Source: Aurantimicrobium minutum (GTDB lineage: Bacteria; Actinomycetota; Actinomycetes; Actinomycetales; Microbacteriaceae). Taken from it: a DNA stretch of 64,000 nt. A program made the position numbers and the translations under genes. Positions within the stretch are counted from its first letter, which is position 1; every line of letters starts with the position of its first letter. This document shows, piece after piece, positions 1 to 64,000 of the stretch. The notes under the pieces were generated by a model. The model saw only the letters and a program-made list of their open reading frames with translations. It made no database searches and had not been told where the DNA came from. The DNA lies in the NCBI RefSeq assembly GCF_029893825.1, contig NZ_JARXXV010000001.1, forward strand, positions 248,001-312,000, written 5' to 3'.

Positions 1-45
1 TTTGAGTGGATTGATAAGAAGCTTAAAATATTAATACGAAAAAAA

Positions 46-171
46 TCAGAGCGCATTGTTTTTGAGATGTTGCTTGATTTCTTCGGGGGCGGCAACACGA
101 ATACCTGCAAGGGAAGCATTTTGTGAACATGCCGATTTCTCGTTTGTCGGCTGTGTTGTTTCAGAAACCAT
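46..171 (-). CDS. possible 41-residue hypothetical protein
   Basis: A short open frame begins with ATG at 171 and ends with TGA at 46-48. The predicted peptide has a plausible composition: a polar N-terminus (MVSETTQPTN) and a helical end (APEEIKQHLKN). There is no strong ribosome-binding site, only a GAAAAG just before the ATG, and I do not recognise a family. It is divergent from the equally small frame at 198-305. It could be a genuine small protein, the remnant of a larger gene, or chance. Confidence 0.25.
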   Translation of the reverse strand: MVSETTQPTNEKSACSQNASLAGIRVAAPEEIKQHLKNNAL

Positions 172-197
172 CTTTTCGAGCCTAGGTAGTACTTGCG

Positions 198-305
198 ATG
201 GTCGAAAACATCACTGGAAATTATCCTTCCCATTTGAATAGTCAGAATTATGGAGCATTACCTGGAGTGGCGAGAACGCTGCTGAAGGCCCTCAAACTAA
301 TCTGA
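198..305 (+). CDS. possible 35-residue hypothetical protein
   Basis: ATG at 198 opens a 35-codon frame ending in TGA at 303-305, four bases before the GTG start of the DUF1684 gene. The peptide (start MVENITGNYP, end LLKALKLI) has a polar first half and a basic, hydrophobic tail. No clear ribosome-binding site is visible. It could be a leader peptide translationally coupled to the next gene, or chance. No family recognised. Confidence 0.2.
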   Translation: MVENITGNYPSHLNSQNYGALPGVARTLLKALKLI

Positions 306-309
306 ATCC

Positions 310-1164
310 GTGACCACTTCAACTCCTGCTGCAGCTGCCCCTCAGACCCCTGAAGAGGCGTACGCCTACTACCGCAGTCGCCGTCATGAGATGGCCCTCC
401 TCCCTCAGGGGTCACTCGCTCTGGTCAACACTCAGTGGTTCTATGGCGCCCCTGGAGAGACAGAAAGCGTGTGGGGAGTCAACGGCTTGTGGTCTGCTCT
501 TCCTGAGGGCGAGAAGGGCATTTTGCTCACGGCTACTGCAGCAGAAAACATCACTGTTGATGGTGTTGTTGTTGATGGAAGCGCTGTTGTCACGGGTAAG
601 GATTCAGAATCTGCATCCACCATTGTCTTCGATGAAACCAAGAGCGGAACCATCATTAAGGGTGAAGACGGCAAGTATGCACTTCGGGTGTGGGACACCA
701 ACTCGGATGATCTTCAGAACTTCGGCAAGATTGATGCATTTGACTACAACCCAGACTGGGTAATTACTGGAACATTCACGCCTATTGAGGGCGGTCGTGC
801 CGTTGAGGTTTCTCACCTCAAGGATCAAGGCGCAGGCCGAGACAAGGTAATTCCTGGCGATATTCGATTCACCATAGACGGTGTGGAGTATGCCCCTTCT
901 GCCTTCAAAGAAGGTCGTGCTCTCATGATTGTGTTCTCGGATGCTACGTCCGGTCCTGTGACCTATAGCGTGGGCCGTTTCTTGATGGTTGCTCCCAACC
1001 CAGATGGCACCATCACACTCGACTTCAACCGCGCATATCTGCCACCGTGTGCATTCAGTTACAACTTCAACTGCCCTATGCCGCCAGCAGAGAACCGTTT
1101 CCCCTTTGCTGTTAAGGCAGGGGAGAAGAACGTTCTCAACAAAGCTGGAGAACTACTTCACTAA
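310..1164 (+). CDS. DUF1684 family protein
   Basis: This is a 284-residue protein with a GTG start. The C-terminal signature is diagnostic for DUF1684 (PF07920): a stretch reading DFNRAYLPPCAFSYNFNCP, followed by PPAENRFPFAVKAGEK near residues 240-275. The N-terminal region carries the family's 'SLALVNTQWF' type segment. The biochemical role of the family is not established; no signal peptide or membrane segment is visible, so the protein is probably cytoplasmic. It is monocistronic apart from a possible tiny upstream frame. Its TAA stop overlaps the TAG stop of the convergent padR gene (1161-1164), so the two genes end on the same bases with no room for a separate terminator. Confidence 0.85.
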   Translation: MTTSTPAAAAPQTPEEAYAYYRSRRHEMALLPQGSLALVNTQWFYGAPGETESVWGVNGLWSALPEGEKGILLTATAAENITVDGVVVDGSAVVTGKDSESASTIVFDETKSGTIIKGEDGKYALRVWDTNSDDLQNFGKIDAFDYNPDWVITGTFTPIEGGRAVEVSHLKDQGAGRDKVIPGDIRFTIDGVEYAPSAFKEGRALMIVFSDATSGPVTYSVGRFLMVAPNPDGTITLDFNRAYLPPCAFSYNFNCPMPPAENRFPFAVKAGEKNVLNKAGELLH

Positions 1165-1697
1165 GCCTTTGAGGGGCGTCCACGTTTAGGGCGACCTAAT
1201 GCATAGCCTGCTTGGGGCAAGATTGCCGCGTTGACCACATCTTCCAGCCATGTTCTGACCGCTTCGCGGTAGCGAAGGCGTGCTTGCGCACTCAGTAATT
1301 CTGCAGGTGAGTATTCTGCGCCGTCGTGCTCAGTGCTCAGAAAGACTTCAAGTTTGCGTATCAGGGCGCGTGAAGACTCTGTGTCGACGCTGCTGCTGAT
1401 CAACACCACATCTTGAACATCTGCCCATTCGGGCAATGCTGTGAAGGAATCCCCAGAGAGCCAACGCTGTGCTTCATTGTGTCCCGCATCGGTCAATGCA
1501 TAGAGGGGGAGTCCATCATCGGTGAGACCCTGGTGAGAAACAAGTCCTGCTGTGCTGAGGCGATCGAGGGTGCCATAGACCTGTCCAACATTTGTCTTGG
1601 CTCTGTGGGGTGCCCGTGTTCCTAGTTCTGCATGAAGCTGAAGACCATACGCCGGTCCTAGGGTGAGTAAACCCAGGAGTGCGTCGCGGACAGCCAT
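1161..1697 (-). CDS. PadR family transcriptional regulator
   Basis: The 178-residue protein starts with the winged-helix segment typical of PadR proteins (MAVRDALLGLLTLGPAYGLQ, with a later GQVYGTLDRLSTAGLVS segment). A longer C-terminal helical domain follows, so it belongs to the longer (Vir-type, PF10400-like) PadR subfamily. The N-terminal helix begins at the ATG at 1697. A GTG nine bases upstream (1706) would add three residues but lies partly in a palindrome, so I prefer the ATG. PadR proteins are usually ligand- or stress-responsive repressors that bind their own promoter, which fits the perfect palindrome beside this start codon. The effector and other targets are unknown; no transporter or catabolic gene adjoins it. 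Confidence 0.85.
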   Translation of the reverse strand: MAVRDALLGLLTLGPAYGLQLHAELGTRAPHRAKTNVGQVYGTLDRLSTAGLVSHQGLTDDGLPLYALTDAGHNEAQRWLSGDSFTALPEWADVQDVVLISSSVDTESSRALIRKLEVFLSTEHDGAEYSPAELLSAQARLRYREAVRTWLEDVVNAAILPQAGYALGRPKRGRPSKA

Positions 1698-1704
1698 AAA
1701 AAAC

Positions 1705-1721
1705 ACTCTACTGAGTAGAGT
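1705..1721 (-). promoter_or_regulatory. perfect 17-bp palindrome, candidate PadR operator
   Basis: ACTCTACT and AGTAGAGT flank a single central G, giving a perfect 8+1+8 inverted repeat. It ends seven bases upstream of the padR ATG. Its position, length and perfect symmetry fit an autoregulatory operator for the dimeric PadR protein. This is inferred from position and symmetry alone. Confidence 0.5.
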
Positions 1722-1873
1722 CCTTCCTGAAAACTTACTGTGAGGGGATAAACCCCTGTTGTTTTACGGTAATTAGCTGTGCCACACTAGAGCCACAACA
1801 AAATACGCACGAGAAACAGCTCGCATCCATGTGGTCGTAGGGGAAGACGCACCACAATTAAAAGGATGAAGAG

Positions 1874-2374
1874 ATGACTGCAGTGTCGACAGGAATGATT
1901 TACATTCATTCCTCACCTCGCGCGTTAAGCCCACACGTGGAGTGGGCTATTAGTCGTGTCCTGGGGAAAGGCATCACGCTTTCGTGGAGCTCTCAGCCCC
2001 TACTCCCTGGCGCACAGCGCTCAGAATACGCCTGGCAGGGCCCAGTGGGTTCGGCTGCGGCAATCGCTTCAGAACTGTTGGGCTGGGAACAACTGCGTTT
2101 TGAGGTGACTGAAGATGCAGCACCCGGTATTGACGGTGGTAGATGGTGCCACACCCCGAGCTTAGGAATATTCCATTCACCCGTTGATGCCGCTGGAAAC
2201 ATGGTGATTACCGAAAATAGACTCCGCGCCGTGTTGGATTTTGCCGGTAATGATGCAGATCTGCTTCGCACCGGAATCTCGCGCTCACTTGGCGAGCAAT
2301 GGGATGCAGAACTAGACACCTTCCGTTATGCCTCAGACATGGCGCCGGTGCGTTGGCTCCATCAAGTGGGATAG
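1874..2374 (+). CDS. DUF3145 family protein
   Basis: This 166-residue cytoplasmic protein matches the actinobacterial DUF3145 family as I know it. The N-terminus reads GMIYIHSSPRALSPHVEWA, and the middle holds the LRFEVTEDAAPGIDGGRW and HTPSLGIFHSP segments. The end is MAPVRWLHQVG. Function is unknown; the family is widely conserved as a single copy in Actinobacteria. An AAGGATGAAGAG ribosome-binding region precedes the ATG. The gene stands alone between the divergent padR and the convergent fab operon and is followed by a strong hairpin. Confidence 0.85.
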   Translation: MTAVSTGMIYIHSSPRALSPHVEWAISRVLGKGITLSWSSQPLLPGAQRSEYAWQGPVGSAAAIASELLGWEQLRFEVTEDAAPGIDGGRWCHTPSLGIFHSPVDAAGNMVITENRLRAVLDFAGNDADLLRTGISRSLGEQWDAELDTFRYASDMAPVRWLHQVG

Positions 2375-2386
2375 CCGTTAATACGG

Positions 2387-2418
2387 AAGTGAGCCCCTGC
2401 GAAAGCAGGGGCTCACTT
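2387..2418. terminator. bidirectional terminator between DUF3145 and fabF
   Basis: A 14-bp perfect stem (2387-2400 with 2405-2418) closes on a GAAA tetraloop and is followed by CTTTT on the plus strand. It sits between converging genes and probably serves both the DUF3145 gene and the fab operon. Confidence 0.85.
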
Positions 2419-2428
2419 CTTTTGAGTC

Positions 2429-3670
2429 TTAGTTGTAGCTGCGGAATGCGACTACAGCGTTGTGACCACCGAAACCGAATGAGTTGCTGATGGCAAGAAT
2501 GTCACCGGCAGGTAGTTCTCGAGGGCTTGTCACTACATCAAGCTTGATTTCAGGATCCTGATCATCCAGGTTGATGGTCGGGGGAGCAAGACGGTTGTGA
2601 AGAGCGAGAACGGTGAACATCGCTTCAATAGCACCAGCACCACCGAGAAGGTGACCTGTGGAGGCTTTTGTTGCAGAAACGGCAATGTTATCGAGGTGGT
2701 CTCCGAAAACACGACGCAGAGCGTTGTATTCGGCAATGTCGCCGACAGGGGTCGACGTCGCGTGAGCATTGATGTGGACTACGTCTTCAATCTTTGCGCC
2801 AGCTTGTTCAATGGCTTCGAGCATTGCGCGAGCTGCTGCAGAACCCTCAGGGTCTGGAGCAGTGATGTGATAGGCGTCTGAGGTTACTGCGCCGCCGGCA
2901 ACCTCTGCATAAATCTTTGCGCCACGAGCGAGTGCGTGCTCTTCGGTTTCGAGCACGAGTGCAGCAGCACCTTCACCAAGTACGAAACCATCGCGGTTGA
3001 CGTCATAGGGGCGAGAAGCTGCTTGAGGGTCTTCGTTGCGTTTGGAAAGTGCCTGCATGGCTGCAAACGAGGCAATGGGAAGTGGGTGAATGGCAGCTTC
3101 AGAACCGCCGGCAATGATGACATCTGCCAGACCTGCCTGAAGGTGCTCATATGCGTTCGCAATTGCCTCGGTGCTGGATGCGCAGGCGGAGACGACAGTG
3201 CGAACACCGGCACGGGCGTGGAGATCCATACCAATAGCTGCTCCGGGGCCGTTAGGCATGAGCATGGGAACAGTCATAGGAAGAACGCGACGGGGACCCT
3301 TTTCACGCAGGGTGTCCCATGCATCGAGCAGAGTCCACACGCCACCAATACCGGTGGACCAGTCCACTGCCAGACGTCCAGGATCAACCTCGGGACTTCC
3401 AGCATCTGCCCATGCTTCGCGGCCAGCAATCAGAGCGAACTGCGAGGAAGGGTCAAGACGCTTGGTCTCAACTCGCTCGAGGATCTCTTCAGCAGGTACC
3501 GCCGCCTGAGCAGCAAACTTGATGGGGATTTCCCACTTCTCAACCCACTCTTGTTCAAGAGGACGAGCGCCTGACTTGCCAGCAAGAAGTGCTGCCCATG
3601 TCTCGGGGGCATTTCCTGCGAGAGGAGAAGTGGTACCGATACCGGTGACAACAATCTTCTTCTTGCTCAT
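2429..3670 (-). CDS. fabF: beta-ketoacyl-ACP synthase II (KAS II)
   Basis: The 413-residue enzyme condenses malonyl-ACP with an acyl-ACP chain in type II fatty acid synthesis. The catalytic triad is complete: Cys163 in VSACASS, His303 in NAHATSTP and His340 in KASTGHLLGGAG, with Lys335. The glycine-rich end (SNSFGFGGHNA) is intact. Length and motifs are ordinary for FabF. It is the last gene of the minus-strand operon fabD-fabH-acpP-fabF, separated from acpP by 92 bases that contain a hairpin. Single-operon fatty acid synthesis genes of this order are typical of Streptomyces-like and Microbacteriaceae genomes. Confidence 0.95.
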   Translation of the reverse strand: MSKKKIVVTGIGTTSPLAGNAPETWAALLAGKSGARPLEQEWVEKWEIPIKFAAQAAVPAEEILERVETKRLDPSSQFALIAGREAWADAGSPEVDPGRLAVDWSTGIGGVWTLLDAWDTLREKGPRRVLPMTVPMLMPNGPGAAIGMDLHARAGVRTVVSACASSTEAIANAYEHLQAGLADVIIAGGSEAAIHPLPIASFAAMQALSKRNEDPQAASRPYDVNRDGFVLGEGAAALVLETEEHALARGAKIYAEVAGGAVTSDAYHITAPDPEGSAAARAMLEAIEQAGAKIEDVVHINAHATSTPVGDIAEYNALRRVFGDHLDNIAVSATKASTGHLLGGAGAIEAMFTVLALHNRLAPPTINLDDQDPEIKLDVVTSPRELPAGDILAISNSFGFGGHNAVVAFRSYN

Positions 3671-3719
3671 GAGTGGTGACTTTCTTCTGGGAATGGAGGG
3701 AAAGCTGGGGGATTGTAAG

Positions 3720-3749
3720 GAGGGTCGGAACGTTGTGTTACCGACCCTC
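3720..3749 (-). promoter_or_regulatory. intercistronic hairpin between acpP and fabF
   Basis: GAGGGTCGG (3720-3728) and CCGACCCTC (3741-3749) form a perfect 9-bp stem with further AAC/GTT pairing inside. No U-tract follows in the direction of transcription. It therefore looks like an mRNA-stabilising or attenuating hairpin rather than a full terminator. It could set acpP transcript levels above those of fabF. Confidence 0.5.
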
Positions 3750-3762
3750 GCTTACGTAATCC

Positions 3763-4008
3763 TTAGGATGCAGAAACGATGAAGTTAACTGCGTCGCCGA
3801 CGGTCTTGAGGTTCTTTACTTCCTCGTCGGGGATCTTTACGTCGAACTTCTCTTCTGCGTTCACGACGATGGTCATCATCGAGATCGAGTCAATGTCGAG
3901 GTCGTCAGTGAAAGACTTGTCCAGCTGTACCGTGTCGGTTGCAATGCCGGTTTCGTCGTTTACGAGCTCAGCCAGACCTGCAAGTACTTCTTCGGTGGAC
4001 AGTGCCAT
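3763..4008 (-). CDS. acpP: acyl carrier protein
   Basis: This 81-residue acidic protein carries growing acyl chains on a 4'-phosphopantetheine arm. The attachment residue is Ser41 in the DDLDIDSISMM motif; the actinobacterial variant reads DSIS rather than the enterobacterial DSLD. Helices before and after it follow the normal four-helix fold. An AAGGAGATAAC ribosome-binding site precedes the ATG. It lies between fabH and fabF in the same operon, 61 bases after fabH. Confidence 0.95.
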   Translation of the reverse strand: MALSTEEVLAGLAELVNDETGIATDTVQLDKSFTDDLDIDSISMMTIVVNAEEKFDVKIPDEEVKNLKTVGDAVNFIVSAS

Positions 4009-4069
4009 TGTTATCTCCTTGTTGGGGGTTCGTTTGACTGGTTTAGTTTACCGGCCATTTGAGGCTTTT

Positions 4070-5080
4070 CTAGGGAAGAACGACGACCTGAGCGCCATAG
4101 ACAAGTCCGGCACCAAAGCCGATTTCTAGGGCAAGGCCACCGCTGAGCTCGGGGTGTTCTTCGAGCAGTCTGTGGGTTGCGAGGGGGATAGATGCCGCGG
4201 AGGTATTTCCGGTAGTCTCGATGTCCTTCGCAATGACAACGGATTCGGGCAGTTTGAGCTGCTTGGCGAATTCGTCAATGATGCGCATGTTTGCTTGGTG
4301 GGGGATAAAAGCTGCAAGCTGATCGCTCGTAATCCCGGCCTCTTCAAGCGCCTTTTGAGCGACCTTCGCCATTTCCCACACTGCCCAACGGAAGACTGTT
4401 TGACCTTCTTGACGCAGTGTTGGCCAGGCAACTTCACCGTGGCCGTCACGATATTCAGCCAAGGTGTGGTTCATGCCGACTGCGTCCCACTTGGAGCCAT
4501 CAGAACCCCACACGCTCTTAGAAATACCAGGGAAATCGCTGGGACCAACAACCGCTGCGCCAGCGCCGTCACCTAATAGGAAACTAATGGTGCGATCAGT
4601 CGGCTCGATAATCTCACTGAGCTTTTCAGCACCAATGACCAATACAAACTTTGCCAAGCCAGAACGTACGAAGGAATCTGCCTGAGCGATTCCATAGGTA
4701 TACCCAGCGCATGCTGCGGAAATGTCATAGGCGGCTGCAGGGTTAGCGCCAACACGATCGGCAACCAGAGCCGCCATAGAGGGGGTCTGCACGCTGTTGC
4801 TGATTGTTGAAATCAGTACAACATCAATCTGGTCGGGTGTGATGCCTGCTTTTGCAATGGCTTCCTTCGCAGCCTCCGTGGCGAGATCCGCTGCGGTGAT
4901 GTTCTTGGAAGCTCGCTTGCGAGTAATCACGCCGGTGCGCTGACGAATCCATTCATCACTGGACTCAATAGGTCCAGCAATGTCATCGTTGGTGACGGTG
5001 ATATCACCACGTGCTGCACCCATTGCATAGATGCGGGAGTACTTAGAACCCTCGGACTGTTTGAGATTCACGTGAGCCAT
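4070..5080 (-). CDS. fabH: beta-ketoacyl-ACP synthase III (KAS III)
   Basis: The 336-residue enzyme starts fatty acid synthesis by condensing an acyl-CoA primer with malonyl-ACP. The Cys-His-Asn triad is visible at Cys124 (SAACAGYTYG), His261 (IPHQANMR) and Asn292 (ETTGNTSAASIP). The N-terminus is about 15 residues longer than a minimal FabH before RIYAMGAARGD. The ATG at 5080 follows AGAAAGAAAG and lies 14 bases after the fabD stop, so the genes are surely cotranscribed. In Actinobacteria this enzyme often prefers branched primers, which cannot be decided here. Confidence 0.95.
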   Translation of the reverse strand: MAHVNLKQSEGSKYSRIYAMGAARGDITVTNDDIAGPIESSDEWIRQRTGVITRKRASKNITAADLATEAAKEAIAKAGITPDQIDVVLISTISNSVQTPSMAALVADRVGANPAAAYDISAACAGYTYGIAQADSFVRSGLAKFVLVIGAEKLSEIIEPTDRTISFLLGDGAGAAVVGPSDFPGISKSVWGSDGSKWDAVGMNHTLAEYRDGHGEVAWPTLRQEGQTVFRWAVWEMAKVAQKALEEAGITSDQLAAFIPHQANMRIIDEFAKQLKLPESVVIAKDIETTGNTSAASIPLATHRLLEEHPELSGGLALEIGFGAGLVYGAQVVVLP

Positions 5081-5094
5081 TGTGCTTTCTTTCT

Positions 5095-6024
5095 CTAGGC
5101 CGCTGAGGCGACGGAATCAATCAGTTCGCGAGCTGCGACGAGATCTTCAGGGGTCTTCACTGCAACAGTAGGAACACCCTTGAGGCCGCGTTTTGCTAAA
5201 CCAACCAAAGCTCCTGCGGGAGCAAGTTCAATGATGCCGGTGACTCCTGCTGCTGCGAAGCTCTCCATGCACTTATCCCAGCGAACGGGGGAAGAAACTT
5301 GTCCAACCAGAAGATCGCGGAATTCCTGGCCCTTGGTCACAACGGAGCCATCTTTATTGGTCCAGAGAGTCTTGATGGGGTCTGCAGTGTTCACTGTCTC
5401 TGCGGCTTCGCGCAAAGTCTCCACTGCATCACGCATGTAGCTGGTGTGGAAAGCACCGGCAACCTGAAGGGGAATAACACGAGTACCCGCAGGTGGTTCT
5501 TCGGCAAGCTTGGCAAGGGCAGCAAGTTCTCCGGCAACGACGAGTTGGCCACCACCGTTGTAATTAGCGGGGAAGAGCCCTAACTCATCAAGTTTGGCCA
5601 AAATCTCTGCTTCTTCACCTCCGATAACCGCGCTCATGCCTGTCGGCACGATTGCAGCTGCATCTGCCATAGCGCGACCACGAATACCCACAAGGCGAAC
5701 AGCATCGGTTGCGTCCAACACACCAGCGCCCGCTGCTGCAGTGAATTCGCCCACAGAGTGCCCAGCAATACCTGCAGTTTTGGATAGGTGATCAGTCTCT
5801 GCCAGCGCATCGAGTGTCAAGATTCCAGCGGCCACAATCAGGGGCTGCGCGATAGCAGTGTCACGAATAGTGTCTGCATCACTCACAGTTCCGTGCTTGA
5901 CCAAATCAACACCAGCAGCTGCGGAGAGAGTCTCTAGGAGTGCGTGTGAACCAGGATCTGCAATCCAAGGTTCTAAGAATCCGGGGGTCTGCGAGCCCTG
6001 TCCAGGGCAGACAACAACAATCAC
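5095..6024 (-). CDS. fabD: malonyl-CoA:ACP transacylase
   Basis: The 309-residue enzyme moves malonyl groups from CoA to ACP. The N-terminal PGQGSQ motif, the nucleophile Ser90 in GHSVGEFTA and the catalytic His193 in GAFHTSYM are all present. It is the first gene of the fab operon. The 126-base gap between it and the fasR-like gene upstream (same strand) is a likely promoter region and a likely site for FasR binding. Confidence 0.95.
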   Translation of the reverse strand: MIVVVCPGQGSQTPGFLEPWIADPGSHALLETLSAAAGVDLVKHGTVSDADTIRDTAIAQPLIVAAGILTLDALAETDHLSKTAGIAGHSVGEFTAAAGAGVLDATDAVRLVGIRGRAMADAAAIVPTGMSAVIGGEEAEILAKLDELGLFPANYNGGGQLVVAGELAALAKLAEEPPAGTRVIPLQVAGAFHTSYMRDAVETLREAAETVNTADPIKTLWTNKDGSVVTKGQEFRDLLVGQVSSPVRWDKCMESFAAAGVTGIIELAPAGALVGLAKRGLKGVPTVAVKTPEDLVAARELIDSVASAA

Positions 6025-6150
6025 GTGTTAAGTCTTCCAATCGTTAACGACTAGTGCTGTGCACTCATCGACACACTATCGCGTGAATCATTGTGGAGTC
6101 TCTACATTTTCCGTATGTTTACGGCAAAAGCTGACGTTGGGAACCAGAAA

Positions 6151-7335
6151 CTACTTACGAATCTTCTTCACTGGTTCTTTGATGGAACCCAAAATCAGTG
6201 CACATTGCAAAATCATTGCTTCGCGAGGGCCAGTAGCATCCCAGCCAATGACTTCGGTTACACGCTTGAGGCGATAACGCACCGTGTTGGGGTGAACGAA
6301 CAAATCCCGAGCAGTGGCTTCGAGACTGCGACCGTTCTCCAGATAGCTCTGCAGTGTGGTGAGTAATTCAGACGACTGATCACTCAAGGGGACATAGATG
6401 CGCTCGATCAGTGTTGCGCGGGCAAGTGAATCACCGGCAAGTGCGCGTTCTGGCAGCAAATCATCAGCTGCGATGGGCCTAGTTGCCCCGCGCCAAGAAC
6501 TGGCTACCGAATATCCAGCAAGAGCTGCTCGAGCACTTTGCGCAGCATCCACCAGGGAGGGAACTTCGGGTCCAACAACAAGGTGGCCCTCACCAAAGTC
6601 TTCTTCGAGCTTCTTAGTAATGTCCATGAAGCTCATGGTGGAGTTCTCCACCTCATCCTCGAGGGGTTCAGCCCGGCCAATAACCACGACGAGACGATTT
6701 CCCTGAACGCCAATCAGAATGTCAGCATGAAGATGACGAGCGGTGCGACGTAGACGGTCAACTTCGAGTTGGCGGGGAGCACGTCCCACTACAACACAGA
6801 CTTCGCCACGTCCTTGCCACCCTAAAGCAGCAATGCGGCTGGGTAGTTCGTCATCGTATTCTCCAGAGAGAATGCTGTCGACTACCAGTGCTTCGAGACG
6901 GGCATCCCACAATCCACGCGCTTCGGCGGCGCGGGCGTAAACGTCGGCAGCGGCAAAAGCGATTTCGCGAGAGTACAGCAAGATGGCTTCGCGTAGTTCT
7001 TCGCCGTGACCTTTGATGCGTTCTTCTACAACTTCCACCGTGCACCGAATGAGTTGCAAAGTTTGTTGAAGAGTGACCGAACGCAGCAATTCCCGGGGAG
7101 CACCACCGAATACATCAGATGCAATCCACGGAGTGGTGGTGGGGTCATCAAACCAGGTAATGAAAGAGGTAATACCTGCCTGGGCGACAAGACCCACAGC
7201 GGAACGACGCCCGGGAGGCATATCGCGATACCAGGGGAGTGTGTCTTCTAGTCGTTTAACCGTCAGCGTTGACAGCTCACCAGAAATGGTGCGCAACCAC
7301 GCCAGCGTTTCCGCTTTAGTACGTTCTGCGGGCAT
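6151..7335 (-). CDS. fasR: PucR/CdaR-type regulator, FasR-like fatty-acid synthesis activator
   Basis: This 394-residue protein ends in a PucR-type helix-turn-helix (about residues 335-390). The key stretch reads LEATARDLFVHPNTVRYRL and is followed by KRVTEVIGWD. The middle holds a CdaR/GGDEF-like region. It lies directly upstream of fabD on the same strand, the conserved position of Streptomyces FasR (the SCO2386 type), which activates the fab operon. The GTG/ATG region begins MPAERTKAETLAWLR. The aceE stop lies nine bases upstream, so it may also read through from aceE. The family assignment is strong; the specific FasR role is inferred from synteny. Confidence 0.8.
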   Translation of the reverse strand: MPAERTKAETLAWLRTISGELSTLTVKRLEDTLPWYRDMPPGRRSAVGLVAQAGITSFITWFDDPTTTPWIASDVFGGAPRELLRSVTLQQTLQLIRCTVEVVEERIKGHGEELREAILLYSREIAFAAADVYARAAEARGLWDARLEALVVDSILSGEYDDELPSRIAALGWQGRGEVCVVVGRAPRQLEVDRLRRTARHLHADILIGVQGNRLVVVIGRAEPLEDEVENSTMSFMDITKKLEEDFGEGHLVVGPEVPSLVDAAQSARAALAGYSVASSWRGATRPIAADDLLPERALAGDSLARATLIERIYVPLSDQSSELLTTLQSYLENGRSLEATARDLFVHPNTVRYRLKRVTEVIGWDATGPREAMILQCALILGSIKEPVKKIRK

Positions 7336-7344
7336 CCGCGGAAG

Positions 7345-10071
7345 TTAGCTTTCGCCGCCGGCAGATCCGGTAGTTCCAGCAGTCACATCAAATAGGCGGT
7401 ACTTCTCTATGGCTTGGCGAACCAGTCCACGGTCAACCTTGCCCTGCTTTGCAAGCTGTTCAAGGGTGCGAACCACAACGGAAGGACCATCAATAGTAAA
7501 GAAGCGACGAGCCGCGGCACGAGTGTCACTGAAACCAAAACCATCGGCACCCAAGGTGGCGTAATCACCTGGAATGTATGGGCGAATGAGATCAGGGACC
7601 ATGTGGTTGTAGTCCGTCACGGCAACAAATGGACCTTCAGCACCAGAGAGCTTCTCGGTGACGTAGGGCACCTGTGCTGGCGCGTCTGGGTTCATCATGT
7701 TGAAGTGGTCTGCGGCAATACCGTCGCGTCGCAGCTCACCCCATGAGGTAACAGACCAGACATCTGCGGATACGCCCCAGTCCTCGGCCAACAGCTTCTG
7801 TGCTTCCAGAGCCCAAGGAACTGCAACACCAGATGCCAGAATCTGAGACTTAACGCCAGGCATGTCGTTTTCTTGAAGCTTGTAAATTCCACGCAGTACG
7901 CCATCGACATCGAGGTTTTCTGGCTCAGCAGGCTGAACGATCGGCTCGTTGTAGACGGTGATGTAGTACATCACGTTGGGGTCTGGGTGGGTCCCACCAT
8001 ACATACGCTGCAGACCATCACGCATGATGTGTCCAATTTCGTAAGTGTAGGCAGGGTCATACGTCACCACAGCTGGGTTGGTCGCAGCCAGGATGGGTGA
8101 GTGTCCATCTGCGTGCTGGAGGCCTTCACCAGTCAAGGTGGTACGACCTGCAGTTGCTCCGATGACGAAACCACGAACCATTTGGTCACCGGCAAGCCAA
8201 AGTGCGTCACCGGTTCGCTGGAATCCGAACATCGAATAGAAAACATAAATCGGAATCAGGATTTCACCCTGAGTGGAGTAGGAACTACCCACAGCGGTGA
8301 ATGCAGCAAGTGCACCTGCTTCGTTGATGCCCACGTGAATGATGGTTCCGGTGGGGTCTTCCTTGTAGGCCAGAAGCAGATCACGGTCAACGGACATGTA
8401 GTGCTGGCCGTTGGGGTTGTAGATCTTGGCATTGGGGAAGAAGGCATCCATACCAAAGGTGCGAGCCTCATCGGGAATGATGGGAACAAGGCGGGGGCCA
8501 AATTCCTTATCGCGGATCATGTCCTTGAGCAGACGAACAAAGCCCATAGTGGTGGCAACTTCTTGCACACCGGAACCCTTGGCGGCGATGTCGTAGGTCT
8601 TCTTCTCAGGCAGAGGAATCTGGGTGTACTTCGAGCGACGCTCTGGAACGTAGCCACCGAGTTCGCGGCGACGTTCGTGCATGTACTGGAGCGCGGGGTC
8701 TTGTTCCTCTGGCTTGTAGTACGGAGGCATGTAGGGGTTTTCTTCCAGAACCGCATCGGTGATTGGGATCTTCAGGAAGTCACGCATGAGCTTGAGGTCA
8801 TCAAGCTTCATCTTCTTCATCTGGTGGGTCGCATTACGGCCCTCGAAGTGCTTACCCAGACCGTAACCCTTGATGGTGTGAGCCAGGATAACGGTGGGCT
8901 GACCCTTGTGTTCTGACGCAGCCTTGAAAGCGGCATAAACCTTGTTGTAGTCGTGACCACCGCGCTTGAGCTTCCAGACATCGTCATCACTCATGTGCTC
9001 GACGAGCTTGAGTGCACGTGGGTCACGGGCAAAGAAGTTCTCACGCACGAATGCGCCGTCTTCAGTCTTGTAAGTCTGGAAGTCACCGTCAGGGGTGACG
9101 TTCATCAGAGTGCGCAGAGCACCATCGTGGTCGTTAGCAAGAAGTGAATCCCATTCACGGCCCCAGATGACCTTGATGACGTTCCAACCAGCTCCGCGGA
9201 AGAAGCTCTCAAGCTCCTGAATAATCTTTCCGTTACCGCGAACAGGACCGTCGAGACGCTGAAGGTTGCAGTTGATGACGAAGTTCAGATTGTCGAGACC
9301 TTCGTTGGCTGCAACCTGAAGCTGGCCGCGAGATTCGACCTCGTCCATTTCACCATCACCCAGGAACGCCCAAACCTGCTGGTCAGAAGCATCTTTGATG
9401 CCACGGTTGGTCAGGTAGCGGTTGAGTTGTGCCTGGTAGATCGCGTTGATGGGACCTAGACCCATCGACACGGTGGGGAACTGCCAGAAGTCAGGCATGA
9501 GTCGTGGGTGTGGGTAGGAGGAAAGTCCGCCACCGGCGTGAGACTTTTCTTGACGGAAACCATCAAGCTGGTTTTCGTTCAGGCGTCCCTCGAGGAATGC
9601 ACGAGCGTAGACACCGGGGGATGCGTGACCTTGAACAAAAATCTGGTCACCGCCACCGGGGTGGTCTTGGCCGCGGAAGAAGTGGTTGAAACCGACTTCG
9701 TAGAGGGAAGAGGATGAAGCATAGGAGGAGATGTGTCCACCCACACCGATGCCGGGGCGCTGAGCGCGGTGAACCAGCATGGCTGCATTCCAACGAATCC
9801 AAGCGCGGTAGCGACGTTCAGTTTCTTCGTCACCCGGGAATGCAGGCTCGTTTTCTGGAGCAATGGTGTTGAGGTAGTCGGTGGTAGGAACCATGGGCAC
9901 GCCAAGGTGCAGTTCCTTGGATCGACGCAGGAGAGACAGCATGATGTCGCGACCACGCTCGTGTCCTTGTGAGGCGACGACGCCATCAAGTGATTCGTTC
10001 CATTCCGCAGTTTCCTGGGGATCGACGTCGTAGTTGCTGACCGAGTAGGGATCCTGGTCGTTAACCGTCAC
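7345..10071 (-). CDS. aceE: pyruvate dehydrogenase E1 component, homodimeric type
   Basis: At 908 residues this is the single-chain E1 found in Actinobacteria and Proteobacteria. It decarboxylates pyruvate with thiamine diphosphate and acetylates the E2 lipoyl group. The ThDP-binding motif begins GDGEMDE, with the closing NLQRLDGPV about 30 residues later. The N-terminus contains the family's [14 protein letters not shown] and [18 protein letters not shown] segments. No E2 or E3 gene adjoins it; the partners are at 28.4-31.2 kb. This dispersed arrangement is normal in Actinobacteria, where one E2 serves both pyruvate and 2-oxoglutarate complexes. Confidence 0.95.
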
Positions 10072-10265
10072 AACAACCTCTTTCTCACAGGCAGATCGTG
10101 CCTGTACATGCTGGGGGAGGGATGTTCCAGCTGGGTTACAGCGTGGATGCTAGATAACACTCTACAGAGCCTTAACTGTCAGGGAGTAATTACTTCTTGA
10201 TATGTAATCCATCAACACATCTAAGATTGTTCTGTCGTCATCCCACAAAAGGAAGAACCCTGTCA

Positions 10266-10724
10266 ATGAGCCTCACAATCGGTGCACCTGCTCCAGATTT
10301 CACTCTGAAAAACCAGTTTGGTGAAGAAGTTTCTCTTTCTCAGTTCCGTGGGGTGAAACCCGTTGTTCTCGTGTTCTACCCGCTGGCATTCACCGGTATC
10401 TGCACAGGCGAACTCTGCGAGCTGCGAGATAACATCTCCGTGTTCAAGACCAATGGGGTTGAGTTACTCGCGATCTCTGTGGATTCAAGCCCCACACTTC
10501 GAGTTTTTGCAGAAAAAGAAAACTACGACTTCTCCCTCCTGTCTGACATGTGGCCTCACGGTGCTGTCGCATCTGCCTATGGCGTATTCCTTGAAGACAA
10601 GGGTTTTGCTAACCGTGGAACATTCGTCATCGACAAGGACGGAAACCTGGCTGGACAGTTCGTCACCGAGCCTGGACAGGCACGTGATTTTGCTTCGTAC
10701 AAAGAGCTGGTTGAAAACCTGTAA
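10266..10724 (+). CDS. peroxiredoxin (AhpE/Bcp-like)
   Basis: The 152-residue thioredoxin-fold protein reduces peroxides. The peroxidatic cysteine is Cys46 in PLAFTGICTGELCELRD, with a second cysteine five residues on (Cys51), a spacing seen in Bcp-type two-cysteine enzymes; classic AhpE has only the first. The start is the ATG at 10266, preceded by AAAGGAAG; an in-frame extension upstream has no such site. The closest named relatives by the TG-I-C-x-GEL motif are mycobacterial AhpE and bacterioferritin comigratory protein. A tRNA-Val gene follows at once and may share its transcript. Confidence 0.88.
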   Translation: MSLTIGAPAPDFTLKNQFGEEVSLSQFRGVKPVVLVFYPLAFTGICTGELCELRDNISVFKTNGVELLAISVDSSPTLRVFAEKENYDFSLLSDMWPHGAVASAYGVFLEDKGFANRGTFVIDKDGNLAGQFVTEPGQARDFASYKELVENL

Positions 10725-10739
10725 TATGGTTTTCAACAC

Positions 10740-10812
10740 GGGCCTTTAGCTCAGTTGGTAGAGCGCCACGTTTACACCGTGGATGTCATCGGTTCGAGCC
10801 CGGTAGGGCCCA
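10740..10812 (+). tRNA. tRNA-Val (TAC)
   Basis: The 73-nt cloverleaf has acceptor strands GGGCCTT and AGGGCCC (one G-U pair), the D-loop motif AGCTCAGTTGGTAGAGC, and a T-loop TTCGAGC. The anticodon stem CCACG/CGTGG encloses TTTACAC, so the anticodon is TAC. The 3' CCA is not encoded. A rho-independent terminator follows. Confidence 0.97.
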
Positions 10813-10820
10813 CTCGTGTG

Positions 10821-10850
10821 AAAGAGCGTCGCAGAAATGCGACGCTCTTT
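10821..10850 (+). terminator. rho-independent terminator after tRNA-Val
   Basis: A 13-bp perfect stem (10821-10833 with 10838-10850) around a GAAA loop is followed by CTTTTTCC. It ends the peroxiredoxin and tRNA transcript. Confidence 0.9.
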
Positions 10851-10960
10851 CTTTTTCCTCAACTTGCGACACCCGCAAGTGAACTTTTGGGTTAACGTTT
10901 GGAACTCAAGTAGGGTGCTCTGAGGGGATTTCCCCCTGACCTGAGCATAGGAGCGTGACA

Positions 10961-11764
10961 ATGTCTGAAGAATCTGAATCGACATTCCAGCCCCACTCGG
11001 ATGAAGAGCTCGCTCGTTTGCTTGAGGAACAAATGCTCGCCATGCGCGCAGCAACACCCATGACCGCACCACAACCTGTCGTGGAAAACCCCTCAACACA
11101 CAGTGTTGACGAGGCAGAACCTGAACTTGGTATCGACGATCTTTTCGGAGCTCTCTTAGAAGACACCACCGATATTCCTGTGGTTCAGGTTGTTCAAGAA
11201 GAAGTCATTGAGCTTGCTCCAGTTGATGAGTCTGTACTCGAACACACTCAGCCCATCACCTACATTCGTGAAGAGGTTGTTGAAGCTGCTTTCGTTGACG
11301 ACCACGTCATCGTGGAAGAGACAGTTGTTGAAGATGTCGTCGAGGATGCACATGTCATCGCCGAACGTGTACTTTCTGAAATCAGCATCGACGGTGAAAT
11401 TGTGGCAACCACGATTGCGGAAACAGCAGGTTCGGACCCGATTCCGCAAATGTTTGGGTTTGCCGAAGTTGTTGAATCTGTGCCTGCACCAGTGTCAGCT
11501 GTGCCAGTTGTGGCAGCCGTCGAATTTGCTGCAGTACATGTCGAAGATGATGCCGTTATCTTTGACGAGGTAACAGAAGTTGTTGAGGAAGAAGTTTTTC
11601 CTGCCGCTGACGACAGTGATGACGTCATCGTTGAGCACGTCATCGTGGAAGAAGTTGTTGAAGTAACAGAAGTGCCTCAGCTTCGGATGAATAACCCCAT
11701 CAATTCTTTTGCTCCACGACCCACTTTTGACGAACTCGTTTTTGGAGTGAAGTCTGAGGACTAG
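10961..11764 (+). CDS. very acidic, Val/Glu-rich hypothetical protein with SepH-like C-terminal motif
   Basis: The 267-residue protein starts at the ATG at 10961, seven bases after AGGAG. It is strongly acidic and low-complexity, dominated by VVEE, VIVEE and DDVI blocks (about residues 70-245), so it is probably disordered or extended. The N-terminus has a short predicted helix, DEELARLLEEQMLAMRAA, and a second conserved-looking patch GIDDLFGALLED. The C-terminus reads RPTFDELVFGVKSED, close to the end of the SepH protein in this window (PSWDDIVFGTRSDD). There is no signal peptide, membrane segment or cysteine. The next gene (Nif3-like) starts ten bases after the stop, suggesting one operon. 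I do not recognise a named family. Confidence 0.75.
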   Translation: MSEESESTFQPHSDEELARLLEEQMLAMRAATPMTAPQPVVENPSTHSVDEAEPELGIDDLFGALLEDTTDIPVVQVVQEEVIELAPVDESVLEHTQPITYIREEVVEAAFVDDHVIVEETVVEDVVEDAHVIAERVLSEISIDGEIVATTIAETAGSDPIPQMFGFAEVVESVPAPVSAVPVVAAVEFAAVHVEDDAVIFDEVTEVVEEEVFPAADDSDDVIVEHVIVEEVVEVTEVPQLRMNNPINSFAPRPTFDELVFGVKSED

Positions 11765-11773
11765 GCTCGCATC

Positions 11774-12589
11774 GTGACTAATCTTCGCGACGTTATTGAG
11801 TTTGCTCATTCACTCTGGCCACTTTCTGGTGCAGAAAGCTGGGATGCGCCTGGACTAGTTTCTGGTTCCCTCGATGCGCCAATCAACCGCATACTTTTTG
11901 CTGTAGATGCCGTAGCTGAAACAGTTCAGCAAGCTGTTGAGGTGGAAGCAGATCTTCTCATCACGCACCATCCCTTGCTGATGCGTGGAGTCACAAGTGT
12001 GAATGAAGAGCTGTATAAGGGAAACTTGATTGCTCAGCTCATTCGCGGAAACGTTGCACTCCTTGCCGCACATACAAACGCGGATGTAGTAGAGAACGGC
12101 GTCTCTGATGTCATTGCTCAGTCCCTCGGGTTGCTCAATACTGCTCCCATACAGCCAGGTGTAGTTGCAGGTACTGGAATTGGTCGGGTGGGACAGTTGC
12201 CGCAGGCAACAACGCTTGGTGCACTTGCACGTGAGCTTGCCGATCTCCTTCCAAATACCGCCGGCGGAGTGAAAGTGTCAGGAGACTTTAACGCTTCCGT
12301 TTCACGCGTTGCTCTCTGTGGCGGTGCAGGGGATTCTCTCTTGGCAACCGATTTTGTTCGCACTGCGGATGTGTACATCACCTCAGACCTTCGTCACCAC
12401 CCCGCACAGGAAGCACGTGAACAAGCCCTAGTCTCCGGTGGTCCTGCACTGATTGACGTCTCCCACTGGGCTTCTGAGTGGCTCTGGCTTGATGTCGCTG
12501 CAGAGCAGATTCAGAAACAATTCCCTGAGATTGATGTGGAAGTTTCCGATCTGCGTACAGATCCTTGGGACTTCCTCGTCGTACAGTAG
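11774..12589 (+). CDS. Nif3-like dinuclear metal center protein
   Basis: The 271-residue protein belongs to the NIF3/DUF34 family (also known as GTP cyclohydrolase I type 2-like). The metal-binding histidines are visible in THHPLLMRG near residues 65-75, in AAHTNADV near residues 98-105 and in DVSHWASEW near residue 233. The family forms hexamers with a two-metal site; its physiological substrate is unsettled. A GTG start at 11774 lies ten bases after the acidic protein's stop. The following gene encodes the C4-type zinc-ribbon family, a pairing conserved across Actinobacteria. Confidence 0.9.
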   Translation: MTNLRDVIEFAHSLWPLSGAESWDAPGLVSGSLDAPINRILFAVDAVAETVQQAVEVEADLLITHHPLLMRGVTSVNEELYKGNLIAQLIRGNVALLAAHTNADVVENGVSDVIAQSLGLLNTAPIQPGVVAGTGIGRVGQLPQATTLGALARELADLLPNTAGGVKVSGDFNASVSRVALCGGAGDSLLATDFVRTADVYITSDLRHHPAQEAREQALVSGGPALIDVSHWASEWLWLDVAAEQIQKQFPEIDVEVSDLRTDPWDFLVVQ

Positions 12590-12628
12590 AAGTATTCGTT
12601 CCACCCATAATTCAACGAGAGAAGTGTC

Positions 12629-13363
12629 GTGAAAGCACGCCCCGAGGATCAGCTCGCTCTGCTCACCTTGCAAAAACGTGATAACCACATCACTCAGTTG
12701 ACTCATGCTCGTAAGAACATTGCTGAGCATGCAGAGCTTGCCGATGTCACCGCATCCCTGCGGGAATCCTCCCAAGCACTCATTGCTGCGCAAGGTGTCC
12801 TTGAAGACGCCAAGATAGAACTTTCACGCCTCGAAGACGATGTTCGAGTAGTTGATGAGCGCATTGCCAAAGACAAAGAACGTGAAGCCAGTGCTGCTTC
12901 TGCCAAAGATTTGCAGGCACTTGAAGCTGAGCTTGCCTCGCTTGCCACACGCAAGAGCAACCTTGAAGACATCGAACTAGTCGTGATGCAGTCTGTTGAA
13001 GATGCCCAATTGGCGGTTGATGATGTCATCGTGGAACGTGACGGCATCGAAGCACGCCGTGCAGCATTGGCTGCAACGATTGCAGAGCGTGAAGCTCAGA
13101 TTGATGCTGAGCTCGCCGCTGAACATGCAGCGCGAAATGAACTTGCCGCTAGTCTTCCTGTGGACCTCGTCGAGCTCTATGAGCGTCAGCGTGCACGGTA
13201 TGGCATTGGTGCCGCCTTGCTGACCCGTCGTGTAACTGGCGGAAGTGGCGTGGAGCTTACCTCGACCGATCTCGATGCGGTTCGGGCAGCAGCACCTGAT
13301 GACGTAGTGATTTGCCCTGACAGCTCGTGCATTTTGGTTCGCACAAACGAGTCTGGGCTCTAA
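12629..13363 (+). CDS. coiled-coil protein of the C4-type zinc-ribbon family with degenerate ribbon
   Basis: The 244-residue protein has a long antiparallel coiled coil (about residues 5-175) followed by a C-terminal segment that in relatives is a CxxC...CxxC zinc ribbon. Here the first pair is absent: the aligned place reads TGGSGVELTSTDLDAVR. The second is reduced to Cys229 and Cys234 in CPDSSC, spaced by four rather than two residues. The rest of the terminal motif (AAPDDVVICP...ILVRT) is well kept. A GTG start follows GAGAGAAG. The gene is coupled to the downstream RNase H (TAATG overlap) and follows Nif3, the usual gene order. Zinc binding by this copy is doubtful. Confidence 0.85.
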   Translation: MKARPEDQLALLTLQKRDNHITQLTHARKNIAEHAELADVTASLRESSQALIAAQGVLEDAKIELSRLEDDVRVVDERIAKDKEREASAASAKDLQALEAELASLATRKSNLEDIELVVMQSVEDAQLAVDDVIVERDGIEARRAALAATIAEREAQIDAELAAEHAARNELAASLPVDLVELYERQRARYGIGAALLTRRVTGGSGVELTSTDLDAVRAAAPDDVVICPDSSCILVRTNESGL

Positions 13364-13785
13364 TGCCACGTCAGCTCATTGTTGAAGCAGACGGTGGTTC
13401 TCGAGGTAATCCGGGAATCGCTGCTGGAGGTGCAGTCGTGATTGATGGGGAATCCCAGCAGGTATTGGCGTCTGTGGGCGTCTATGTAGGCATTGCCACC
13501 AACAATGTTGCCGAATATAACGGATTACTTTCGGGGCTCATCAAAGCTTACGAAATTGACCCTGGTGCACTTGTTCATGTTCGGATGGATTCCAAGCTCG
13601 TGGTTGAACAGATGTCGGGTCGATGGAAGATCAAACACCCCGATATGGCTGTGCTGGCAGCCAAGGCTAAAGACGTCATTGGCAACAGAGCCGTGACCTA
13701 CGAATGGGTTCCACGCCTTCAGAATGCCTTGGCCGATGCGGCAGCGAATAAGTCCATGGATTTGCGTCAATCTTTTGAAGCGTAG
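13363..13785 (+). CDS. ribonuclease H type I domain protein
   Basis: The 140-residue single-domain RNase H cleaves RNA in RNA-DNA hybrids. All four catalytic acids are visible: Asp10 (VEADGGSRGNPG), Glu51 (NNVAEYNGL), Asp76 (VRMDSKLVVEQM) and Asp125 (NALADAAAN). Many actinobacterial homologues fuse this domain to a CobC-like phosphatase; this copy stops after the RNase H domain. The ATG at 13363 shares a base with the stop of the preceding gene (TAATG), so the two are translationally coupled. An upstream extension of the frame lies inside the preceding gene and is rejected. Confidence 0.9.
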   Translation: MPRQLIVEADGGSRGNPGIAAGGAVVIDGESQQVLASVGVYVGIATNNVAEYNGLLSGLIKAYEIDPGALVHVRMDSKLVVEQMSGRWKIKHPDMAVLAAKAKDVIGNRAVTYEWVPRLQNALADAAANKSMDLRQSFEA

Positions 13786-13818
13786 TTAGTTTTTCCTCCC
13801 TCGCTTTAGACTTGAAGT

Positions 13819-14181
13819 GAATGGGTCGGCAAGACGGTCGCGTGAGTGGGGTTTACTCCATTACCGAGGAACGTCCGGGCTCCACAGAGTAGGGCGGTGG
13901 GTAATTCCCACCCGGGGTAACCCGCGAGAACAGTGCAACAGAAAGTAAACCGCCTCCGGTTCGCCGGCGGTAAGGATGAAACGGTGGTGTAAGAGACCAC
14001 CAGCAGTCTGAGTGATCAGACTGGCTAGGTAAACCTCGCCCGGAGCAAGGTCAGACAGAGAACGGTGAAGCTACTCGCTGAGTTCTCGGGTAGACCGCTA
14101 GAGAATTGCGGCAACGTAATTCCGAGATAGATGGCCGTCACGCGAAAGCGGACAGAACCCGGCGTAATAGCCGGCCCATTC
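13819..14181 (+). ncRNA. rnpB: RNase P RNA
   Basis: The catalytic RNA of ribonuclease P, type A. The conserved 5' block reads GAGGAACGTCCGGGCTCC (about 13861). The central block, starting near 13929, contains AACAGTGCAACAGAAAG. The region with GGTAAGGATGAAACGGTGG follows, and the 3' block ACAGAACCCGGCG begins near 14152. The terminal P1 helix pairs 13819-13830 with 14170-14181 with one G-U. The 3' end lies two bases from the stop of the convergent ppgK gene. No separate terminator is obvious beyond CCTTTATT. The RNase H gene upstream may share its transcript. Confidence 0.96.
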
Positions 14182-14183
14182 CT

Positions 14184-14933
14184 TTATTGCAGGTCGTAGG
14201 CCAAACGAGCTGCACCCATGATGCCGGCCTTGTTGAATAACTTGGCTGCAACGATGGGGGTACGCAGGTCTAGCAGGGGTAAGAACTTTTCGTGGCTCTT
14301 GGAGACGCCACCGCCCACGATGAACAGCTCGGGGGAGAACAGCATCTCCACGTGACTGTAGTAACGCTGGAGCCGCTCTGCCCATTCTGGGTAACTCAAG
14401 CCTTCACGTTCGCGTACGACGCCTGAGGCGCGCTTCTCAGCATCAAAGCCATCAATTTCAAGGTGACCTAGTTCAGCATTGGGGATGAGGACACCGTCGT
14501 AAATCATGGCGCCACCGATTCCTGTGCCCAGGGTTGTCATGATGACTAAGCCCTGTTGGTCTTTTGCTGCTCCGTATACAACTTCTGCATATCCAGCAGC
14601 ATCAGCATCGTTCACGAAATGAATATTGCGTCCAAGTTCTTTCTCGAAAAACTTTTCAGCTTCGAAACCAATCCAGCGCTTGGAGATATTTGCAGCAAGC
14701 ATTGTGACCCCGTGACGTATTGAACTGGGGAAACAAATTCCTACAGGAACCTCTGCAGGGGCACCAAGTTGGTCAATAACGTCTTTCACAACGCGCGCAA
14801 TGTCTTCAGGCTCTCCGCCCTCAGGTGTTGCTACACGTACACGGTCGCCAATGATCTCGCCTGATTCGACATCCACCAAACCGCCCTTGATGCCGGTTCC
14901 GCCGATGTCGATACCTATAGCTGTTGCGCCCAT
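14184..14933 (-). CDS. ppgK: polyphosphate glucokinase
   Basis: The 249-residue ROK-family kinase phosphorylates glucose, in this actinobacterial subfamily using polyphosphate as well as ATP. The N-terminal phosphate motif GIDIGGTGIKGG (residues 7-18) is intact. So are NDADAAGYAEVVYGAA (near residue 103) and the TTLGTGIGGAM loop; the sugar-binding ELGHLEIDG follows at about residue 150. The zinc-binding cysteines of ordinary ROK repressors are absent, as expected for PpgK. It sits 25 bases downstream of map on the same strand and ends beside the convergent rnpB. Confidence 0.93.
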   Translation of the reverse strand: MGATAIGIDIGGTGIKGGLVDVESGEIIGDRVRVATPEGGEPEDIARVVKDVIDQLGAPAEVPVGICFPSSIRHGVTMLAANISKRWIGFEAEKFFEKELGRNIHFVNDADAAGYAEVVYGAAKDQQGLVIMTTLGTGIGGAMIYDGVLIPNAELGHLEIDGFDAEKRASGVVREREGLSYPEWAERLQRYYSHVEMLFSPELFIVGGGVSKSHEKFLPLLDLRTPIVAAKLFNKAGIMGAARLAYDLQ

Positions 14934-14958
14934 GAAAACCCCTGAGTAAGTATGTGAA

Positions 14959-15825
14959 TTAAGAGAGTGTCAGGATGTCGGCACCAGTTTCGGTAACGAC
15001 AAGGGTGTGTTCGAACTGTGCAGTCCAGGATTTATCTTTTGTGGTGACTGTCCAATCATCCGCCCAGATGTCCCATTCGTGGGTACCAAGGGTCAGCATA
15101 GGCTCAATAGTGAACACCATGCCCACTTCCATTACGTCGTTATACAGCGGTGCTGAGTCGTAGTGAGGGATGATCAGACCAGAGTGGAAGCTCGTGCCCA
15201 CGCCGTGTCCGGTGAAGTCACGGACGACGCCATAGCCAAAACGTTTGGCATATGACTCGATTGTGCGACCGATGACGTTTACTTCACGGCCAGGAGCAAC
15301 GGCTTTAATTCCGCGACGAAGTGCCTCTTCTGTTCGTTCAACCAGGTCACGAACTTCTTGGGTTCCTTCACCCACAATGAATGTTCTGTTGGTGTCTCCA
15401 TGGACTCCGTCGAGAAAGCTCGTGATATCCACGTTGACGAGGTCACCTTCTTGCAACTCAGTGTCATCGGGGATGCCGTGGCAAATCACTTCATTCAAGC
15501 TGGTGCACAAGGACTTTGGATAACCGCGGTAACCCAGCGTTGAAGGATAGGCGCCGTGGTCGAGGACGAACTCGTGCCCAATACGGTCAATCTCGTCTGT
15601 CGTCATTCCCGGTGTGAGAACAGAGCCAATGAGATCAAGAGCTTGCGAGGAGATTTTTCCAGCACGACGAATCTTTTCAATCATCTCTGCGTCGTAAACA
15701 TCACCGCCAGAATGGGCGGGAGGAGTGGCTTTGCCTACATAAGGTGGGCGAGTGATGGAACCTGGAACCGGGCGCTGCGGGCTCAAAACTCCGGGAAATA
15801 AAACCCCTGTGGCATCTCTAGGCAT
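14959..15825 (-). CDS. map: methionine aminopeptidase, type I
   Basis: The 288-residue enzyme removes N-terminal methionine from nascent proteins. The metal ligands are visible: Asp133, Asp144, His207, Glu241 and Glu272, with substrate His116 in CHGIPDD. The N-terminal extension (residues 1-45) has the PGxxSPxRxVP pattern of actinobacterial MetAP1c. I chose the ATG at 15825 ([10 protein letters not shown]) because the extended frame upstream overlaps the divergent gene at 15838 and has no family similarity. It is followed by ppgK. Confidence 0.95.
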
Positions 15826-15837
15826 AAGGTTAAGTTT

Positions 15838-16032
15838 ATGTCTGAGAAGCCAAGTGAAATGTTCTGGTACAACCTGCACACCAAGGCAGTCGAAAAGGGA
15901 TTCCTTTCGCCCTCCTCTGAGCGCGTAGGACCTTTTGAGACTGCACACGAAGCAGAGCATGCCATGGAGAAGCTGCGTGAAAACAGCGCACGCTGGGAAG
16001 CTGAAGAACGTGCGGAGCGTGAAGGTAACTAG
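15838..16032 (+). CDS. small actinobacterial protein usually annotated as SPOR-domain containing
   Basis: The 64-residue basic/acidic protein begins [19 protein letters not shown]. It continues with the [20 protein letters not shown] pattern I associate with short Microbacteriaceae proteins labelled SPOR-domain. It has no signal peptide or transmembrane segment, and it is too short for a complete peptidoglycan-binding SPOR domain, so the label may reflect only partial similarity. It is divergent from map by 12 bases, and its stop codon directly abuts that of the convergent panB. Confidence 0.75.
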
Positions 16033-16872
16033 TTAGTTATCTTCGTAGCTGTGCTCAGGTCCTGGATAAGCTCCTGATTCCACATCTGCCTTGAAAGTCT
16101 GTGCTGCTTCACTGAGCACAGTTCCAAGGTTTGCGTATTGCTTAACAAACTTGGGAACGCGACCTGTGTTCAGGCCTGCAAAATCTGTCCAAACCAGCAA
16201 CTGACCATCAGTGTGAGCTCCGGCACCCACGCTAATTGTGGGGATGTTGAGCTCTGCGGTGATACGAGCTGCTAGTTCTGCAGGAATCATTTCTAGCACA
16301 ACGGCAAATGCACCGGCAGCTTCAACTGCTTTGGCGTCAGCAAGAACGGCATCTGCTGCAGCTCCACGGCCTTGAATCATGTGTCCGCCCAGGCCGTGTT
16401 CGCTTTGCGGAGTGAAGCCAACGTGACCCATCACTGGAATGCCTGATTCCACAATTCGTCGAATCTGATCAGCGCTGCGTGTACCACCCTCGAGCTTGAC
16501 CGCGTGGGCATGTGTTTCCTTCATGAACCGCATAGCTGTGCGCAGTGCATGCTCAGGGCCTTCTTCATAGGAACCAAAAGGCATATCTGCGATAACCAGA
16601 GCGCGCTTGGCAGATAGTGCAACAGCTCTCGTCAGGGGGATGAGCTCATCAACGGTCACGGGCAGCGTGGAGTCATAACCCAGAACGGTATTTCCTGCCG
16701 AGTCACCAACAAGGAGGAAGTCAATCCCTGCTTCATCGAAAATCTGAGCAGTCAGAGTGTCATAACTGGTCAGGCCCGTGATTTTGATGCCGTTGGCTTT
16801 TGCCTGTGCAAAGTGGCGCGTGCGAACACGCTTTGTTACGGCATCTGAGGTGGGATCTGGGTGAACGCTCAT
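16033..16872 (-). CDS. panB: 3-methyl-2-oxobutanoate hydroxymethyltransferase
   Basis: The 279-residue TIM-barrel enzyme transfers a hydroxymethyl group from methylene-tetrahydrofolate to ketoisovalerate, the first committed step toward pantothenate and CoA. The metal-binding DFLLVGDSAGNTVLGYDST (about residue 50) and the DMPFGSYEEGPE segment are complete. So is KLEGG, followed by the GHVGFTPQS segment. The catalytic Glu lies in VLEMIPAELA. It starts nine bases after the nadE stop and is likely cotranscribed with it, linking CoA and NAD supply. No panC or panD is in the window. Confidence 0.95.
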   Translation of the reverse strand: MSVHPDPTSDAVTKRVRTRHFAQAKANGIKITGLTSYDTLTAQIFDEAGIDFLLVGDSAGNTVLGYDSTLPVTVDELIPLTRAVALSAKRALVIADMPFGSYEEGPEHALRTAMRFMKETHAHAVKLEGGTRSADQIRRIVESGIPVMGHVGFTPQSEHGLGGHMIQGRGAAADAVLADAKAVEAAGAFAVVLEMIPAELAARITAELNIPTISVGAGAHTDGQLLVWTDFAGLNTGRVPKFVKQYANLGTVLSEAAQTFKADVESGAYPGPEHSYEDN

Positions 16873-16881
16873 GGAATCAGT

Positions 16882-18621
16882 CTAGTTACGCGTGAAAGTC
16901 ACGGGCAGACGGCGGTCACGGCCAAAAGCCATCTGGGAAATCTTGGGGCCGATCGCTCCTTGGCGTCGTTTCCATTCGGCGCGGTCCACAAGCGAAATTA
17001 CTCGTTTCACCATGGCATCGTCGAAACCACGAGCCACGATGTCCTGTGCACTTCTGTGCTCTGTGATGTAGAGGTCCAAAATGGCATCTAGTACGTCATA
17101 TTCAGGCAGGCTATCTTGGTCAATCTGACCTGGACGCAGTTCAGCAGAAGGCGGCTTGGTGATTGAGTTCTCGGGGATTGGGGGAGTCAGGCCCTTCTTG
17201 CGAGCATGCTCATTACGCCAGCGGGCTAGTTCCCACACCAAAGTTTTCGGAACGTCCCTAATGGGGGCAAAACCGCCCACACTGTCGCCATAGATAGTGC
17301 TGTATCCCACAGCAATCTCGGTCTTATTGCCCGTTGTGAGAACGAGGTGCCCTTCGGCATTGCTCAACCCCATCAGGATGATGCCTCTGATTCGCGCTTG
17401 GAGGTTTTCGGCAGCCACTCCGTCGAGGTGAAGTTGAGATTCAACGGGTTCAACCAATGAGGCGATAGCTTCGGTGCGGATGTTTATTCCCAACCGCTGA
17501 GCAAGGTCATCTGCATCCGATCTGGAATGATCACTGGAGTAGTTACTGGGCATGGATACACCAAAGACGCGGTCAGAGCCGAGAGCATCTACTGCGAGGG
17601 CGGCACATACGGCAGAGTCAATACCGCCGGAAAGTCCCAGAATGACGGAGGAGAAGCCATTCTTTTCCGCATAATCTCGCAAACCTAGGACCAGTGCATC
17701 CCAGATTTGTTCATTCATCTCTAGCTGTTCTGCAATTTCCACAGTGAGTTGAGAACGTGTTGCGCGCAATGGCGAGCCACTACCCGCCTCGACAACAACG
17801 ACTCCAGGTCCAATCTGGGATCCGTGCGAGGTGCTTTCAGTTACGTCGACATCCACGTAGAGGGTCTGTTCAACAAATTGGTGGGCACGAGCAAGGAGTT
17901 TGCCTGATTTATTTGTGACGAAACTGCCACCGTCAAAGACCAAGTCATCTTGCCCGCCAACGAGATTGAGATAAGCCACCGGTGCATTCACCTGCTCAGC
18001 ACGGCGCTGAACGAGTGGAAGTCGAACTTCGTCTTTTTCGCGTTCGAAAGGAGAACCATTGAGTACCAGCAGCAGACTGGGTTTTGCTTCAGCGATTGCT
18101 GCAACCGGGCCGCCTTCACGCCAAATATCTTCACAAATAGCCAATGCCACATCAGCGCCTGCCACATGAACTACGACAGCATCTGTTCCGGGGCGGAAGA
18201 TGCGGTATTCATCGAAGACAGAGTAGTTAGGGAGGTGGTGCTTGTTGTAGATGCCAATAATGCGGCCATCATGCAGGATTGCAGCAGAGTTGTATGCGAT
18301 TGCGCTGGGCGAATGCGAGCTTTCATGGTGATCAGTAATGGGGCCATGGGCAAATCCCACAATCACAGGGATTGATCCTGCTCCCGCATTCGCAATCTGT
18401 TCCGCGACAAGCTCAAGGGCTTGACGGGATTGGTGCAGAAAATCTGGCCGATTGGCTAAGTCCTCGATGGGATAACCCGTCAAAACCATCTCGCCAAATG
18501 CGACCACATCGGCTCCTTGGGCATAGGCCTCGAGTGTTGTGTTAACAATCTGTAAAGAATTCCGAGAAAAATCCCCTAAACGCGGGTTTGTCTGGGCAAG
18601 AGCCAAGCGAAGAATCGGCAT
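16882..18621 (-). CDS. nadE: glutamine-dependent NAD+ synthetase
   Basis: This is the two-domain, glutamine-using type (579 residues). The N-terminal nitrilase-like glutaminase (1-270) has Glu44 in FGEMVLTGYP, the KHHLPNYSVFDE lysine region and the nucleophile Cys in ALAICEDIW. The C-terminal synthetase has the ATP pyrophosphatase loop LGLSGGIDSAV and the TTGNKTEIAVGYST segment. It converts nicotinate adenine dinucleotide to NAD+. It is 35 bases from the divergent glnA2 and first in the nadE-panB pair. Confidence 0.95.
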   Translation of the reverse strand: MPILRLALAQTNPRLGDFSRNSLQIVNTTLEAYAQGADVVAFGEMVLTGYPIEDLANRPDFLHQSRQALELVAEQIANAGAGSIPVIVGFAHGPITDHHESSHSPSAIAYNSAAILHDGRIIGIYNKHHLPNYSVFDEYRIFRPGTDAVVVHVAGADVALAICEDIWREGGPVAAIAEAKPSLLLVLNGSPFEREKDEVRLPLVQRRAEQVNAPVAYLNLVGGQDDLVFDGGSFVTNKSGKLLARAHQFVEQTLYVDVDVTESTSHGSQIGPGVVVVEAGSGSPLRATRSQLTVEIAEQLEMNEQIWDALVLGLRDYAEKNGFSSVILGLSGGIDSAVCAALAVDALGSDRVFGVSMPSNYSSDHSRSDADDLAQRLGINIRTEAIASLVEPVESQLHLDGVAAENLQARIRGIILMGLSNAEGHLVLTTGNKTEIAVGYSTIYGDSVGGFAPIRDVPKTLVWELARWRNEHARKKGLTPPIPENSITKPPSAELRPGQIDQDSLPEYDVLDAILDLYITEHRSAQDIVARGFDDAMVKRVISLVDRAEWKRRQGAIGPKISQMAFGRDRRLPVTFTRN

Positions 18622-18656
18622 AACAAGTAGCCTAGTAGCGATAGGAAAGGGTTCTT

Positions 18657-19994
18657 ATGGACAAGCAACAGGACTTCGTGCTGCGCACGATTGAAGAGCG
18701 TGGCGTTAAGTTCGTACGACTGTGGTTTACCGACGTTGTGGGAACCCTGAAATCTGTTGCTGTGGCTCCGGCAGAGGTCGAAGGTGCCTTTGCTGAAGGC
18801 GTTGGTATTGATGGTTCGGCTATCGAAGGTTTGACCCGCGCCTATGAGGCGGATGTACTGGCTCACCCAGACCCCAGCACTTTCCAGATTCTTCCTTGGC
18901 GCGGTGAGGTAGACCCCACTGCACGTATGTTCTGTGACATCAACACTCCAGATGGACTGCCTGCTGTTTCTGATCCACGAAACGTTCTCAAGCGCACCCT
19001 GGCAAAGGCCGCAGAGCGTGGATTCACGTTCTACACCCACCCAGAAATCGAGTTTTATCTCCTCAAAGACAGTGACTGGGCAAACGGTGGGGCACAACCC
19101 ATCGATACTGCAGGCTACTTTGACAACGTTCCTGGTGGAACTGCACACGACTTCCGTCGCCGCTCGGTTCGCATGCTCGAAGACATTGGTATTTCTGTGG
19201 AGTTCAGTCACCACGAAGCAGGTCCAGGTCAGAACGAGATTGACCTGCGCTATGCAGATGCATTGACCACAGCAGATAACATCATGACCTTCCGCACCGT
19301 GATCAAAGAAGTTGCCATGGAGCAAGGCGTCTACGCCACCTTCATGCCCAAGCCTTTTGCCGAGCACCCTGGTTCAGGTATGCACACTCACATGTCGCTG
19401 TTTGAGGGTGACAACAACGCTTTCTACGAAGCAGGGGCCAAGCACCAGCTTTCTAAGGTGGGACGCCAGTTCATTGCTGGTCTTCTCCACTTTGCTCCAG
19501 AAATCACGGCTATCACCAACCAGTACGTCAACTCGTATAAGCGACTCTGGGGTGGCGGTGAAGCACCAGCTTTCGCAAACTGGGGTCACAACAACCGTTC
19601 TGCGCTCGTTCGTGTTCCTGTCTATAAGCCAGGTAAGGGCCAAAGTGCACGCATTGAGTACCGTGCTATTGATTCAGCTGCAAACCCCTATCTCGCCTAC
19701 TCAGTCTTGCTTGCAGCAGGCCTGAAAGGTATTGAGGAAGGCATGGAGTTACCTGCAGAGTCTGAAGAAAACGCGTGGGAGCTCACTGACACCGAGCGCA
19801 AGGCGCTGGGCTATCGTCCACTACCTTCCAGCTTGAACAACGCCATCTCATTGATGGAAGAGTCGGAGCTTGTAGCTGAGACCCTGGGTTCCAAAGTGTT
19901 TGACTACGTCTTGCGAAACAAGCGTCAAGAGTGGGCTGATTACCGTAACCAGGTAACAAACTTCGAGCTACGTTCTAACCTCGAGACGCTCTAA
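18657..19994 (+). CDS. glnA2: glutamine synthetase, GlnA2 type
   Basis: The 445-residue type I enzyme joins ammonia to glutamate. Metal and substrate motifs are present: EIEFYLL (about 125), HHEAGPGQNEID (about 185), PFAEHPGSGMHTHMSL (about 240) and KRLWGGGEAP. The sequence aligned with the adenylylation loop reads NAWELTDTERK; it has no tyrosine, so this copy should not be controlled by GlnE, as in mycobacterial GlnA2. It precedes glnE by 15 bases, a gene order kept across Actinobacteria. The start follows GATAGGAAAGGG. Confidence 0.93.
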   Translation: MDKQQDFVLRTIEERGVKFVRLWFTDVVGTLKSVAVAPAEVEGAFAEGVGIDGSAIEGLTRAYEADVLAHPDPSTFQILPWRGEVDPTARMFCDINTPDGLPAVSDPRNVLKRTLAKAAERGFTFYTHPEIEFYLLKDSDWANGGAQPIDTAGYFDNVPGGTAHDFRRRSVRMLEDIGISVEFSHHEAGPGQNEIDLRYADALTTADNIMTFRTVIKEVAMEQGVYATFMPKPFAEHPGSGMHTHMSLFEGDNNAFYEAGAKHQLSKVGRQFIAGLLHFAPEITAITNQYVNSYKRLWGGGEAPAFANWGHNNRSALVRVPVYKPGKGQSARIEYRAIDSAANPYLAYSVLLAAGLKGIEEGMELPAESEENAWELTDTERKALGYRPLPSSLNNAISLMEESELVAETLGSKVFDYVLRNKRQEWADYRNQVTNFELRSNLETL

Positions 19995-20009
19995 CACTTC
20001 TCACTGCTC

Positions 20010-22976
20010 GTGGCACTGTCGCGCACACAGCTCGCTAAGGCCGGTTTTACCGACCTCAGTGAAGCGTTGGTGCAGGTCGAATCAGTGGGTGAACTCACCG
20101 GTGCACAACCCGAACTGATCCTTGAAGCTGTTCATACCAGCGCGGATCCTGACCGAGCATTAACCTGGCTTCTCCGGCTCGCACAGTCACCTGCAATAGT
20201 GGGGCCACTCAAGAAACTCCTCAGGGACGAGACTGCAGCCACTCGCTTGCTCATCGTGCTCGGTGGTTCAAAGGGCCTAGCCGAGTTCATTGAACGCCAT
20301 CCGCACACTCTGAGTTTCTTCAGCGAAGAACCAGGGTTGCCTGGTGATCAAGAAGCGCTCCGAACTTCTTTACTCAGGAGTGTGAATGCCTCGAAAGGTT
20401 TCGCCAAAGTAGGTGGGGACGCCGCAAGAGACGCGCTTCGTGTTCACTACCGCGAGCTGCTCCTCAAGATTGCGTTGTGGGATCTCTGCCATGAAGATCC
20501 ACTCCAGCAAATCGAATGGGTAACAGGTTCACTTTCTGATATTGCCGGCGGCGCTCTCGAGGGAGCTCTGGCTATAGCGAGGACTGAAGTCGCTGAGAAC
20601 TTCAGCAAGGAAGAAGTATCTCTGGTTGAGCTTGCCATCATAGGTATGGGAAAGTGTGGCGCTCGGGAGCTGAACTACCTCAGCGATGTTGATGTTATCT
20701 ATGTGGCGGCATCGTTGGATGAGGAAAAACTGCCCACGGATAAAGCCCTGACTATTGCGACGAGGCTTGCCCAGCACACTGCTCGAGCAATATTTGATGT
20801 GTCTAAAGAGCCAGGATTATGGGAAGTAGACGCCAACCTGCGCCCAGAAGGCAAAGACGGAGCACTCGTACGCACTCTCGAATCTCATCTTGCTTATTAC
20901 GATCGCTGGGCAAAGGACTGGGAGTTCCAAGCGCTACTCAAAGCACGTCCAATTGCAGGAAGTGCTGAGTTGGGGCAGAAGTATGTCTCCTCTGTTGCGC
21001 CCAAGATTTGGTCAAGTGCAAGCCGCTCCAATTTTGTTGAACAGGTTCAACGCATGCGTGAGCGTGTGACAGAAAACATCCCAGGTGATGATGTTGAGTA
21101 CCAAATCAAACTAGGCCCTGGTGGTCTTCGAGATATTGAATTTACTGTTCAACTTCTACAACTCGTTCACGGACTTGTAGACGATTCTGTACACACCAAG
21201 GGAACACTCGAGTCACTGATTCGACTGTCACAGGCAGGCTATGTTGGGCGCGAAGAAGCCCAGACATTTGCTCAGGATTACCGTTTCCTGCGCTTACTTG
21301 AGCACCGCATGCAATTACGAGATCTTTCTCGCACCCATCTCATGCCACGTGATGAAGCTGGGCAACGTATTCTTGCCCGTGCAACTGGGCTCTGGCACAC
21401 TGCTGAAGAAGTTGTCTCGAAGTGGCAACAAACCAAACTTGATGTTCGGGAACTTCACGAGCGACTCTTTTATCGCCCACTGCTGGCTGCTGTAGCAAAA
21501 CTTCCAGAAGAAACACATCAGCTCACCAATGATCAGGCACAAGCCCGTTTGGCAGCTATTGGTTTCCGTGATCCACAGGGTTCACTTACTCACATTGCAG
21601 CGCTGACGAACGGTGTTTCACGCCGTGCTGCCATTCAGCGTGCACTGTTGCCTGTCATGCTGCAATGGCTCTCTGAGGGGGCTAACCCAGATCATGGATT
21701 ACTCACATTCCGATTGCTCAGTGAGCAGTTGGGTGAATCTCACTGGTTCCTTCGAATGCTCCGAGACTCCGCAGGTGCTGCACAGCGCTTAACAAAAGTT
21801 CTGAGCGGTTCACGTTACGTGTCGGATTTGATGGAACTCATCCCAGAATCTGCTGCTTGGTTTGACGGAGATGAGGAACTCGCACCCACAACACTTGATT
21901 TGTTGGAATCTGAAGTGTTGGCAATCCTTGCCCGCCATCACGATGACGATGAGGCAGCACGTAAAGCAGTTCGTGCCATGCGCCGGCGTGAAGTCTTGCG
22001 CTTGGCAATCGGGGGAATCCTCAATGTGGTGGATATCTATGGCATCAGCCAAGGCCTCAGTGATGTCACCACTGCTGCATTAAGCGGTTATCTGGGTATT
22101 GCTCTTCGTGAAGAAGAACATAACCCTGAATTCGCCGTGATCGCGATGGGTCGCTATGGAGGTCAAGAGCTGGGCTTCGATAGTGACGCAGACGTTATCT
22201 ACGTCTATCGAGGAACGCCAGAGTGTGACGGTGAACAGGCTCAGAAACGTGCTGAACGTATTATTTTGCGTGTGAAGGAGCTGGTTGAAGACCCTCGACT
22301 TCCATTTGAAATCGATACCGATCTTCGCCCTGAAGGTAAGAATGGGGCGATTGCCCGTTCGTTAGATTCCTATGCCGCTTACTACGCTCGTTGGTCGTTG
22401 ATGTGGGAAGCCCAAGCCCTGTTACGTGCGCGAGCAGTTCTGGGCCCCGAAGAGTTGCAACGAGACATGATGGAACTGATCGATAGCGTTCGCTATCCAG
22501 CAGGTATTAGCTCTGATGATGTTCGCGAAATACGCCGCATAAAGGCCCGCGTTGAGGCTGAACGTTTACCGCAAGGCGCTGATCCATCACGTCATGTGAA
22601 GCTGGGACGTGGATCTCTCAGCGATGTCGAATGGACTATTCAACTATTGCAGTTGCAATATGCCCACAGTCATCCAGAATTGCACACAACATCTTCAATT
22701 CAAGCGCTTCGTGGTGCTGTCACTGCCGGACTGCTCGACAAAGTTGACGCAGATAAGCTCATTGCCGCATGGATCTTTGCATCCAGAGTTCGATCTGGCA
22801 TCACTATCTGGGCCGATAAAGCTACTGACGTCCTACCTCAAGATACCCGTGATCTTGAAGGAATTGCTCGCCTGCTGAATTACCCGCCAGGATCAGCAAC
22901 CCGGTTGGAGGAGGATTACCTCTCCATTACACGTCGTGCACGCCACGTTGTTGAACGCGTATTTTTTGACTTCTAA
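20010..22976 (+). CDS. glnE: bifunctional glutamine synthetase adenylyltransferase/deadenylase
   Basis: The 988-residue enzyme adds and removes AMP on the regulated glutamine synthetase, a major nitrogen switch. Two nucleotidyltransferase halves are visible. The N-terminal half has IIGMGKCGARELNYLSDVDV (about residue 210); the C-terminal half has IAMGRYGGQELGFDSDADV (about residue 710). Each is followed by a DLRPEGK motif. A GTG start lies 15 bases after glnA2. Length is typical. Its likely target is the glnA1 product across the terminator, which has the adenylylation tyrosine. Confidence 0.95.
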   Translation: MALSRTQLAKAGFTDLSEALVQVESVGELTGAQPELILEAVHTSADPDRALTWLLRLAQSPAIVGPLKKLLRDETAATRLLIVLGGSKGLAEFIERHPHTLSFFSEEPGLPGDQEALRTSLLRSVNASKGFAKVGGDAARDALRVHYRELLLKIALWDLCHEDPLQQIEWVTGSLSDIAGGALEGALAIARTEVAENFSKEEVSLVELAIIGMGKCGARELNYLSDVDVIYVAASLDEEKLPTDKALTIATRLAQHTARAIFDVSKEPGLWEVDANLRPEGKDGALVRTLESHLAYYDRWAKDWEFQALLKARPIAGSAELGQKYVSSVAPKIWSSASRSNFVEQVQRMRERVTENIPGDDVEYQIKLGPGGLRDIEFTVQLLQLVHGLVDDSVHTKGTLESLIRLSQAGYVGREEAQTFAQDYRFLRLLEHRMQLRDLSRTHLMPRDEAGQRILARATGLWHTAEEVVSKWQQTKLDVRELHERLFYRPLLAAVAKLPEETHQLTNDQAQARLAAIGFRDPQGSLTHIAALTNGVSRRAAIQRALLPVMLQWLSEGANPDHGLLTFRLLSEQLGESHWFLRMLRDSAGAAQRLTKVLSGSRYVSDLMELIPESAAWFDGDEELAPTTLDLLESEVLAILARHHDDDEAARKAVRAMRRREVLRLAIGGILNVVDIYGISQGLSDVTTAALSGYLGIALREEEHNPEFAVIAMGRYGGQELGFDSDADVIYVYRGTPECDGEQAQKRAERIILRVKELVEDPRLPFEIDTDLRPEGKNGAIARSLDSYAAYYARWSLMWEAQALLRARAVLGPEELQRDMMELIDSVRYPAGISSDDVREIRRIKARVEAERLPQGADPSRHVKLGRGSLSDVEWTIQLLQLQYAHSHPELHTTSSIQALRGAVTAGLLDKVDADKLIAAWIFASRVRSGITIWADKATDVLPQDTRDLEGIARLLNYPPGSATRLEEDYLSITRRARHVVERVFFDF

Positions 22977-22995
22977 GTAATTCTCGGACTTAACG

Positions 22996-23029
22996 AAGAA
23001 TGCCACTGCCTTGCGGCAGTGGCATTCTT
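22996..23029. terminator. bidirectional terminator between glnE and glnA1
   Basis: A 15-bp perfect stem (22996-23010 with 23015-23029) around TTGC separates the converging genes. The runs at the stem base (AAGAA/TTCTT) give U-rich ends on both strands. Confidence 0.85.
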
Positions 23030-23048
23030 GTGAGTTTCCTCTTGGACG

Positions 23049-24473
23049 TTAGACGCCGTAGTAGAGCTCGAACTCGAAGGGGTGAGGACGCAGCGAGAGA
23101 GGCTTGATTTCGTTGTCGCGCTTGTAAGAAATCCAGGTCTCAATGAGGTCCTTGGTGAACACGTTGCCTGCAAGCAGGAATTCGTGGTCTGCTTCGAGTG
23201 CCTGAAGAGCGTGCTCCAGTGACTCAGGAACCTGAGGAATGTTCTTTGCTTCCTCTGGTGGCAGCTCGTAGAGGTCCTTATCCACGGGCTCGTGAGGCTC
23301 GATGCGGTTCTTAATTCCGTCGAGACCAGCCATCATCTGTGCAGCGAATGCGAGGTAAGGGTTACCAGAAGCATCAGGTGCGCGGAACTCGATACGCTTT
23401 GCCTTGGGGTTGTTACCGGTCAAGGGGATGCGGATCGCAGCGGAACGGTTACCAGCGGAGTAAACGAGGTTTACGGGAGCTTCGTAACCAGGAACCAGAC
23501 GGTGGTATGAGTTCACAGTTGGGTTGGTGAATGCGAGCACAGCACCTGCATGCTTGAGCAGACCACCGATGTACCAGCGAGCGATGTCAGACAGACCTCC
23601 ATAGCCGTTCTCGTCGTAGAACAATGGCTTGCCGTCGTTCCAGAGTGACTGGTGGGTGTGCATACCTGAACCGTTGTCACCGAAGAGAGGCTTAGGCATG
23701 AAGGTTGCAGTCTTGCCCCACTCGTTTGCAGTGTTCTTGACGATGTACTTGAACTTCAAGATGTCATCAGCTGCCTTGACCATGGTGTCGAAGCGGTAGT
23801 TGATTTCACCCTGACCTGCGGTGCCAACTTCGTGGTGGCTGCGCTCGAGGATGAGACCTGCGTTGATGAGCTTGAGGCAGATGTCATCACGCATGTCAGC
23901 GTGCTGGTCAACGGGGGAGACGGGGAAGTAGCCACCCTTGTATGGGGTGGTGTTTGCGAGGTTTCCGCCTTCGATCTTCTTGCCGGAGTTCCATGGAGCC
24001 TCGGAAGAGTCAATCTTGTAGAAGGAGGTCTGCTGGTTTACTTCGTAACGAACGTCATCGAAGATGAAGAATTCAGCTTCTGGTGCGAAGTATGCAGTGT
24101 CAGCAATACCAGTTGAGGCCAGGTACTTCTCTGCCTTCTTGGCAACCTGGCGGGGGTCACGGTGGTAAATCTCACCAGTGCGTGGGTTGTAGATGTCGAA
24201 CAGCATGACGAGGGTGCGCTCGGTGCGGAACTCATCGATGAAGCAGGTGGTGGGGTCTGGGATGAGCTGCATGTCTGACTCGTGAATCGAGGCGAAGCCG
24301 CGGATCGACGAACCATCGAACATCTGACCAACAGTGAAGAATTCTTCGTCAACTGTCGATGCGGGGATGTTGAAGTGCTGCTGAACACCGGGAAGGTCGG
24401 TGAAGCGGATGTCAAGGAACTTTACGTCAGTGTCCTTGATGAACTTCAGAACCTCAGAGGAATCTTTGAACAT
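23049..24473 (-). CDS. glnA: glutamine synthetase, GlnA1 (type I-beta)
   Basis: This 474-residue enzyme is the regulated glutamine synthetase. Metal-binding motifs ([44 protein letters not shown]) are complete. The adenylylation target is Tyr402 in [11 protein letters not shown], the classic GlnE substrate loop missing in GlnA2. The gene faces glnE, with a terminator between. Its promoter region (24474-24614) contains a four-part GlnR-type box, and the same region also serves the divergent RDD gene. The start is the ATG at 24473 after a weak GAGCTATCT context. Confidence 0.95.
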
Positions 24474-24507
24474 GCTTAGATAGCTCCAAATTTGATGGAA
24501 TAAAGCG

Positions 24508-24523
24508 GTTACGAAAGTGCAAC
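24508..24523 (+). promoter_or_regulatory. additional GlnR-type half box near glnA1
   Basis: GTTAC-n6-GCAAC matches the GTnAC-n6-GAAAC unit with one mismatch, on the plus strand. Only one unit is present, and it lies between the full box and the glnA1 start. It may extend the nitrogen-regulator binding region or be chance. Confidence 0.3.
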
Positions 24524-24548
24524 CTTGGTATCAATGTACGAGTCTGGC

Positions 24549-24586
24549 GTTGCGTAGCTGTATCGCAATTGTTTCCACCATGTTAC
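24549..24586 (-). promoter_or_regulatory. four-part GlnR-type box upstream of glnA1
   Basis: Read on the minus strand, the order is GTAAC-n6-GAAAC-n6-GATAC-n6-GCAAC, each piece five bases and each spacer exactly six. This reproduces the known actinomycete GlnR consensus (gTnAC-n6-GaAAC twice) with the first pair perfect and one mismatch in each of the other two. It lies 75 bases upstream of the glnA1 start. This spacing suits activation from above the promoter. The glnR gene itself is not in the window. Confidence 0.7.
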
Positions 24587-24614
24587 AAGGTAACCAGAGC
24601 GTAAACTTGGGCTC

Positions 24615-25157
24615 ATGGCATCTCAGAATTCTGGCCCCGCACAACGTCCTGATTTACCCATCAGTCGCTATCCCGGGGAGCGACTGGGATTGCCGGAAAG
24701 TGGACCTCGTTCTGTGGCTCGCGTGGGGCGCCGAATCATTGCGCTAGCTATTGACTGGACCATGTCAGGGTTGCTGGTTTCGATGTTGATGGGCGCTAAT
24801 TACTTTGAGTTAGTCGGGCGTGCAACTGCTGCCTCAGAAGAGGTTCGTAAGAACTCAAACAGCCAGACACTTGCACAAATGCAGGTCGCTAGCGATGCTC
24901 TGGTGGCACACCAAACACTCGTAGGTCTGATGTTTGTGGCCTTGCAAATACTTGCCATATGGACCATTGGTGGAAGTATCGGTCATCGAATCATGAAACT
25001 CTATGTTGTCAATTTTCATGGCGGAACTTTGACGTGGTGGAGGCCGATAGTTCGCAGTCTTCTCCTTGTTCTTGTTATCCCGGCACTGGTCTGGGATTCA
25101 GATCAGCGTGGCTTCCACGACAAGATTGCTGGGACACTTCTGCTCAAATCGGTATAA
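24615..25157 (+). CDS. RDD family membrane protein
   Basis: The 180-residue protein has an RDD-domain core: about residue 45 reads VGRRIIALAIDWTMSGLL (Arg and Asp of the motif), with later membrane helices near 98-120 and 140-160. RDD proteins are small membrane proteins of uncertain role, sometimes ion or osmotic transporters. A gene of this type next to glnA is common in Actinobacteria. The start is the ATG at 24615. It ends at a hairpin shared with the convergent DUF4191 gene. Confidence 0.85.
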   Translation: MASQNSGPAQRPDLPISRYPGERLGLPESGPRSVARVGRRIIALAIDWTMSGLLVSMLMGANYFELVGRATAASEEVRKNSNSQTLAQMQVASDALVAHQTLVGLMFVALQILAIWTIGGSIGHRIMKLYVVNFHGGTLTWWRPIVRSLLLVLVIPALVWDSDQRGFHDKIAGTLLLKSV

Positions 25158-25161
25158 CAAG

Positions 25162-25194
25162 AAATCCGGCCCACTAGAGAAGTGGACCGGATTT
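25162..25194. terminator. hairpin terminator between RDD gene and DUF4191 gene
   Basis: AAATCCGG...CCACT (25162-25175) pairs with AGTGG...CCGGATTT (25181-25194) with one C-A mismatch; the base runs are A/T rich. It lies between converging genes. Confidence 0.7.
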
Positions 25195-25205
25195 GTTGAA
25201 TGTAT

Positions 25206-25901
25206 TTAGCGTGCGCGACCGGGGCGAACCTTGTAGGGGTCAATGCCCTTCGGAATAGGAACATTTGTTCCTAGAGAAGACAGGCGATTAACAACCACGC
25301 GGACTTCACTCTTGGTCAGTGCGGGCTTGATCTTGGTCAGTTTCCAGCCAAGTTTGTAGAGCTTGACGGATTCCTCATCTGGTCCCACGGTCAGTACGGT
25401 GATGGGAACATTTGGAAGAATCTTTGCCGTCTTACGCTTTTCATCATCAACTAGGCGCTGTGTGCGTGAAATGGGACCCTCCGCAATGAGTGCCACACCT
25501 CCACGACCTACCGCACGGTAGATGGCATCCTTCGTCTTAGGGTTGATGGCAACAGGCATCTCTTCGGCAACCCAGTTGCGACGCAGAGCAGACTTGATCA
25601 CAGCTCCCACGGCGCCAGGCTGGCCCTCAATTTGAGAATAAGCAGCACGCTCAGCGCGGCGACCGAGCACGATGAGGCCCATGAGTACACCAAGCAACAG
25701 TCCGATAAGGATCCAGATGACGAGTGTGAACACGTTTCCGTTGCTCAGGAGGACGCCTGTTAGAACACCTGCAGCTACGGGAAGTAAGACGGACAGCAAC
25801 AGCAGCCAAATAATGCTCTTGTCGTAGCGACGGGTCATTTGGAAGACCTGCCACATCTGAGCTAGACGTGAAGATCCCTTGGGTTTTTTCGTACGTGCCA
25901 T
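25206..25901 (-). CDS. DUF4191 family membrane protein
   Basis: The 231-residue protein has a basic N-terminus (MARTKKPKGSSR), then QMWQ/VFQMTRRYDKSIIWLL leading into two membrane segments (about 33-55 and 58-80). A soluble C-terminal region with YRAVGRGGVALIAEG follows. This layout is the actinobacterial DUF4191 family; its function is not established. It lies directly downstream of lipA on the same strand, a conserved association, and may be cotranscribed with lipB-lipA. The start is the ATG at 25901. Confidence 0.88.
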   Translation of the reverse strand: MARTKKPKGSSRLAQMWQVFQMTRRYDKSIIWLLLLSVLLPVAAGVLTGVLLSNGNVFTLVIWILIGLLLGVLMGLIVLGRRAERAAYSQIEGQPGAVGAVIKSALRRNWVAEEMPVAINPKTKDAIYRAVGRGGVALIAEGPISRTQRLVDDEKRKTAKILPNVPITVLTVGPDEESVKLYKLGWKLTKIKPALTKSEVRVVVNRLSSLGTNVPIPKGIDPYKVRPGRAR

Positions 25902-25970
25902 GTAGAAAACAATACCTATCGCTGAGTAGTTATCTGGACCACCACGGGGGTTAAGTCCGTATATGAAGAC

Positions 25971-26951
25971 TTAGACGGCTTGAGAGAATCCCAATTCGGC
26001 ATCAGCCAAGTGGCTTAAGCTTTCAGGGATGTCGCGGCCTTTAGCACGCATTGATTGCGCATAGAGGCGACCAGCGCGGTAGGACGAGCGAACAAGTGGC
26101 CCAGACAGGACACCGAGATATCCGATGGCCTCTGCTTCATCCTTGAGCTCGACAAACTCTTCTGGGTGGACCCAACGGTCAACAGGCATGTGTCGAGCAC
26201 TGGGTCGCAGGTATTGGGTGATGGTGATGATGTCTGTGCCCGCGTCATAGAGATCCTGCAACGCTTGACTTACCTCTTCACGAGTTTCACCCATTCCAAG
26301 AATCAGGTTTGATTTCGTAATCATTCCTGCATTGCGGCCCTGAGTGAGGACATCAAGTGAACGCTCGTAGGTAAATGCTGGTCGCACGCGCTTGAAAATA
26401 CGGGGAACTGTCTCAACGTTGTGTGCAAAAACCTCAGGTGCAGCATCAAAAACTTGCTTAAGGTGCTCTGGGTTACCAGAGAAATCTGGAACCAGAATCT
26501 CAACGCCGGTGTTGGGGTTTTGCTGATGAATCTGACGGATGGTTTCTGCGTAAAGCCATGCGCCCTCATCTTCGAGATCATCACGTGCAACCCCAGTAAC
26601 CGTGGCATAGCGCAGGTTCATTTGGGCAACTGATTCACCAACGCGACGTGGTTCATCACGATCGAAGGCGTCTGGCTTGCCCGTATCAATCTGGCAGAAG
26701 TCACAACGACGAGTGCACTGTGAACCACCGATGAGGAATGTTGCCTCTCGGTCTTCCCAGCATTCATAAATGTTGGGGCAACCAGCTTCTTGGCAGACTG
26801 TGTGCAGGTCTTCGCTTTTTACGAGTTTCTGCAACGACTGATACTCGGGCCCCATCTTGGCTTTTGTTCGAATCCATTCGGGCTTTTTCTCGATTGGAGT
26901 AGCACTGTTACGAACTTCCAAGCGGAGAAGTTTGCGGCCATCAGCTGACAT
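25971..26951 (-). CDS. lipA: lipoyl synthase
   Basis: A radical-SAM enzyme inserting two sulfurs into protein-bound octanoate to make lipoyl groups. The radical-SAM cluster motif is CTRRCDFC (CxxxCxxC); the auxiliary cluster cysteines lie in [12 protein letters not shown]. The RSSYRAG motif is near the end. I place the start at the ATG at 26951 ([15 protein letters not shown]), with GAGG six bases upstream, giving 326 residues; this overlaps the lipB stop by 11 bases. A TTG or ATG slightly upstream (26963, 26957) is possible. Its targets, the E2 lipoyl domain among them, are encoded within a few kilobases. Confidence 0.95.
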
Positions 26952-27582
26952 GAGCATCCTCAAAGTAGTGAGTAAAAAGACGAGTAACTACAGGGACAAC
27001 ATCTCCAGGGGTGATATTTGTTCCTGAAACTTGAGAAAGAGTTGTTGCGCCGGCATCACGGATTCCGCAGGCCACAATGTTTTCGTAAGCCTGGAGGGAG
27101 TTATTGCAATTGATGGCAAAACCGTGCATCGAGACGCCTTCGCTGATGCGAATGCCAATCGCGGCGACTTTGTCGTAGTTCAGGCCACGATTGACCCACA
27201 CGCCAGAACGTCCATCTACCCGCTCACCGGTAACCTCGAACTCGGCAGCGGTATCGATGAGTAAACCTTCAATGGTGCGCACATAGGCAACAACGTCCAT
27301 GGGTTCGTCAAGCCTGGTGATGGGGTATCCCACAAGCTGTCCTGGCCCGTGCCAGGTGATTTTCCCACCACGATCTACATCGATAACTTCTGTGCCGTCT
27401 ATGGGGCGTTCAGAGTCCTCTGTACGCTTTCCTGCTGTGTAGACAGACTGATGTTCCAGAAGCAGCAAGGTGTTGGGCCGATCGCCAGCAACTACTTCTT
27501 TGTGGACTTGACGTTGGGTTTCCCACGCATCACGGTAGGCAACTGCGTCGTCTCCGAGACCGAGAATGACGACATCCAACAT
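26941..27582 (-). CDS. lipB: octanoyltransferase
   Basis: The 213-residue enzyme moves octanoate from ACP to the lipoyl lysine of target proteins, the step before LipA. The catalytic Cys172 is in [10 protein letters not shown]; Lys138 is in [12 protein letters not shown]; the substrate region [17 protein letters not shown] is complete. The downstream lipA overlaps its last 11 bases, so the two are translationally coupled. The region upstream (27583-28026) contains no clear gene and probably holds the promoter. Confidence 0.95.
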
Positions 27583-28026
27583 GGCTTAATTCTACTAACC
27601 CCCTGTGCCCTGTTTTACACAGAGAATTCATTGAGCTATATCCACAACATCATGGTTTGTGCAGGAAAAGTAGCTAGTTCAGGTCACAGTAGGTGGATGA
27701 ACCAGTCGCAGCTGTCACACACTCTCATCGGCTATCGCCATGGGCAGATGACACCGGGTGCTAATCACGTCATTGGAACGTCACAGATTGATGGTGTGGA
27801 CGTTCAACACCAGCTCTCTATATGTGTTCAGCCAGCGTTGCCAATAGATGTCGGGAGGAGTCGGGATGGTGATCTCGTCTGGGTTTCTGAAATCGATGAC
27901 AACTCAACTCCATCCGCAGTTCCGTCACTCTTCAATCCTTAGGAACCTTCGACACAGGCATCACCAGTTGCGCACGAGACTCTTGACAAAGATGATTCGT
28001 GGCTGCCGTTCCAGGAACGACTGCAG
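27583..28026. other. spacer between lipB and the small membrane gene; probable broken gene remnants
   Basis: No intact gene is convincing in this 444-base stretch. On the plus strand, the frame of the 28027 gene stays open from 27943 with protein-like content (DDSWLPFQERLQVLGKY) but is cut by TAG at 27940-27942. Before that TAG the same frame is again Ser/Pro-rich. A strong GGGAGGAG ribosome-binding site with ATG at 27866 lies in a neighbouring frame. On the minus strand, a 40-codon stretch ending at 27781 reads protein-like (DEITIPTPPDIYWQRW) but has no start. This fits decay of a gene, but the direction is unclear. Confidence 0.4.
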
Positions 28027-28440
28027 GTGTTGGGTAAATATCGAAAACCAATCCTCTTTGCAGCTGGTGCTGTAGTAGTGATTGTGGCAATGAGCCTGTT
28101 GATACCTACATCCTCGGCAATAAGCAATACTTCTGCACCTTCAGAGAGTTCGATTCGGGAAACTACACTTCCACTTGCAACTGAAAACCCCACTGCGCAA
28201 GACCCCGAATCTGCGGCTATAGCTTTCGTGCTGAAAGGGGAGGTTGAAGGGGTAACACCGGATGAAGATGATCAAGCGTCAGATTTTCAGGCAACAGTCG
28301 TGAGTCAAAGCGGTGAAATAGTTCTCGTTGATGTGTTACGAAACGAAGCAGGTGGGTTAACGACATTCGCCACGCTGCTCCTGCAAAAGTCAGGAACGAC
28401 GTGGCGAATTCGTGAGGTGTTTGATCCTCGTAGAACTTAG
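28027..28440 (+). CDS. hypothetical membrane-anchored protein
   Basis: The 137-residue protein has one membrane segment near residues 8-27 (ILFAAGAVVVIVAMSLL), a Ser/Thr/Pro-rich linker and a C-terminal globular region (about 60-137) that is probably outside the membrane. Its terminal pattern (LLLQKSGTTWRIREVFDP) recalls small secreted proteins with an NTF2- or DUF4878-like fold, but I cannot assign it. The GTG at 28027 follows AGGAA nine bases upstream. The frame continues upstream to a stop at 27942 with protein-like sequence, so the original gene may have been longer. It converges with the E2 gene, overlapping its stop. Confidence 0.55.
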   Translation: MLGKYRKPILFAAGAVVVIVAMSLLIPTSSAISNTSAPSESSIRETTLPLATENPTAQDPESAAIAFVLKGEVEGVTPDEDDQASDFQATVVSQSGEIVLVDVLRNEAGGLTTFATLLLQKSGTTWRIREVFDPRRT

Positions 28441-29795
28441 ATGCCGAGGTCGGCTTCGAAAGCACCTTCTTCGAGACGTTCCTTGATTGCGCCAAGGAAG
28501 CGAGCTGCATCTGCACCATCGATGATGCGGTGGTCGTAGGAAAGTGCAAGGTAAACCATCGAGCGAACTGCAATGACTTCCTGACCCTCTGCCTCAATCA
28601 CAACGGGACGCTTGGTGACAACACCGGTACCGAGGATTGCAAGCTGTGGGAGGAAAACAACAGGAGTGTCGAACAGTGCACCGCGTGAACCAGTGTTGGT
28701 CAGTGTGAACGTTCCACCAGCAAGCTCATCTGGCTGCAACTTGTTGTCTCGGGTACGAGCTGCAACATCTGCAATGGCAATTGAGTACTGTGCAATGTTG
28801 AGCTCGCCTGCGTTCTTCACTACTGGAGTGAGCAGACCGCGTTCTGTGTCAACAGCAATCGACACGTTTTCGTGACCTGGGTAGACAATGTTGTCACCTT
28901 CAACGGTTGCGTTGATGATGGGGAATGCCTTGAGAGCTTCGGTTGCTGCGAGAGCAAAGAAGGGCATGAAGCTGAGCTTGCCACCGGTTGCAGCAACGAA
29001 CTGGCTCTGAACCCGCTTGCGTAGTTCTGCAATTCGAGTGACGTCTACTTCGACAACGCTTGTGAGCTGAGCGGTGCTCTGCATAGAGATCACGGCACGT
29101 TCTGCAACAACCTTGCGCAGACGAGTCATAGGAACAGTAGTTCCGCGAAGTGGGGACACAGCTAGCGGGGTGCGGGTCTTTGCAGGTGCTGCAGAAGAAC
29201 CACCGCGTGCAGAGAGAACATCTTCCTTGCGGATGCGTCCACCGATGCCAGTACCGACAACAGTGTTCAGGTCAACACCGTTCTCGTTAGCAAACTTGCG
29301 AACGATGGGAGTGACATAGCCAGCGCCACCTGAGTGTGCAGGTGCTGCTGGAGCTGCAGGAGCAGCTACTGGCTGTGGAGCAACAACAGGAGGAGCAACC
29401 ACTGGAGGTGCTACTACGGGAGGAGCTGCAACGACGGGAGGAGCCACAACTGGGGCAGCTACAGGTTCGGGAACTGCAACAGGTTCAGGGGCAGCTACAG
29501 GCTCGGCCACGGCAGGTGCTTCTGCAGCTGGAGCTGCAGGTGCTGCGCCAGAGCCAGATCCATCGCCAATGTGTGCGAGAACAGTGCCAACGGCGACAGT
29601 CTCATCTTCTTGAACCAAGATGGCCTCGACAACACCTGAGATAGGTGAAGGGATCTCGGTGTCAACCTTGTCAGTTGATACTTCGAGTAAAGGCTCATCT
29701 ACCTCTACACGGTCGCCGACGTTTTTGAGCCACCGGGTAACGGTGCCTTCAGTGACGCTTTCACCCAGTGCGGGGAGGCTGACTGACTCGCTCAT
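28437..29795 (-). CDS. sucB: dihydrolipoamide acyltransferase, E2 component of 2-oxoacid dehydrogenase
   Basis: The 452-residue E2 has one N-terminal lipoyl domain (residues 1-75) with the lipoyl-lysine Lys43 in STDKVDTE. A long Ala/Pro/Val linker with PPVVA-type repeats (about 80-155) follows. Next is the E3/E1-binding domain (TPIVRKFANENGVDL... near 160-200), then a catalytic domain with His422 and Asp426 in the HRIIDG motif. Only one lipoyl domain is present; many actinobacterial homologues have more. In Actinobacteria this E2 usually serves both pyruvate and 2-oxoglutarate dehydrogenases, so aceF would be an equally valid name. lpdA is 58 bases upstream in the same direction. Confidence 0.9.
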   Translation of the reverse strand: MSESVSLPALGESVTEGTVTRWLKNVGDRVEVDEPLLEVSTDKVDTEIPSPISGVVEAILVQEDETVAVGTVLAHIGDGSGSGAAPAAPAAEAPAVAEPVAAPEPVAVPEPVAAPVVAPPVVAAPPVVAPPVVAPPVVAPQPVAAPAAPAAPAHSGGAGYVTPIVRKFANENGVDLNTVVGTGIGGRIRKEDVLSARGGSSAAPAKTRTPLAVSPLRGTTVPMTRLRKVVAERAVISMQSTAQLTSVVEVDVTRIAELRKRVQSQFVAATGGKLSFMPFFALAATEALKAFPIINATVEGDNIVYPGHENVSIAVDTERGLLTPVVKNAGELNIAQYSIAIADVAARTRDNKLQPDELAGGTFTLTNTGSRGALFDTPVVFLPQLAILGTGVVTKRPVVIEAEGQEVIAVRSMVYLALSYDHRIIDGADAARFLGAIKERLEEGAFEADLGI

Positions 29796-29853
29796 GTACT
29801 AAATCTCCTTGTTAGCTGATGCGTTGATTAGCTTACTAATGCTTGGCAGTTCT

Positions 29854-31227
29854 CTACAGCGTGTGTAAAGGCTTGCCAGCGAGGTAGAGGAATGCTTCAC
29901 CCAAAGATTCGTTCTGGGTTGGGTGAGCGTGGATAAGTGGTGCGATGTCTTCTGGGTGTGCTTCCCAGTTAACAACAAGCTGAGCTTCACCGATCAGTTC
30001 ACCCACGCGGGCACCAATCATGTGAACTCCAACAACGGGACCGTCTACAACGCGAACAACCTTGACAGAACCAGCGGTTCCCAAGATTTCGCTCTTACCG
30101 TTACCGGCAAGGTTGTAGTCGTAAGCAGCAATCTTGTCTGCGCCATACTGCTCAGCAGCTTTCGCTTCGGTGAGACCGACGGAGGCGATTTCAGGCTCGC
30201 AGTAAGTCACCTTAGGAATGTTGGTGTCAGAGATAACCACTGGGTTCAGGCCAGCAATCTCTTCGGCAACGAAGAAGCCCTGCTGGTAACCACGGTGAGC
30301 AAGCTGCAGGCCGGGAACAATGTCTCCCACTGCGTAAACGCCGGGGATGTTGGTAGCGAGGCGCTCGTTGGTGATCACGAAACCACGGTCCATCGTGATT
30401 CCGACCTCTTCAAAGCCGCAACCAGCAGTAGCTGGTCCACGACCAACAGCTACGAGAAGAAGGTCTGCTTCGACAGTTTCTCCGCTTTCGAGTGTGACGA
30501 CCACACCGGAGTCATTCTGGGTTACACCTTGGAAGCGAACACCCAGCTTGTAGTCGATTCCGCGCTTACGGTAAGCACGCTCTAGAGCCTTTGAGATGCT
30601 TTCTTCCTCGTTGGGAACGAGGTGAGGCAGTCCCTCGATGATGACGACTTCTGCGCCGAAGCTCTTCCACACGGACGCAAACTCAACACCAATAACTCCA
30701 CCACCGAGGATTGCAACCTTGTTGGGGACATAGTTCATCTGGAGTGCGTGTTCGCTGGTAATCACGCGTCCACCAATTTCCAGACCAGGAAGTGAGCGTG
30801 AGTAAGAACCGGTTGCCAGAACAATGTTCTTACCTACAACGGTGTCTGCGCCAACTGCAACAGTGTTGGGGGAGACGAGGCGACCTTCGCCTTCGATGAC
30901 GGTAATTCCGCGTGCCTTGATGAGACCGCCGAGACCCTTGAACTTCTTGGCAATGATGTCTTCACGGAATGCGTTTACGCGGTCCATGTCCACACCGTTG
31001 AAAGTGGTGTTAATGCCGCACTCGTGTGCTTCACGGGCGTTATCTGCAACCTCAGCTGCGTGCAGCATGGCCTTGGTAGGAATGCAACCTACGTGAAGGC
31101 AGGTGCCGCCAAGCTTGTTCTTTTCGATCAGGGCGACATTCATGCCTAATTCGCTGGCGCGAATAGCAGCAGAGTAGCCGCCACTTCCGCCGCCAAGTAC
31201 GAGGAGGTCAAAGTTGAGTTCAGCCAC
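29854..31227 (-). CDS. lpdA: dihydrolipoyl dehydrogenase (E3)
   Basis: The 457-residue flavoenzyme reoxidises lipoyl groups with NAD+. The FAD motif GGGSGGYSAA (12-21), the redox pair Cys43/Cys48 in GGTCLHVGCIPTK and the C-terminal His435/Glu440 (HPTQNE) are present. The NAD-binding GGGVIGVEFASVW is near 180. It is the first gene of the lpdA-E2 pair, and pepA lies 86 bases upstream on the same strand. An AAAAGGAGCAGAA ribosome-binding site precedes the ATG. Confidence 0.95.
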   Translation of the reverse strand: MAELNFDLLVLGGGSGGYSAAIRASELGMNVALIEKNKLGGTCLHVGCIPTKAMLHAAEVADNAREAHECGINTTFNGVDMDRVNAFREDIIAKKFKGLGGLIKARGITVIEGEGRLVSPNTVAVGADTVVGKNIVLATGSYSRSLPGLEIGGRVITSEHALQMNYVPNKVAILGGGVIGVEFASVWKSFGAEVVIIEGLPHLVPNEEESISKALERAYRKRGIDYKLGVRFQGVTQNDSGVVVTLESGETVEADLLLVAVGRGPATAGCGFEEVGITMDRGFVITNERLATNIPGVYAVGDIVPGLQLAHRGYQQGFFVAEEIAGLNPVVISDTNIPKVTYCEPEIASVGLTEAKAAEQYGADKIAAYDYNLAGNGKSEILGTAGSVKVVRVVDGPVVGVHMIGARVGELIGEAQLVVNWEAHPEDIAPLIHAHPTQNESLGEAFLYLAGKPLHTL

Positions 31228-31313
31228 GTTTCTGCTCCTTTTGAGAGGGTGTTTGCGCCAGGCAGACGCATAAATCTGCGTTACTTACGGTGAAGTTAAC
31301 CTTTACGAGACTA

Positions 31314-32789
31314 CTACGCCGTGGCGTAAGACTCTGCGAGGTTAATGAGGGTTCTCACTGCAACACCAGTTGGACCAGCGCTTGTGAAGCCATAAGCACT
31401 GCCAGCATTGTTAGCTGTGTTGGCAATATCGAGGTGAATCCAAGGTATTTGTGGGGCGTCATCTTTATCGGAGGTCTTGCCCACGAAATCTTTGAGGAAT
31501 GTAGCTCCTACCAGCATTCCGCCTGCAGTATTTCCCGGTTTCACATTGGCAATATCTGCCACATCGGAGTTGAGGTACGCGCGGAGTTCTTCCGGTAGCG
31601 GCATGTGCCAGAAGTTTTCCCCAGCAGCCTGACCGAGTTCCACGAGGTGGGAAATAGCATCCGCATCGCCCATGACTCCTGTGTAGCGGGTGCCGAGGGC
31701 AGTGGTTGCTGCACCGGTGAGCGTAGCAATGTCAATCAGGAGATCGGGATGTTCAGCACTGGCGGCGACGAGACCATCTGCGAGCACCAATCGGCCTTCA
31801 GCATCAGTATTGAGAACCTCAACAGTCTTGCCACCGTGAATGGTGAGGACATCATTCGGCCGGATAGCTGTACTGGAGGGCATGTTTTCGGCCAAGCACA
31901 GCCACGCAGTGATATTCACGTTCAACTTCAGCTGTGCTGCGGCGATAATTATCGCGAGCGTGGATGCTGCACCTGTCATGTCGTATTTCATGCCAATCAT
32001 CCCGGCACCCGACTTGAGGGAGAGCCCTCCGGTATCAAACGTGATGCCTTTGCCCACTATGGCGATGTGTTTCTTGGCCTTCTTGGGTGCATAAACCAAT
32101 TTCACTAAACGCGGTGGACGAGAAGAACCTTGACCCACACCGGAAATTCCGCCAAAACCATCCTTCGTGAGCGCTTTCTCATCCCACACAGTGGACTTGA
32201 TTGGCAGACCTTTGATTGCCGCTAGTGCGTGGGTGACGAAGCTAGCTGGGTAAAGATCATTCGGGGGAGTGTTGACCAGGTTCTTAACCAGCGACAAGGC
32301 TTCAGCAGTGATCACCGGTTTAGTCAAAGAAGATGCCGCTTTTTTAGAAGCAACTATTTCAACCTGCTGAACGGGAGTCTTCTTTTCCGGTGTGCTCTTG
32401 TACATCGTGTATGAGTAAGCACCCAATGCTGCACCCTCAGCAATGGCTTCGATAGAGGGCTGTTCATTAACGCCGAAGTCAAAAGCAACGAGTGAAGTGC
32501 CCAATAATTTACGCGTTGCCACTGCTGCTGCATAGCGGTAGCTATTTGCAGAAAGCGGGAGAGCACCCAAACCTACGATTGCAATGACCTTGGTCGGATG
32601 TGCTGGGTCTACAACAGTTGTGAACGAGTCCTGAGCGCCAGAAATATCTAACGTTTGTGCGATTTTGCTCAACGCAGATGTATCCCGTGAGGCCTGGAGG
32701 CTGACGCCCTTTTTGCCTGGGATAGCGCCGATAACCGTAACGGCTTGAGCGGAAGGACGATTGACAAGACTCAGCTTTGGAATACTCAC
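31314..32789 (-). CDS. pepA: leucyl aminopeptidase (M17 family)
   Basis: The 491-residue M17 peptidase removes N-terminal amino acids. The two-zinc core is visible in GKGITFDTGGLSLK (about 235), KYDMTGAAS and the signature NTDAEGRL (about 325). LIDIATLTGA follows. The N-terminal domain is less conserved, as usual. It is divergent from the PAC2 gene by 83 bases. It may continue into lpdA, though the 86-base gap could hold a promoter. Confidence 0.94.
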   Translation of the reverse strand: MSIPKLSLVNRPSAQAVTVIGAIPGKKGVSLQASRDTSALSKIAQTLDISGAQDSFTTVVDPAHPTKVIAIVGLGALPLSANSYRYAAAVATRKLLGTSLVAFDFGVNEQPSIEAIAEGAALGAYSYTMYKSTPEKKTPVQQVEIVASKKAASSLTKPVITAEALSLVKNLVNTPPNDLYPASFVTHALAAIKGLPIKSTVWDEKALTKDGFGGISGVGQGSSRPPRLVKLVYAPKKAKKHIAIVGKGITFDTGGLSLKSGAGMIGMKYDMTGAASTLAIIIAAAQLKLNVNITAWLCLAENMPSSTAIRPNDVLTIHGGKTVEVLNTDAEGRLVLADGLVAASAEHPDLLIDIATLTGAATTALGTRYTGVMGDADAISHLVELGQAAGENFWHMPLPEELRAYLNSDVADIANVKPGNTAGGMLVGATFLKDFVGKTSDKDDAPQIPWIHLDIANTANNAGSAYGFTSAGPTGVAVRTLINLAESYATA

Positions 32790-32872
32790 GAATTCACCCT
32801 AGGTTCCAAAGCAATACCTCAGCTGACTCACACGCGTACATTGCTGGATAAATCCGAACGTAGACTGAAACC

Positions 32873-33799
32873 ATGTCTGAACGCGAAAGTTTGCTCCACT
32901 TCGTGATTGACCCTGCTGAAGTTCCGCGAGGACTCCCACTTGTTGCAGGTTTAACTGGCTTTGCTGACTCTGGTTCTGCCGTGACGGGTTTCACTGACTA
33001 CATCGTCGACACGATGGATTCGCACGTTATTGCGACGTTTGACGCTGATTCCTTATTGGACTACCGTGCTCGCCGTCCAATCATTTACTTTGACCAAGAT
33101 CACCTCACCGGTTTTGAACCCCCCATGTTGGCCTTCCACTTGGTTCGTGATGAGATTTCTCGCCCCTTCATTCTGCTCACTGGTTATGAACCAGATTTCA
33201 AATGGGAAGCATTCAGTCGAGAAGTATTGAGTTTCGTTGAACGGTTTGATGTGGCAACCACAACCTGGGTGCACTCCATCCCCATGCCAGTTCCACACAC
33301 TCGTCCCATTGGCACAACAGTCAGTGGTAACCGGGCCGATCTCATCGACCAGTTCTCGGTCTGGCGACCACATACACAAGTCCCTGCAAATGCAATGCAC
33401 CTGGTGGAATATCGACTTCAAGAAATGGAGCACGAGGTTGCAGGTTTTGTGCTTCTGGTACCCCACTACCTCGCAGACACAGAATTTCCTCAGGCGTCAC
33501 TGGTGGCCTTGGAAAGTATTAGTTCTGCAACCGGACTCATTTTCCCCACAGACCGCCTGCGAGAAGAAGGGCGCGAGTTCGTCTCAAAGATCGACGAGCA
33601 AGTTGAGACCAACGATGAACTCAACAAACTCGTGCACACCCTTGAACAGCGCTATGACTCGTATATGAAAGACAATGCGCTGCGCTCACCACTGACCGAC
33701 GTTGAAGGTGAACTTCCCACAGCGGATGAGATCGCCGCAGAACTCGAAGAATTTCTTGCGTACCGTCGTGGTACGGAAGAGCCCGGCGACATGCGATAA
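32873..33799 (+). CDS. PAC2 family protein
   Basis: The 308-residue protein has the PAC2 fold (residues 15-260), named for proteasome assembly chaperone 2. Visible landmarks are [20 protein letters not shown] (about 18-37) and [23 protein letters not shown] follows. Bacterial PAC2 proteins are of unknown role; some genomes with them have no proteasome, and no pup or proteasome gene is in this window. The ATG at 32873 lies in the gap divergent from pepA. It precedes the sigma factor gene by 80 bases. Confidence 0.9.
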
Positions 33800-33879
33800 T
33801 AGAAACCGGACCCAGTCTTTTCCCTTTACGGGACTTGACAAGGGTCCTAGTTATGCCCCCGAACAGGAGAAATCTGCTC

Positions 33880-35667
33880 ATGGCACCAGAGAACACGCCC
33901 GCTAAGGCCAAAGGACGCCTCGCGTCATTCTTTAGTGGAAAGTCGAAGCCCTCTGCTGCTGAGCCCGCTCCGGAAAGTACTCCCTCAGTGAAGGCTCCTG
34001 CCGCAAAAACTTCTGCACCAAAAACCGCTACCAAGTCTCCCGCAAAGGCTCCTGCGAAGACTACTGAAAAAACCCCAGCGGCAAAGGCAGCCAAGCCAGC
34101 CGCCGCCAAGGCTCCCACAGCTAAAGCACCGGCTGCTAAAGCACCCGCAACAAAAGCGGCTGCACCAAAAGCTGCAGCTCAGGCACCTGCGAAAGCAGCT
34201 GATAAGCCAGCAGTAAAGGCCGCACCCAAAACTACAAAGGCTGCGTCTCCTGAAGCTGAAACTAAGAAAGCTGCGCCTAAGGCAGCAGTGAAGGCTCCTG
34301 CAAAGGCTCCTGCGAAGCCTGCAACGAAAGATGCTGCGAAGCCTGTTGAAAAGGCCGCACCCAAGGCGGCGTCAAAGGCTGCGGCAAAATCCGTTGAAGA
34401 AGCAAAGCCTGCAGCAAAAGCAAAGAAGCCAACTAAGGCAGAGCTTGAGAAGATGGCCAATGCACTTCTGACCGAAGAAGCTGCGCCTGCTGAGATTGCT
34501 CCCAAGCGCGGTCGTGGCCGCGCAAAGGCCGTTGATCCAGATGCTGAAGAAGACGAAATTGATGAAGACGAAATCGATGGTGATGTTGCCATTGAAGCAG
34601 TTGTCATCGATGTAGTTGACGAAGAAGTTCTCGAAGAAGATGAAGACAAGCCTGCACGTCCAGCAGTAACGGAAGAACCTTTGCCAACTGGCGCCATTGT
34701 CCTGTCGATGACAGATGATGACGATGACATCCCAGTCATCTCCACAGCAATTACTGGCGCAACCGCTGACCCAGTCAAGGATTACCTCAAGCAAATCGGT
34801 AAGGTTCCTCTGCTCAACGCTGTTGAAGAGGTTGAACTTGCATTGCGTATCGAAGCGGGACTTTTCGCTGAAGATCGCTTGGCAACGAAGAAGAACATTC
34901 CCAAGCAGCTCGAGCGTGAACTTCGTTGGGTTGCCCGCGACGGTCAGCGCGCTAAGAGCCACCTGCTGGGTGCAAACCTTCGTTTGGTTGTGTCTCTCGC
35001 AAAGCGTTACACCGGCCGCGGCATGCAGTTCCTGGACCTGATCCAAGAAGGTAACCTCGGTCTAATCCGTGCGGTAGAGAAGTTCGACTACACCAAGGGC
35101 TTTAAGTTCTCGACTTATGCAACCTGGTGGATTCGTCAGGCAATCACCCGTGCAATGGCAGACCAGGCACGAACCATTCGTATTCCAGTACACATGGTTG
35201 AAGTCATTAACAAACTTGCTCGTGTTCAGCGCCAGATGCTCCAGGACCTCGGACGTGAACCGACTCCTGAAGAGCTCTCTCGCGAACTAGATATGACTCC
35301 TGAAAAGGTTGTTGAAGTCCAGAAGTACGGTCGCGAACCAATCTCGCTTCACACACCTTTGGGTGAAGATGGTGACAGCGAATTCGGTGACCTCATTGAA
35401 GACACTGAAGCGGTTGTTCCAGCAGATGCTGTTGGTTTCACCATGTTGCAGAAGCAGCTGGAATCCTTGCTTGATTCACTCTCTGAGCGTGAAGCTGGAG
35501 TTATTCGTATGCGTTTTGGTCTAGGCGATGGCATCCCCAAGACACTTGACCAGATTGGTGACACCTTCGGTGTGACCCGTGAACGTATTCGTCAGATCGA
35601 GTCCAAGACGATGGCGAAGCTTCGTCACCCGTCACGTTCTCAGTCACTTCGTGACTACCTCGAATAA
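33880..35667 (+). CDS. sigA: primary RNA polymerase sigma factor
   Basis: This 595-residue sigma-70 protein directs housekeeping transcription. I start it at the ATG at 33880, which follows AGGAG. Residues 1 to about 195 are a Lys/Ala/Pro-rich low-complexity segment (KAPAKAPA-type repeats), then an acidic stretch to about 297. Region 1.2 begins at residue 298 ([16 protein letters not shown]). Region 2 has the [20 protein letters not shown] and [15 protein letters not shown] core; region 4.2 has [12 protein letters not shown] terminator follows. Position beside parE and the DUF7455 gene matches other Actinobacteria. Confidence 0.95.
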
Positions 35668-35683
35668 ATCGAGAACACATCAA

Positions 35684-35717
35684 AGAAGGCCCGGAAGCAC
35701 ATGCTTCCGGGCCTTCT
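35684..35717 (+). terminator. rho-independent terminator of sigA
   Basis: A 15-bp stem (35684-35698 with 35703-35717) around ACAT is followed by TGTGTG; its ends are A/T rich (AGAAG/CTTCT). It lies between sigA and the convergent DUF7455 gene and may act on both. Confidence 0.8.
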
Positions 35718-35736
35718 TGTGTGAAGTGATGAAGGA

Positions 35737-35973
35737 CTAAATGGAGCGGTCGTTTGCTGCGTGCAGCTTTGCAGTCTCGTCGTGCCATTGAGCTCCCAAG
35801 CCAGTGAGCTTTTCACGGTGCTTTGAAGCGTGGTGAGCGCAGAAGAGCAGCACGCCACCAGCAGGCATGGTTGCTCGAACATATGCCTGAGCGCCACAGC
35901 TGTCGCAACGGTCAAGGCTGGTGAGCTCTGAGGTTACGTCTGTTGATGCGGTTTCAGTCATTGCTGTGGTCAT
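35737..35973 (-). CDS. DUF7455 family zinc-ribbon-like protein
   Basis: The 78-residue protein carries CDSCGAQA and, 18 residues on, FCAHHASKH, a CxxC...CxxH pattern fit for one zinc. This matches small actinobacterial proteins (DUF7455) encoded beside sigA. Function is unknown. I chose the ATG at 35973 with AGGAG six bases upstream; the frame runs much further upstream but that part has no start signal and overlaps the region before parE. It is convergent with sigA and divergent from parE. Confidence 0.82.
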   Translation of the reverse strand: MTTAMTETASTDVTSELTSLDRCDSCGAQAYVRATMPAGGVLLFCAHHASKHREKLTGLGAQWHDETAKLHAANDRSI

Positions 35974-36151
35974 CTCTCGCTCCTCTTCGTAATGAAGTCC
36001 TAAGCACATATAACCATGAACAGGTGAGAAAAAGAGGAGGATTCGGGGGCATTTCGCTGACCGCGTATCAGGTTCTTGACGCGTGCCTCCGAGTAATCGG
36101 GTCCGCAACAAACTACTGTCAAAGAGCGCCATGAAGTAGTTGAGGAGTCGC

Positions 36152-38233
36152 GTGAGTTCTTCAGAGTATTCCGCTCGCCATCTTTCCGTTTTGGAAGGTC
36201 TTGAGGCGGTTCGTAAACGTCCCGGTATGTACATCGGCACGACTGACTCTCGTGGTCTCATGCACTGTCTCTGGGAAATCATTGACAACTCTGTAGATGA
36301 GGCGCTCGGTGGTTTTGGTAACACCATTGAGATTCAACTCCACAAAGACAACAGTGTTGAAGTCCGTGATAAAGCACGCGGTATTCCTGTTGATGTGGAG
36401 CCTAAAACCGGCCTCACGGGTGTTGAAGTGGTCTTCACCAAGCTCCATGCTGGTGGAAAATTTGGATCAGGTTCTTATGCTGCTTCCGGTGGTCTACACG
36501 GTGTTGGTGCGTCGGTGGTCAACGCGCTTTCTGAGCGTCTGGACGTTGAAGTTGATCGTGATGGTAAAACCTGGGGAATGTCTTTCCGACGTGGAGAGCC
36601 CGGAATTTTCGACGACAGCAAAGGCATTGCCCCCAATAACCCTTTTACGCCTTTCGATGAAGAAAGCACTCTCACTGTCAAAGGCAAGGTTGCCAAGGGT
36701 GTAACCGGAACGCGAGTACGCTACTGGGCTGACCAGCAAATCTTCACCCCTGGGGCTTCTTTTCAAACGGAAGATCTCGCATCAAGGGCTCGTCAAACTG
36801 CATTCCTCGTGCCAGGTCTTGAAATGAAGATCTCAGACGAACGAGGTCATGAGGTCATCGAATCCAGCTTCAAATTTTCCGGTGGAATTAGTGAGTTTGC
36901 TGAATTCCTCGCACCTGATACTGCAGTGACTGATATTTGGCGTCTGACTGGTGAAGGAATCTTCACCGAGACTGTTCCTGTTCTGGGTGCCGACGGAAAC
37001 ATGGCACTCTCTGAGGTGGAGCGCACCTGTGGCGTAGACATCGCTTTGCGGTGGGGTACTGGCTACGAAACCGAGATGCAGAGTTTCGTCAACATTATTT
37101 CGACGCCCAAGGGTGGAACACACCAGCAGGGTTTTGAACAGGCATTGCTCAAGGTGATCCGAGCACAGGTTGAAGCAAACTCACGCAAGTTGAAAGCCGG
37201 AAATGACAAAGTCGAAAAAGATGATGTCTTAGCTGGGCTCACAGCTGTCGTAACAGTGAGAGTTCCTGAACCACAGTTCGAAGGTCAAACCAAGGAAGTA
37301 CTGGGAACTCCTGCAGTGAAGGCGATTGTTGCCTCGGTTGTTCAGAAACAGCTTGCAGCGCGACTGACCTCCACCAAGCGTGACGATAAAGCACAGTCAG
37401 CTTTGCTGTTGGAGAAGATTGTTTCTGAAATGAAGAGCCGTATCTCGGCTCGCACTCACAAGGAAACACAACGTCGAAAGAACGCCCTAGAGACCTCAAG
37501 TCTGCCGGCAAAGCTGGTCGATTGCCGCAGTAATGACGTTGAACAATCCGAGCTCTTCATCGTTGAGGGTGACTCTGCTTTAGGAACAGCCAAGCTTGCC
37601 AGAAATAGTGAATATCAAGCCTTGCTTCCTATTCGAGGCAAAATTCTCAATGTTCAGAAAGCCTCTGTTTCTGACATGCTCAACAATGCTGAGTGCGCTT
37701 CCATCATTCAAGTTATTGGTGCAGGTTCTGGACGCAGTTTCGATCTTGAATCCTCCCGCTACGGCAAAGTTATTTTGATGTCTGATGCTGATGTGGACGG
37801 CGCTCACATTAGAACACTCCTGCTGACGCTGTTTTTCCGTTACATGCGTCCACTCATTGAGGCAGGTCGAGTATTTGCAGCGGTTCCACCACTTCACCGT
37901 GTTGTCGTGATCAATCCAGGTACCAAACCCAACGAGACGATTTACACCTATTCAGAGACTGAACTTCAGTCGGTACTCACTGCATTGGCAAAATCCGGAA
38001 AACGCTATCAAGAGCCCATTCAGCGTTATAAGGGTTTGGGTGAGATGGATGCAGATCAGCTCGCAAACACTACGATGGACCGTTCAGCTCGCACCCTGCG
38101 CCGAGTACGTGTTGAAGATGCGGCTATGGCCGACACCGTGTTCGAACTGTTGATGGGTAATGATGTTGGTCCCCGCAAGGACTTCATCATCGAAGGCTCA
38201 GCTGGGCTCTCTCGCGACCGTATAGACGTCTAG
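36152..38233 (+). CDS. parE: DNA topoisomerase IV subunit B
   Basis: The 693-residue type IIA topoisomerase ATPase subunit has the GHKL motifs (NSVDEALGG, GGLHGVGASVVNALSERLDV) near residues 45-125. The toprim domain has EGDSALGTAK (about 470) and DADVDGAHI. The GTG at 36152 follows AGGAG by four bases. The partner gene parC converges from the other side. I call it ParE, not GyrB, because of this pairing away from the dnaA region and because the partner lacks a GyrA box. Biochemical class cannot be fixed from sequence alone. Confidence 0.9.
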   Translation: MSSSEYSARHLSVLEGLEAVRKRPGMYIGTTDSRGLMHCLWEIIDNSVDEALGGFGNTIEIQLHKDNSVEVRDKARGIPVDVEPKTGLTGVEVVFTKLHAGGKFGSGSYAASGGLHGVGASVVNALSERLDVEVDRDGKTWGMSFRRGEPGIFDDSKGIAPNNPFTPFDEESTLTVKGKVAKGVTGTRVRYWADQQIFTPGASFQTEDLASRARQTAFLVPGLEMKISDERGHEVIESSFKFSGGISEFAEFLAPDTAVTDIWRLTGEGIFTETVPVLGADGNMALSEVERTCGVDIALRWGTGYETEMQSFVNIISTPKGGTHQQGFEQALLKVIRAQVEANSRKLKAGNDKVEKDDVLAGLTAVVTVRVPEPQFEGQTKEVLGTPAVKAIVASVVQKQLAARLTSTKRDDKAQSALLLEKIVSEMKSRISARTHKETQRRKNALETSSLPAKLVDCRSNDVEQSELFIVEGDSALGTAKLARNSEYQALLPIRGKILNVQKASVSDMLNNAECASIIQVIGAGSGRSFDLESSRYGKVILMSDADVDGAHIRTLLLTLFFRYMRPLIEAGRVFAAVPPLHRVVVINPGTKPNETIYTYSETELQSVLTALAKSGKRYQEPIQRYKGLGEMDADQLANTTMDRSARTLRRVRVEDAAMADTVFELLMGNDVGPRKDFIIEGSAGLSRDRIDV

Positions 38234-38281
38234 TCGTAGTTCTCTCGGGTCGTGCCAGAGAAATGGTGCGCTGAAGCTGTA

Positions 38282-40735
38282 TTAGCTCACAGCGCTTCCC
38301 ACGAAGGCAACATCGCCATCGAGAAGTGTTCCTGAGGCGTCACGCTTAGCAAATTCTGTAGGGAGCTCTCTGGGCATTCCATCGAGAGCGTTTGCCCTGG
38401 CAACTCCTTGACCCACCCACGCAATTGCAAGGGCATCTTCGCCCTTGAGCAGGGTCTGAGCACGGACTCCGCCCGTGCCACGACCCTTTGCGGGGAATTC
38501 GCTCAGGAGAGAAATTTTGGCACGGCCAGCATCCGTTCCCAGGAGGGTGTTCATGCTGGCAGAGATAGTGACCACATGAGCATCTTCTTCTGGTCCAGCA
38601 GTGAAGTAGATAACTTTTGCGTTGTCGGAGACTCGAATACCGGCCATACCACCAGCAGCTGCTCCCTGTGGTCGCACAGAGTCCGCACTGAAATGTAGCA
38701 GTTGCGCATCTGAAGTAACAAAAATGAGTTCATCAGAATCTGCCGCAGGGGCAATACCGACAACGCTGTCAGATTCCTTGAGCGAAATAATGACATTGCC
38801 TGACTTCACCGGGAAAGCATCTGCTTGAACGCGCTTGACCACACCTTCTGCAGTTCCGAGAGCGTAGGTTACGTCGCCGCCTAAGGAGACAAGTCCCACA
38901 ACTTTCTCACCAGATTCAAGCTCGATGTAGTCGGAGCTGTTCACCGCTGCAGCGAGCGAAACGCTGGAGGCAGGAACACCAGGTAACGAAACAGGGGAGA
39001 AGTGAACCAGACGTCCTGTGCTTGTGACCGCACCAATGAGGCCACGACGAGTTGTGGCAATGTTCGAAACAATCCCATCGTGAGCGGTTCGGTGGGTTCC
39101 TTGAGCAATAGAATCACTTGCGTTCTCAAGATCAACCCGTGCCAACCTACCACTTGCAGAAAGCAGCACTCGGCAAGCGGTATCCTCCAGTTGAAGTGCT
39201 TCAGGCTGTGCGGCAGCTGCACGAGCTGCCGTGGTTGTTGGTGCCACTGTTGAGGTGGACAACACGGTTCTACGTGGTGTGCCTAGAGTCTTCGAGACTT
39301 CCTGGAGTTCCTTCACCACCACGTCGATCAGCTTCTTCTCACTACCGAGGATGGTCTCCAGCTCTGAGATTTCTTTACGCAAGCTATCTGCTTCAGCTTC
39401 AAGTTCTACCCGTGAGAACTTGGTGAGTCGTCGCAGACGCAGCTCAAGAATGTAGTCAGCCTGTGGAACAGAAAGTTCGAAGACCTCCATCAAGCGTGCG
39501 CGTGCTTGTTCGGTGTCATCGCTTTGACGAATCAGTTGAATAACTTCATCGATATCCATGATTGCAATGAGTAAGCCATCAACAAGGTGTAGTCGTTCTT
39601 GTCTCTTCGACAGCCGGTGTTTTGATCTGCGCTGAACCACCTGCTTGCGGTGATCAACGTAAACCTGAAGCATGTCACGAAGACCCATTGTCTGGGGGCC
39701 ACCGTTGACTAGTGCAACGTTGTTAATGCTGAACGAATCCTCAAGTGGGGTGTAGCGATAGAGCTGTTCTAAGACAGCTTCAGGGTCGAAACCTGTTTTG
39801 ATTTCAATAACCAACTTGAGACCGTGATGACGATCTGTCAGATCAATCACATTAGAAATACCGTTGAGTTTTTTACTTGTAACACCGTCTTTGATCTTGT
39901 CGATCACCTTTTCAGGACCGACAAGATAGGGCAGTTCAGTGACCGTAATGCCCATTTTGCGTGGGGAAATGCTCCCCATGGTGACCCTGGCACGTGTCTT
40001 GAAGCTTCCACGGCCAGTTTCATATGCTTCACGGATTCCGTCGAGGCCCATGATCACGCCGCCGGAAGGAAGGTCTGGACCTGGCACGAACGCCATCAGT
40101 TCATCCAGTGTTGCGTGAGGGTTACGTAAGAGGTGAATTGACGCTTCAATCACCTCGATGAGGTTGTGAGGTGCCATGTTGGTTGCCATACCCACGGCAA
40201 TACCGCTAGCACCATTGACCAGCAGGTTGGGGTAGGCCGCTGGTAACACATCAGGCTGTTGAAACTGGTTGTCGTAATTTGGGACAAAGTCGACTACGTC
40301 CTCATCCAAGTTGGCTGTCATGGCCAACGCAGAAGCTGCGAGGCGTGCTTCGGTATAACGAGCCGCAGCAGGGCCGTCATCGAGTGAGCCAAAGTTTCCA
40401 TGGCCGTCAATCAGTGGGAGACGGAGAGAGAAATCTTGTGCCAAACGAACCAGGGCGTCATAGATGGAGGCATCGCCATGTGGGTGAAGTTTTCCCATCA
40501 CTTCACCGACAACGCGGGCGGACTTCACGTGTCCCTTTTCTGGGCGAAGACCCATTTCGCTCATCATGAACAAAATGCGTCGTTGAACGGGTTTCAGCCC
40601 ATCACGCGCATCCGGAAGGGCACGTGAGTAAATGACGGAGTAGGCGTATTCGAGAAAGGAATCCCGCATCTCGGTGGAGACATCAATGTCTTCGATACGT
40701 TCGACTGCATCGTGTGCAGGGGAGTTGGGCGTCAT
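38282..40735 (-). CDS. parC: DNA topoisomerase IV subunit A
   Basis: This is the DNA-cleaving subunit (817 residues from the ATG at 40735; a longer start at 40756 is possible). The active-site tyrosine is in [10 protein letters not shown] (Tyr127). The quinolone-determining segment [10 protein letters not shown] and the [13 protein letters not shown] motif are complete. The C-terminal beta-pinwheel lacks the QRRGGKG-type GyrA box; only a degenerate KGRGTGG segment near the end resembles it. This supports ParC over GyrA. It converges with parE, with 48 bases between stops. Confidence 0.9.
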
Positions 40736-40809
40736 CTCAGTTCTTTCGTTACGCATACATCGACAGCAGGCATATCTGGCAAACGCACAACTATGAAAGA
40801 CTGACGTCG

Positions 40810-41958
40810 ATGTCCATCATGTTACCGAGCCAGATTTTCGCTCAGTTGAGCCTTGCCGACGTGTTGCCAAGTTGCCTCGCGAGCATGGGTGCTGAGGATT
40901 TTCCCAATAACCTCGGACTTTCTCCCGCTCGTTCTGCGGTCGTGGTACTGGTTGATGGTTTAGGGCTTCACAATCTGAAAAATGCCCAAGCACATTCACG
41001 ATTTTTAGCCAGCAATCTGGGTGCTTCTGCAGTTCTTTCCACGGTGTTCCCCAGCACAACAGCTGCAGCATTGGCATCTCTCACAACAGGAGTTACCCCA
41101 GGTCAACACGGGATGACTGGGTACAAAACCCGGAATCCGCTCTCGGGTGAAGTCCTCAACCTATTGACTGGTCTCGGTGCTCTCGAGGACCTTGACTCAT
41201 GGCTCACCAGTTCCTCCCTCTTTGAGGTTGCCCGCCGAAATGAGATTGCATCATCTGTTGTGGCACATCCACGATTTGCAGCAACACCACTGACGCAGCT
41301 CATTCATGCAGGTGCCACCCAACTGAGTGCAAAAGACCTCGACGATCGGGTCTCTGCAACGGTGGCATCTGTTTCCGAACCGGGACAACAACTCGTTGTT
41401 CTTTATGTTTCAGAACTTGACGAGATTGCTCACAACAAAGGTGTGAATAGTTCTGAGTGGGCAGCAGCGCTCGAATCTCTCGATGGGGCTCTCAAACATC
41501 TTTCACAACGTCTTCCTCAGGATGTTGGAATGGTCATCACTGCTGATCATGGGGTGCTAGATGTCCCATCCTCAAAGCACTACCTCTTTGGGAATGACAG
41601 CGAACAGATGCAATATATCGACCAGGTTGGTGGCGAGCCGCGCTGTTTGCAGTTGTATTTCTCTGAAAACACTTCGCAAGAGCAGCGTGAGGCGACATTA
41701 GCTTCTTGGCGCCGGGATTGGTCAGAACTGGCTTATGTTTTGACCAGAGACGAGGTCGCCACCTCCGGGCTTTACGGACGAATCCGAGAGGGTAATGAAG
41801 AACGTCTAGGTGACATCTTTGTGATGGCCAAGAAAGACGTCGCCTTTTATGACGAACGAGATAAGTCCAAGAAGGGAAGATCCATGATTGGCCAACATGG
41901 CGGGATTTCACCTATTGAAATGGCAATCCCAGGAATACTTCTTGGAGCTTTCGCCTAG
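40810..41958 (+). CDS. alkaline phosphatase superfamily nucleotide pyrophosphatase/phosphodiesterase
   Basis: The 382-residue protein belongs to the type I phosphodiesterase/NPP group (PF01663). The metal-binding Asp and catalytic Thr are in [13 protein letters not shown] (about 40) and [12 protein letters not shown] (about 80). Later ligands are in [14 protein letters not shown] (about 205) and [11 protein letters not shown] (about 245). It likely hydrolyses a phosphodiester; the substrate is unknown. No signal peptide is evident, so it is probably cytoplasmic. The ATG at 40810 is divergent from parC. Its stop shares bases with the stop of the convergent sepH (CTAG). Confidence 0.88.
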
Positions 41959-42989
41959 GCGGGATCGTCGTCAGAACGCGTTCCGAACACAATGTCATCC
42001 CAGGAAGGCATTGCAGGTCGGCCATTCTTGCCAATTTGCTTCGAGTCATTCTTTGACTCTGCCGGGGCAACAACCGGAGCCTCTTCAGAAACACTCATGT
42101 CGAATGGCTCAGTGAAGTTGATAGTCGCATCGAATTCCACTGTGTTACCACTGATAACCGTGTCATCGCTGACTACATCGATAGCTTCCGTGGCAGCGCT
42201 GACTTCGTCTTTGAGCCAGGCAGGTGTGGCTTCGCGCTCATTACGTCGTTTGCGTAATGCTTCCAATAAATCTGCAGTGGGACTGTGTTCCCGAGTTTGA
42301 GCGGCAGGGGCTTCTTCTAGCTCTGTTGAAACAACTGGAGCAATTCGAGGGGAATCCTCTGCAACGGGTTGAACAATGACGGTGTCAGCACTGTCAGGTG
42401 CTACAGCGCGAAGTTTAGGAATGAGTCCTGTGTTGAGTTCGCTCTTTTGAGACAAGGTTGATGCATCGCTGTTGACTGGGGTGAGCGTTCGCTTACGAGG
42501 TTCAAAAGACCACCGTGCATCGTGTTCAATCGAGTTTGCTGTGAACAAGAGCTTGACTATCCACGAGCCAGTTTCTTCTTTCCAGGTTGCCCAACGTTCA
42601 GAAGTGGCACCCAGGCTGTGGAGTCGCTGGGTTATCACGGTTCCAAAAGCAGTACTGAGGTTTCCGGTTTCAGTTTCTACAGTTGTTTGCGTAGGAACGG
42701 ACAATGCAGAGCTAATAATGAATTCGCGTTCTGCCAGGACAGGCGTTTCGAATCGTTGAATCAAATCCAGAGTTGCACCAGTCAAGGCAGAGATTTCTTC
42801 ATTAGAAAGACCGGCACGCAAGTGCGCTTGAATGTCCTTGGGTGAAACACGAGGGCCATCTTCGGAAGCGCGAGTGTGACGCAGACGGCGCAGTGAAGTT
42901 TCATCCACGGGAATACGGAATTCGTTCCCCTCGGGATCTGTGGCGATGAGGGTCGCGCCATCAACATCGGTGACAGTAAGTTCACGCAT
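41955..42989 (-). CDS. sepH: SepH (DUF3071) cell division protein
   Basis: The 344-residue protein has the DUF3071 N-terminal domain (MRELTVTDVDGATLIATD...) with the internal helix-turn-helix-like segment around 51-80. The middle is long and disordered. The C-terminus is conserved (PSWDDIVFGTRSDD). In Streptomyces and mycobacteria SepH binds FtsZ through the helix-turn-helix segment and supports division. The start is the ATG at 42989, with AGGAG upstream. It is convergent with the phosphodiesterase gene and divergent from the DUF4193 gene. Confidence 0.92.
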   Translation of the reverse strand: MRELTVTDVDGATLIATDPEGNEFRIPVDETSLRRLRHTRASEDGPRVSPKDIQAHLRAGLSNEEISALTGATLDLIQRFETPVLAEREFIISSALSVPTQTTVETETGNLSTAFGTVITQRLHSLGATSERWATWKEETGSWIVKLLFTANSIEHDARWSFEPRKRTLTPVNSDASTLSQKSELNTGLIPKLRAVAPDSADTVIVQPVAEDSPRIAPVVSTELEEAPAAQTREHSPTADLLEALRKRRNEREATPAWLKDEVSAATEAIDVVSDDTVISGNTVEFDATINFTEPFDMSVSEEAPVVAPAESKNDSKQIGKNGRPAMPSWDDIVFGTRSDDDPA

Positions 42990-43193
42990 AACGAGGTGCT
43001 CCTTGGCCAAAAAACTGCTGTTTAGAGAATTCCATGTATTCGCACACTTGGTCTGTAGCCTTTGCGCGTGCCGAGGAATTACATTTCTGAAGCAACACGC
43101 CCTGTCAGGTTTTTGAAATTCTGAGCACAATGGGGCAAACTGTCCGCGCCGGGGCTTTTCAACCTCGGTGACGTGACGAATTGGAACCTGAAG

Positions 43194-43490
43194 ATGGCAA
43201 CTGACTACGACGCACCGCGTAAAAATGACACAGACGACACAGAATCGATCGAAGCGCTCAAGGAGCGCGTGCCTGACAAGCTCTCTGGAGCAGTAGACGC
43301 GGAAGACGCCGACAACCCTGGTGGTTTTGAGCTTGCAGGTGCAGACCTCTCTGACATGGAGCTTGATGTCGTTGTTTTGCCGCCTCAGGATGACGAATTC
43401 ACTTGCGTGAGCTGCTTCCTGGTCAAGCACCGTTCACAGGTGGACCACGAAGAAAAACTTGGACCCGTGTGCAAGGAATGCGCTTTCTAA
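43194..43490 (+). CDS. DUF4193 family protein
   Basis: The 98-residue acidic protein ends in a complete four-cysteine zinc ribbon: CVSC, then VCKEC about 25 residues on. The rest is polar and acidic (MATDYDAPRKNDTDDTE). It matches the actinobacterial DUF4193 family; its role is not established, but it sits beside sepH and dut in many genomes. I start at the ATG at 43194, though an in-frame start slightly upstream exists. An 18-bp terminator follows. Confidence 0.88.
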   Translation: MATDYDAPRKNDTDDTESIEALKERVPDKLSGAVDAEDADNPGGFELAGADLSDMELDVVVLPPQDDEFTCVSCFLVKHRSQVDHEEKLGPVCKECAF

Positions 43491-43498
43491 AGTCTTCT

Positions 43499-43538
43499 TA
43501 ACTACCTAGGGCCGGCATTTGCCGGCCCTAGGTAGTTA
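43499..43538. terminator. bidirectional terminator after DUF4193 gene
   Basis: An 18-bp perfect stem (43499-43516 with 43521-43538) around ATTT lies between the DUF4193 gene and the convergent DUF3093 gene. Its base is T/A rich on both sides. Confidence 0.85.
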
Positions 43539-43548
43539 ACCCGTTGAT

Positions 43549-43992
43549 TCACCCTTTGCGAGAGCTCCTCAAAGCGGCGACTAATTCTTCTGGTCTGCGG
43601 CTTGAGAATAACCAGTATGGAGTTGGGTCCTGAGGGTCAGTGATTTCTACCTTGACCACAGGGTTAACCCATCCGCGCAGAAAAATCCACGCACGGGCAT
43701 CAAGTTCTGGTCCACGTGCAGCGACGGCATAGTTGCCGGAATACGCGCTTACAGAACCCACATAGGCAAGATCAATATGAGCCTTGCCCACGCGTAACTC
43801 ATCAGAAGTGACAGTAATTGTGGGTGAGGTCGCAAACATGGGAATAACGATCAGCAAGTAAACCACGATGGAAATGATGATTCCCAAGATGAGGTTGATC
43901 GGCGCCATCACCAAAATGATGGTGGGAATCATGAAAGCTGCGATGAGATACATCCACCATGATGGGCGTAATACTTCACGAAAAGTCGACAT
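43549..43992 (-). CDS. DUF3093 family membrane protein
   Basis: The 147-residue protein has two adjacent membrane helices (about 13-30 and 32-52; PSWWMYLIAAFMIPTII, IIISIVVYLLIVIPMF). A soluble C-terminal domain follows with SDELRVGKAHIDLAYVG and the SGNYAVAARGPELDARAW pattern. This is the actinobacterial DUF3093 layout; its role is unknown. The ATG at 43992 (MSTFREVLRPSWW) is family-typical. It is divergent from dut, a conserved arrangement. Confidence 0.88.
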   Translation of the reverse strand: MSTFREVLRPSWWMYLIAAFMIPTIILVMAPINLILGIIISIVVYLLIVIPMFATSPTITVTSDELRVGKAHIDLAYVGSVSAYSGNYAVAARGPELDARAWIFLRGWVNPVVKVEITDPQDPTPYWLFSSRRPEELVAALRSSRKG

Positions 43993-44031
43993 ACATCTAT
44001 TCGACCACTGTTTTTGGGCTAACCTCGACAC

Positions 44032-44481
44032 GTGGCCGAAACAGTCGAAGTTCTCATCAACGCGCAAAACATTCCTAGCTACTCTCATCCGGGAGATGCT
44101 GGAGCTGATCTGTCGTCGTCGGAGTCCCTCACGCTTGCTCCGGGGGAGCGTGCAACAGTTGGGACCGGAGTGTCTATCGCTTTGCCAGCTGGTTTTGTTG
44201 CCTTCGTAGTTCCTCGCTCAGGACTGGCTGCAAAGCACGGAATTACAGTTGTTAACTCTCCAGGCACAGTGGATGCTGGATATCGGGGAGAAATAAAGGT
44301 CACGTTGCTCAACACGGATTCGTCTGTGCCATTTGACATTGCCGTCGGCGATCGAATTGCTCAAATCATTGTGATGCCGGTTACTCAAGCACGTTTCATC
44401 CCTGTCGAGAAACTTCCGCTAAGTGAACGTGGTGAGTCTGGTTTTGGCTCTACTGGGCTTTCTGCACGGAAAGGAAACTAA
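44032..44481 (+). CDS. dut: dUTP diphosphatase
   Basis: The 149-residue homotrimeric enzyme hydrolyses dUTP to keep uracil out of DNA. All five motifs are visible: HPGDAGADL, PRSGLAAKHGI, GTVDAGYRGEI, GDRIAQIIV and the C-terminal RGESGFGSTGL. A GTG start at 44032. It heads a tight run with the DUF3710 and DUF3159 genes (3- and 2-base gaps), the usual actinobacterial string. Confidence 0.95.
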   Translation: MAETVEVLINAQNIPSYSHPGDAGADLSSSESLTLAPGERATVGTGVSIALPAGFVAFVVPRSGLAAKHGITVVNSPGTVDAGYRGEIKVTLLNTDSSVPFDIAVGDRIAQIIVMPVTQARFIPVEKLPLSERGESGFGSTGLSARKGN

Positions 44482-44484
44482 TTC

Positions 44485-45084
44485 ATGACTGGACCAATTT
44501 CAGATGCAAAGAGCGCTCCCGCGGATCGCGAGACGACCGGGCCTTTTGATGAATCCGAAGTCAGTGGTGTTCGCCCATGGGTTGACCTAGGCTCCCTCAA
44601 ACTCATACCCCGTGAAGGTCTGAACCTTCGTCTCGAAGTTGAGGAAGGGTCTGGACGAGTCGTTGCTGTAGCAATGGACTATCTGGGGTCAACCTTGCAG
44701 GTGCAAGCTTTCGCCTCTACGCGGTCCCAGGGACTGTGGCACGAGGTGCGCGCTCAACTCACCGAGCAGATTACTTCTCAGGGTGGAATCGTGGAGGATT
44801 CCCTTTCCGAACTAGGCCCAGAATTACTGAGCAAGGTTCCTGCACTACTTGATGGCAAGCAAGTATTCCAAGAAGTTCGATTTATCGGCGTTGACGGTCC
44901 TCGCTGGTTCCTTCGCGGAGTTATTGCCGGTCCAGCAGCGACTAACCCTGAACAAGGTGCGCGGATGATTGAGTTGTTCCGCGACATCGTCGTTGTTCGT
45001 GGTCAACAGCCGATGCCTCCACGTGAACTGATGCCACTACGTGTACCCGAGCAAGCATCAGGTATTGCTCCTACCCAGCGCTAG
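44485..45084 (+). CDS. DUF3710 family protein
   Basis: The 199-residue protein matches DUF3710: GPFDESEVSGVRPWVDLGSL near the N-terminus, then VAMDYLGSTLQVQAFA and the RFIGVDGPRWFLRGVIAG segment. It is soluble and of unknown function. It starts three bases after dut and ends two bases before the DUF3159 gene. This implies coupling with both. Confidence 0.92.
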   Translation: MTGPISDAKSAPADRETTGPFDESEVSGVRPWVDLGSLKLIPREGLNLRLEVEEGSGRVVAVAMDYLGSTLQVQAFASTRSQGLWHEVRAQLTEQITSQGGIVEDSLSELGPELLSKVPALLDGKQVFQEVRFIGVDGPRWFLRGVIAGPAATNPEQGARMIELFRDIVVVRGQQPMPPRELMPLRVPEQASGIAPTQR

Positions 45085-45086
45085 TC

Positions 45087-45752
45087 ATGTCTGACAAGCA
45101 AGGTGTAGCGGCGTTAGCTGCTCAGTTGGGTGGAAGTTCAAACGGTAAGCATCCTTTGTGGAATGCCATGGGCGGTGCTTTGGGAATCGTCGAAACTGTT
45201 CTTCCAGGCCTGCTCTTTGTGGCAGTTTTCACTCTCACGCAAAATTCATGGCTTGCAATCGGTGTCTCTGTATCGATTTCTGTTGTATTTACTGCGTACC
45301 GTTTGATTCGCAAACAGGCGGCAACTCAGGCACTTGTGGGATTGCTGGGTGTTGTCATCTCCGCAGTGCTTGCCATCATGTCCAACAAGCCAGAAGACAA
45401 CTTTGTTGTCGGCATGGTGACCAATGGTGTGTATGGGTTCGTGTTTCTTGTCTCTGTCCTCGTGGGTTGGCCCATTATTGGCGTCGTGGTCGGGATGGTT
45501 CGAGGTGAAGGCACGAAATGGCGGACCAACCGCCATCACAAACGTGTCTATCAGGGTGTTACTGCAATGTGGGTGGCGATGTTTGCACTTCGTCTGGCAG
45601 TCGAATATCCGTTGTATCTTGCGGGGGATATTGCAGGTCTAGGAACAGCAAAGCTTGTCTTGGGGCTGCCCTTGTATGTACCAGTACTTGCGTTAACCTG
45701 GTTGATCGTTCGATCGCTGTATCGAGAAAAATCTGTGAATTTACAGAAATAA
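45087..45752 (+). CDS. DUF3159 family membrane protein
   Basis: The 221-residue protein has about five hydrophobic segments and the DUF3159 features: HPLWNAMGGALGIVETVLPG near residues 26-45, later GFVFLVSVLVGWPIIGVVVG, and the conserved WRTNRHHKRVYQGVTAMW segment. Its function is unknown. It is tightly coupled after the DUF3710 gene. The region after it, up to the aconitase start, carries a palindrome that may be an operator. Confidence 0.9.
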   Translation: MSDKQGVAALAAQLGGSSNGKHPLWNAMGGALGIVETVLPGLLFVAVFTLTQNSWLAIGVSVSISVVFTAYRLIRKQAATQALVGLLGVVISAVLAIMSNKPEDNFVVGMVTNGVYGFVFLVSVLVGWPIIGVVVGMVRGEGTKWRTNRHHKRVYQGVTAMWVAMFALRLAVEYPLYLAGDIAGLGTAKLVLGLPLYVPVLALTWLIVRSLYREKSVNLQK

Positions 45753-45778
45753 CTGTCAAAAAAGCCGACTAAGATATA

Positions 45779-45792
45779 TCTTGATATCGAGA
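45779..45792 (+). promoter_or_regulatory. near-palindrome upstream of aconitase, candidate operator
   Basis: TCTTGATATCGAGA is a near-perfect inverted repeat around GATATC with one mismatch pair. It overlaps another perfect palindrome, AAGATATATCTT (45771-45782). The site lies about 70-80 bases upstream of the aconitase start, where a repressor site would be expected. I cannot name the regulator. Confidence 0.4.
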
Positions 45793-45860
45793 GACTTTTT
45801 GTTCTCTCGTTGCGCACCACAATTTATACCTGCGTAGTACGCCCAATGGAGGAGCAGCAC

Positions 45861-48545
45861 GTGTCGGCAGTAAACAGCTTTGGAGCTAAGAGCACCCTCG
45901 AGGTATCGGGAAAGTCGTATGAGATTTTCCGCCTCGACTCCGTTCAGGGACACGACAAGTTGCCCTACAGCCTGAAAGTTCTTCTTGAGAACCTTCTGCG
46001 TACTGAGGACGGCGCAAACGTCACTGCTGAGCAGATCAAGGCATTGGGAAGCTGGGTACCTTCAGCTGAGCCAGACACAGAAATCCAGTTCACCCCCGCA
46101 CGCGTCATCATGCAGGACTTCACTGGTGTTCCCTGTGTAGTTGACCTGGCAACCATGCGTGAGGCTGTAACTGAACTTGGTGGAGACCCCACCAAGATCA
46201 ACCCGCTTGCACCTGCTGAGCTTGTCATCGACCACTCCGTCATCGCGGACCTCTACGGTTCGGCAGATGCTCTCGAGCAGAACGTGGAAATTGAGTACGA
46301 GCGCAACGGTGAGCGCTACCAGTTCCTCCGCTGGGGCCAGACCGCTTTTGATGACTTTAAGGTAGTTCCCCCAGGAACCGGTATCGTCCACCAGGTCAAC
46401 ATTGAATACCTGGCACGTGTCACCATGGCGCGTGAAGTTGCTGGCGTGCTTCAGGCATACCCTGACACCTGCGTGGGTACCGACTCTCACACCACCATGG
46501 TCAACGGTCTTGGTGTTCTTGGTTGGGGTGTTGGTGGTATTGAGGCCGAGGCAGCAATGCTTGGTCAGCCCGTATCCATGCTGATTCCTAAGGTTGTTGG
46601 TTTCAAGCTTTCTGGTTCAATTCCTACCGGTGTAACCGCTACCGACGTTGTGCTGACCATCACCGAAATGCTGCGTAAGCACGGTGTGGTTGGTAAGTTC
46701 GTCGAGTTCTACGGTCCCGGTGTTTCGTCTGTACCACTGGCAAACCGCGCCACCATCGGAAACATGAGCCCCGAGTTTGGTTCCACCGCGGCCATGTTCC
46801 CCGTTGATGATGTCACCTTGGACTACCTGCGTCTCACCGGTCGCTCCGAAGAGCAGGTTGCACTCGTCGAGGCTTACTCCAAGGCTCAAGGCCTCTGGTT
46901 TGACCCTTCCAACGAACCCAACTTCTCTGAGTACATGGAACTGGATCTTTCCACTGTTGTTCCTTCTATCTCTGGTCCAAAGCGTCCTCAGGACCGCATC
47001 GTGCTCTCCAAGGCTCAGCAGCAGTTCGCTGAAGATGTGAAGAACTACTCACACGGTGACGCAGTTAAGGTCAGCGTTGATGGGGGAGAAGAGTTTGAGC
47101 TGAAGAATGGTGCCGTCACCATTGCAGCAATCACTTCGTGCACCAACACTTCGAACCCTTCGGTCATGCTTGCTGCTGGTCTTCTTGCACGTAACGCTGT
47201 GAAGAAGGGCCTGAAAACCAAGCCTTGGGTGAAGACCACTCTTTCTCCTGGATCAAAGGTAGTGACCGACTACTACGAGAAGGCCGGAGTTACTCCTTAC
47301 CTGGACGAACTCGGATTCTTTCCCGTTGGTTACGGCTGCATGACCTGCATTGGTAACTCTGGTCCTTTGAAGGAAGAAATCTCTTCTGCAATCAACCACA
47401 ACGACCTTGCAGTTACTGCTGTTCTTTCGGGAAACCGTAACTTCGAAGGCCGCATCAGCCCCGATGTGAAGATGAACTACCTCGCCAGCCCTCCACTGGT
47501 CATCGCGTATGCACTTGCTGGTTCAATGGACTTTGACTTTGACAAGGATGCACTCGGAACTGGATCTGACGGCAACCCTGTCTTCCTCAAGGACATCTGG
47601 CCTGACACTGCTGAGGTTGAGAAGGTCATTGGCGAGTCCATTGATACTGCGATGTTCGACCACGAATACTCTTCTGTATTCAACGGTGACGAGCGCTGGC
47701 GTAACTTGCCCACTCCTACAGGTGCAACCTTCGAGTGGGACAACAAGTCCACCTACGTTCGCAAGCCTCCATACTTCGAAGGTATGAAGAAGGAGACCAC
47801 CCCAGTTACTGACATTGCGGGTGCTCGCGTATTGGCAACTCTTGGTGACTCAGTGACTACTGACCACATCTCTCCAGCTGGAAACATCAAGGCTGGCACT
47901 CCCGCTGCTGTGTACCTCGATCAGCACGGTGTGGCACGTGCGGACTACAACTCCTATGGATCGCGTCGTGGAAACCACGAAGTCATGATCCGTGGAACCT
48001 TCGCAAACATCCGTTTGAAGAACCAGCTCCTGGATGGTGTTGAGGGTGGTTACACCCGTGACTTCACTCAGCCTGATGGTCCTCAGTCCTTCATCTACGA
48101 TGCAAGTGCCAACTACCAAGCTGCCGGAACTCCACTGGTGATCTTCGGTGGAAAAGAATACGGTTCTGGTTCTTCACGTGACTGGGCTGCAAAGGGAACC
48201 GCACTTCTGGGTGTGAAGGCAGTGATTACTGAGAGCTTTGAGCGTATTCACCGCTCCAACCTCATCGGTATGGGTGTTCTTCCATTGCAGTTCCCTGCAG
48301 GTCAGAGCTGGGAATCCTTAGGGCTTGACGGCACCGAAATCGTCTCGATTGCTGGTGTTGAAGAACTCAACAAGGGTGTTACTCCCAAGACTGTTCGCGT
48401 AACAGCAGTTCCATCCGAGAACTCACCTGCTGGAAAGCAGACCATCGAGTTTGACGCAGTAGTACGTATCGACACCCCTGGTGAAGCTGACTACTACCGC
48501 AACGGTGGAATCTTGCAGTACGTACTGCGTTCGCTCGTCGCTTAG
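45861..48545 (+). CDS. acnA: aconitate hydratase
   Basis: The 894-residue monomeric aconitase isomerises citrate and isocitrate in the TCA cycle. The iron-sulfur cysteines are in [12 protein letters not shown] and CMTCIGNSG. The [20 protein letters not shown] (about 200) and [16 protein letters not shown] segments are complete. I start at GTG 45861 with GGAGGAG six bases upstream; an in-frame ATG at 45846 overlaps that site. In many Actinobacteria acnA is followed by the regulator gene acnR; here dxs follows and no acnR is present. Confidence 0.95.
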
Positions 48546-48595
48546 TCAGGGAATTCTTGGGCACAAACAGGTTCGTTTCCTCATAGACTCGATCC

Positions 48596-50536
48596 ATGGC
48601 AATTCTTGAGACTGTTCACGGTCCACGCGACCTCGACAAGCTCACTAACGACCAACTGATCGAGCTTGCTGGAGAAATTCGTGAGTTCTTGGTGCGCGAG
48701 GTTGCCCGCTCTGGCGGGCACCTCGGCCCCAATCTGGGCGTTGTTGAAATGACGATTGCCATACACCGGGTTTTTGATTCGCCCAAAGATTCCATTGTCT
48801 TTGACACCGGTCACCAGTCGTATGTTCACAAACTACTCACTGGTCGTCAGGATTTCTCTAAGCTGCGCGAAAAGGGTGGCCTGGCAGGTTATCCGCAACG
48901 TTCAGAATCAATCCATGACATTGTCGAGAGCTCTCACGCCTCGAGTTCCTTATCGTGGGCAGACGGCATTTCCCGCGCCTATGCAATGTCCGGTCAAGAA
49001 GACCGTCACGTGGTTGCGGTTGTTGGTGATGGTGCCCTAACCGGTGGAATGACCTGGGAAGCACTCAACAACATTAGCCATGACAATGCTCGTAACCTGG
49101 TCATCATTGTCAATGACAACGGCCGAAGCTATGCACCCACAATTGGCGGTATGGCTCGTTTCCTGGATAGTGTTCGCACACGTAAGGGCTACCGAAATCT
49201 TCACTTCACCAGTAGTCGTCTATTCGCAATGATGGGTCCTTATGCCCGTGCGTTCTATCGGGGTGTGCGCGGCGGTGTCCACGGCTTCTTGAGCAGATTC
49301 ACCAACAATCAAGACCTCTATGCCAACCTCGATATCAAGTATCTTGGCCCAGTTAATGGTCACGATGTGAAAGCGATGGAGTCAGTACTCCGCCAGGCAA
49401 AAAACTACGGAGCACCCGTCATTGTTCATGCAATTACCGAAAAGGGTAAGGGCTATGAACCTGCTCGTCGAGATCTTGATGACCAGTTCCACGCGGTCGG
49501 AAAAATAGATCCAGCCACAGGTAAATCGCTGGGTAACTCAACCTCTATTGGCTGGACCGATGTGTTTGGCGATGAACTCGTCGCCCAAGCCGAGCGCAAC
49601 GATAAGGTCGTTGCCATCACTGCTGCGATGCTTCGCCCCACGGGTCTTCACAAAATGCTGGAGCGCTTCCCAGAGCGCACCATCGATGTGGGAATTGCAG
49701 AGCAGCATGCTGTTGCTTCTGCGGCTGGTTTAGCTTTCGGTGGCATGCACCCTGTCGTTGCCATCTATGCGACCTTCGTGAACCGTGCCTTTGATCAAGT
49801 ATTGATGGATGTTGCACTCCACAAAGCGGGGGTCACGTTTGTTCTTGATCGCTCTGGTGTAACCGGACCAGACGGCCCAAGTCATCATGGTGTCTGGGAC
49901 CTCGCTATCTTGCAGGTTGTCCCACACATTCGACTTGCGGCACCTCGTGATGCTACGCGCCTGCGTGAAGAGTTTGCAGAGTCACTTGACGTAAATGATG
50001 CGCCCACGGTTATTCGCTTCCCACGCGGCTCTGTGGGGGCGGATATTGATGCTGTGCGTCGCACTTCCGATGGGGTGGACGTGCTCGTTGAAGCCGCACA
50101 CAAAGATGTTCTCATCGTTGCCATTGGTGTGTTTGCAGGACTGGGACTCGAAGTTGCTGCACGACTAGCTCAACAAGGTATTGGTGCAACCGTAATTGAC
50201 CCACGCTGGGTCGTCCCCGTTCCCGCCAGTGTGATTGAGATGGCACGAGATCACCGTTTGGTCATCACTCTTGAAGATGGTGTTCGAGTCGGTGGCATTG
50301 GCACGCGCATCCGCCAAGATCTTCGCAATGCAGGCGTTGATACTGCTGTTGATGAGTTGGGTCTTCCCGATGAATTCCTCGATCACGCAAGCCGCGAAGA
50401 AATTCTTGCCGAAGCAGGATTGACTGCTCAAGACATTGCGCGAGATGTAGTCGCCCAGGTGCTCGGCAGCAAAATTCCTGTCGCCAGGCCATTGCCTGAA
50501 GAGTCACACATCAACGACTCTCTTCGCGCAGAATAA
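48596..50536 (+). CDS. dxs: 1-deoxy-D-xylulose-5-phosphate synthase
   Basis: The 646-residue thiamine enzyme starts the MEP isoprenoid pathway from pyruvate and glyceraldehyde phosphate. The N-terminal HLGPNLGVVEMTIAIHRVFD, the ThDP motif GDGALTGGMTWEALNN (about 140) and the catalytic Glu in DVGIAEQHAVASAAG (about 365) are present. An ordinary length for DXS. It follows acnA by 50 bases, probably with its own promoter. It converges with the fadB-like gene, five bases between stops. Confidence 0.95.
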   Translation: MAILETVHGPRDLDKLTNDQLIELAGEIREFLVREVARSGGHLGPNLGVVEMTIAIHRVFDSPKDSIVFDTGHQSYVHKLLTGRQDFSKLREKGGLAGYPQRSESIHDIVESSHASSSLSWADGISRAYAMSGQEDRHVVAVVGDGALTGGMTWEALNNISHDNARNLVIIVNDNGRSYAPTIGGMARFLDSVRTRKGYRNLHFTSSRLFAMMGPYARAFYRGVRGGVHGFLSRFTNNQDLYANLDIKYLGPVNGHDVKAMESVLRQAKNYGAPVIVHAITEKGKGYEPARRDLDDQFHAVGKIDPATGKSLGNSTSIGWTDVFGDELVAQAERNDKVVAITAAMLRPTGLHKMLERFPERTIDVGIAEQHAVASAAGLAFGGMHPVVAIYATFVNRAFDQVLMDVALHKAGVTFVLDRSGVTGPDGPSHHGVWDLAILQVVPHIRLAAPRDATRLREEFAESLDVNDAPTVIRFPRGSVGADIDAVRRTSDGVDVLVEAAHKDVLIVAIGVFAGLGLEVAARLAQQGIGATVIDPRWVVPVPASVIEMARDHRLVITLEDGVRVGGIGTRIRQDLRNAGVDTAVDELGLPDEFLDHASREEILAEAGLTAQDIARDVVAQVLGSKIPVARPLPEESHINDSLRAE

Positions 50537-50541
50537 CTCTC

Positions 50542-52677
50542 TTACTTCGTTGTGCCCGCAATAGGTGGGTTGTGGAAGGTTCCACCAAAGACTCGCTGAC
50601 TTGCGCCAATACGGTCAAGGAATGGAGTTGCACCACCCATTTGGAAAGGCCAACCAGCACCCATGATCATGCAGAGGTCAATATCTTCTGCGGCAGAAAC
50701 TACGTTCTCATCCAACATGCGGTGAATTTCATCGGCAAGACCATCCTCAATCCGAATGCGGATTTGCTCTGCAGTCATGGGGGATGTTCCACCCTTCACA
50801 ATGGCTTCAGCACCTCTGTCATAGCCAGTGATTTTGCCTGTGCGACCGCGAACAATGATCGAGCCATGCTCTGCAAGTTTGTGCAGGTTGTCGCTGCGGA
50901 AGAAACGCTCTGGGAAGGCGGCATGGTGGGTGTCAAGAACGTGGGCGCCAACCTTGAGGCCTACGAGGTCCAGGAGCTCAAAAGGTGCCATAGGCATCCC
51001 GAATGTTGACACTGAGTCATCGACGGTCTTGAATGGTGTTCCAGTGTCAACAGCATGCATCGCTTCACCCAAGAGGCGTGCAAGTAGTCGGTTCACGACG
51101 AATCCGGGGGAGTCGGTCGTGATGACCGCAGTCTTTCCTAGTTTCTTTGCTGTGTCCATTGCGGTTGCGAGAGTTACCTCATTGGTTTGAGGTGCGTTGA
51201 CAACCTCAACAAGGGGCATCACGGCAACCGGGTTGAAGAAATGGAAACCAACTAGGCGTTCTGGATGTGAAAGCTTTGCGCCGATTTCTTTAACTGACAA
51301 GCTCGAGGTGTTTGTGGCAAGAATGGCTTCTTCAGAAACGTATTGCTCGATATTGGCAAACACATCTTGCTTTACAGTAAGTTCTTCGAAGACTGCCTCA
51401 ATCACCCAGTCTGCGTCAGAGAAAGCTTGTGGGTTAGTAGTTCCACTGACGAGAGCTTGTAATCGCTGATTCTCATCTGAGGAAATACGACCTTTGTCAT
51501 GCATAGCCTGAATCTCGGCATGAATATAAGCGAGAGCTTCGTCGAGCTTGTCCTGGTTGATATCCGTGAGTACTACAGGAACTTTGAGTTTGCGTACGAA
51601 GAGCAAAGCAAACTGGCGGGCCATCAGGCCAGCACCGATAACACCAACCTTGCCCACTGGCTTAGCGAGCTTGGGATCAGGTGCACCAGCAGGCTTCTTC
51701 GCACGCTTTTGAACCAAATCAAACGCATACATCGAAGCTTGGAACTGGTCTCCAACAATCAGAGAAGCAATCGCTTCGTCTTCGCGGGCGAAGGCAGCTT
51801 CTTTATCAACCTTGCGTGCTTGTTCGAGAAGTTCGAGAGCAGCATAGGGGGACTTGGCAACTGTGCCCAGTTTCTCCTCAACGCTCTTTTTGGCAATGTT
51901 GACGGCCAAGTTCCACTTGGCCAAGCGCTCAACCTTGCCGGGCTGGTTGGGGCGATGAGGTTGGTGGCCGTTGAGGACAGAGTCTGCCCACACAATTGAT
52001 TCTTCGAGGAAACGTGCAGAACCAAACATGGCGTCTGCAATACCCAATTCGAAAGCAGCCGATGCATTGAGCATGCGGTTGTTCTTCAGCGGGTTCTCAA
52101 TAATGACCTTGAGAGCGTTCTCAATGCCAATCAAGTTGGGAAGCAGGTACGCACCACCCCAACCGGGAATCAGTCCCAAAAAGACTTCTGGCAATGCGAT
52201 TGCTGAAACGTTTTCATCCACGGTGCGATAGTCGGCGTTGAGCGCAACTTCAAGACCGCCACCGAGGGCTAAACCATTGATGAAGACAAAGGAGGGAACT
52301 CCTAGTTGACCAAGTCGTCCCAGGGCGCGGTGACCAAGCTGTGCAAGCTTGACAGCCATTGCTTTGCTCGGAACATCACCAACTCTGCTGAGATCAGCGC
52401 CAGCGGCCAGAATGAATTCCTTACCGGTAACGGCAACACCATGAATTTCTCCCTGAGCAGCTCGGTCGCTGAGAGCAACCAGGGTCTTGTCCAGCTCCAT
52501 CAAACCCTTGGGTCCTAGGGTGTTTGGGCGCTTGTAGTCCATGCCGTTATCGAGAGTGACGAGGGCAAGAACTTTGCCACTGGGCAAAGGAATATCGCGG
52601 ACAAAGCTGTGGGTGACGACTTCTTCATCACTCAACGCGAGAAGGTCAGTGAAATCAATAGCATCGTAATTTGTCAT
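50542..52677 (-). CDS. fadB: fatty acid oxidation bifunctional enoyl-CoA hydratase/3-hydroxyacyl-CoA dehydrogenase
   Basis: The 711-residue fusion has an N-terminal crotonase domain (about 1-280) with FINGLALGGGLEVAL and ALPEVFLGLIPGWGG carrying the two catalytic glutamates. A Rossmann NAD domain follows (VGVIGAGLMARQFALLF near 345). The dehydrogenase domain has HFFNPVAVMPLVEVV for the catalytic His and TSLSVKEIG. It performs two steps of beta-oxidation. The ATG at 52677 overlaps the stop of the thiolase gene by one base, so the two are translationally coupled, an FadAB-type complex. Confidence 0.92.
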   Translation of the reverse strand: MTNYDAIDFTDLLALSDEEVVTHSFVRDIPLPSGKVLALVTLDNGMDYKRPNTLGPKGLMELDKTLVALSDRAAQGEIHGVAVTGKEFILAAGADLSRVGDVPSKAMAVKLAQLGHRALGRLGQLGVPSFVFINGLALGGGLEVALNADYRTVDENVSAIALPEVFLGLIPGWGGAYLLPNLIGIENALKVIIENPLKNNRMLNASAAFELGIADAMFGSARFLEESIVWADSVLNGHQPHRPNQPGKVERLAKWNLAVNIAKKSVEEKLGTVAKSPYAALELLEQARKVDKEAAFAREDEAIASLIVGDQFQASMYAFDLVQKRAKKPAGAPDPKLAKPVGKVGVIGAGLMARQFALLFVRKLKVPVVLTDINQDKLDEALAYIHAEIQAMHDKGRISSDENQRLQALVSGTTNPQAFSDADWVIEAVFEELTVKQDVFANIEQYVSEEAILATNTSSLSVKEIGAKLSHPERLVGFHFFNPVAVMPLVEVVNAPQTNEVTLATAMDTAKKLGKTAVITTDSPGFVVNRLLARLLGEAMHAVDTGTPFKTVDDSVSTFGMPMAPFELLDLVGLKVGAHVLDTHHAAFPERFFRSDNLHKLAEHGSIIVRGRTGKITGYDRGAEAIVKGGTSPMTAEQIRIRIEDGLADEIHRMLDENVVSAAEDIDLCMIMGAGWPFQMGGATPFLDRIGASQRVFGGTFHNPPIAGTTK

Positions 52678-53873
52678 TACTTCGCTCCCTTGTAGTGAGG
52701 GTTTTCCCAAATGACGGTGCCGCCCTGGCCTAACCCAATACACATAGTGGTCATGCCGTAACGCACCTCAGGGTGACGTTCGAACTGGTGTGCAAGCTGA
52801 ATCATGAGGCGAACACCGCTACTAGCTAACGGGTGTCCAAGGGCAATAGCGCCACCGTATTCATTGACGCGGGGATCGTCATCTGCAATACCGAAGTAAT
52901 CAAGAAACGCCAGAACTTGGACTGCGAATGCTTCGTTGACCTCAAAAAGACCAATATCAGCAATCGAAAGGCCTGCTTTACGCAAGGCTTTCTCTGTAGC
53001 AGGAACAGGGCCGATACCCATCACTTCTGGTTCCACGCCGGCAAATGCGAAGGAAACCATCCGCATTTTCACACCCAAGCCGAATTCTTCTGCTGCCTGT
53101 TCGCTGGCAAGCATGCAGATGGTTGCACCATCATTCAAACCACTGGCATTTCCTGCGGTTACTCGACCGTGAGGGCGGAATGGTGTCTTCAGACCTGCGA
53201 GACCCTCAAGAGTGGTCTCTGGGCGAGGCGCCTCGTCGACGGTTGCCAGAGTCCAACCTTCAGCGGTCTTTGCCGAGACGGGAATCAAATCTGGCTGGAT
53301 ATACCCAGCTGCATAGGCCGCAGTCACCTTTTGTTGCGAACGCAGAGCATACGCATCAGCACGTTCCTTGGTGAGGTGAGGGAATCGGTCGTGCAAACGT
53401 TCAGCGGTGGCACCCATGTTGAGGGCATCAGGGCTGACAAGCTTTTCTGCCAAGAAGCGAGGGTTAGGGTCTGCATCAAAACCCATGGGGTGACGACCCA
53501 TGTGCTCGACGCCACCGGCAAGAACAATGTTGTAGGAACCCATTGCAATGCCACCAGCGGTGGTTGTCACTGCAGTCATAGCTCCAGCACACATGCGGTC
53601 AATAGCAAAGCCAGGAACGTGACGGGGGAGCCCAGCAAGAATTCCTGCAGTTCGACCCAAGGTAAGTCCCTGATCTCCCTGTTGAGTAGTGGCTGCAATA
53701 GCTACATCATCGATTTCTTCCACTGGGACGGCAGGATTGCGCTCGAGCAAGCCCATCATTGCTTTGACAATGAGATCGTCTGCGCGAGTGTTCCAATACA
53801 TGCCTTTTTCGCCAGCACGGCCAAAGGGTGTTCTCACACCATCGACAAATACAACACGATTTCCCGCTGTCAT
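52677..53873 (-). CDS. fadA: acetyl-CoA acyltransferase (thiolase)
   Basis: The 398-residue thiolase cleaves 3-ketoacyl-CoA. The nucleophilic Cys lies in IDRMCAGAMTAV (about 87), the catalytic His in GGAIALGHPLASSG (about 345) and the second Cys in MCIGLGQGGT. I start at the ATG at 53873 (MTAGNRVVFVDGVRTPFG), with GAGG just upstream; an ATG 21 bases further up is less well supported. It heads the fadA-fadB pair. The pair implies the host can degrade fatty acids as well as make them. Confidence 0.93.
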   Translation of the reverse strand: MTAGNRVVFVDGVRTPFGRAGEKGMYWNTRADDLIVKAMMGLLERNPAVPVEEIDDVAIAATTQQGDQGLTLGRTAGILAGLPRHVPGFAIDRMCAGAMTAVTTTAGGIAMGSYNIVLAGGVEHMGRHPMGFDADPNPRFLAEKLVSPDALNMGATAERLHDRFPHLTKERADAYALRSQQKVTAAYAAGYIQPDLIPVSAKTAEGWTLATVDEAPRPETTLEGLAGLKTPFRPHGRVTAGNASGLNDGATICMLASEQAAEEFGLGVKMRMVSFAFAGVEPEVMGIGPVPATEKALRKAGLSIADIGLFEVNEAFAVQVLAFLDYFGIADDDPRVNEYGGAIALGHPLASSGVRLMIQLAHQFERHPEVRYGMTTMCIGLGQGGTVIWENPHYKGAK

Positions 53874-53949
53874 GATTTCCTCTCGAAGCGACATTGCTAT
53901 CTTGATGCTAGTTTGTGGGATTCAGCTGTGAAAGACAGATGTAAGACCC

Positions 53950-55146
53950 TTACGAATCTTCTGCGACTTCTTCGGCAAGTTTTTGGTCGGCTTCCACAAA
54001 AGCATTAGAAATCAGTGCGCAGGTTTCAGAAATTTGCCACACGCGTGCACCCTGCTTCTTCAACGCAGCAGTGATGCTTACAACGGTGATGGGGCTAGGT
54101 GGAGCCCAAGCAAGTTCACGCAGAATACTTGGTGTGAGTAGGTTTTCTACCGGCATAGAAAGTTCTTCAGCTTTTGATGTGAGAGCTTCACGTGCAGTTT
54201 GCAGGCGTTCTAGTGCTTCAGGTTTGCGATCAGCCCACGCACGCGGCGGCGGGAGAGTGTCACTGGGGACTCTCATGACAGGAAGTTGTTCGTCTTGGAG
54301 ACCTGCCACAACGGCGTTCCACCACGTATCTAGCAAGCTTTTACTAGCCCGGCCATTGAACTCTTTGAGTTGAATGAGTTCTGCCTTGTTGGCTAATTGA
54401 GTGCGGCTAGCAGCAACGATTGCGCTATCTGGAATCAAACGCCCAGGAGAAACATCTCTGCGCTGCGCTATGTCATCACGTGCAAACCACAACGATCGCG
54501 CAACAGCAAGCTGTCGTGGTGTGCGCAGGGTATGTAGACCAGAAATTTTGCGCCAAGGCTCAGCACTAAGTACCTTTTCTGGTTTGTCCAGAGTCGCTTG
54601 GAATTCTTCGTGGGCCCAAGCTAATTTGTTCGATTCGATGAGCAGCTTTTCAATCTCATCTCGAACATCAACAAGAAGTTCAACGTCCAAAGCTGCATAT
54701 GTCAGCCACGGTTCAGGCAGTGGTCTTGTAGACCAGTCAGCGGCACTATGTTCTTTTGCTAAGTGAATACCCAGTAAAGATTCCACTACAGGTCCTAGAC
54801 CAACACGTTCCATACCTAGAAGGCGAGCAGAAAGTTCCGTGTCGAAAATGCGTTTGGGGGCGATCCCTACTTCACGCAAACAAGCGAGGTCTTGACTCGC
54901 TGCGTGGAGTACCCACTCTTCATCTTCGTTCTGGGTAAACAGCTGTGACATGTCACCAATTGCCGGCGGGTCAAACAAGAATGTTCCTGCCTCACGGCGG
55001 TGAACTTGAATCAAATATGCACGCTGAGAGTACGTAAATCCAGAAGCGCGTTCGGCATCAATCGCGATTGGTCCAGAACCTGAGGCGATAACAGCGCACG
55101 CGTGAAGAAAGTCTTCAGCGTTATCGATAACGTGAACGCTAACCAC
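53950..55146 (-). CDS. rnd: ribonuclease D with HRDC domain
   Basis: The 398-residue 3'-5' exonuclease has the DEDD acids: AIDAERASGF (motif I), AASQDLACLREVG (motif II) and YAALDVELLVDVR (motif III). A C-terminal HRDC helical domain follows (about 205-290). It is probably active in tRNA and small-RNA processing. A GTG start at 55146 overlaps the DUF3000 stop by eight bases, so the two are coupled, a constant actinobacterial pair. Confidence 0.92.
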   Translation of the reverse strand: MVSVHVIDNAEDFLHACAVIASGSGPIAIDAERASGFTYSQRAYLIQVHRREAGTFLFDPPAIGDMSQLFTQNEDEEWVLHAASQDLACLREVGIAPKRIFDTELSARLLGMERVGLGPVVESLLGIHLAKEHSAADWSTRPLPEPWLTYAALDVELLVDVRDEIEKLLIESNKLAWAHEEFQATLDKPEKVLSAEPWRKISGLHTLRTPRQLAVARSLWFARDDIAQRRDVSPGRLIPDSAIVAASRTQLANKAELIQLKEFNGRASKSLLDTWWNAVVAGLQDEQLPVMRVPSDTLPPPRAWADRKPEALERLQTAREALTSKAEELSMPVENLLTPSILRELAWAPPSPITVVSITAALKKQGARVWQISETCALISNAFVEADQKLAEEVAEDS

Positions 55147-55723
55147 GCTCCCGGCGGCGTGCAGTCAGGCTGACAGCATCTGCGGTGGGTGGAAGTCCTG
55201 CCAACATACACAGCAGCTCACCCCACGCCTCTGCTTGTTCACCCATTTGAGGGGAAGCAGGGGACCAGGATGCCCTGAGCTCAATCTGTGCCCCTTCGCC
55301 AGAGTCGGCAAGTTCGCCAAAACCTGTCGAGAGAATACGTGTTGCTGTACCTGATGCGTTGAAGTAATCAGCTTCCCGAATAGCCAAGGCATCTGTTAGC
55401 CATGACCAGGCAACGTTTGCGAGGAAAGGATCAAGACCAATCTCTGCTTCAAGCGGAGCCTGAGCAAAGGCGACGACACGGAAAGGCCCACCCCAAGATT
55501 CAGGTTCTTCCGGGTCATAGAGCAAGATGAAACGACCGGTGCCGTGCTGAGATTCGTGCTCATGCTCTGCGATGAGAACATCAGCCGCTAATGCATAGCT
55601 GTAGGGAGCAACACCGGAAGGGGAGTCGATCTGGCGAACTGTGAGTTCGTCGCGAAAAGACACGGATTTGATGCTCTCGAGGGCAAGTTTGAACGCCTCA
55701 GGCAAGTTCTCGGTGTCTGTCAC
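55139..55723 (-). CDS. DUF3000 family protein
   Basis: The 194-residue soluble protein has the DUF3000 landmarks ESIKSVSFRDELTVRQIDSP (about 17) and WGGPFRVVAFAQAPLEAEIG (about 78). LANVAWSWLTDAL follows. Its role is unknown; it is nearly always directly upstream of rnd in Actinobacteria, as here, with an eight-base overlap. A connection to RNA metabolism is only inferred from this. Confidence 0.93.
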   Translation of the reverse strand: MTDTENLPEAFKLALESIKSVSFRDELTVRQIDSPSGVAPYSYALAADVLIAEHEHESQHGTGRFILLYDPEEPESWGGPFRVVAFAQAPLEAEIGLDPFLANVAWSWLTDALAIREADYFNASGTATRILSTGFGELADSGEGAQIELRASWSPASPQMGEQAEAWGELLCMLAGLPPTADAVSLTARRRERG

Positions 55724-55746
55724 ACTTCGACCCTAAAGTCGCGGCT

Positions 55747-56328
55747 TTACTGCTGCGCTTCGGCTCGCCGCCAAAATTGGAAAGTCATGTTGTGCTTGGT
55801 GTCAGTAAGTACCTCGCACAATTTGACTTCTTCCCCAATTCCCAGTGCTTCAGGAAGGGGCAGATCTGAGGTTCTTCCCATTCGAGTCAGAGCAATTTCG
55901 TCAAAACCTATCTGCTGCGCTAACTGCTGAGCTACTTCCAATCCGCCTTCACAGAGGATGTGTGTTTCATGCTCTTTCAAAGAATGAATCAGTGCCGAGA
56001 TGCTGGGATACACATGAACTCTGGATCTATCTGGACAGCTTTCCCATGGAAGATTTCCCGAGCGAGAAAGCACCGCTAAGCGACCCAGGGGTGGAAGAAA
56101 CCACCCCTCCGCACGAATAGATTTCGCCCCGGAGATAACCACATCTGCGGGTTGGCGGATCACACGAAGAATACGCCGGTCTTCTGAAGAAGTGAGGGTG
56201 TTGGATGTCCCGTCTACGCCTTGAGAATGCCCTGATTGATCAAGCACCATATTCAGGCGAAAAGTTCTGGTAGTAGGCCAGAGGTAAAGCTCAGAGAGCT
56301 GGAGGTCTGTGAGCTGCGAGCTCTCCAT
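55747..56328 (-). CDS. RibD C-terminal domain / dihydrofolate-reductase-like protein
   Basis: The 193-residue protein has the reductase fold of the RibD C-terminal domain. Key parts are NMVLDQSGHSQGVDGTSN (about 26-43), the nucleotide region RQPADVVISGAKSIRAEGW (about 58-76) and the CEGGLEVAQQL segment (about 125). Typical riboflavin reductases keep more complete motifs, so the substrate here is uncertain and the activity may differ from RibD. It lies two bases upstream of nothing coding and just after sufE (two bases gap, same strand), in a possible sufE-reductase pair. Confidence 0.82.
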   Translation of the reverse strand: MESSQLTDLQLSELYLWPTTRTFRLNMVLDQSGHSQGVDGTSNTLTSSEDRRILRVIRQPADVVISGAKSIRAEGWFLPPLGRLAVLSRSGNLPWESCPDRSRVHVYPSISALIHSLKEHETHILCEGGLEVAQQLAQQIGFDEIALTRMGRTSDLPLPEALGIGEEVKLCEVLTDTKHNMTFQFWRRAEAQQ

Positions 56329-56330
56329 AT

Positions 56331-56762
56331 TTAGCCTTGTGACTTCTCACGGATCTGGCGCTTCATGCGCCACAGCATTCCGGTCATTCCTCTCACGCGC
56401 AAGGGTGAAATTAACGAATTCAAGCCAAGAGTGCTCGGGAAGTCATCGGGGATATCCAGAGCTTCTTCAACGCTGAGACCGGACAGTCCCTGAGCAAGAA
56501 TGCTGGCAAAACCTCGTGTGGTTGGTGCTTGCTCTGGTGCGGTGGCAAACACCGCAACCTTGCCGTCCTCTACTTCAACAAAGATATAAACAGGCGACTG
56601 ACATTCCTCAACTTTTTCTAAGAGTTCAGGGTGGTCTGCGTATCTTGCGGGGAGTTCGGGGAGTTCTTCCGCAAACTCAATCAAGAGCTGGATCTTGTCC
56701 TTATCTCCCAAGTCAAGGAAATCGTCACGCGTTTGGGAAAGAACTTCTGGAAGGTCACTCAT
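56331..56762 (-). CDS. sufE: SufE family sulfur acceptor
   Basis: The 143-residue protein carries persulfide sulfur from cysteine desulfurase. The acceptor Cys54 lies in VEECQSPVYIFVE, the family signature. It is soluble. The usual partner SufS is not in the window; a rhodanese-type sulfurtransferase lies directly upstream, separated by a terminator-like hairpin. The following gene starts two bases after its stop. Confidence 0.92.
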   Translation of the reverse strand: MSDLPEVLSQTRDDFLDLGDKDKIQLLIEFAEELPELPARYADHPELLEKVEECQSPVYIFVEVEDGKVAVFATAPEQAPTTRGFASILAQGLSGLSVEEALDIPDDFPSTLGLNSLISPLRVRGMTGMLWRMKRQIREKSQG

Positions 56763-56800
56763 GATGCTTCCATCTTCTCAGTATTTGGAGGGATAAAAGA

Positions 56801-56828
56801 ATGGGAGCCACCCGAAGGAGGCTCCCAT
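56801..56828 (-). terminator. terminator of the sulfurtransferase gene
   Basis: ATGGGAGCC (56801-56809) and GGCTCCCAT (56820-56828) make a 9-bp stem; on the minus strand it is followed by TCTTTTATCC. It lies five bases after the sulfurtransferase stop. This separates that gene from sufE. Confidence 0.75.
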
Positions 56829-56833
56829 CGCTA

Positions 56834-57730
56834 CTAATCGACCAGTGCGCCTGGCGCTGTCCCCTTGACGATGGGGACGCGAACTGCAGACCCCCACTCG
56901 GTCCACGATCCGTCGTAGTTACGAACACCGGTAAAGCCAAGCAGGTAGTTCAACACAAACCAGGTGTGGCTGGAGCGCTCACCAATACGGCAATACGCGA
57001 TGATGTCATCGCCTGGCTTGAGGCCTGCTTCACCGAGGTAAAGGGCTTCGAGGTCTGCACGGGACTTGAAAGTGCTGTCTTCGTTTGCAGCACGTGCCCA
57101 GGGCACGCTGGCTGCCCCTGGAATGTGGCCGCCACGCAGTGCGCCTTCTTCAGGGTATGCAGGCATGTGGGTGCGCTCACCGGAATATTCCTCGGGGCTG
57201 CGAACGTCGATCATGGGCTTGCCAATGTGGGCAAGAGTGTCGCTGAGGTAAGCGCGAATGGGAGCATCATTGCGCTCAGTGACGGGATAGTTGCTTCGCT
57301 GAAGAGCAGGTTGTTCCTTGGTTAGCTCTCGTCCTTCGGCAATCCACTTGTCACGGCCGCCATCTAGTAAGCGAACGTCTTCGTGACCGAAAAGCTTGAA
57401 AACCCAGAGAGCATAAGCAGCCCACCAGTTGCTCTTGTCTCCGTAAATCACAACAGTTGAGTCGCGAGAAATTCCTTTAGAACTCATCAATTCCGCAAAA
57501 GCTTCTCCCTGAACATAGTCACGAAGTACGGGATCGTTGAGATCGGTGTGCCAGTCGATTTTCACTGCACCGGGAATGTGCCCGATTTCGTAGAGAAGAA
57601 CATCCTCATCTGATTCCACAATGACAAGATTTGGAGTGGCGAGATTCTCAGCAAGCCAGTGAGTGCTGACAATGGCTTCTGGGTGCGCGTATTCAGCAAA
57701 TTTGGAATTGGTATCGATAGGTACGCTCAT
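56834..57730 (-). CDS. sseA: sulfurtransferase (two-domain rhodanese)
   Basis: The 298-residue protein has two rhodanese domains. The catalytic Cys247 lies in [15 protein letters not shown] (CRxGxRSS, as in 3-mercaptopyruvate/thiosulfate sulfurtransferases). The N-terminal inactive domain spans about 20-135. I chose the ATG at 57730 ([10 protein letters not shown]) because the upstream frame has no ribosome-binding site; GGAG stands very close to it. It is divergent from zapE. Sulfur donation to SufE is a possible but unproven link. Confidence 0.9.
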
Positions 57731-57884
57731 AGCTCCATCATTCTTTATCGAAGACATACACCACAAACGTTGTGTCGGATTTTGCCAATAGGCTTGAGGT
57801 GCACTTTCGAGACTACGTACACATTGTGTTTGTGCCAACCCCGATGGCCTGATTCACACCTAATGTTGAGGAATATTTCACGCG

Positions 57885-58904
57885 ATGACTTCTCCCGTTT
57901 CACTGGTCGAACGTCATCCGACCCTCGATGCTGGCTCTATCGTGAGCAGCCTCGTCCCGCCTCCTCAGTTCGTGCAGGCGCGATTTGATAATTACATTCC
58001 CAACCCGGAATTCCCTTCACAAGAAGAAGCTCGACACATTCTTGAGGAATTTGCGTCACAGAACACGTCAGTGATCAAACAAAGCAAGTTATTTGGGCGT
58101 GCAAAAAAAGTTGAAGAAGTTCCACCAGGCGTTTACCTCGATGGTGGTTTTGGTGTGGGTAAAACTCACCTCTTGGCAGCTGCCTGGAACACTGCATCAG
58201 GAAAGAAGTATTTCGGTACCTTTCTGCAGTACACCTCATTGGTTGGTGCACTTGGTTATGTCAAGGCGGTTGAAGCACTCAAGGGTGCGAGCCTGATTTG
58301 TATCGATGAGTTTGAACTCGATGATCCAGGTGACACCATGATGATGACCCGAATGCTGGGTGAATTAGTTGCCGGTGGCACCCGCATCGCTGCAACCAGT
58401 AACACCCCACCGGCTGCCTTGGGCGAAGGTCGGTTTGCTGCAGCTGACTTTTTGCGAGAGATTCAAGCATTGGCATCACATTTCCGCACATTGCGCATTG
58501 ATGGAACCGACTACCGTCAGCGCACAGCAGAGGGTGTTTCACTTGTGCTCAGCAATGCCGAATTCACCAAGACTGTCGAGTCCAAGGTTGCTGAAGGACT
58601 CACCGTGTCAGTCGATTCTTTCGATGCTTTACTGGAGCACTTGGCTACAGTGCACCCTTCTGTGTATGTGCGCATCCTTGAAGGTTTAGACGTCATTGCT
58701 CTAGAAAATGTGCATGTCATGCTGAATCAAACAGATGCACTGCGCTTGGTTGCATTTATTGACCGTGTATATGACGCTCAAATCCCCATCATCGCAACCG
58801 GCTCACCTTTGTCAGAGGTTTTCGGCGGTGACATGATTCACGGTGGTTACCGCAAGAAGTACCTCCGCTGTGTCTCTCGTTTGATCGCCCTGACAAATTC
58901 TTAG
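57885..58904 (+). CDS. zapE: AFG1-like ATPase, cell division protein ZapE
   Basis: The 339-residue P-loop ATPase has Walker A in DGGFGVGKTHLL (about 92), Walker B in LICIDEFELDDPGD and a sensor-like ATSNTPP. Family members (AFG1/ZapE) affect cell division or mitochondrial quality control. It is monocistronic. The start is the ATG at 57885. A longer in-frame ATG is not supported by a ribosome-binding site. Confidence 0.9.
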   Translation: MTSPVSLVERHPTLDAGSIVSSLVPPPQFVQARFDNYIPNPEFPSQEEARHILEEFASQNTSVIKQSKLFGRAKKVEEVPPGVYLDGGFGVGKTHLLAAAWNTASGKKYFGTFLQYTSLVGALGYVKAVEALKGASLICIDEFELDDPGDTMMMTRMLGELVAGGTRIAATSNTPPAALGEGRFAAADFLREIQALASHFRTLRIDGTDYRQRTAEGVSLVLSNAEFTKTVESKVAEGLTVSVDSFDALLEHLATVHPSVYVRILEGLDVIALENVHVMLNQTDALRLVAFIDRVYDAQIPIIATGSPLSEVFGGDMIHGGYRKKYLRCVSRLIALTNS

Positions 58905-58907
58905 CCT

Positions 58908-58954
58908 GAAACCCATTGGTAACAATGGCTGTGGATTTGTAACATCAGCGTCAC
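58908..58954 (+). promoter_or_regulatory. partial GlnR-type elements upstream of amt1
   Basis: GAAAC-n6-GTAAC (58908-58923) and GTAAC-n6-GTCAC (58939-58954) carry the right five-base units and six-base spacing, but the two groups are out of phase by two bases, so no complete four-part box forms. They lie 88 bases or more upstream of the amt1 start. Confidence 0.35.
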
Positions 58955-59042
58955 CTCGCTGAACAGTTTCGGTAATCCTGCTGCAGCACACTCATTTCAT
59001 GAGATGGGTATGTCCCCGTCACAATTCGTGAAAGAGGTTGAA

Positions 59043-60299
59043 ATGGATCAAGGCAACACAGCCTTTGTACTCATCAGTGCAGCATTAGTGCTCCTGATGA
59101 CTCCCGCCCTGGCGTTCTTCTATGGCGGACTTGTCAAAGCTAAGAGCGTTGTCAGCATGATGATGCTGAGCTTTGGTTCACTCGCACTCATTGGTGTGCT
59201 GTGGGTTATCTATGGTTACGCCATCGCATTCGCCAACTACGGCACTGACACCTTCTACGGTATCGATGGTGTGATTGGTATCGACACCGCATTCATTGGC
59301 CTGGACGGACTTCTTACTACACCCGATGGAGCTGCTTTCCCTCCGCTTGCTTTTGCAGCATTCCAGGCAACCTTCGCCATCATCACTGTGGCTCTGATCA
59401 GCGGCTCGATTGCTGACCGTGCCAAGTTTGGCGCATGGCTAGTTTTCGCAGGAATCTGGGCGACTGTGGTCTATTTCCCAGTCGCATCGTGGGTATTCAA
59501 CTTCACCATTGTTGACGGAAAAATAGTCGACGGTGGTTGGATCGCTTATAACCTCGGCGCAATCGACTTTGCCGGTGGTACCGCAGTTCACATCAACGCT
59601 GGTGCTGCTGCCTTGGCTCTGGCTCTTGTTCTGGGTAAGCGCATCGGTTTCGCTAAGGGTGTTGCCAAGCCTCACAACGTTCCACTTGTTCTCCTCGGTG
59701 CTGGTTTGCTGTGGTTCGGCTGGTTCGGTTTCAATGCTGGATCCGAACTCGCTGCTGATGGCATTGCTTCGCTTGCTTTCATCAACACCATTGCCGCTCC
59801 TGCTGCCGCTGTATTGGGATGGCTGCTCATTGAGCGCATCAAAGAAGGTAAGGCAACCTCAGTTGGTGCCGCTTCAGGTGCTGTAGCTGGTTTGGTTGCG
59901 ATTACTCCCGCTTGTGCAAACCTCACGCCAATGTGGGCAATCGTGCTTGGTCTCTTGGCAGGTGCTGTTTGTGCACTAGCAATCGAACTCAAGTTCACCT
60001 TCGGTTTCGATGACTCACTCGATGTAGTCGGAATTCACCTCGTCGGTGGTCTGATCGGAACGCTGTTCCTTGGCTTCTTCGCAACTGACGTAGGACTGAT
60101 CTTCTCTGGTTCATTTGAGCAACTTGGTAAGCAGGCAATTGCTGCCTTCACAGTTCTCATCTTCTCCTTCGTGATTAGCTACATCATCGGAACGATTATT
60201 GAGAAGACCATGGGCTTCCGTATCAAGAACGAAGATGAACTCGCAGGTATTGACACCATCGTTCACGGTGAAGAGGGATACGCGCTCCAGGACGCATAA
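59043..60299 (+). CDS. amt: ammonium transporter
   Basis: The 418-residue AmtB/Mep channel has about eleven membrane helices starting with NTAFVLISAALVLLMTPALA. Twin histidines line the pore: His183 in GGTAVHINAG and His332 in DVVGIHLVGG, as in E. coli AmtB His168/His318. Phe gates lie in FAAFQATFAI. The ATG at 59043 follows AGAGG. No glnK follows; instead a close paralogue does, 135 bases downstream. The gene is likely nitrogen-regulated, given partial GlnR elements upstream. Confidence 0.95.
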   Translation: MDQGNTAFVLISAALVLLMTPALAFFYGGLVKAKSVVSMMMLSFGSLALIGVLWVIYGYAIAFANYGTDTFYGIDGVIGIDTAFIGLDGLLTTPDGAAFPPLAFAAFQATFAIITVALISGSIADRAKFGAWLVFAGIWATVVYFPVASWVFNFTIVDGKIVDGGWIAYNLGAIDFAGGTAVHINAGAAALALALVLGKRIGFAKGVAKPHNVPLVLLGAGLLWFGWFGFNAGSELAADGIASLAFINTIAAPAAAVLGWLLIERIKEGKATSVGAASGAVAGLVAITPACANLTPMWAIVLGLLAGAVCALAIELKFTFGFDDSLDVVGIHLVGGLIGTLFLGFFATDVGLIFSGSFEQLGKQAIAAFTVLIFSFVISYIIGTIIEKTMGFRIKNEDELAGIDTIVHGEEGYALQDA

Positions 60300-60323
60300 A
60301 TCAAAAAATATAACTGAACAAGC

Positions 60324-60364
60324 ACGCGCTGGGCCCTGCAGAATACTGCAGGGCTTGGCCGCGT
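60324..60364 (+). promoter_or_regulatory. intergenic hairpin between the two amt genes
   Basis: A 9-bp perfect stem (GCCCTGCAG with CTGCAGGGC, 60333-60341 and 60346-60354) around AATA is flanked by pairing ACGCG/CGCGT further out (60324-60328 and 60360-60364). No U-run follows. It may be a weak terminator or an RNA stability element; it runs directly into the GlnR-type box. Confidence 0.45.
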
Positions 60365-60401
60365 TAACGTGTTCGAAACATAATTGCTTCACAACTGAAA
60401 C
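60364..60401 (+). promoter_or_regulatory. four-part GlnR-type box upstream of amt2
   Basis: TTAAC-n6-GAAAC-n6-GCTTC-n6-GAAAC, every unit five bases and every spacer six, matches the GlnR architecture. Both GAAAC units are perfect; the first outer unit has one mismatch and the third unit is poor. It ends only 33 bases before the ATG and overlaps a possible promoter (TTGGCC at 60355, CATAAT at 60379). This position is close for an activator. Confidence 0.55.
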
Positions 60402-60434
60402 GCTGGTGGCAAAGAATCTCCTCTGGAGGTTCTC

Positions 60435-61682
60435 ATGGATACAGGTAACACCGCTTTTCTGATCATCTGCACGGCGCTCGTTTTGATGATGACGCCAGCT
60501 CTTGCATTCTTCTATGGCGGATTAGTTCGCGCGAAGAGTGTGATCAGCATGATGATGCTGAGTTTTGGCTCGATGGCCATCGTCGGTGTTCTGTGGATTA
60601 TCTATGGCTATGCCATTGCGTTCCCCGCGCTTGATAGTTCTTCCTTCTACGGCGTTCCTGGAGTTTTCGGGATTGACCTTGCGCACATTGGGTTAGAGAA
60701 CCTTATCCAGATTCCAGATGGCGCAACAGTCCCGCCCCTGGTTTTCGCAGCATTCCAGGCAACCTTTGCCATCATCACAGTTGCACTGATTTCAGGCGCA
60801 ATTGCTGACCGTGCAAAGTTCGGTGCCTGGATGGTTTTTGCTGGCGTGTGGGCAACCTTGGTTTATTTCCCAGTTGCTTCGTGGATATTCAACTTCACAG
60901 TCGCAGATGGTGAAATGACCAGCGGTGGATGGCTCGTCTATAACGTGGGTGCACTTGATTTTGCTGGTGGTACAGCAGTTGAAATTAACTCTGGCGCTGC
61001 CGCACTTGCACTTGCTCTCGTATTGGGTAAGCGCATCGGCTTTGCCAAGGGGGTTCATAAGCCCCACAACGTTCCATTTGTGCTCCTAGGAGCAGGTCTG
61101 TTGTGGTTTGGCTGGTTTGGTTTCAATGCAGGTTCAGCCGTGGCTGCAGATGGTATTGCGGCGGTTGCTCTGATCAACACGATGGCTGCTGGCGCTTCGG
61201 GAATTATTGGATGGCTCATCATTGAGCGATTCAAGGATGGTAAAGCTACCTCAGTAGGTGCTGCATCCGGAGCCGTGGCAGGTTTGGTTGCCATCACTCC
61301 ATCCTGCGCGTATTTGACCCCAACCTGGGCGCTCGTACTCGGATTCGTTACCGGTGTGCTGTGTGCATTGGCAGTTGAACTGAAATTCACCTTCGGTTTT
61401 GATGACTCACTTGATGTGGTCGGTATTCACCTAGTTGGTGGACTAATCGGAACCTTGTACCTGGGAATTTTTGCTACCGAAGTTGGTCTGATCTACTCAG
61501 GTTCATTCGAACAATTGGGGAAGCAAGCAATTGCGGCCTTCAGCGTTCTGATCTATTCGTTTGTTTTGTCGTTCGCTATCGGTTGGGTCATTGATAAGAC
61601 AATGGGCTTCCGAGTTCGCAATGAAGATGAACTTGCCGGTATTGACCTCGTCATGCACGGTGAAGAGAGCTACGACTACTAA
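60435..61682 (+). CDS. amt: ammonium transporter paralogue with Glu at the first twin-His position
   Basis: The 415-residue protein aligns with the upstream Amt without gaps over the whole pore core. The second pore histidine is conserved (His332 in DVVGIHLVGG), but the first is Glu183: GGTAVEINSG instead of VHINAG. In E. coli AmtB this first position is His168. Fungal Mep1/Mep3 naturally have Glu there, so the channel is probably functional but with altered selectivity or mechanism. It starts with a GGAGG ribosome-binding site. No glnK follows. Confidence 0.93.
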   Translation: MDTGNTAFLIICTALVLMMTPALAFFYGGLVRAKSVISMMMLSFGSMAIVGVLWIIYGYAIAFPALDSSSFYGVPGVFGIDLAHIGLENLIQIPDGATVPPLVFAAFQATFAIITVALISGAIADRAKFGAWMVFAGVWATLVYFPVASWIFNFTVADGEMTSGGWLVYNVGALDFAGGTAVEINSGAAALALALVLGKRIGFAKGVHKPHNVPFVLLGAGLLWFGWFGFNAGSAVAADGIAAVALINTMAAGASGIIGWLIIERFKDGKATSVGAASGAVAGLVAITPSCAYLTPTWALVLGFVTGVLCALAVELKFTFGFDDSLDVVGIHLVGGLIGTLYLGIFATEVGLIYSGSFEQLGKQAIAAFSVLIYSFVLSFAIGWVIDKTMGFRVRNEDELAGIDLVMHGEESYDY

Positions 61683-61753
61683 ATCTGCGTGTCAGGTTTT
61701 GCGTTAGAGCAAACTTCTCGATAAAGTTCCAAAGTACTCAATTAGAGTGCAAC

Positions 61754-61825
61754 GCGGATGTGGCGCAGTGGTAGCGCATAACCTTGCCAAGGTTAGGGTC
61801 GCGAGTTCGAATCTCGTCATCCGCT
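61754..61825 (+). tRNA. tRNA-Gly (GCC)
   Basis: The cloverleaf has acceptor GCGGATG with CATCCGC and anticodon loop TTGCCAA between TAACC and GGTTA, so the anticodon is GCC. CCA is not encoded. First of three consecutive tRNA genes. Confidence 0.97.
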
Positions 61826-61878
61826 CGAGTGTGGTCATTCTTTAGACTTACTCATTGTTAGCGTGGGCAACCACCTAC

Positions 61879-61949
61879 GGTGGATTGGTCGAGAGGATAG
61901 GCAGCGGCCTGCAAAGCCGTCCACACCGGTTCGAATCCGGTATCCACCT
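61879..61949 (+). tRNA. tRNA-Cys (GCA)
   Basis: Acceptor GGTGGAT pairs with ATCCACC; the anticodon loop CTGCAAA gives GCA. A genomic CCA (61950-61952) follows the discriminator T, unlike the neighbours. Second of the cluster. Confidence 0.96.
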
Positions 61950-61977
61950 CCAAAACTAGGTTGTAAGACTTAGCTTT

Positions 61978-62049
61978 GAGCGATTGGCGCAGCGGTAGCG
62001 CGCTTCCCTGACACGGAAGAGGTCGCTGGTTCGATCCCAGTATCGCTCA
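61978..62049 (+). tRNA. tRNA-Val (GAC)
   Basis: Acceptor GAGCGAT pairs with ATCGCTC; the anticodon loop CTGACAC between CTTCC and GGAAG gives GAC. With the tRNA-Val (TAC) at 10740 it reads the other valine codons. Last of the cluster, followed by a terminator. Confidence 0.96.
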
Positions 62050-62052
62050 CTG

Positions 62053-62080
62053 AAAACCCTCGGAATTCCGGGGGTTTTTC
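62053..62080 (+). terminator. rho-independent terminator after the tRNA cluster
   Basis: AAAACCC, CGG and AATT are followed by CCG, GGG and TTTTTC (62053-62080), giving a stem with T-rich tail. It closes the tRNA transcript before thrS. Confidence 0.8.
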
Positions 62081-62127
62081 TTTTAGCTAGGCTGGTAGTT
62101 GAGAAAGTTCCTAGAGGAGTTCACTTC

Positions 62128-64000
62128 GTGTCTGATGTTCCCGGTGCACTAACCGTTCAAGCTTCAAGCGACGGGTTTGCGTTGTTTACAGATCGCAGCA
62201 TTGTCGCCATGCGCGTCAATGGTGAATTGCGAGACCTGGCACACCTGCTTTCTGCAGGTGACGTGGTTGAACCAGTCACTATTGACTCTGCAGATGGACT
62301 GAACATTTTGCGTCACTCTGCTGCACACGTGCTTGCTCAGGCCGTACAGAATGTGAACCCTGAAGCAAAGCTGGGCATCGGCCCACCCGTCACCGATGGT
62401 TTTTATTACGACTTCGATGTTGAGCAGGCGTTCACGCCTGAAGACATGAAAGCTCTCGAGAAGGCAATGTCGAGAATTGTTCGTGCCGGTCAGCGGTTTA
62501 TGCGACGTGTCGTGACAGAGGAAGAAGCTCGTGCGGAACTTGCCTCTGAGCCCTACAAGCTTGAACTCATTGGACTCAAGGGTGGTAACACTGGAGACGA
62601 CAATGAAAGCGTTGAAGTTGGTGGCTCGGAACTGACAATCTACGACAACGTGGATCCAGCTACGGGGGAGACCGTGTGGAAGGACCTCTGTAGAGGCCCT
62701 CACATCCCCAACACTCGCATGATTGGTGAAGGTTTTGCCCTGACGCGTCTAGCCGCAGCGTACTGGCGTGGTTCAGAAAACAATCCTCAGTTGCAGCGTA
62801 TTTATGGCACTGCGTGGCCATCGAAAGCAGACCTGAGGGCATACCAGGAACGTCTTGAAGAAGCTGCTAAGCGCGATCACCGTCGACTGGGCAGTGAACT
62901 TGATCTGTTTAGCTTCCCTGACGAAATTGGATCCGGTCTTCCCGTATTCCACCCCAAAGGTGGTGTGATACGTCGCACCATGGAGGACTACTCGCGTCGT
63001 CGCCACGAAGAGGGTGGATACGAGTTTGTGTACTCGCCCCACATCACCAAGTCGAACCTGTTTGAAACCAGTGGTCACTTGGATTGGTATGCCGATGGCA
63101 TGTTCCCACCCATGAAATTGGATGAGATTCGCAACGAGGCTGGTGAAGTCACGCGCCAGGGTGTTGATTACTACCTCAAGCCGATGAACTGCCCTTTCCA
63201 CATTCTGATTTTCAAATCACGTTCAAAGAGCTACCGCGAACTTCCGCTTCGCTTGTTTGAATTCGGTTCGGTATACCGTTACGAGAAATCTGGTGTTGTG
63301 CACGGTCTCACACGTGTTCGCGGTATGACTCAGGACGATGCGCACATCTTCACTACACGTGAAAACATGAAGGAAGAGCTCACCAAGGTGCTCAACTTCG
63401 TGCTCTCACTGCTGCGTGATTACGGTCTCGATGACTTCTACCTTGAGCTTTCTACGAAGGATCCCAAGAAGTATGTCGGTGATGATGCAATCTGGGATGA
63501 AGCAACAGAGACCTTGCGACAAGTGGCGGAGGATTCCGGCCTGACGCTCGTGCCTGACCCAGGTGGTGCTGCCTTCTACGGACCAAAGATTTCTGTCCAA
63601 GCTCGTGACGCTATTGGTCGCACGTGGCAGATGTCAACGATTCAGCTGGACTTCAACCTGCCTGAACGTTTCGATCTTGAATACACCGGATCAGATGGAA
63701 ACCGTCACCGTCCGGTGATGATTCACCGTGCACTCTTTGGTTCTATCGAACGATTCTTTGGTGTTCTGACTGAGCACTATGCGGGTGCTTTCCCCATGTG
63801 GTTGGCGCCAATTCAAGCCATTGGTATTGCGGTTGCTGAAGAGTATGAGGAATACCTCTCTGGTGTTCTTGACCTGCTCACAGCAGAAGGTCTCCGTGTT
63901 CAGCTGGACGCAAGCGATGACCGCATGCAGAAGAAGATCCGTAATGCAGCGGCACAGAAGGTTCCTGTTCAAATCATCGCTGGTGAAGAAGACCGAGCTA
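62128..64000 (+). CDS. thrS: threonine-tRNA ligase (partial, runs off the window)
   Basis: The frame opens with GTG at 62128 after AGAGGAG and stays open to the window end (624 codons of roughly 650-660). Domains: an N-terminal TGS domain with [14 protein letters not shown] (about 28-41), and an editing domain with HSAAHVLAQ (His63, His67). The catalytic core includes the zinc-binding Cys in [12 protein letters not shown] and the motif 2 region [17 protein letters not shown]. The C-terminal anticodon-binding domain is just reached. It attaches Thr to tRNA and edits mischarged Ser. Confidence 0.95.

Follow-up and report, generated by a model that had tools for sequence, protein, structure and literature searches.

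SepH is a regulator of FtsZ (PMC7968930). In the part of that study consulted here, all SepH proteins analysed share a 10-residue string at the far C-terminus, the function of which was unknown to its authors; the C-terminal half is described as required for SepH to reach tetramer size and to localise efficiently, and as showing no FtsZ binding in a two-hybrid assay, no rise in GTPase activity and a diffuse distribution in cells (PMC7968930). Among the matches listed in a search of the open-access literature, with subscription papers and preprints outside its scope, we found no work on the function of this motif beyond PMC7968930.

Here, we analysed a window of 64,000 nucleotides (C1:248001-312000) from an Aurantimicrobium genome of 1.67 Mb in two contigs, in which SepH and an acidic protein share a tail of the form P-[ST]-aromatic-D-acid-[IL]-V-F-G-x-basic-S-acid-D. 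In both proteins, this string closes or nearly closes a low-complexity tail and is predicted to form the same short helix; the acidic protein differs from SepH in lacking DUF3071, in having F in place of W, and in carrying the motif at its very end in the window. Another comparison, alongside a possible beta-clamp resemblance, is the C-terminal tip of SSB (DDIPF type), a hub-ligand tail peptide that requires a terminal Phe carboxylate. The idea of an acidic-hydrophobic tail is the same, but SepH and the acidic protein lack the terminal Phe carboxylate.

The acidic protein and SepH in the window

SepH (DUF3071; 344 aa) is encoded on the minus strand at 41955..42989, an interval that contains stops on the forward strand, and was identified by PF11268 (115.9 bits) and the NCBIfam SepH model NF040712 (175.5 bits over residues 1-340). 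Its tail motif, PSWDDIVFGTRSDD (residues 328-341; 41967..42008, minus strand), is followed by DPA. The acidic, mostly disordered protein of 267 aa is encoded on the plus strand at 10961..11764, an open reading frame that matches the one quoted in the sequence-only reading; it ends in ...FAPRPTFDELVFGVKSED, with the tail motif PTFDELVFGVKSED at residues 254-267 (11720..11761, plus strand). That reading had placed a common pattern at the extreme C-termini of both proteins; we confirmed the pattern in both, with the SepH copy stopping 3 residues before the protein end. It had also held the remainder of the two proteins to be unlike, and this was borne out: the acidic protein has no match at E<=1 in either Pfam or NCBIfam, the DUF3071 domain with HTH of the SepH N-terminus, through which SepH binds FtsZ, being among the missing, and has no other convincing likeness to SepH. 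Judged by sequence, it is not a SepH, but a second protein bearing the tail of SepH.

In a BLASTP comparison of the two proteins, the top alignment is the tail (14 residues, 7 identical, 13 positive; E 0.002 for a single comparison), which starts two residues ahead of the pattern quoted earlier, at P-[ST]. It is followed by a low-complexity stretch (66 columns, 33%, E 0.021) and then by noise. Among the 1485 pairs of C-terminal 25-mers from 55 open reading frames of the window, picked by length and uncurated, the pair formed by the acidic protein and SepH scores 49 and the next one 31, whereas tail shuffling, repeated 60 times, gives maxima of at most 45. The resemblance is real and unlikely to be due to chance. 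The sole higher pair, with a score of 85, consists of two adjacent genes with similar C-termini (59004-60299 and 60435-61682), the tail of which looks like that of an ammonium transporter.

At the DNA level, 25 of the 42 tail bases agree, with agreement at only 4 of the 14 third codon positions, so that the likeness resides at the protein level, which argues against a recent DNA copy. Such divergence would result if the two tails had converged on one binding site, and equally if a SepH tail had been captured long ago. The DNA pattern for the core [WF]D[DE]xxFG, the degeneracy of which also admits C and L in the first place, has 2 matches in the genome, both in the acidic gene and SepH, and 0 in the reversed control. 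When the pattern is widened a little and one mismatch is allowed, 2 further genome matches appear (in frames of 23 and 15 residues), with 2 in the control as well.

The AlphaFold model of the acidic protein was built from four sequences and that of SepH from the single sequence without an alignment. In the acidic protein, 181 of 267 residues have a pLDDT below 50 (mean 47), and helices are predicted at residues 14-30, 58-67, and 256-261, the last of which reads FDELVF. The SepH model is poor, with a mean pLDDT of 41.6, mostly low values even in the known domain and about 55 at the motif, and from it we used, cautiously, the local motif helix only (residues 330-335, WDDIVF, one helix among others). 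The predicted helix covers exactly [WF]D[DE][LI]VF in both proteins, at low confidence. Block means of the pLDDT are 75 and 71 in the tail of the acidic protein, compared to 30 to 52 for residues 71-250, and 51 and 55 in the SepH tail, compared to 28 to 41 for the preceding 50 residues. The [ST]-x-x-[DE] element would serve as an N-capping box, and the G as a C-cap.

Further upstream in the acidic protein lie an N-terminal helix (residues 14-30; 11000..11050) with the conserved pattern SDE.LA.LLE.QM, an inner conserved patch GIDDLFGALLEDTT (residues 57-70; 11129..11170) with a low-confidence helix at 58-67, and the genus-invariant TQPITY (11246..11263), all on the plus strand. The patch IDDLFGALLED, earlier described as a second copy similar to the tail, is present but misfits the tail pattern. 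In two g68 homologues (L151, L152), TQPVRY stands just ahead of the tail motif, and the T-x-x-[IV] of both strings presumably fits a phospho-threonine FHA ligand.

The gene lies in a slot that is preceded by tRNA-Val (10740..10813, plus strand) and bordered downstream by a gene at 11774..12589 (plus strand), which we take to be Nif3-like and which starts 9 bases past the stop of the acidic gene. Between the tRNA and the acidic gene, there is a terminator-like hairpin of 14 pairs followed by a T run (10820..10851, plus strand), one of two such sites in 10700-12000, where shuffled sequences average 1.4.

The slot protein in Aurantimicrobium and related genera

The acidic protein appears to be the slot protein of Aurantimicrobium (g1) and a few other genera of Microbacteriaceae. 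The other Aurantimicrobium proteins are 53 to 73% identical to that of the window, and all eight of the genus that we searched share SFAPRP-[ST]-FDELVFG with a final D, the inner patch GI..LFGALLEDT and TQPITY. A profile made from the genus alignment found, in 150 family genomes and beyond Aurantimicrobium itself, only g104 (2 genomes), one g82 contig and one marginal membrane-protein tail; because of this short reach, wider homologues were sought by synteny and motif.

In four other genera, the slot (peroxiredoxin/AhpE-like, tRNA, X, Nif3-like) holds a strongly diverged protein with an F-D-acid tail. The g68 tails read ...RLTFDEIVFGV.SAPE.N and ...QRPTFDEVVFGRRA (FDE[IV]VFG), and those of g13 read ...RPTFDEVLYGT.. 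or, in G019, RPTFDDIIFGKSSR (FDEVLYG or FDDIIFG). The g104 tails, ...RLSFDDLLLGPTSDE and ...RKSFDDLISGS (FDDLLLG or FDDLISG), and the g60 tail, ...RATSFDELMGHSGE (FDELMG), which belongs to a frame that is not acidic overall, were counted as degraded (three of 20). A C-terminal [ST]-F-D-[DE]-[ILV] tail is found in all 20 slot loci (eight in g1, three in g68, six in g13, two in g104, and one in g60), with the qualification that the g68 loci and five of g13 were found through the motif itself, so that the agreement of these eight is built in; g1 and g104 were identified by sequence, and g60 and one g13 locus (G123) by synteny. The motif G lies 3 to 10 residues before the end of the slot proteins. 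The tail is conserved against a diverging background.

By simple patterns, the AhpE-like, tRNA T-arm and Nif3-like neighbours are all present in 18 of the 20 slot loci; one exception misses the Nif3 pattern only (L153, the Nif3-like gene of which is seen in L030), and the other is cut upstream by the locus end (L162). The N-terminal helix, [HNQ]-S-[DT]-x-[DE]-L, is recovered in g1 and g104 (E ~1e-8), weakly in g68 (E 0.06 to 0.5) and by eye only in g13, and was not seen in g60.

At 47 other sites upstream of Nif3-like genes (30 loci and 17 stretches, among the matches), no slot-type tail was seen. Several of these sites are occupied by a long membrane protein that looks like a permease by eye and has an acidic or hydrophilic N-terminal tail (L046, L099, L100, L102). 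One such tail (G087, L046) gives a marginal match to the slot-protein profile (E 0.0095) and carries TQPI-like/DTQP repeats, evidence too thin for deriving the acidic protein from the leftover tail of a lost membrane transporter. The g82 contig (L043; G090:C126) ends in a slot protein nearly identical to one from Aurantimicrobium; the Nif3 stretch of that genome (L113) shows none, and the contig is probably misplaced.

In a tree of SepH N-terminal domains, the 12 carriers of the slot tail fall on one side of a branch and 13 other genomes on the other (96/93); G019 and G123, with too little sequence, and G068 were not part of this tree. From this grouping, the slot gene seems to have arisen once, in that clade.

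Occurrence of the motif in family, class and species

In the family, SepH tails carry the motif in its W form. DUF3071 was found in 28 of 29 chosen family genomes, and the SepH tails of these 28 all read P-[STAE]-W-D-x-I, with VFG or LFG next in 24 of them and VS (G146, G076) or VLG (G124, G020) in the other four. In 53 SepH tails counted, the motif G or its substitute lies 4 to 13 residues before the end. In the class, the W form with a preceding S or T was matched in 93 of 148 genomes, once in each and never twice, with 2 matches in the control; counted by pattern, these are candidate SepH proteins.

The core pattern occurs in 145 of 150 family genomes, and its reversed control gave 13 matches in 150 genomes, counted by eye among the matches listed. 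Among the 29 new loci in the matches listed, 25 have W-form tails of the SepH kind (MPSWDEIVFG and variants), read as SepH from the tail alone, and the remaining four are the acidic protein of other Aurantimicrobium (2) and the g68 slot protein (2). The extra family matches of this looser pattern are not far above that control. Three of the 20 such loci examined lie within 20 residues of the end of an open frame, a candidate gene (at 20, 12, and 1 residues), and none of these three has [ST] before W or F.

The F form, [ST]FD[DE]xx[FY]G, has matches in 26 of 398 family genomes, with 2 in the control as read from the rows. In 17 of the 26, the match is in the slot protein, with 3 to 10 residues after it (eight in g1, three in g68, and six in g13, among which the G019 locus is cut off upstream by the locus end); of the other nine, eight lie 13 to 499 residues before the ends of other frames, and one (G259) has no reading with [ST]. 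In the class, F-form matches occur in 9 of 394 genomes, the genome of the window and 8 others, and none of these 8 foreign matches ends a plausible gene; one of them sits in a frame of 36 residues, 7 before its end. The sequence-only reading, in proposing a shared docking peptide, had named two findings that would speak against it: homologues of the acidic protein without the motif, and the motif at random frequency in unrelated proteins. The homologues keep the tail throughout Aurantimicrobium and in g68 and g13, although it is degraded in g104 and g60, and at protein ends the motif is rare, with most family matches of the F form ending one protein family. The docking proposal survives on both counts, and that reading is partly supported.

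A stricter pattern, P[ST]FDE..FG, was searched in 84,980 species, one genome each, a set that may omit records of the window's genome or near ones, and yielded 30 loci. In four of these, the frame exceeds 100 residues and stops no more than 10 residues past the motif, namely, three from Aurantimicrobium and a MAG (L200), the last 40 residues of which are identical to those of the g68 member G076, so that the two are probably the same genome. Among these loci, this lineage is the only one with the strict F form at the end of a frame longer than 100 residues. The rest comprise eight loci near the ends of frames below 100 residues in other organisms, which we took as noise, four without a frame containing the motif, and 14 internal ones.

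Five Microbacterium loci (L175, L180, L191, L198, L201) carry PSFDEILFG within the acidic, low-complexity tail of a protein with an ABC ATPase domain, named by eye. The motif and its acidic setting are the same as in the slot protein, but the position is internal (69 to 226 residues before the frame end), the enzyme domain is unrelated, and the motif is confined to close orthologues. [PR]SFD[DE]ILFG was found in 6 of 8 orthologues at least 85% identical within the genus of G284; G284 is cut there at a contig end, its motif being seen in L157, and G809, the eighth orthologue, returned no entry. By a loose pattern, the motif is absent from 20 more distant orthologues among the matches listed, many of them short-tailed, one of which has PTFEELLRG. 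This patch may be the same docking peptide or a product of convergence, and a third, internal user places less weight on 'C-terminal' and more on 'portable'. In four of the Microbacterium loci (L175, L191, L198, L201), the long acidic tail is His/Glu-rich and contains a second conserved block, DPR.AAVS.MLAAAARAYYEDEP. Another near-match is the internal HSFDE[VI]VYGG in alike proteins of two f22 genomes (L170, L171).

The two tails do not change in lock-step. Two g68 SepH proteins (L130, L134) read WDEIVSE and WDQIVSN, with FG lost, and the slot proteins of the same genomes keep FDEIVFG and FDEVVFG; in g104, conversely, the slot tail is degraded and the SepH tail kept. This separate drift excludes strict lock-step coevolution of the two tails.

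Possible roles of the shared tail

The explanation that we favour, at somewhat better than even confidence, is that [ST]-[WF]-D-[DE]-[ILV]-[VLI]-[FY]-G serves for docking as a short helix that caps itself, with the W form in SepH and the F form in a tether formed by the slot protein. SepH would bear the W form widely across the actinobacterial class, and the acidic slot protein of a small-genome clade of Microbacteriaceae would have gained the F form, apparently once. The slot protein would be a disordered tether, with the N-terminal helix and the inner LFGALLED patch available for other contacts and acidic spacers between them, and its SepH-type tail would let it sit on, or compete for, the site used by the SepH tail. 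Docking peptides are typically built in this manner, with three or four hydrophobic side chains on a short, capped helix that ends a long disordered chain.

We infer that the motif docks and that both proteins use one partner, which would be a member of the division machinery or the oligomer of SepH itself rather than FtsZ. The docking reading draws on the presence of just two core matches in the genome, the invariance in all eight Aurantimicrobium proteins down to 53% identity, the slot tails in the four other genera, the carriers on one branch, the single W-form match per class genome, the helix at both motifs, the divergent third codon positions, and the conserved string of PMC7968930. From its position and conservation, the tail of the acidic protein would correspond to that string, as far as the source describes it. 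Against docking stand the failure of the tails to track each other in g68 and g104, the internal third user, a hint that disordered acidic tails can give rise to patches of this kind, the low AlphaFold confidence, and the near-control level of the extra family matches.

Alternatively, although we consider this unlikely, the motif could be a self-association element, through which the C-terminal half of SepH would oligomerise and the slot protein would either self-oligomerise or join the SepH oligomer. Disordered proteins run large on size exclusion, so the tetramer size of SepH may be apparent only. The published data, in the part consulted here, are in line with self-association in that SepH and SepH-CTD elute at tetramer size and SepH-NTD as a dimer, and in that a mutant without FtsZ binding still self-interacts, but they cover SepH and its halves, not the motif alone (PMC7968930).

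We give rather little credence to convergence without a common partner, whereby a capped hydrophobic helix turn would arise in acidic disordered tails for general reasons such as solubility or weak sticking. The internal occurrence in the ABC ATPase tails of a Microbacterium subclade and the degraded copies in g104 and g60 would be expected under this scenario; the confinement of the strict form at the ends of longer frames to this lineage and the invariant core in Aurantimicrobium are not.

The nearness of the motif G to the end in both SepH and slot proteins is what a signal for degradation or turnover, read by one protease or adaptor in both proteins, would predict, but its distance to the end varies, and typical C-degrons are shorter than this motif. 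Considering also that SepH with a C-terminal YPet fusion is functional and stable, in the part of PMC7968930 consulted, we regard such a signal as improbable. Docking of the tail on FtsZ, the partner considered in the sequence-only reading, has in its favour that SepH regulates FtsZ but is highly improbable and largely contradicted, because the C-terminal half of SepH, as far as PMC7968930 was consulted, neither binds FtsZ in the two-hybrid assay nor raises GTPase activity nor localises alone, being diffuse in vivo; another division or polarity factor, or the SepH oligomer itself, fits better.

To conclude, a second bearer of the tail provides a handle on the role of the conserved SepH tail, which was left without a function in the part of PMC7968930 consulted. 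Two baits with one common prey would offer an unbiased route to the partner, and the second tail yields a prediction of the residues that count. Genetic work is feasible in the host genus: for Aurantimicrobium photophilum, natural transformation and the inactivation of genes are described, and a search for the genes that give these bacteria their unusual cell shape is now possible, according to the part of PMC11577799 consulted. Tentatively, the SepH string may be a portable docking module for an actinobacterial hub, and in a clade of freshwater small-genome Microbacteriaceae a disordered protein may have arisen, on a single occasion, that binds this hub too and thereby competes with SepH or modulates it in cell division or cell shaping.
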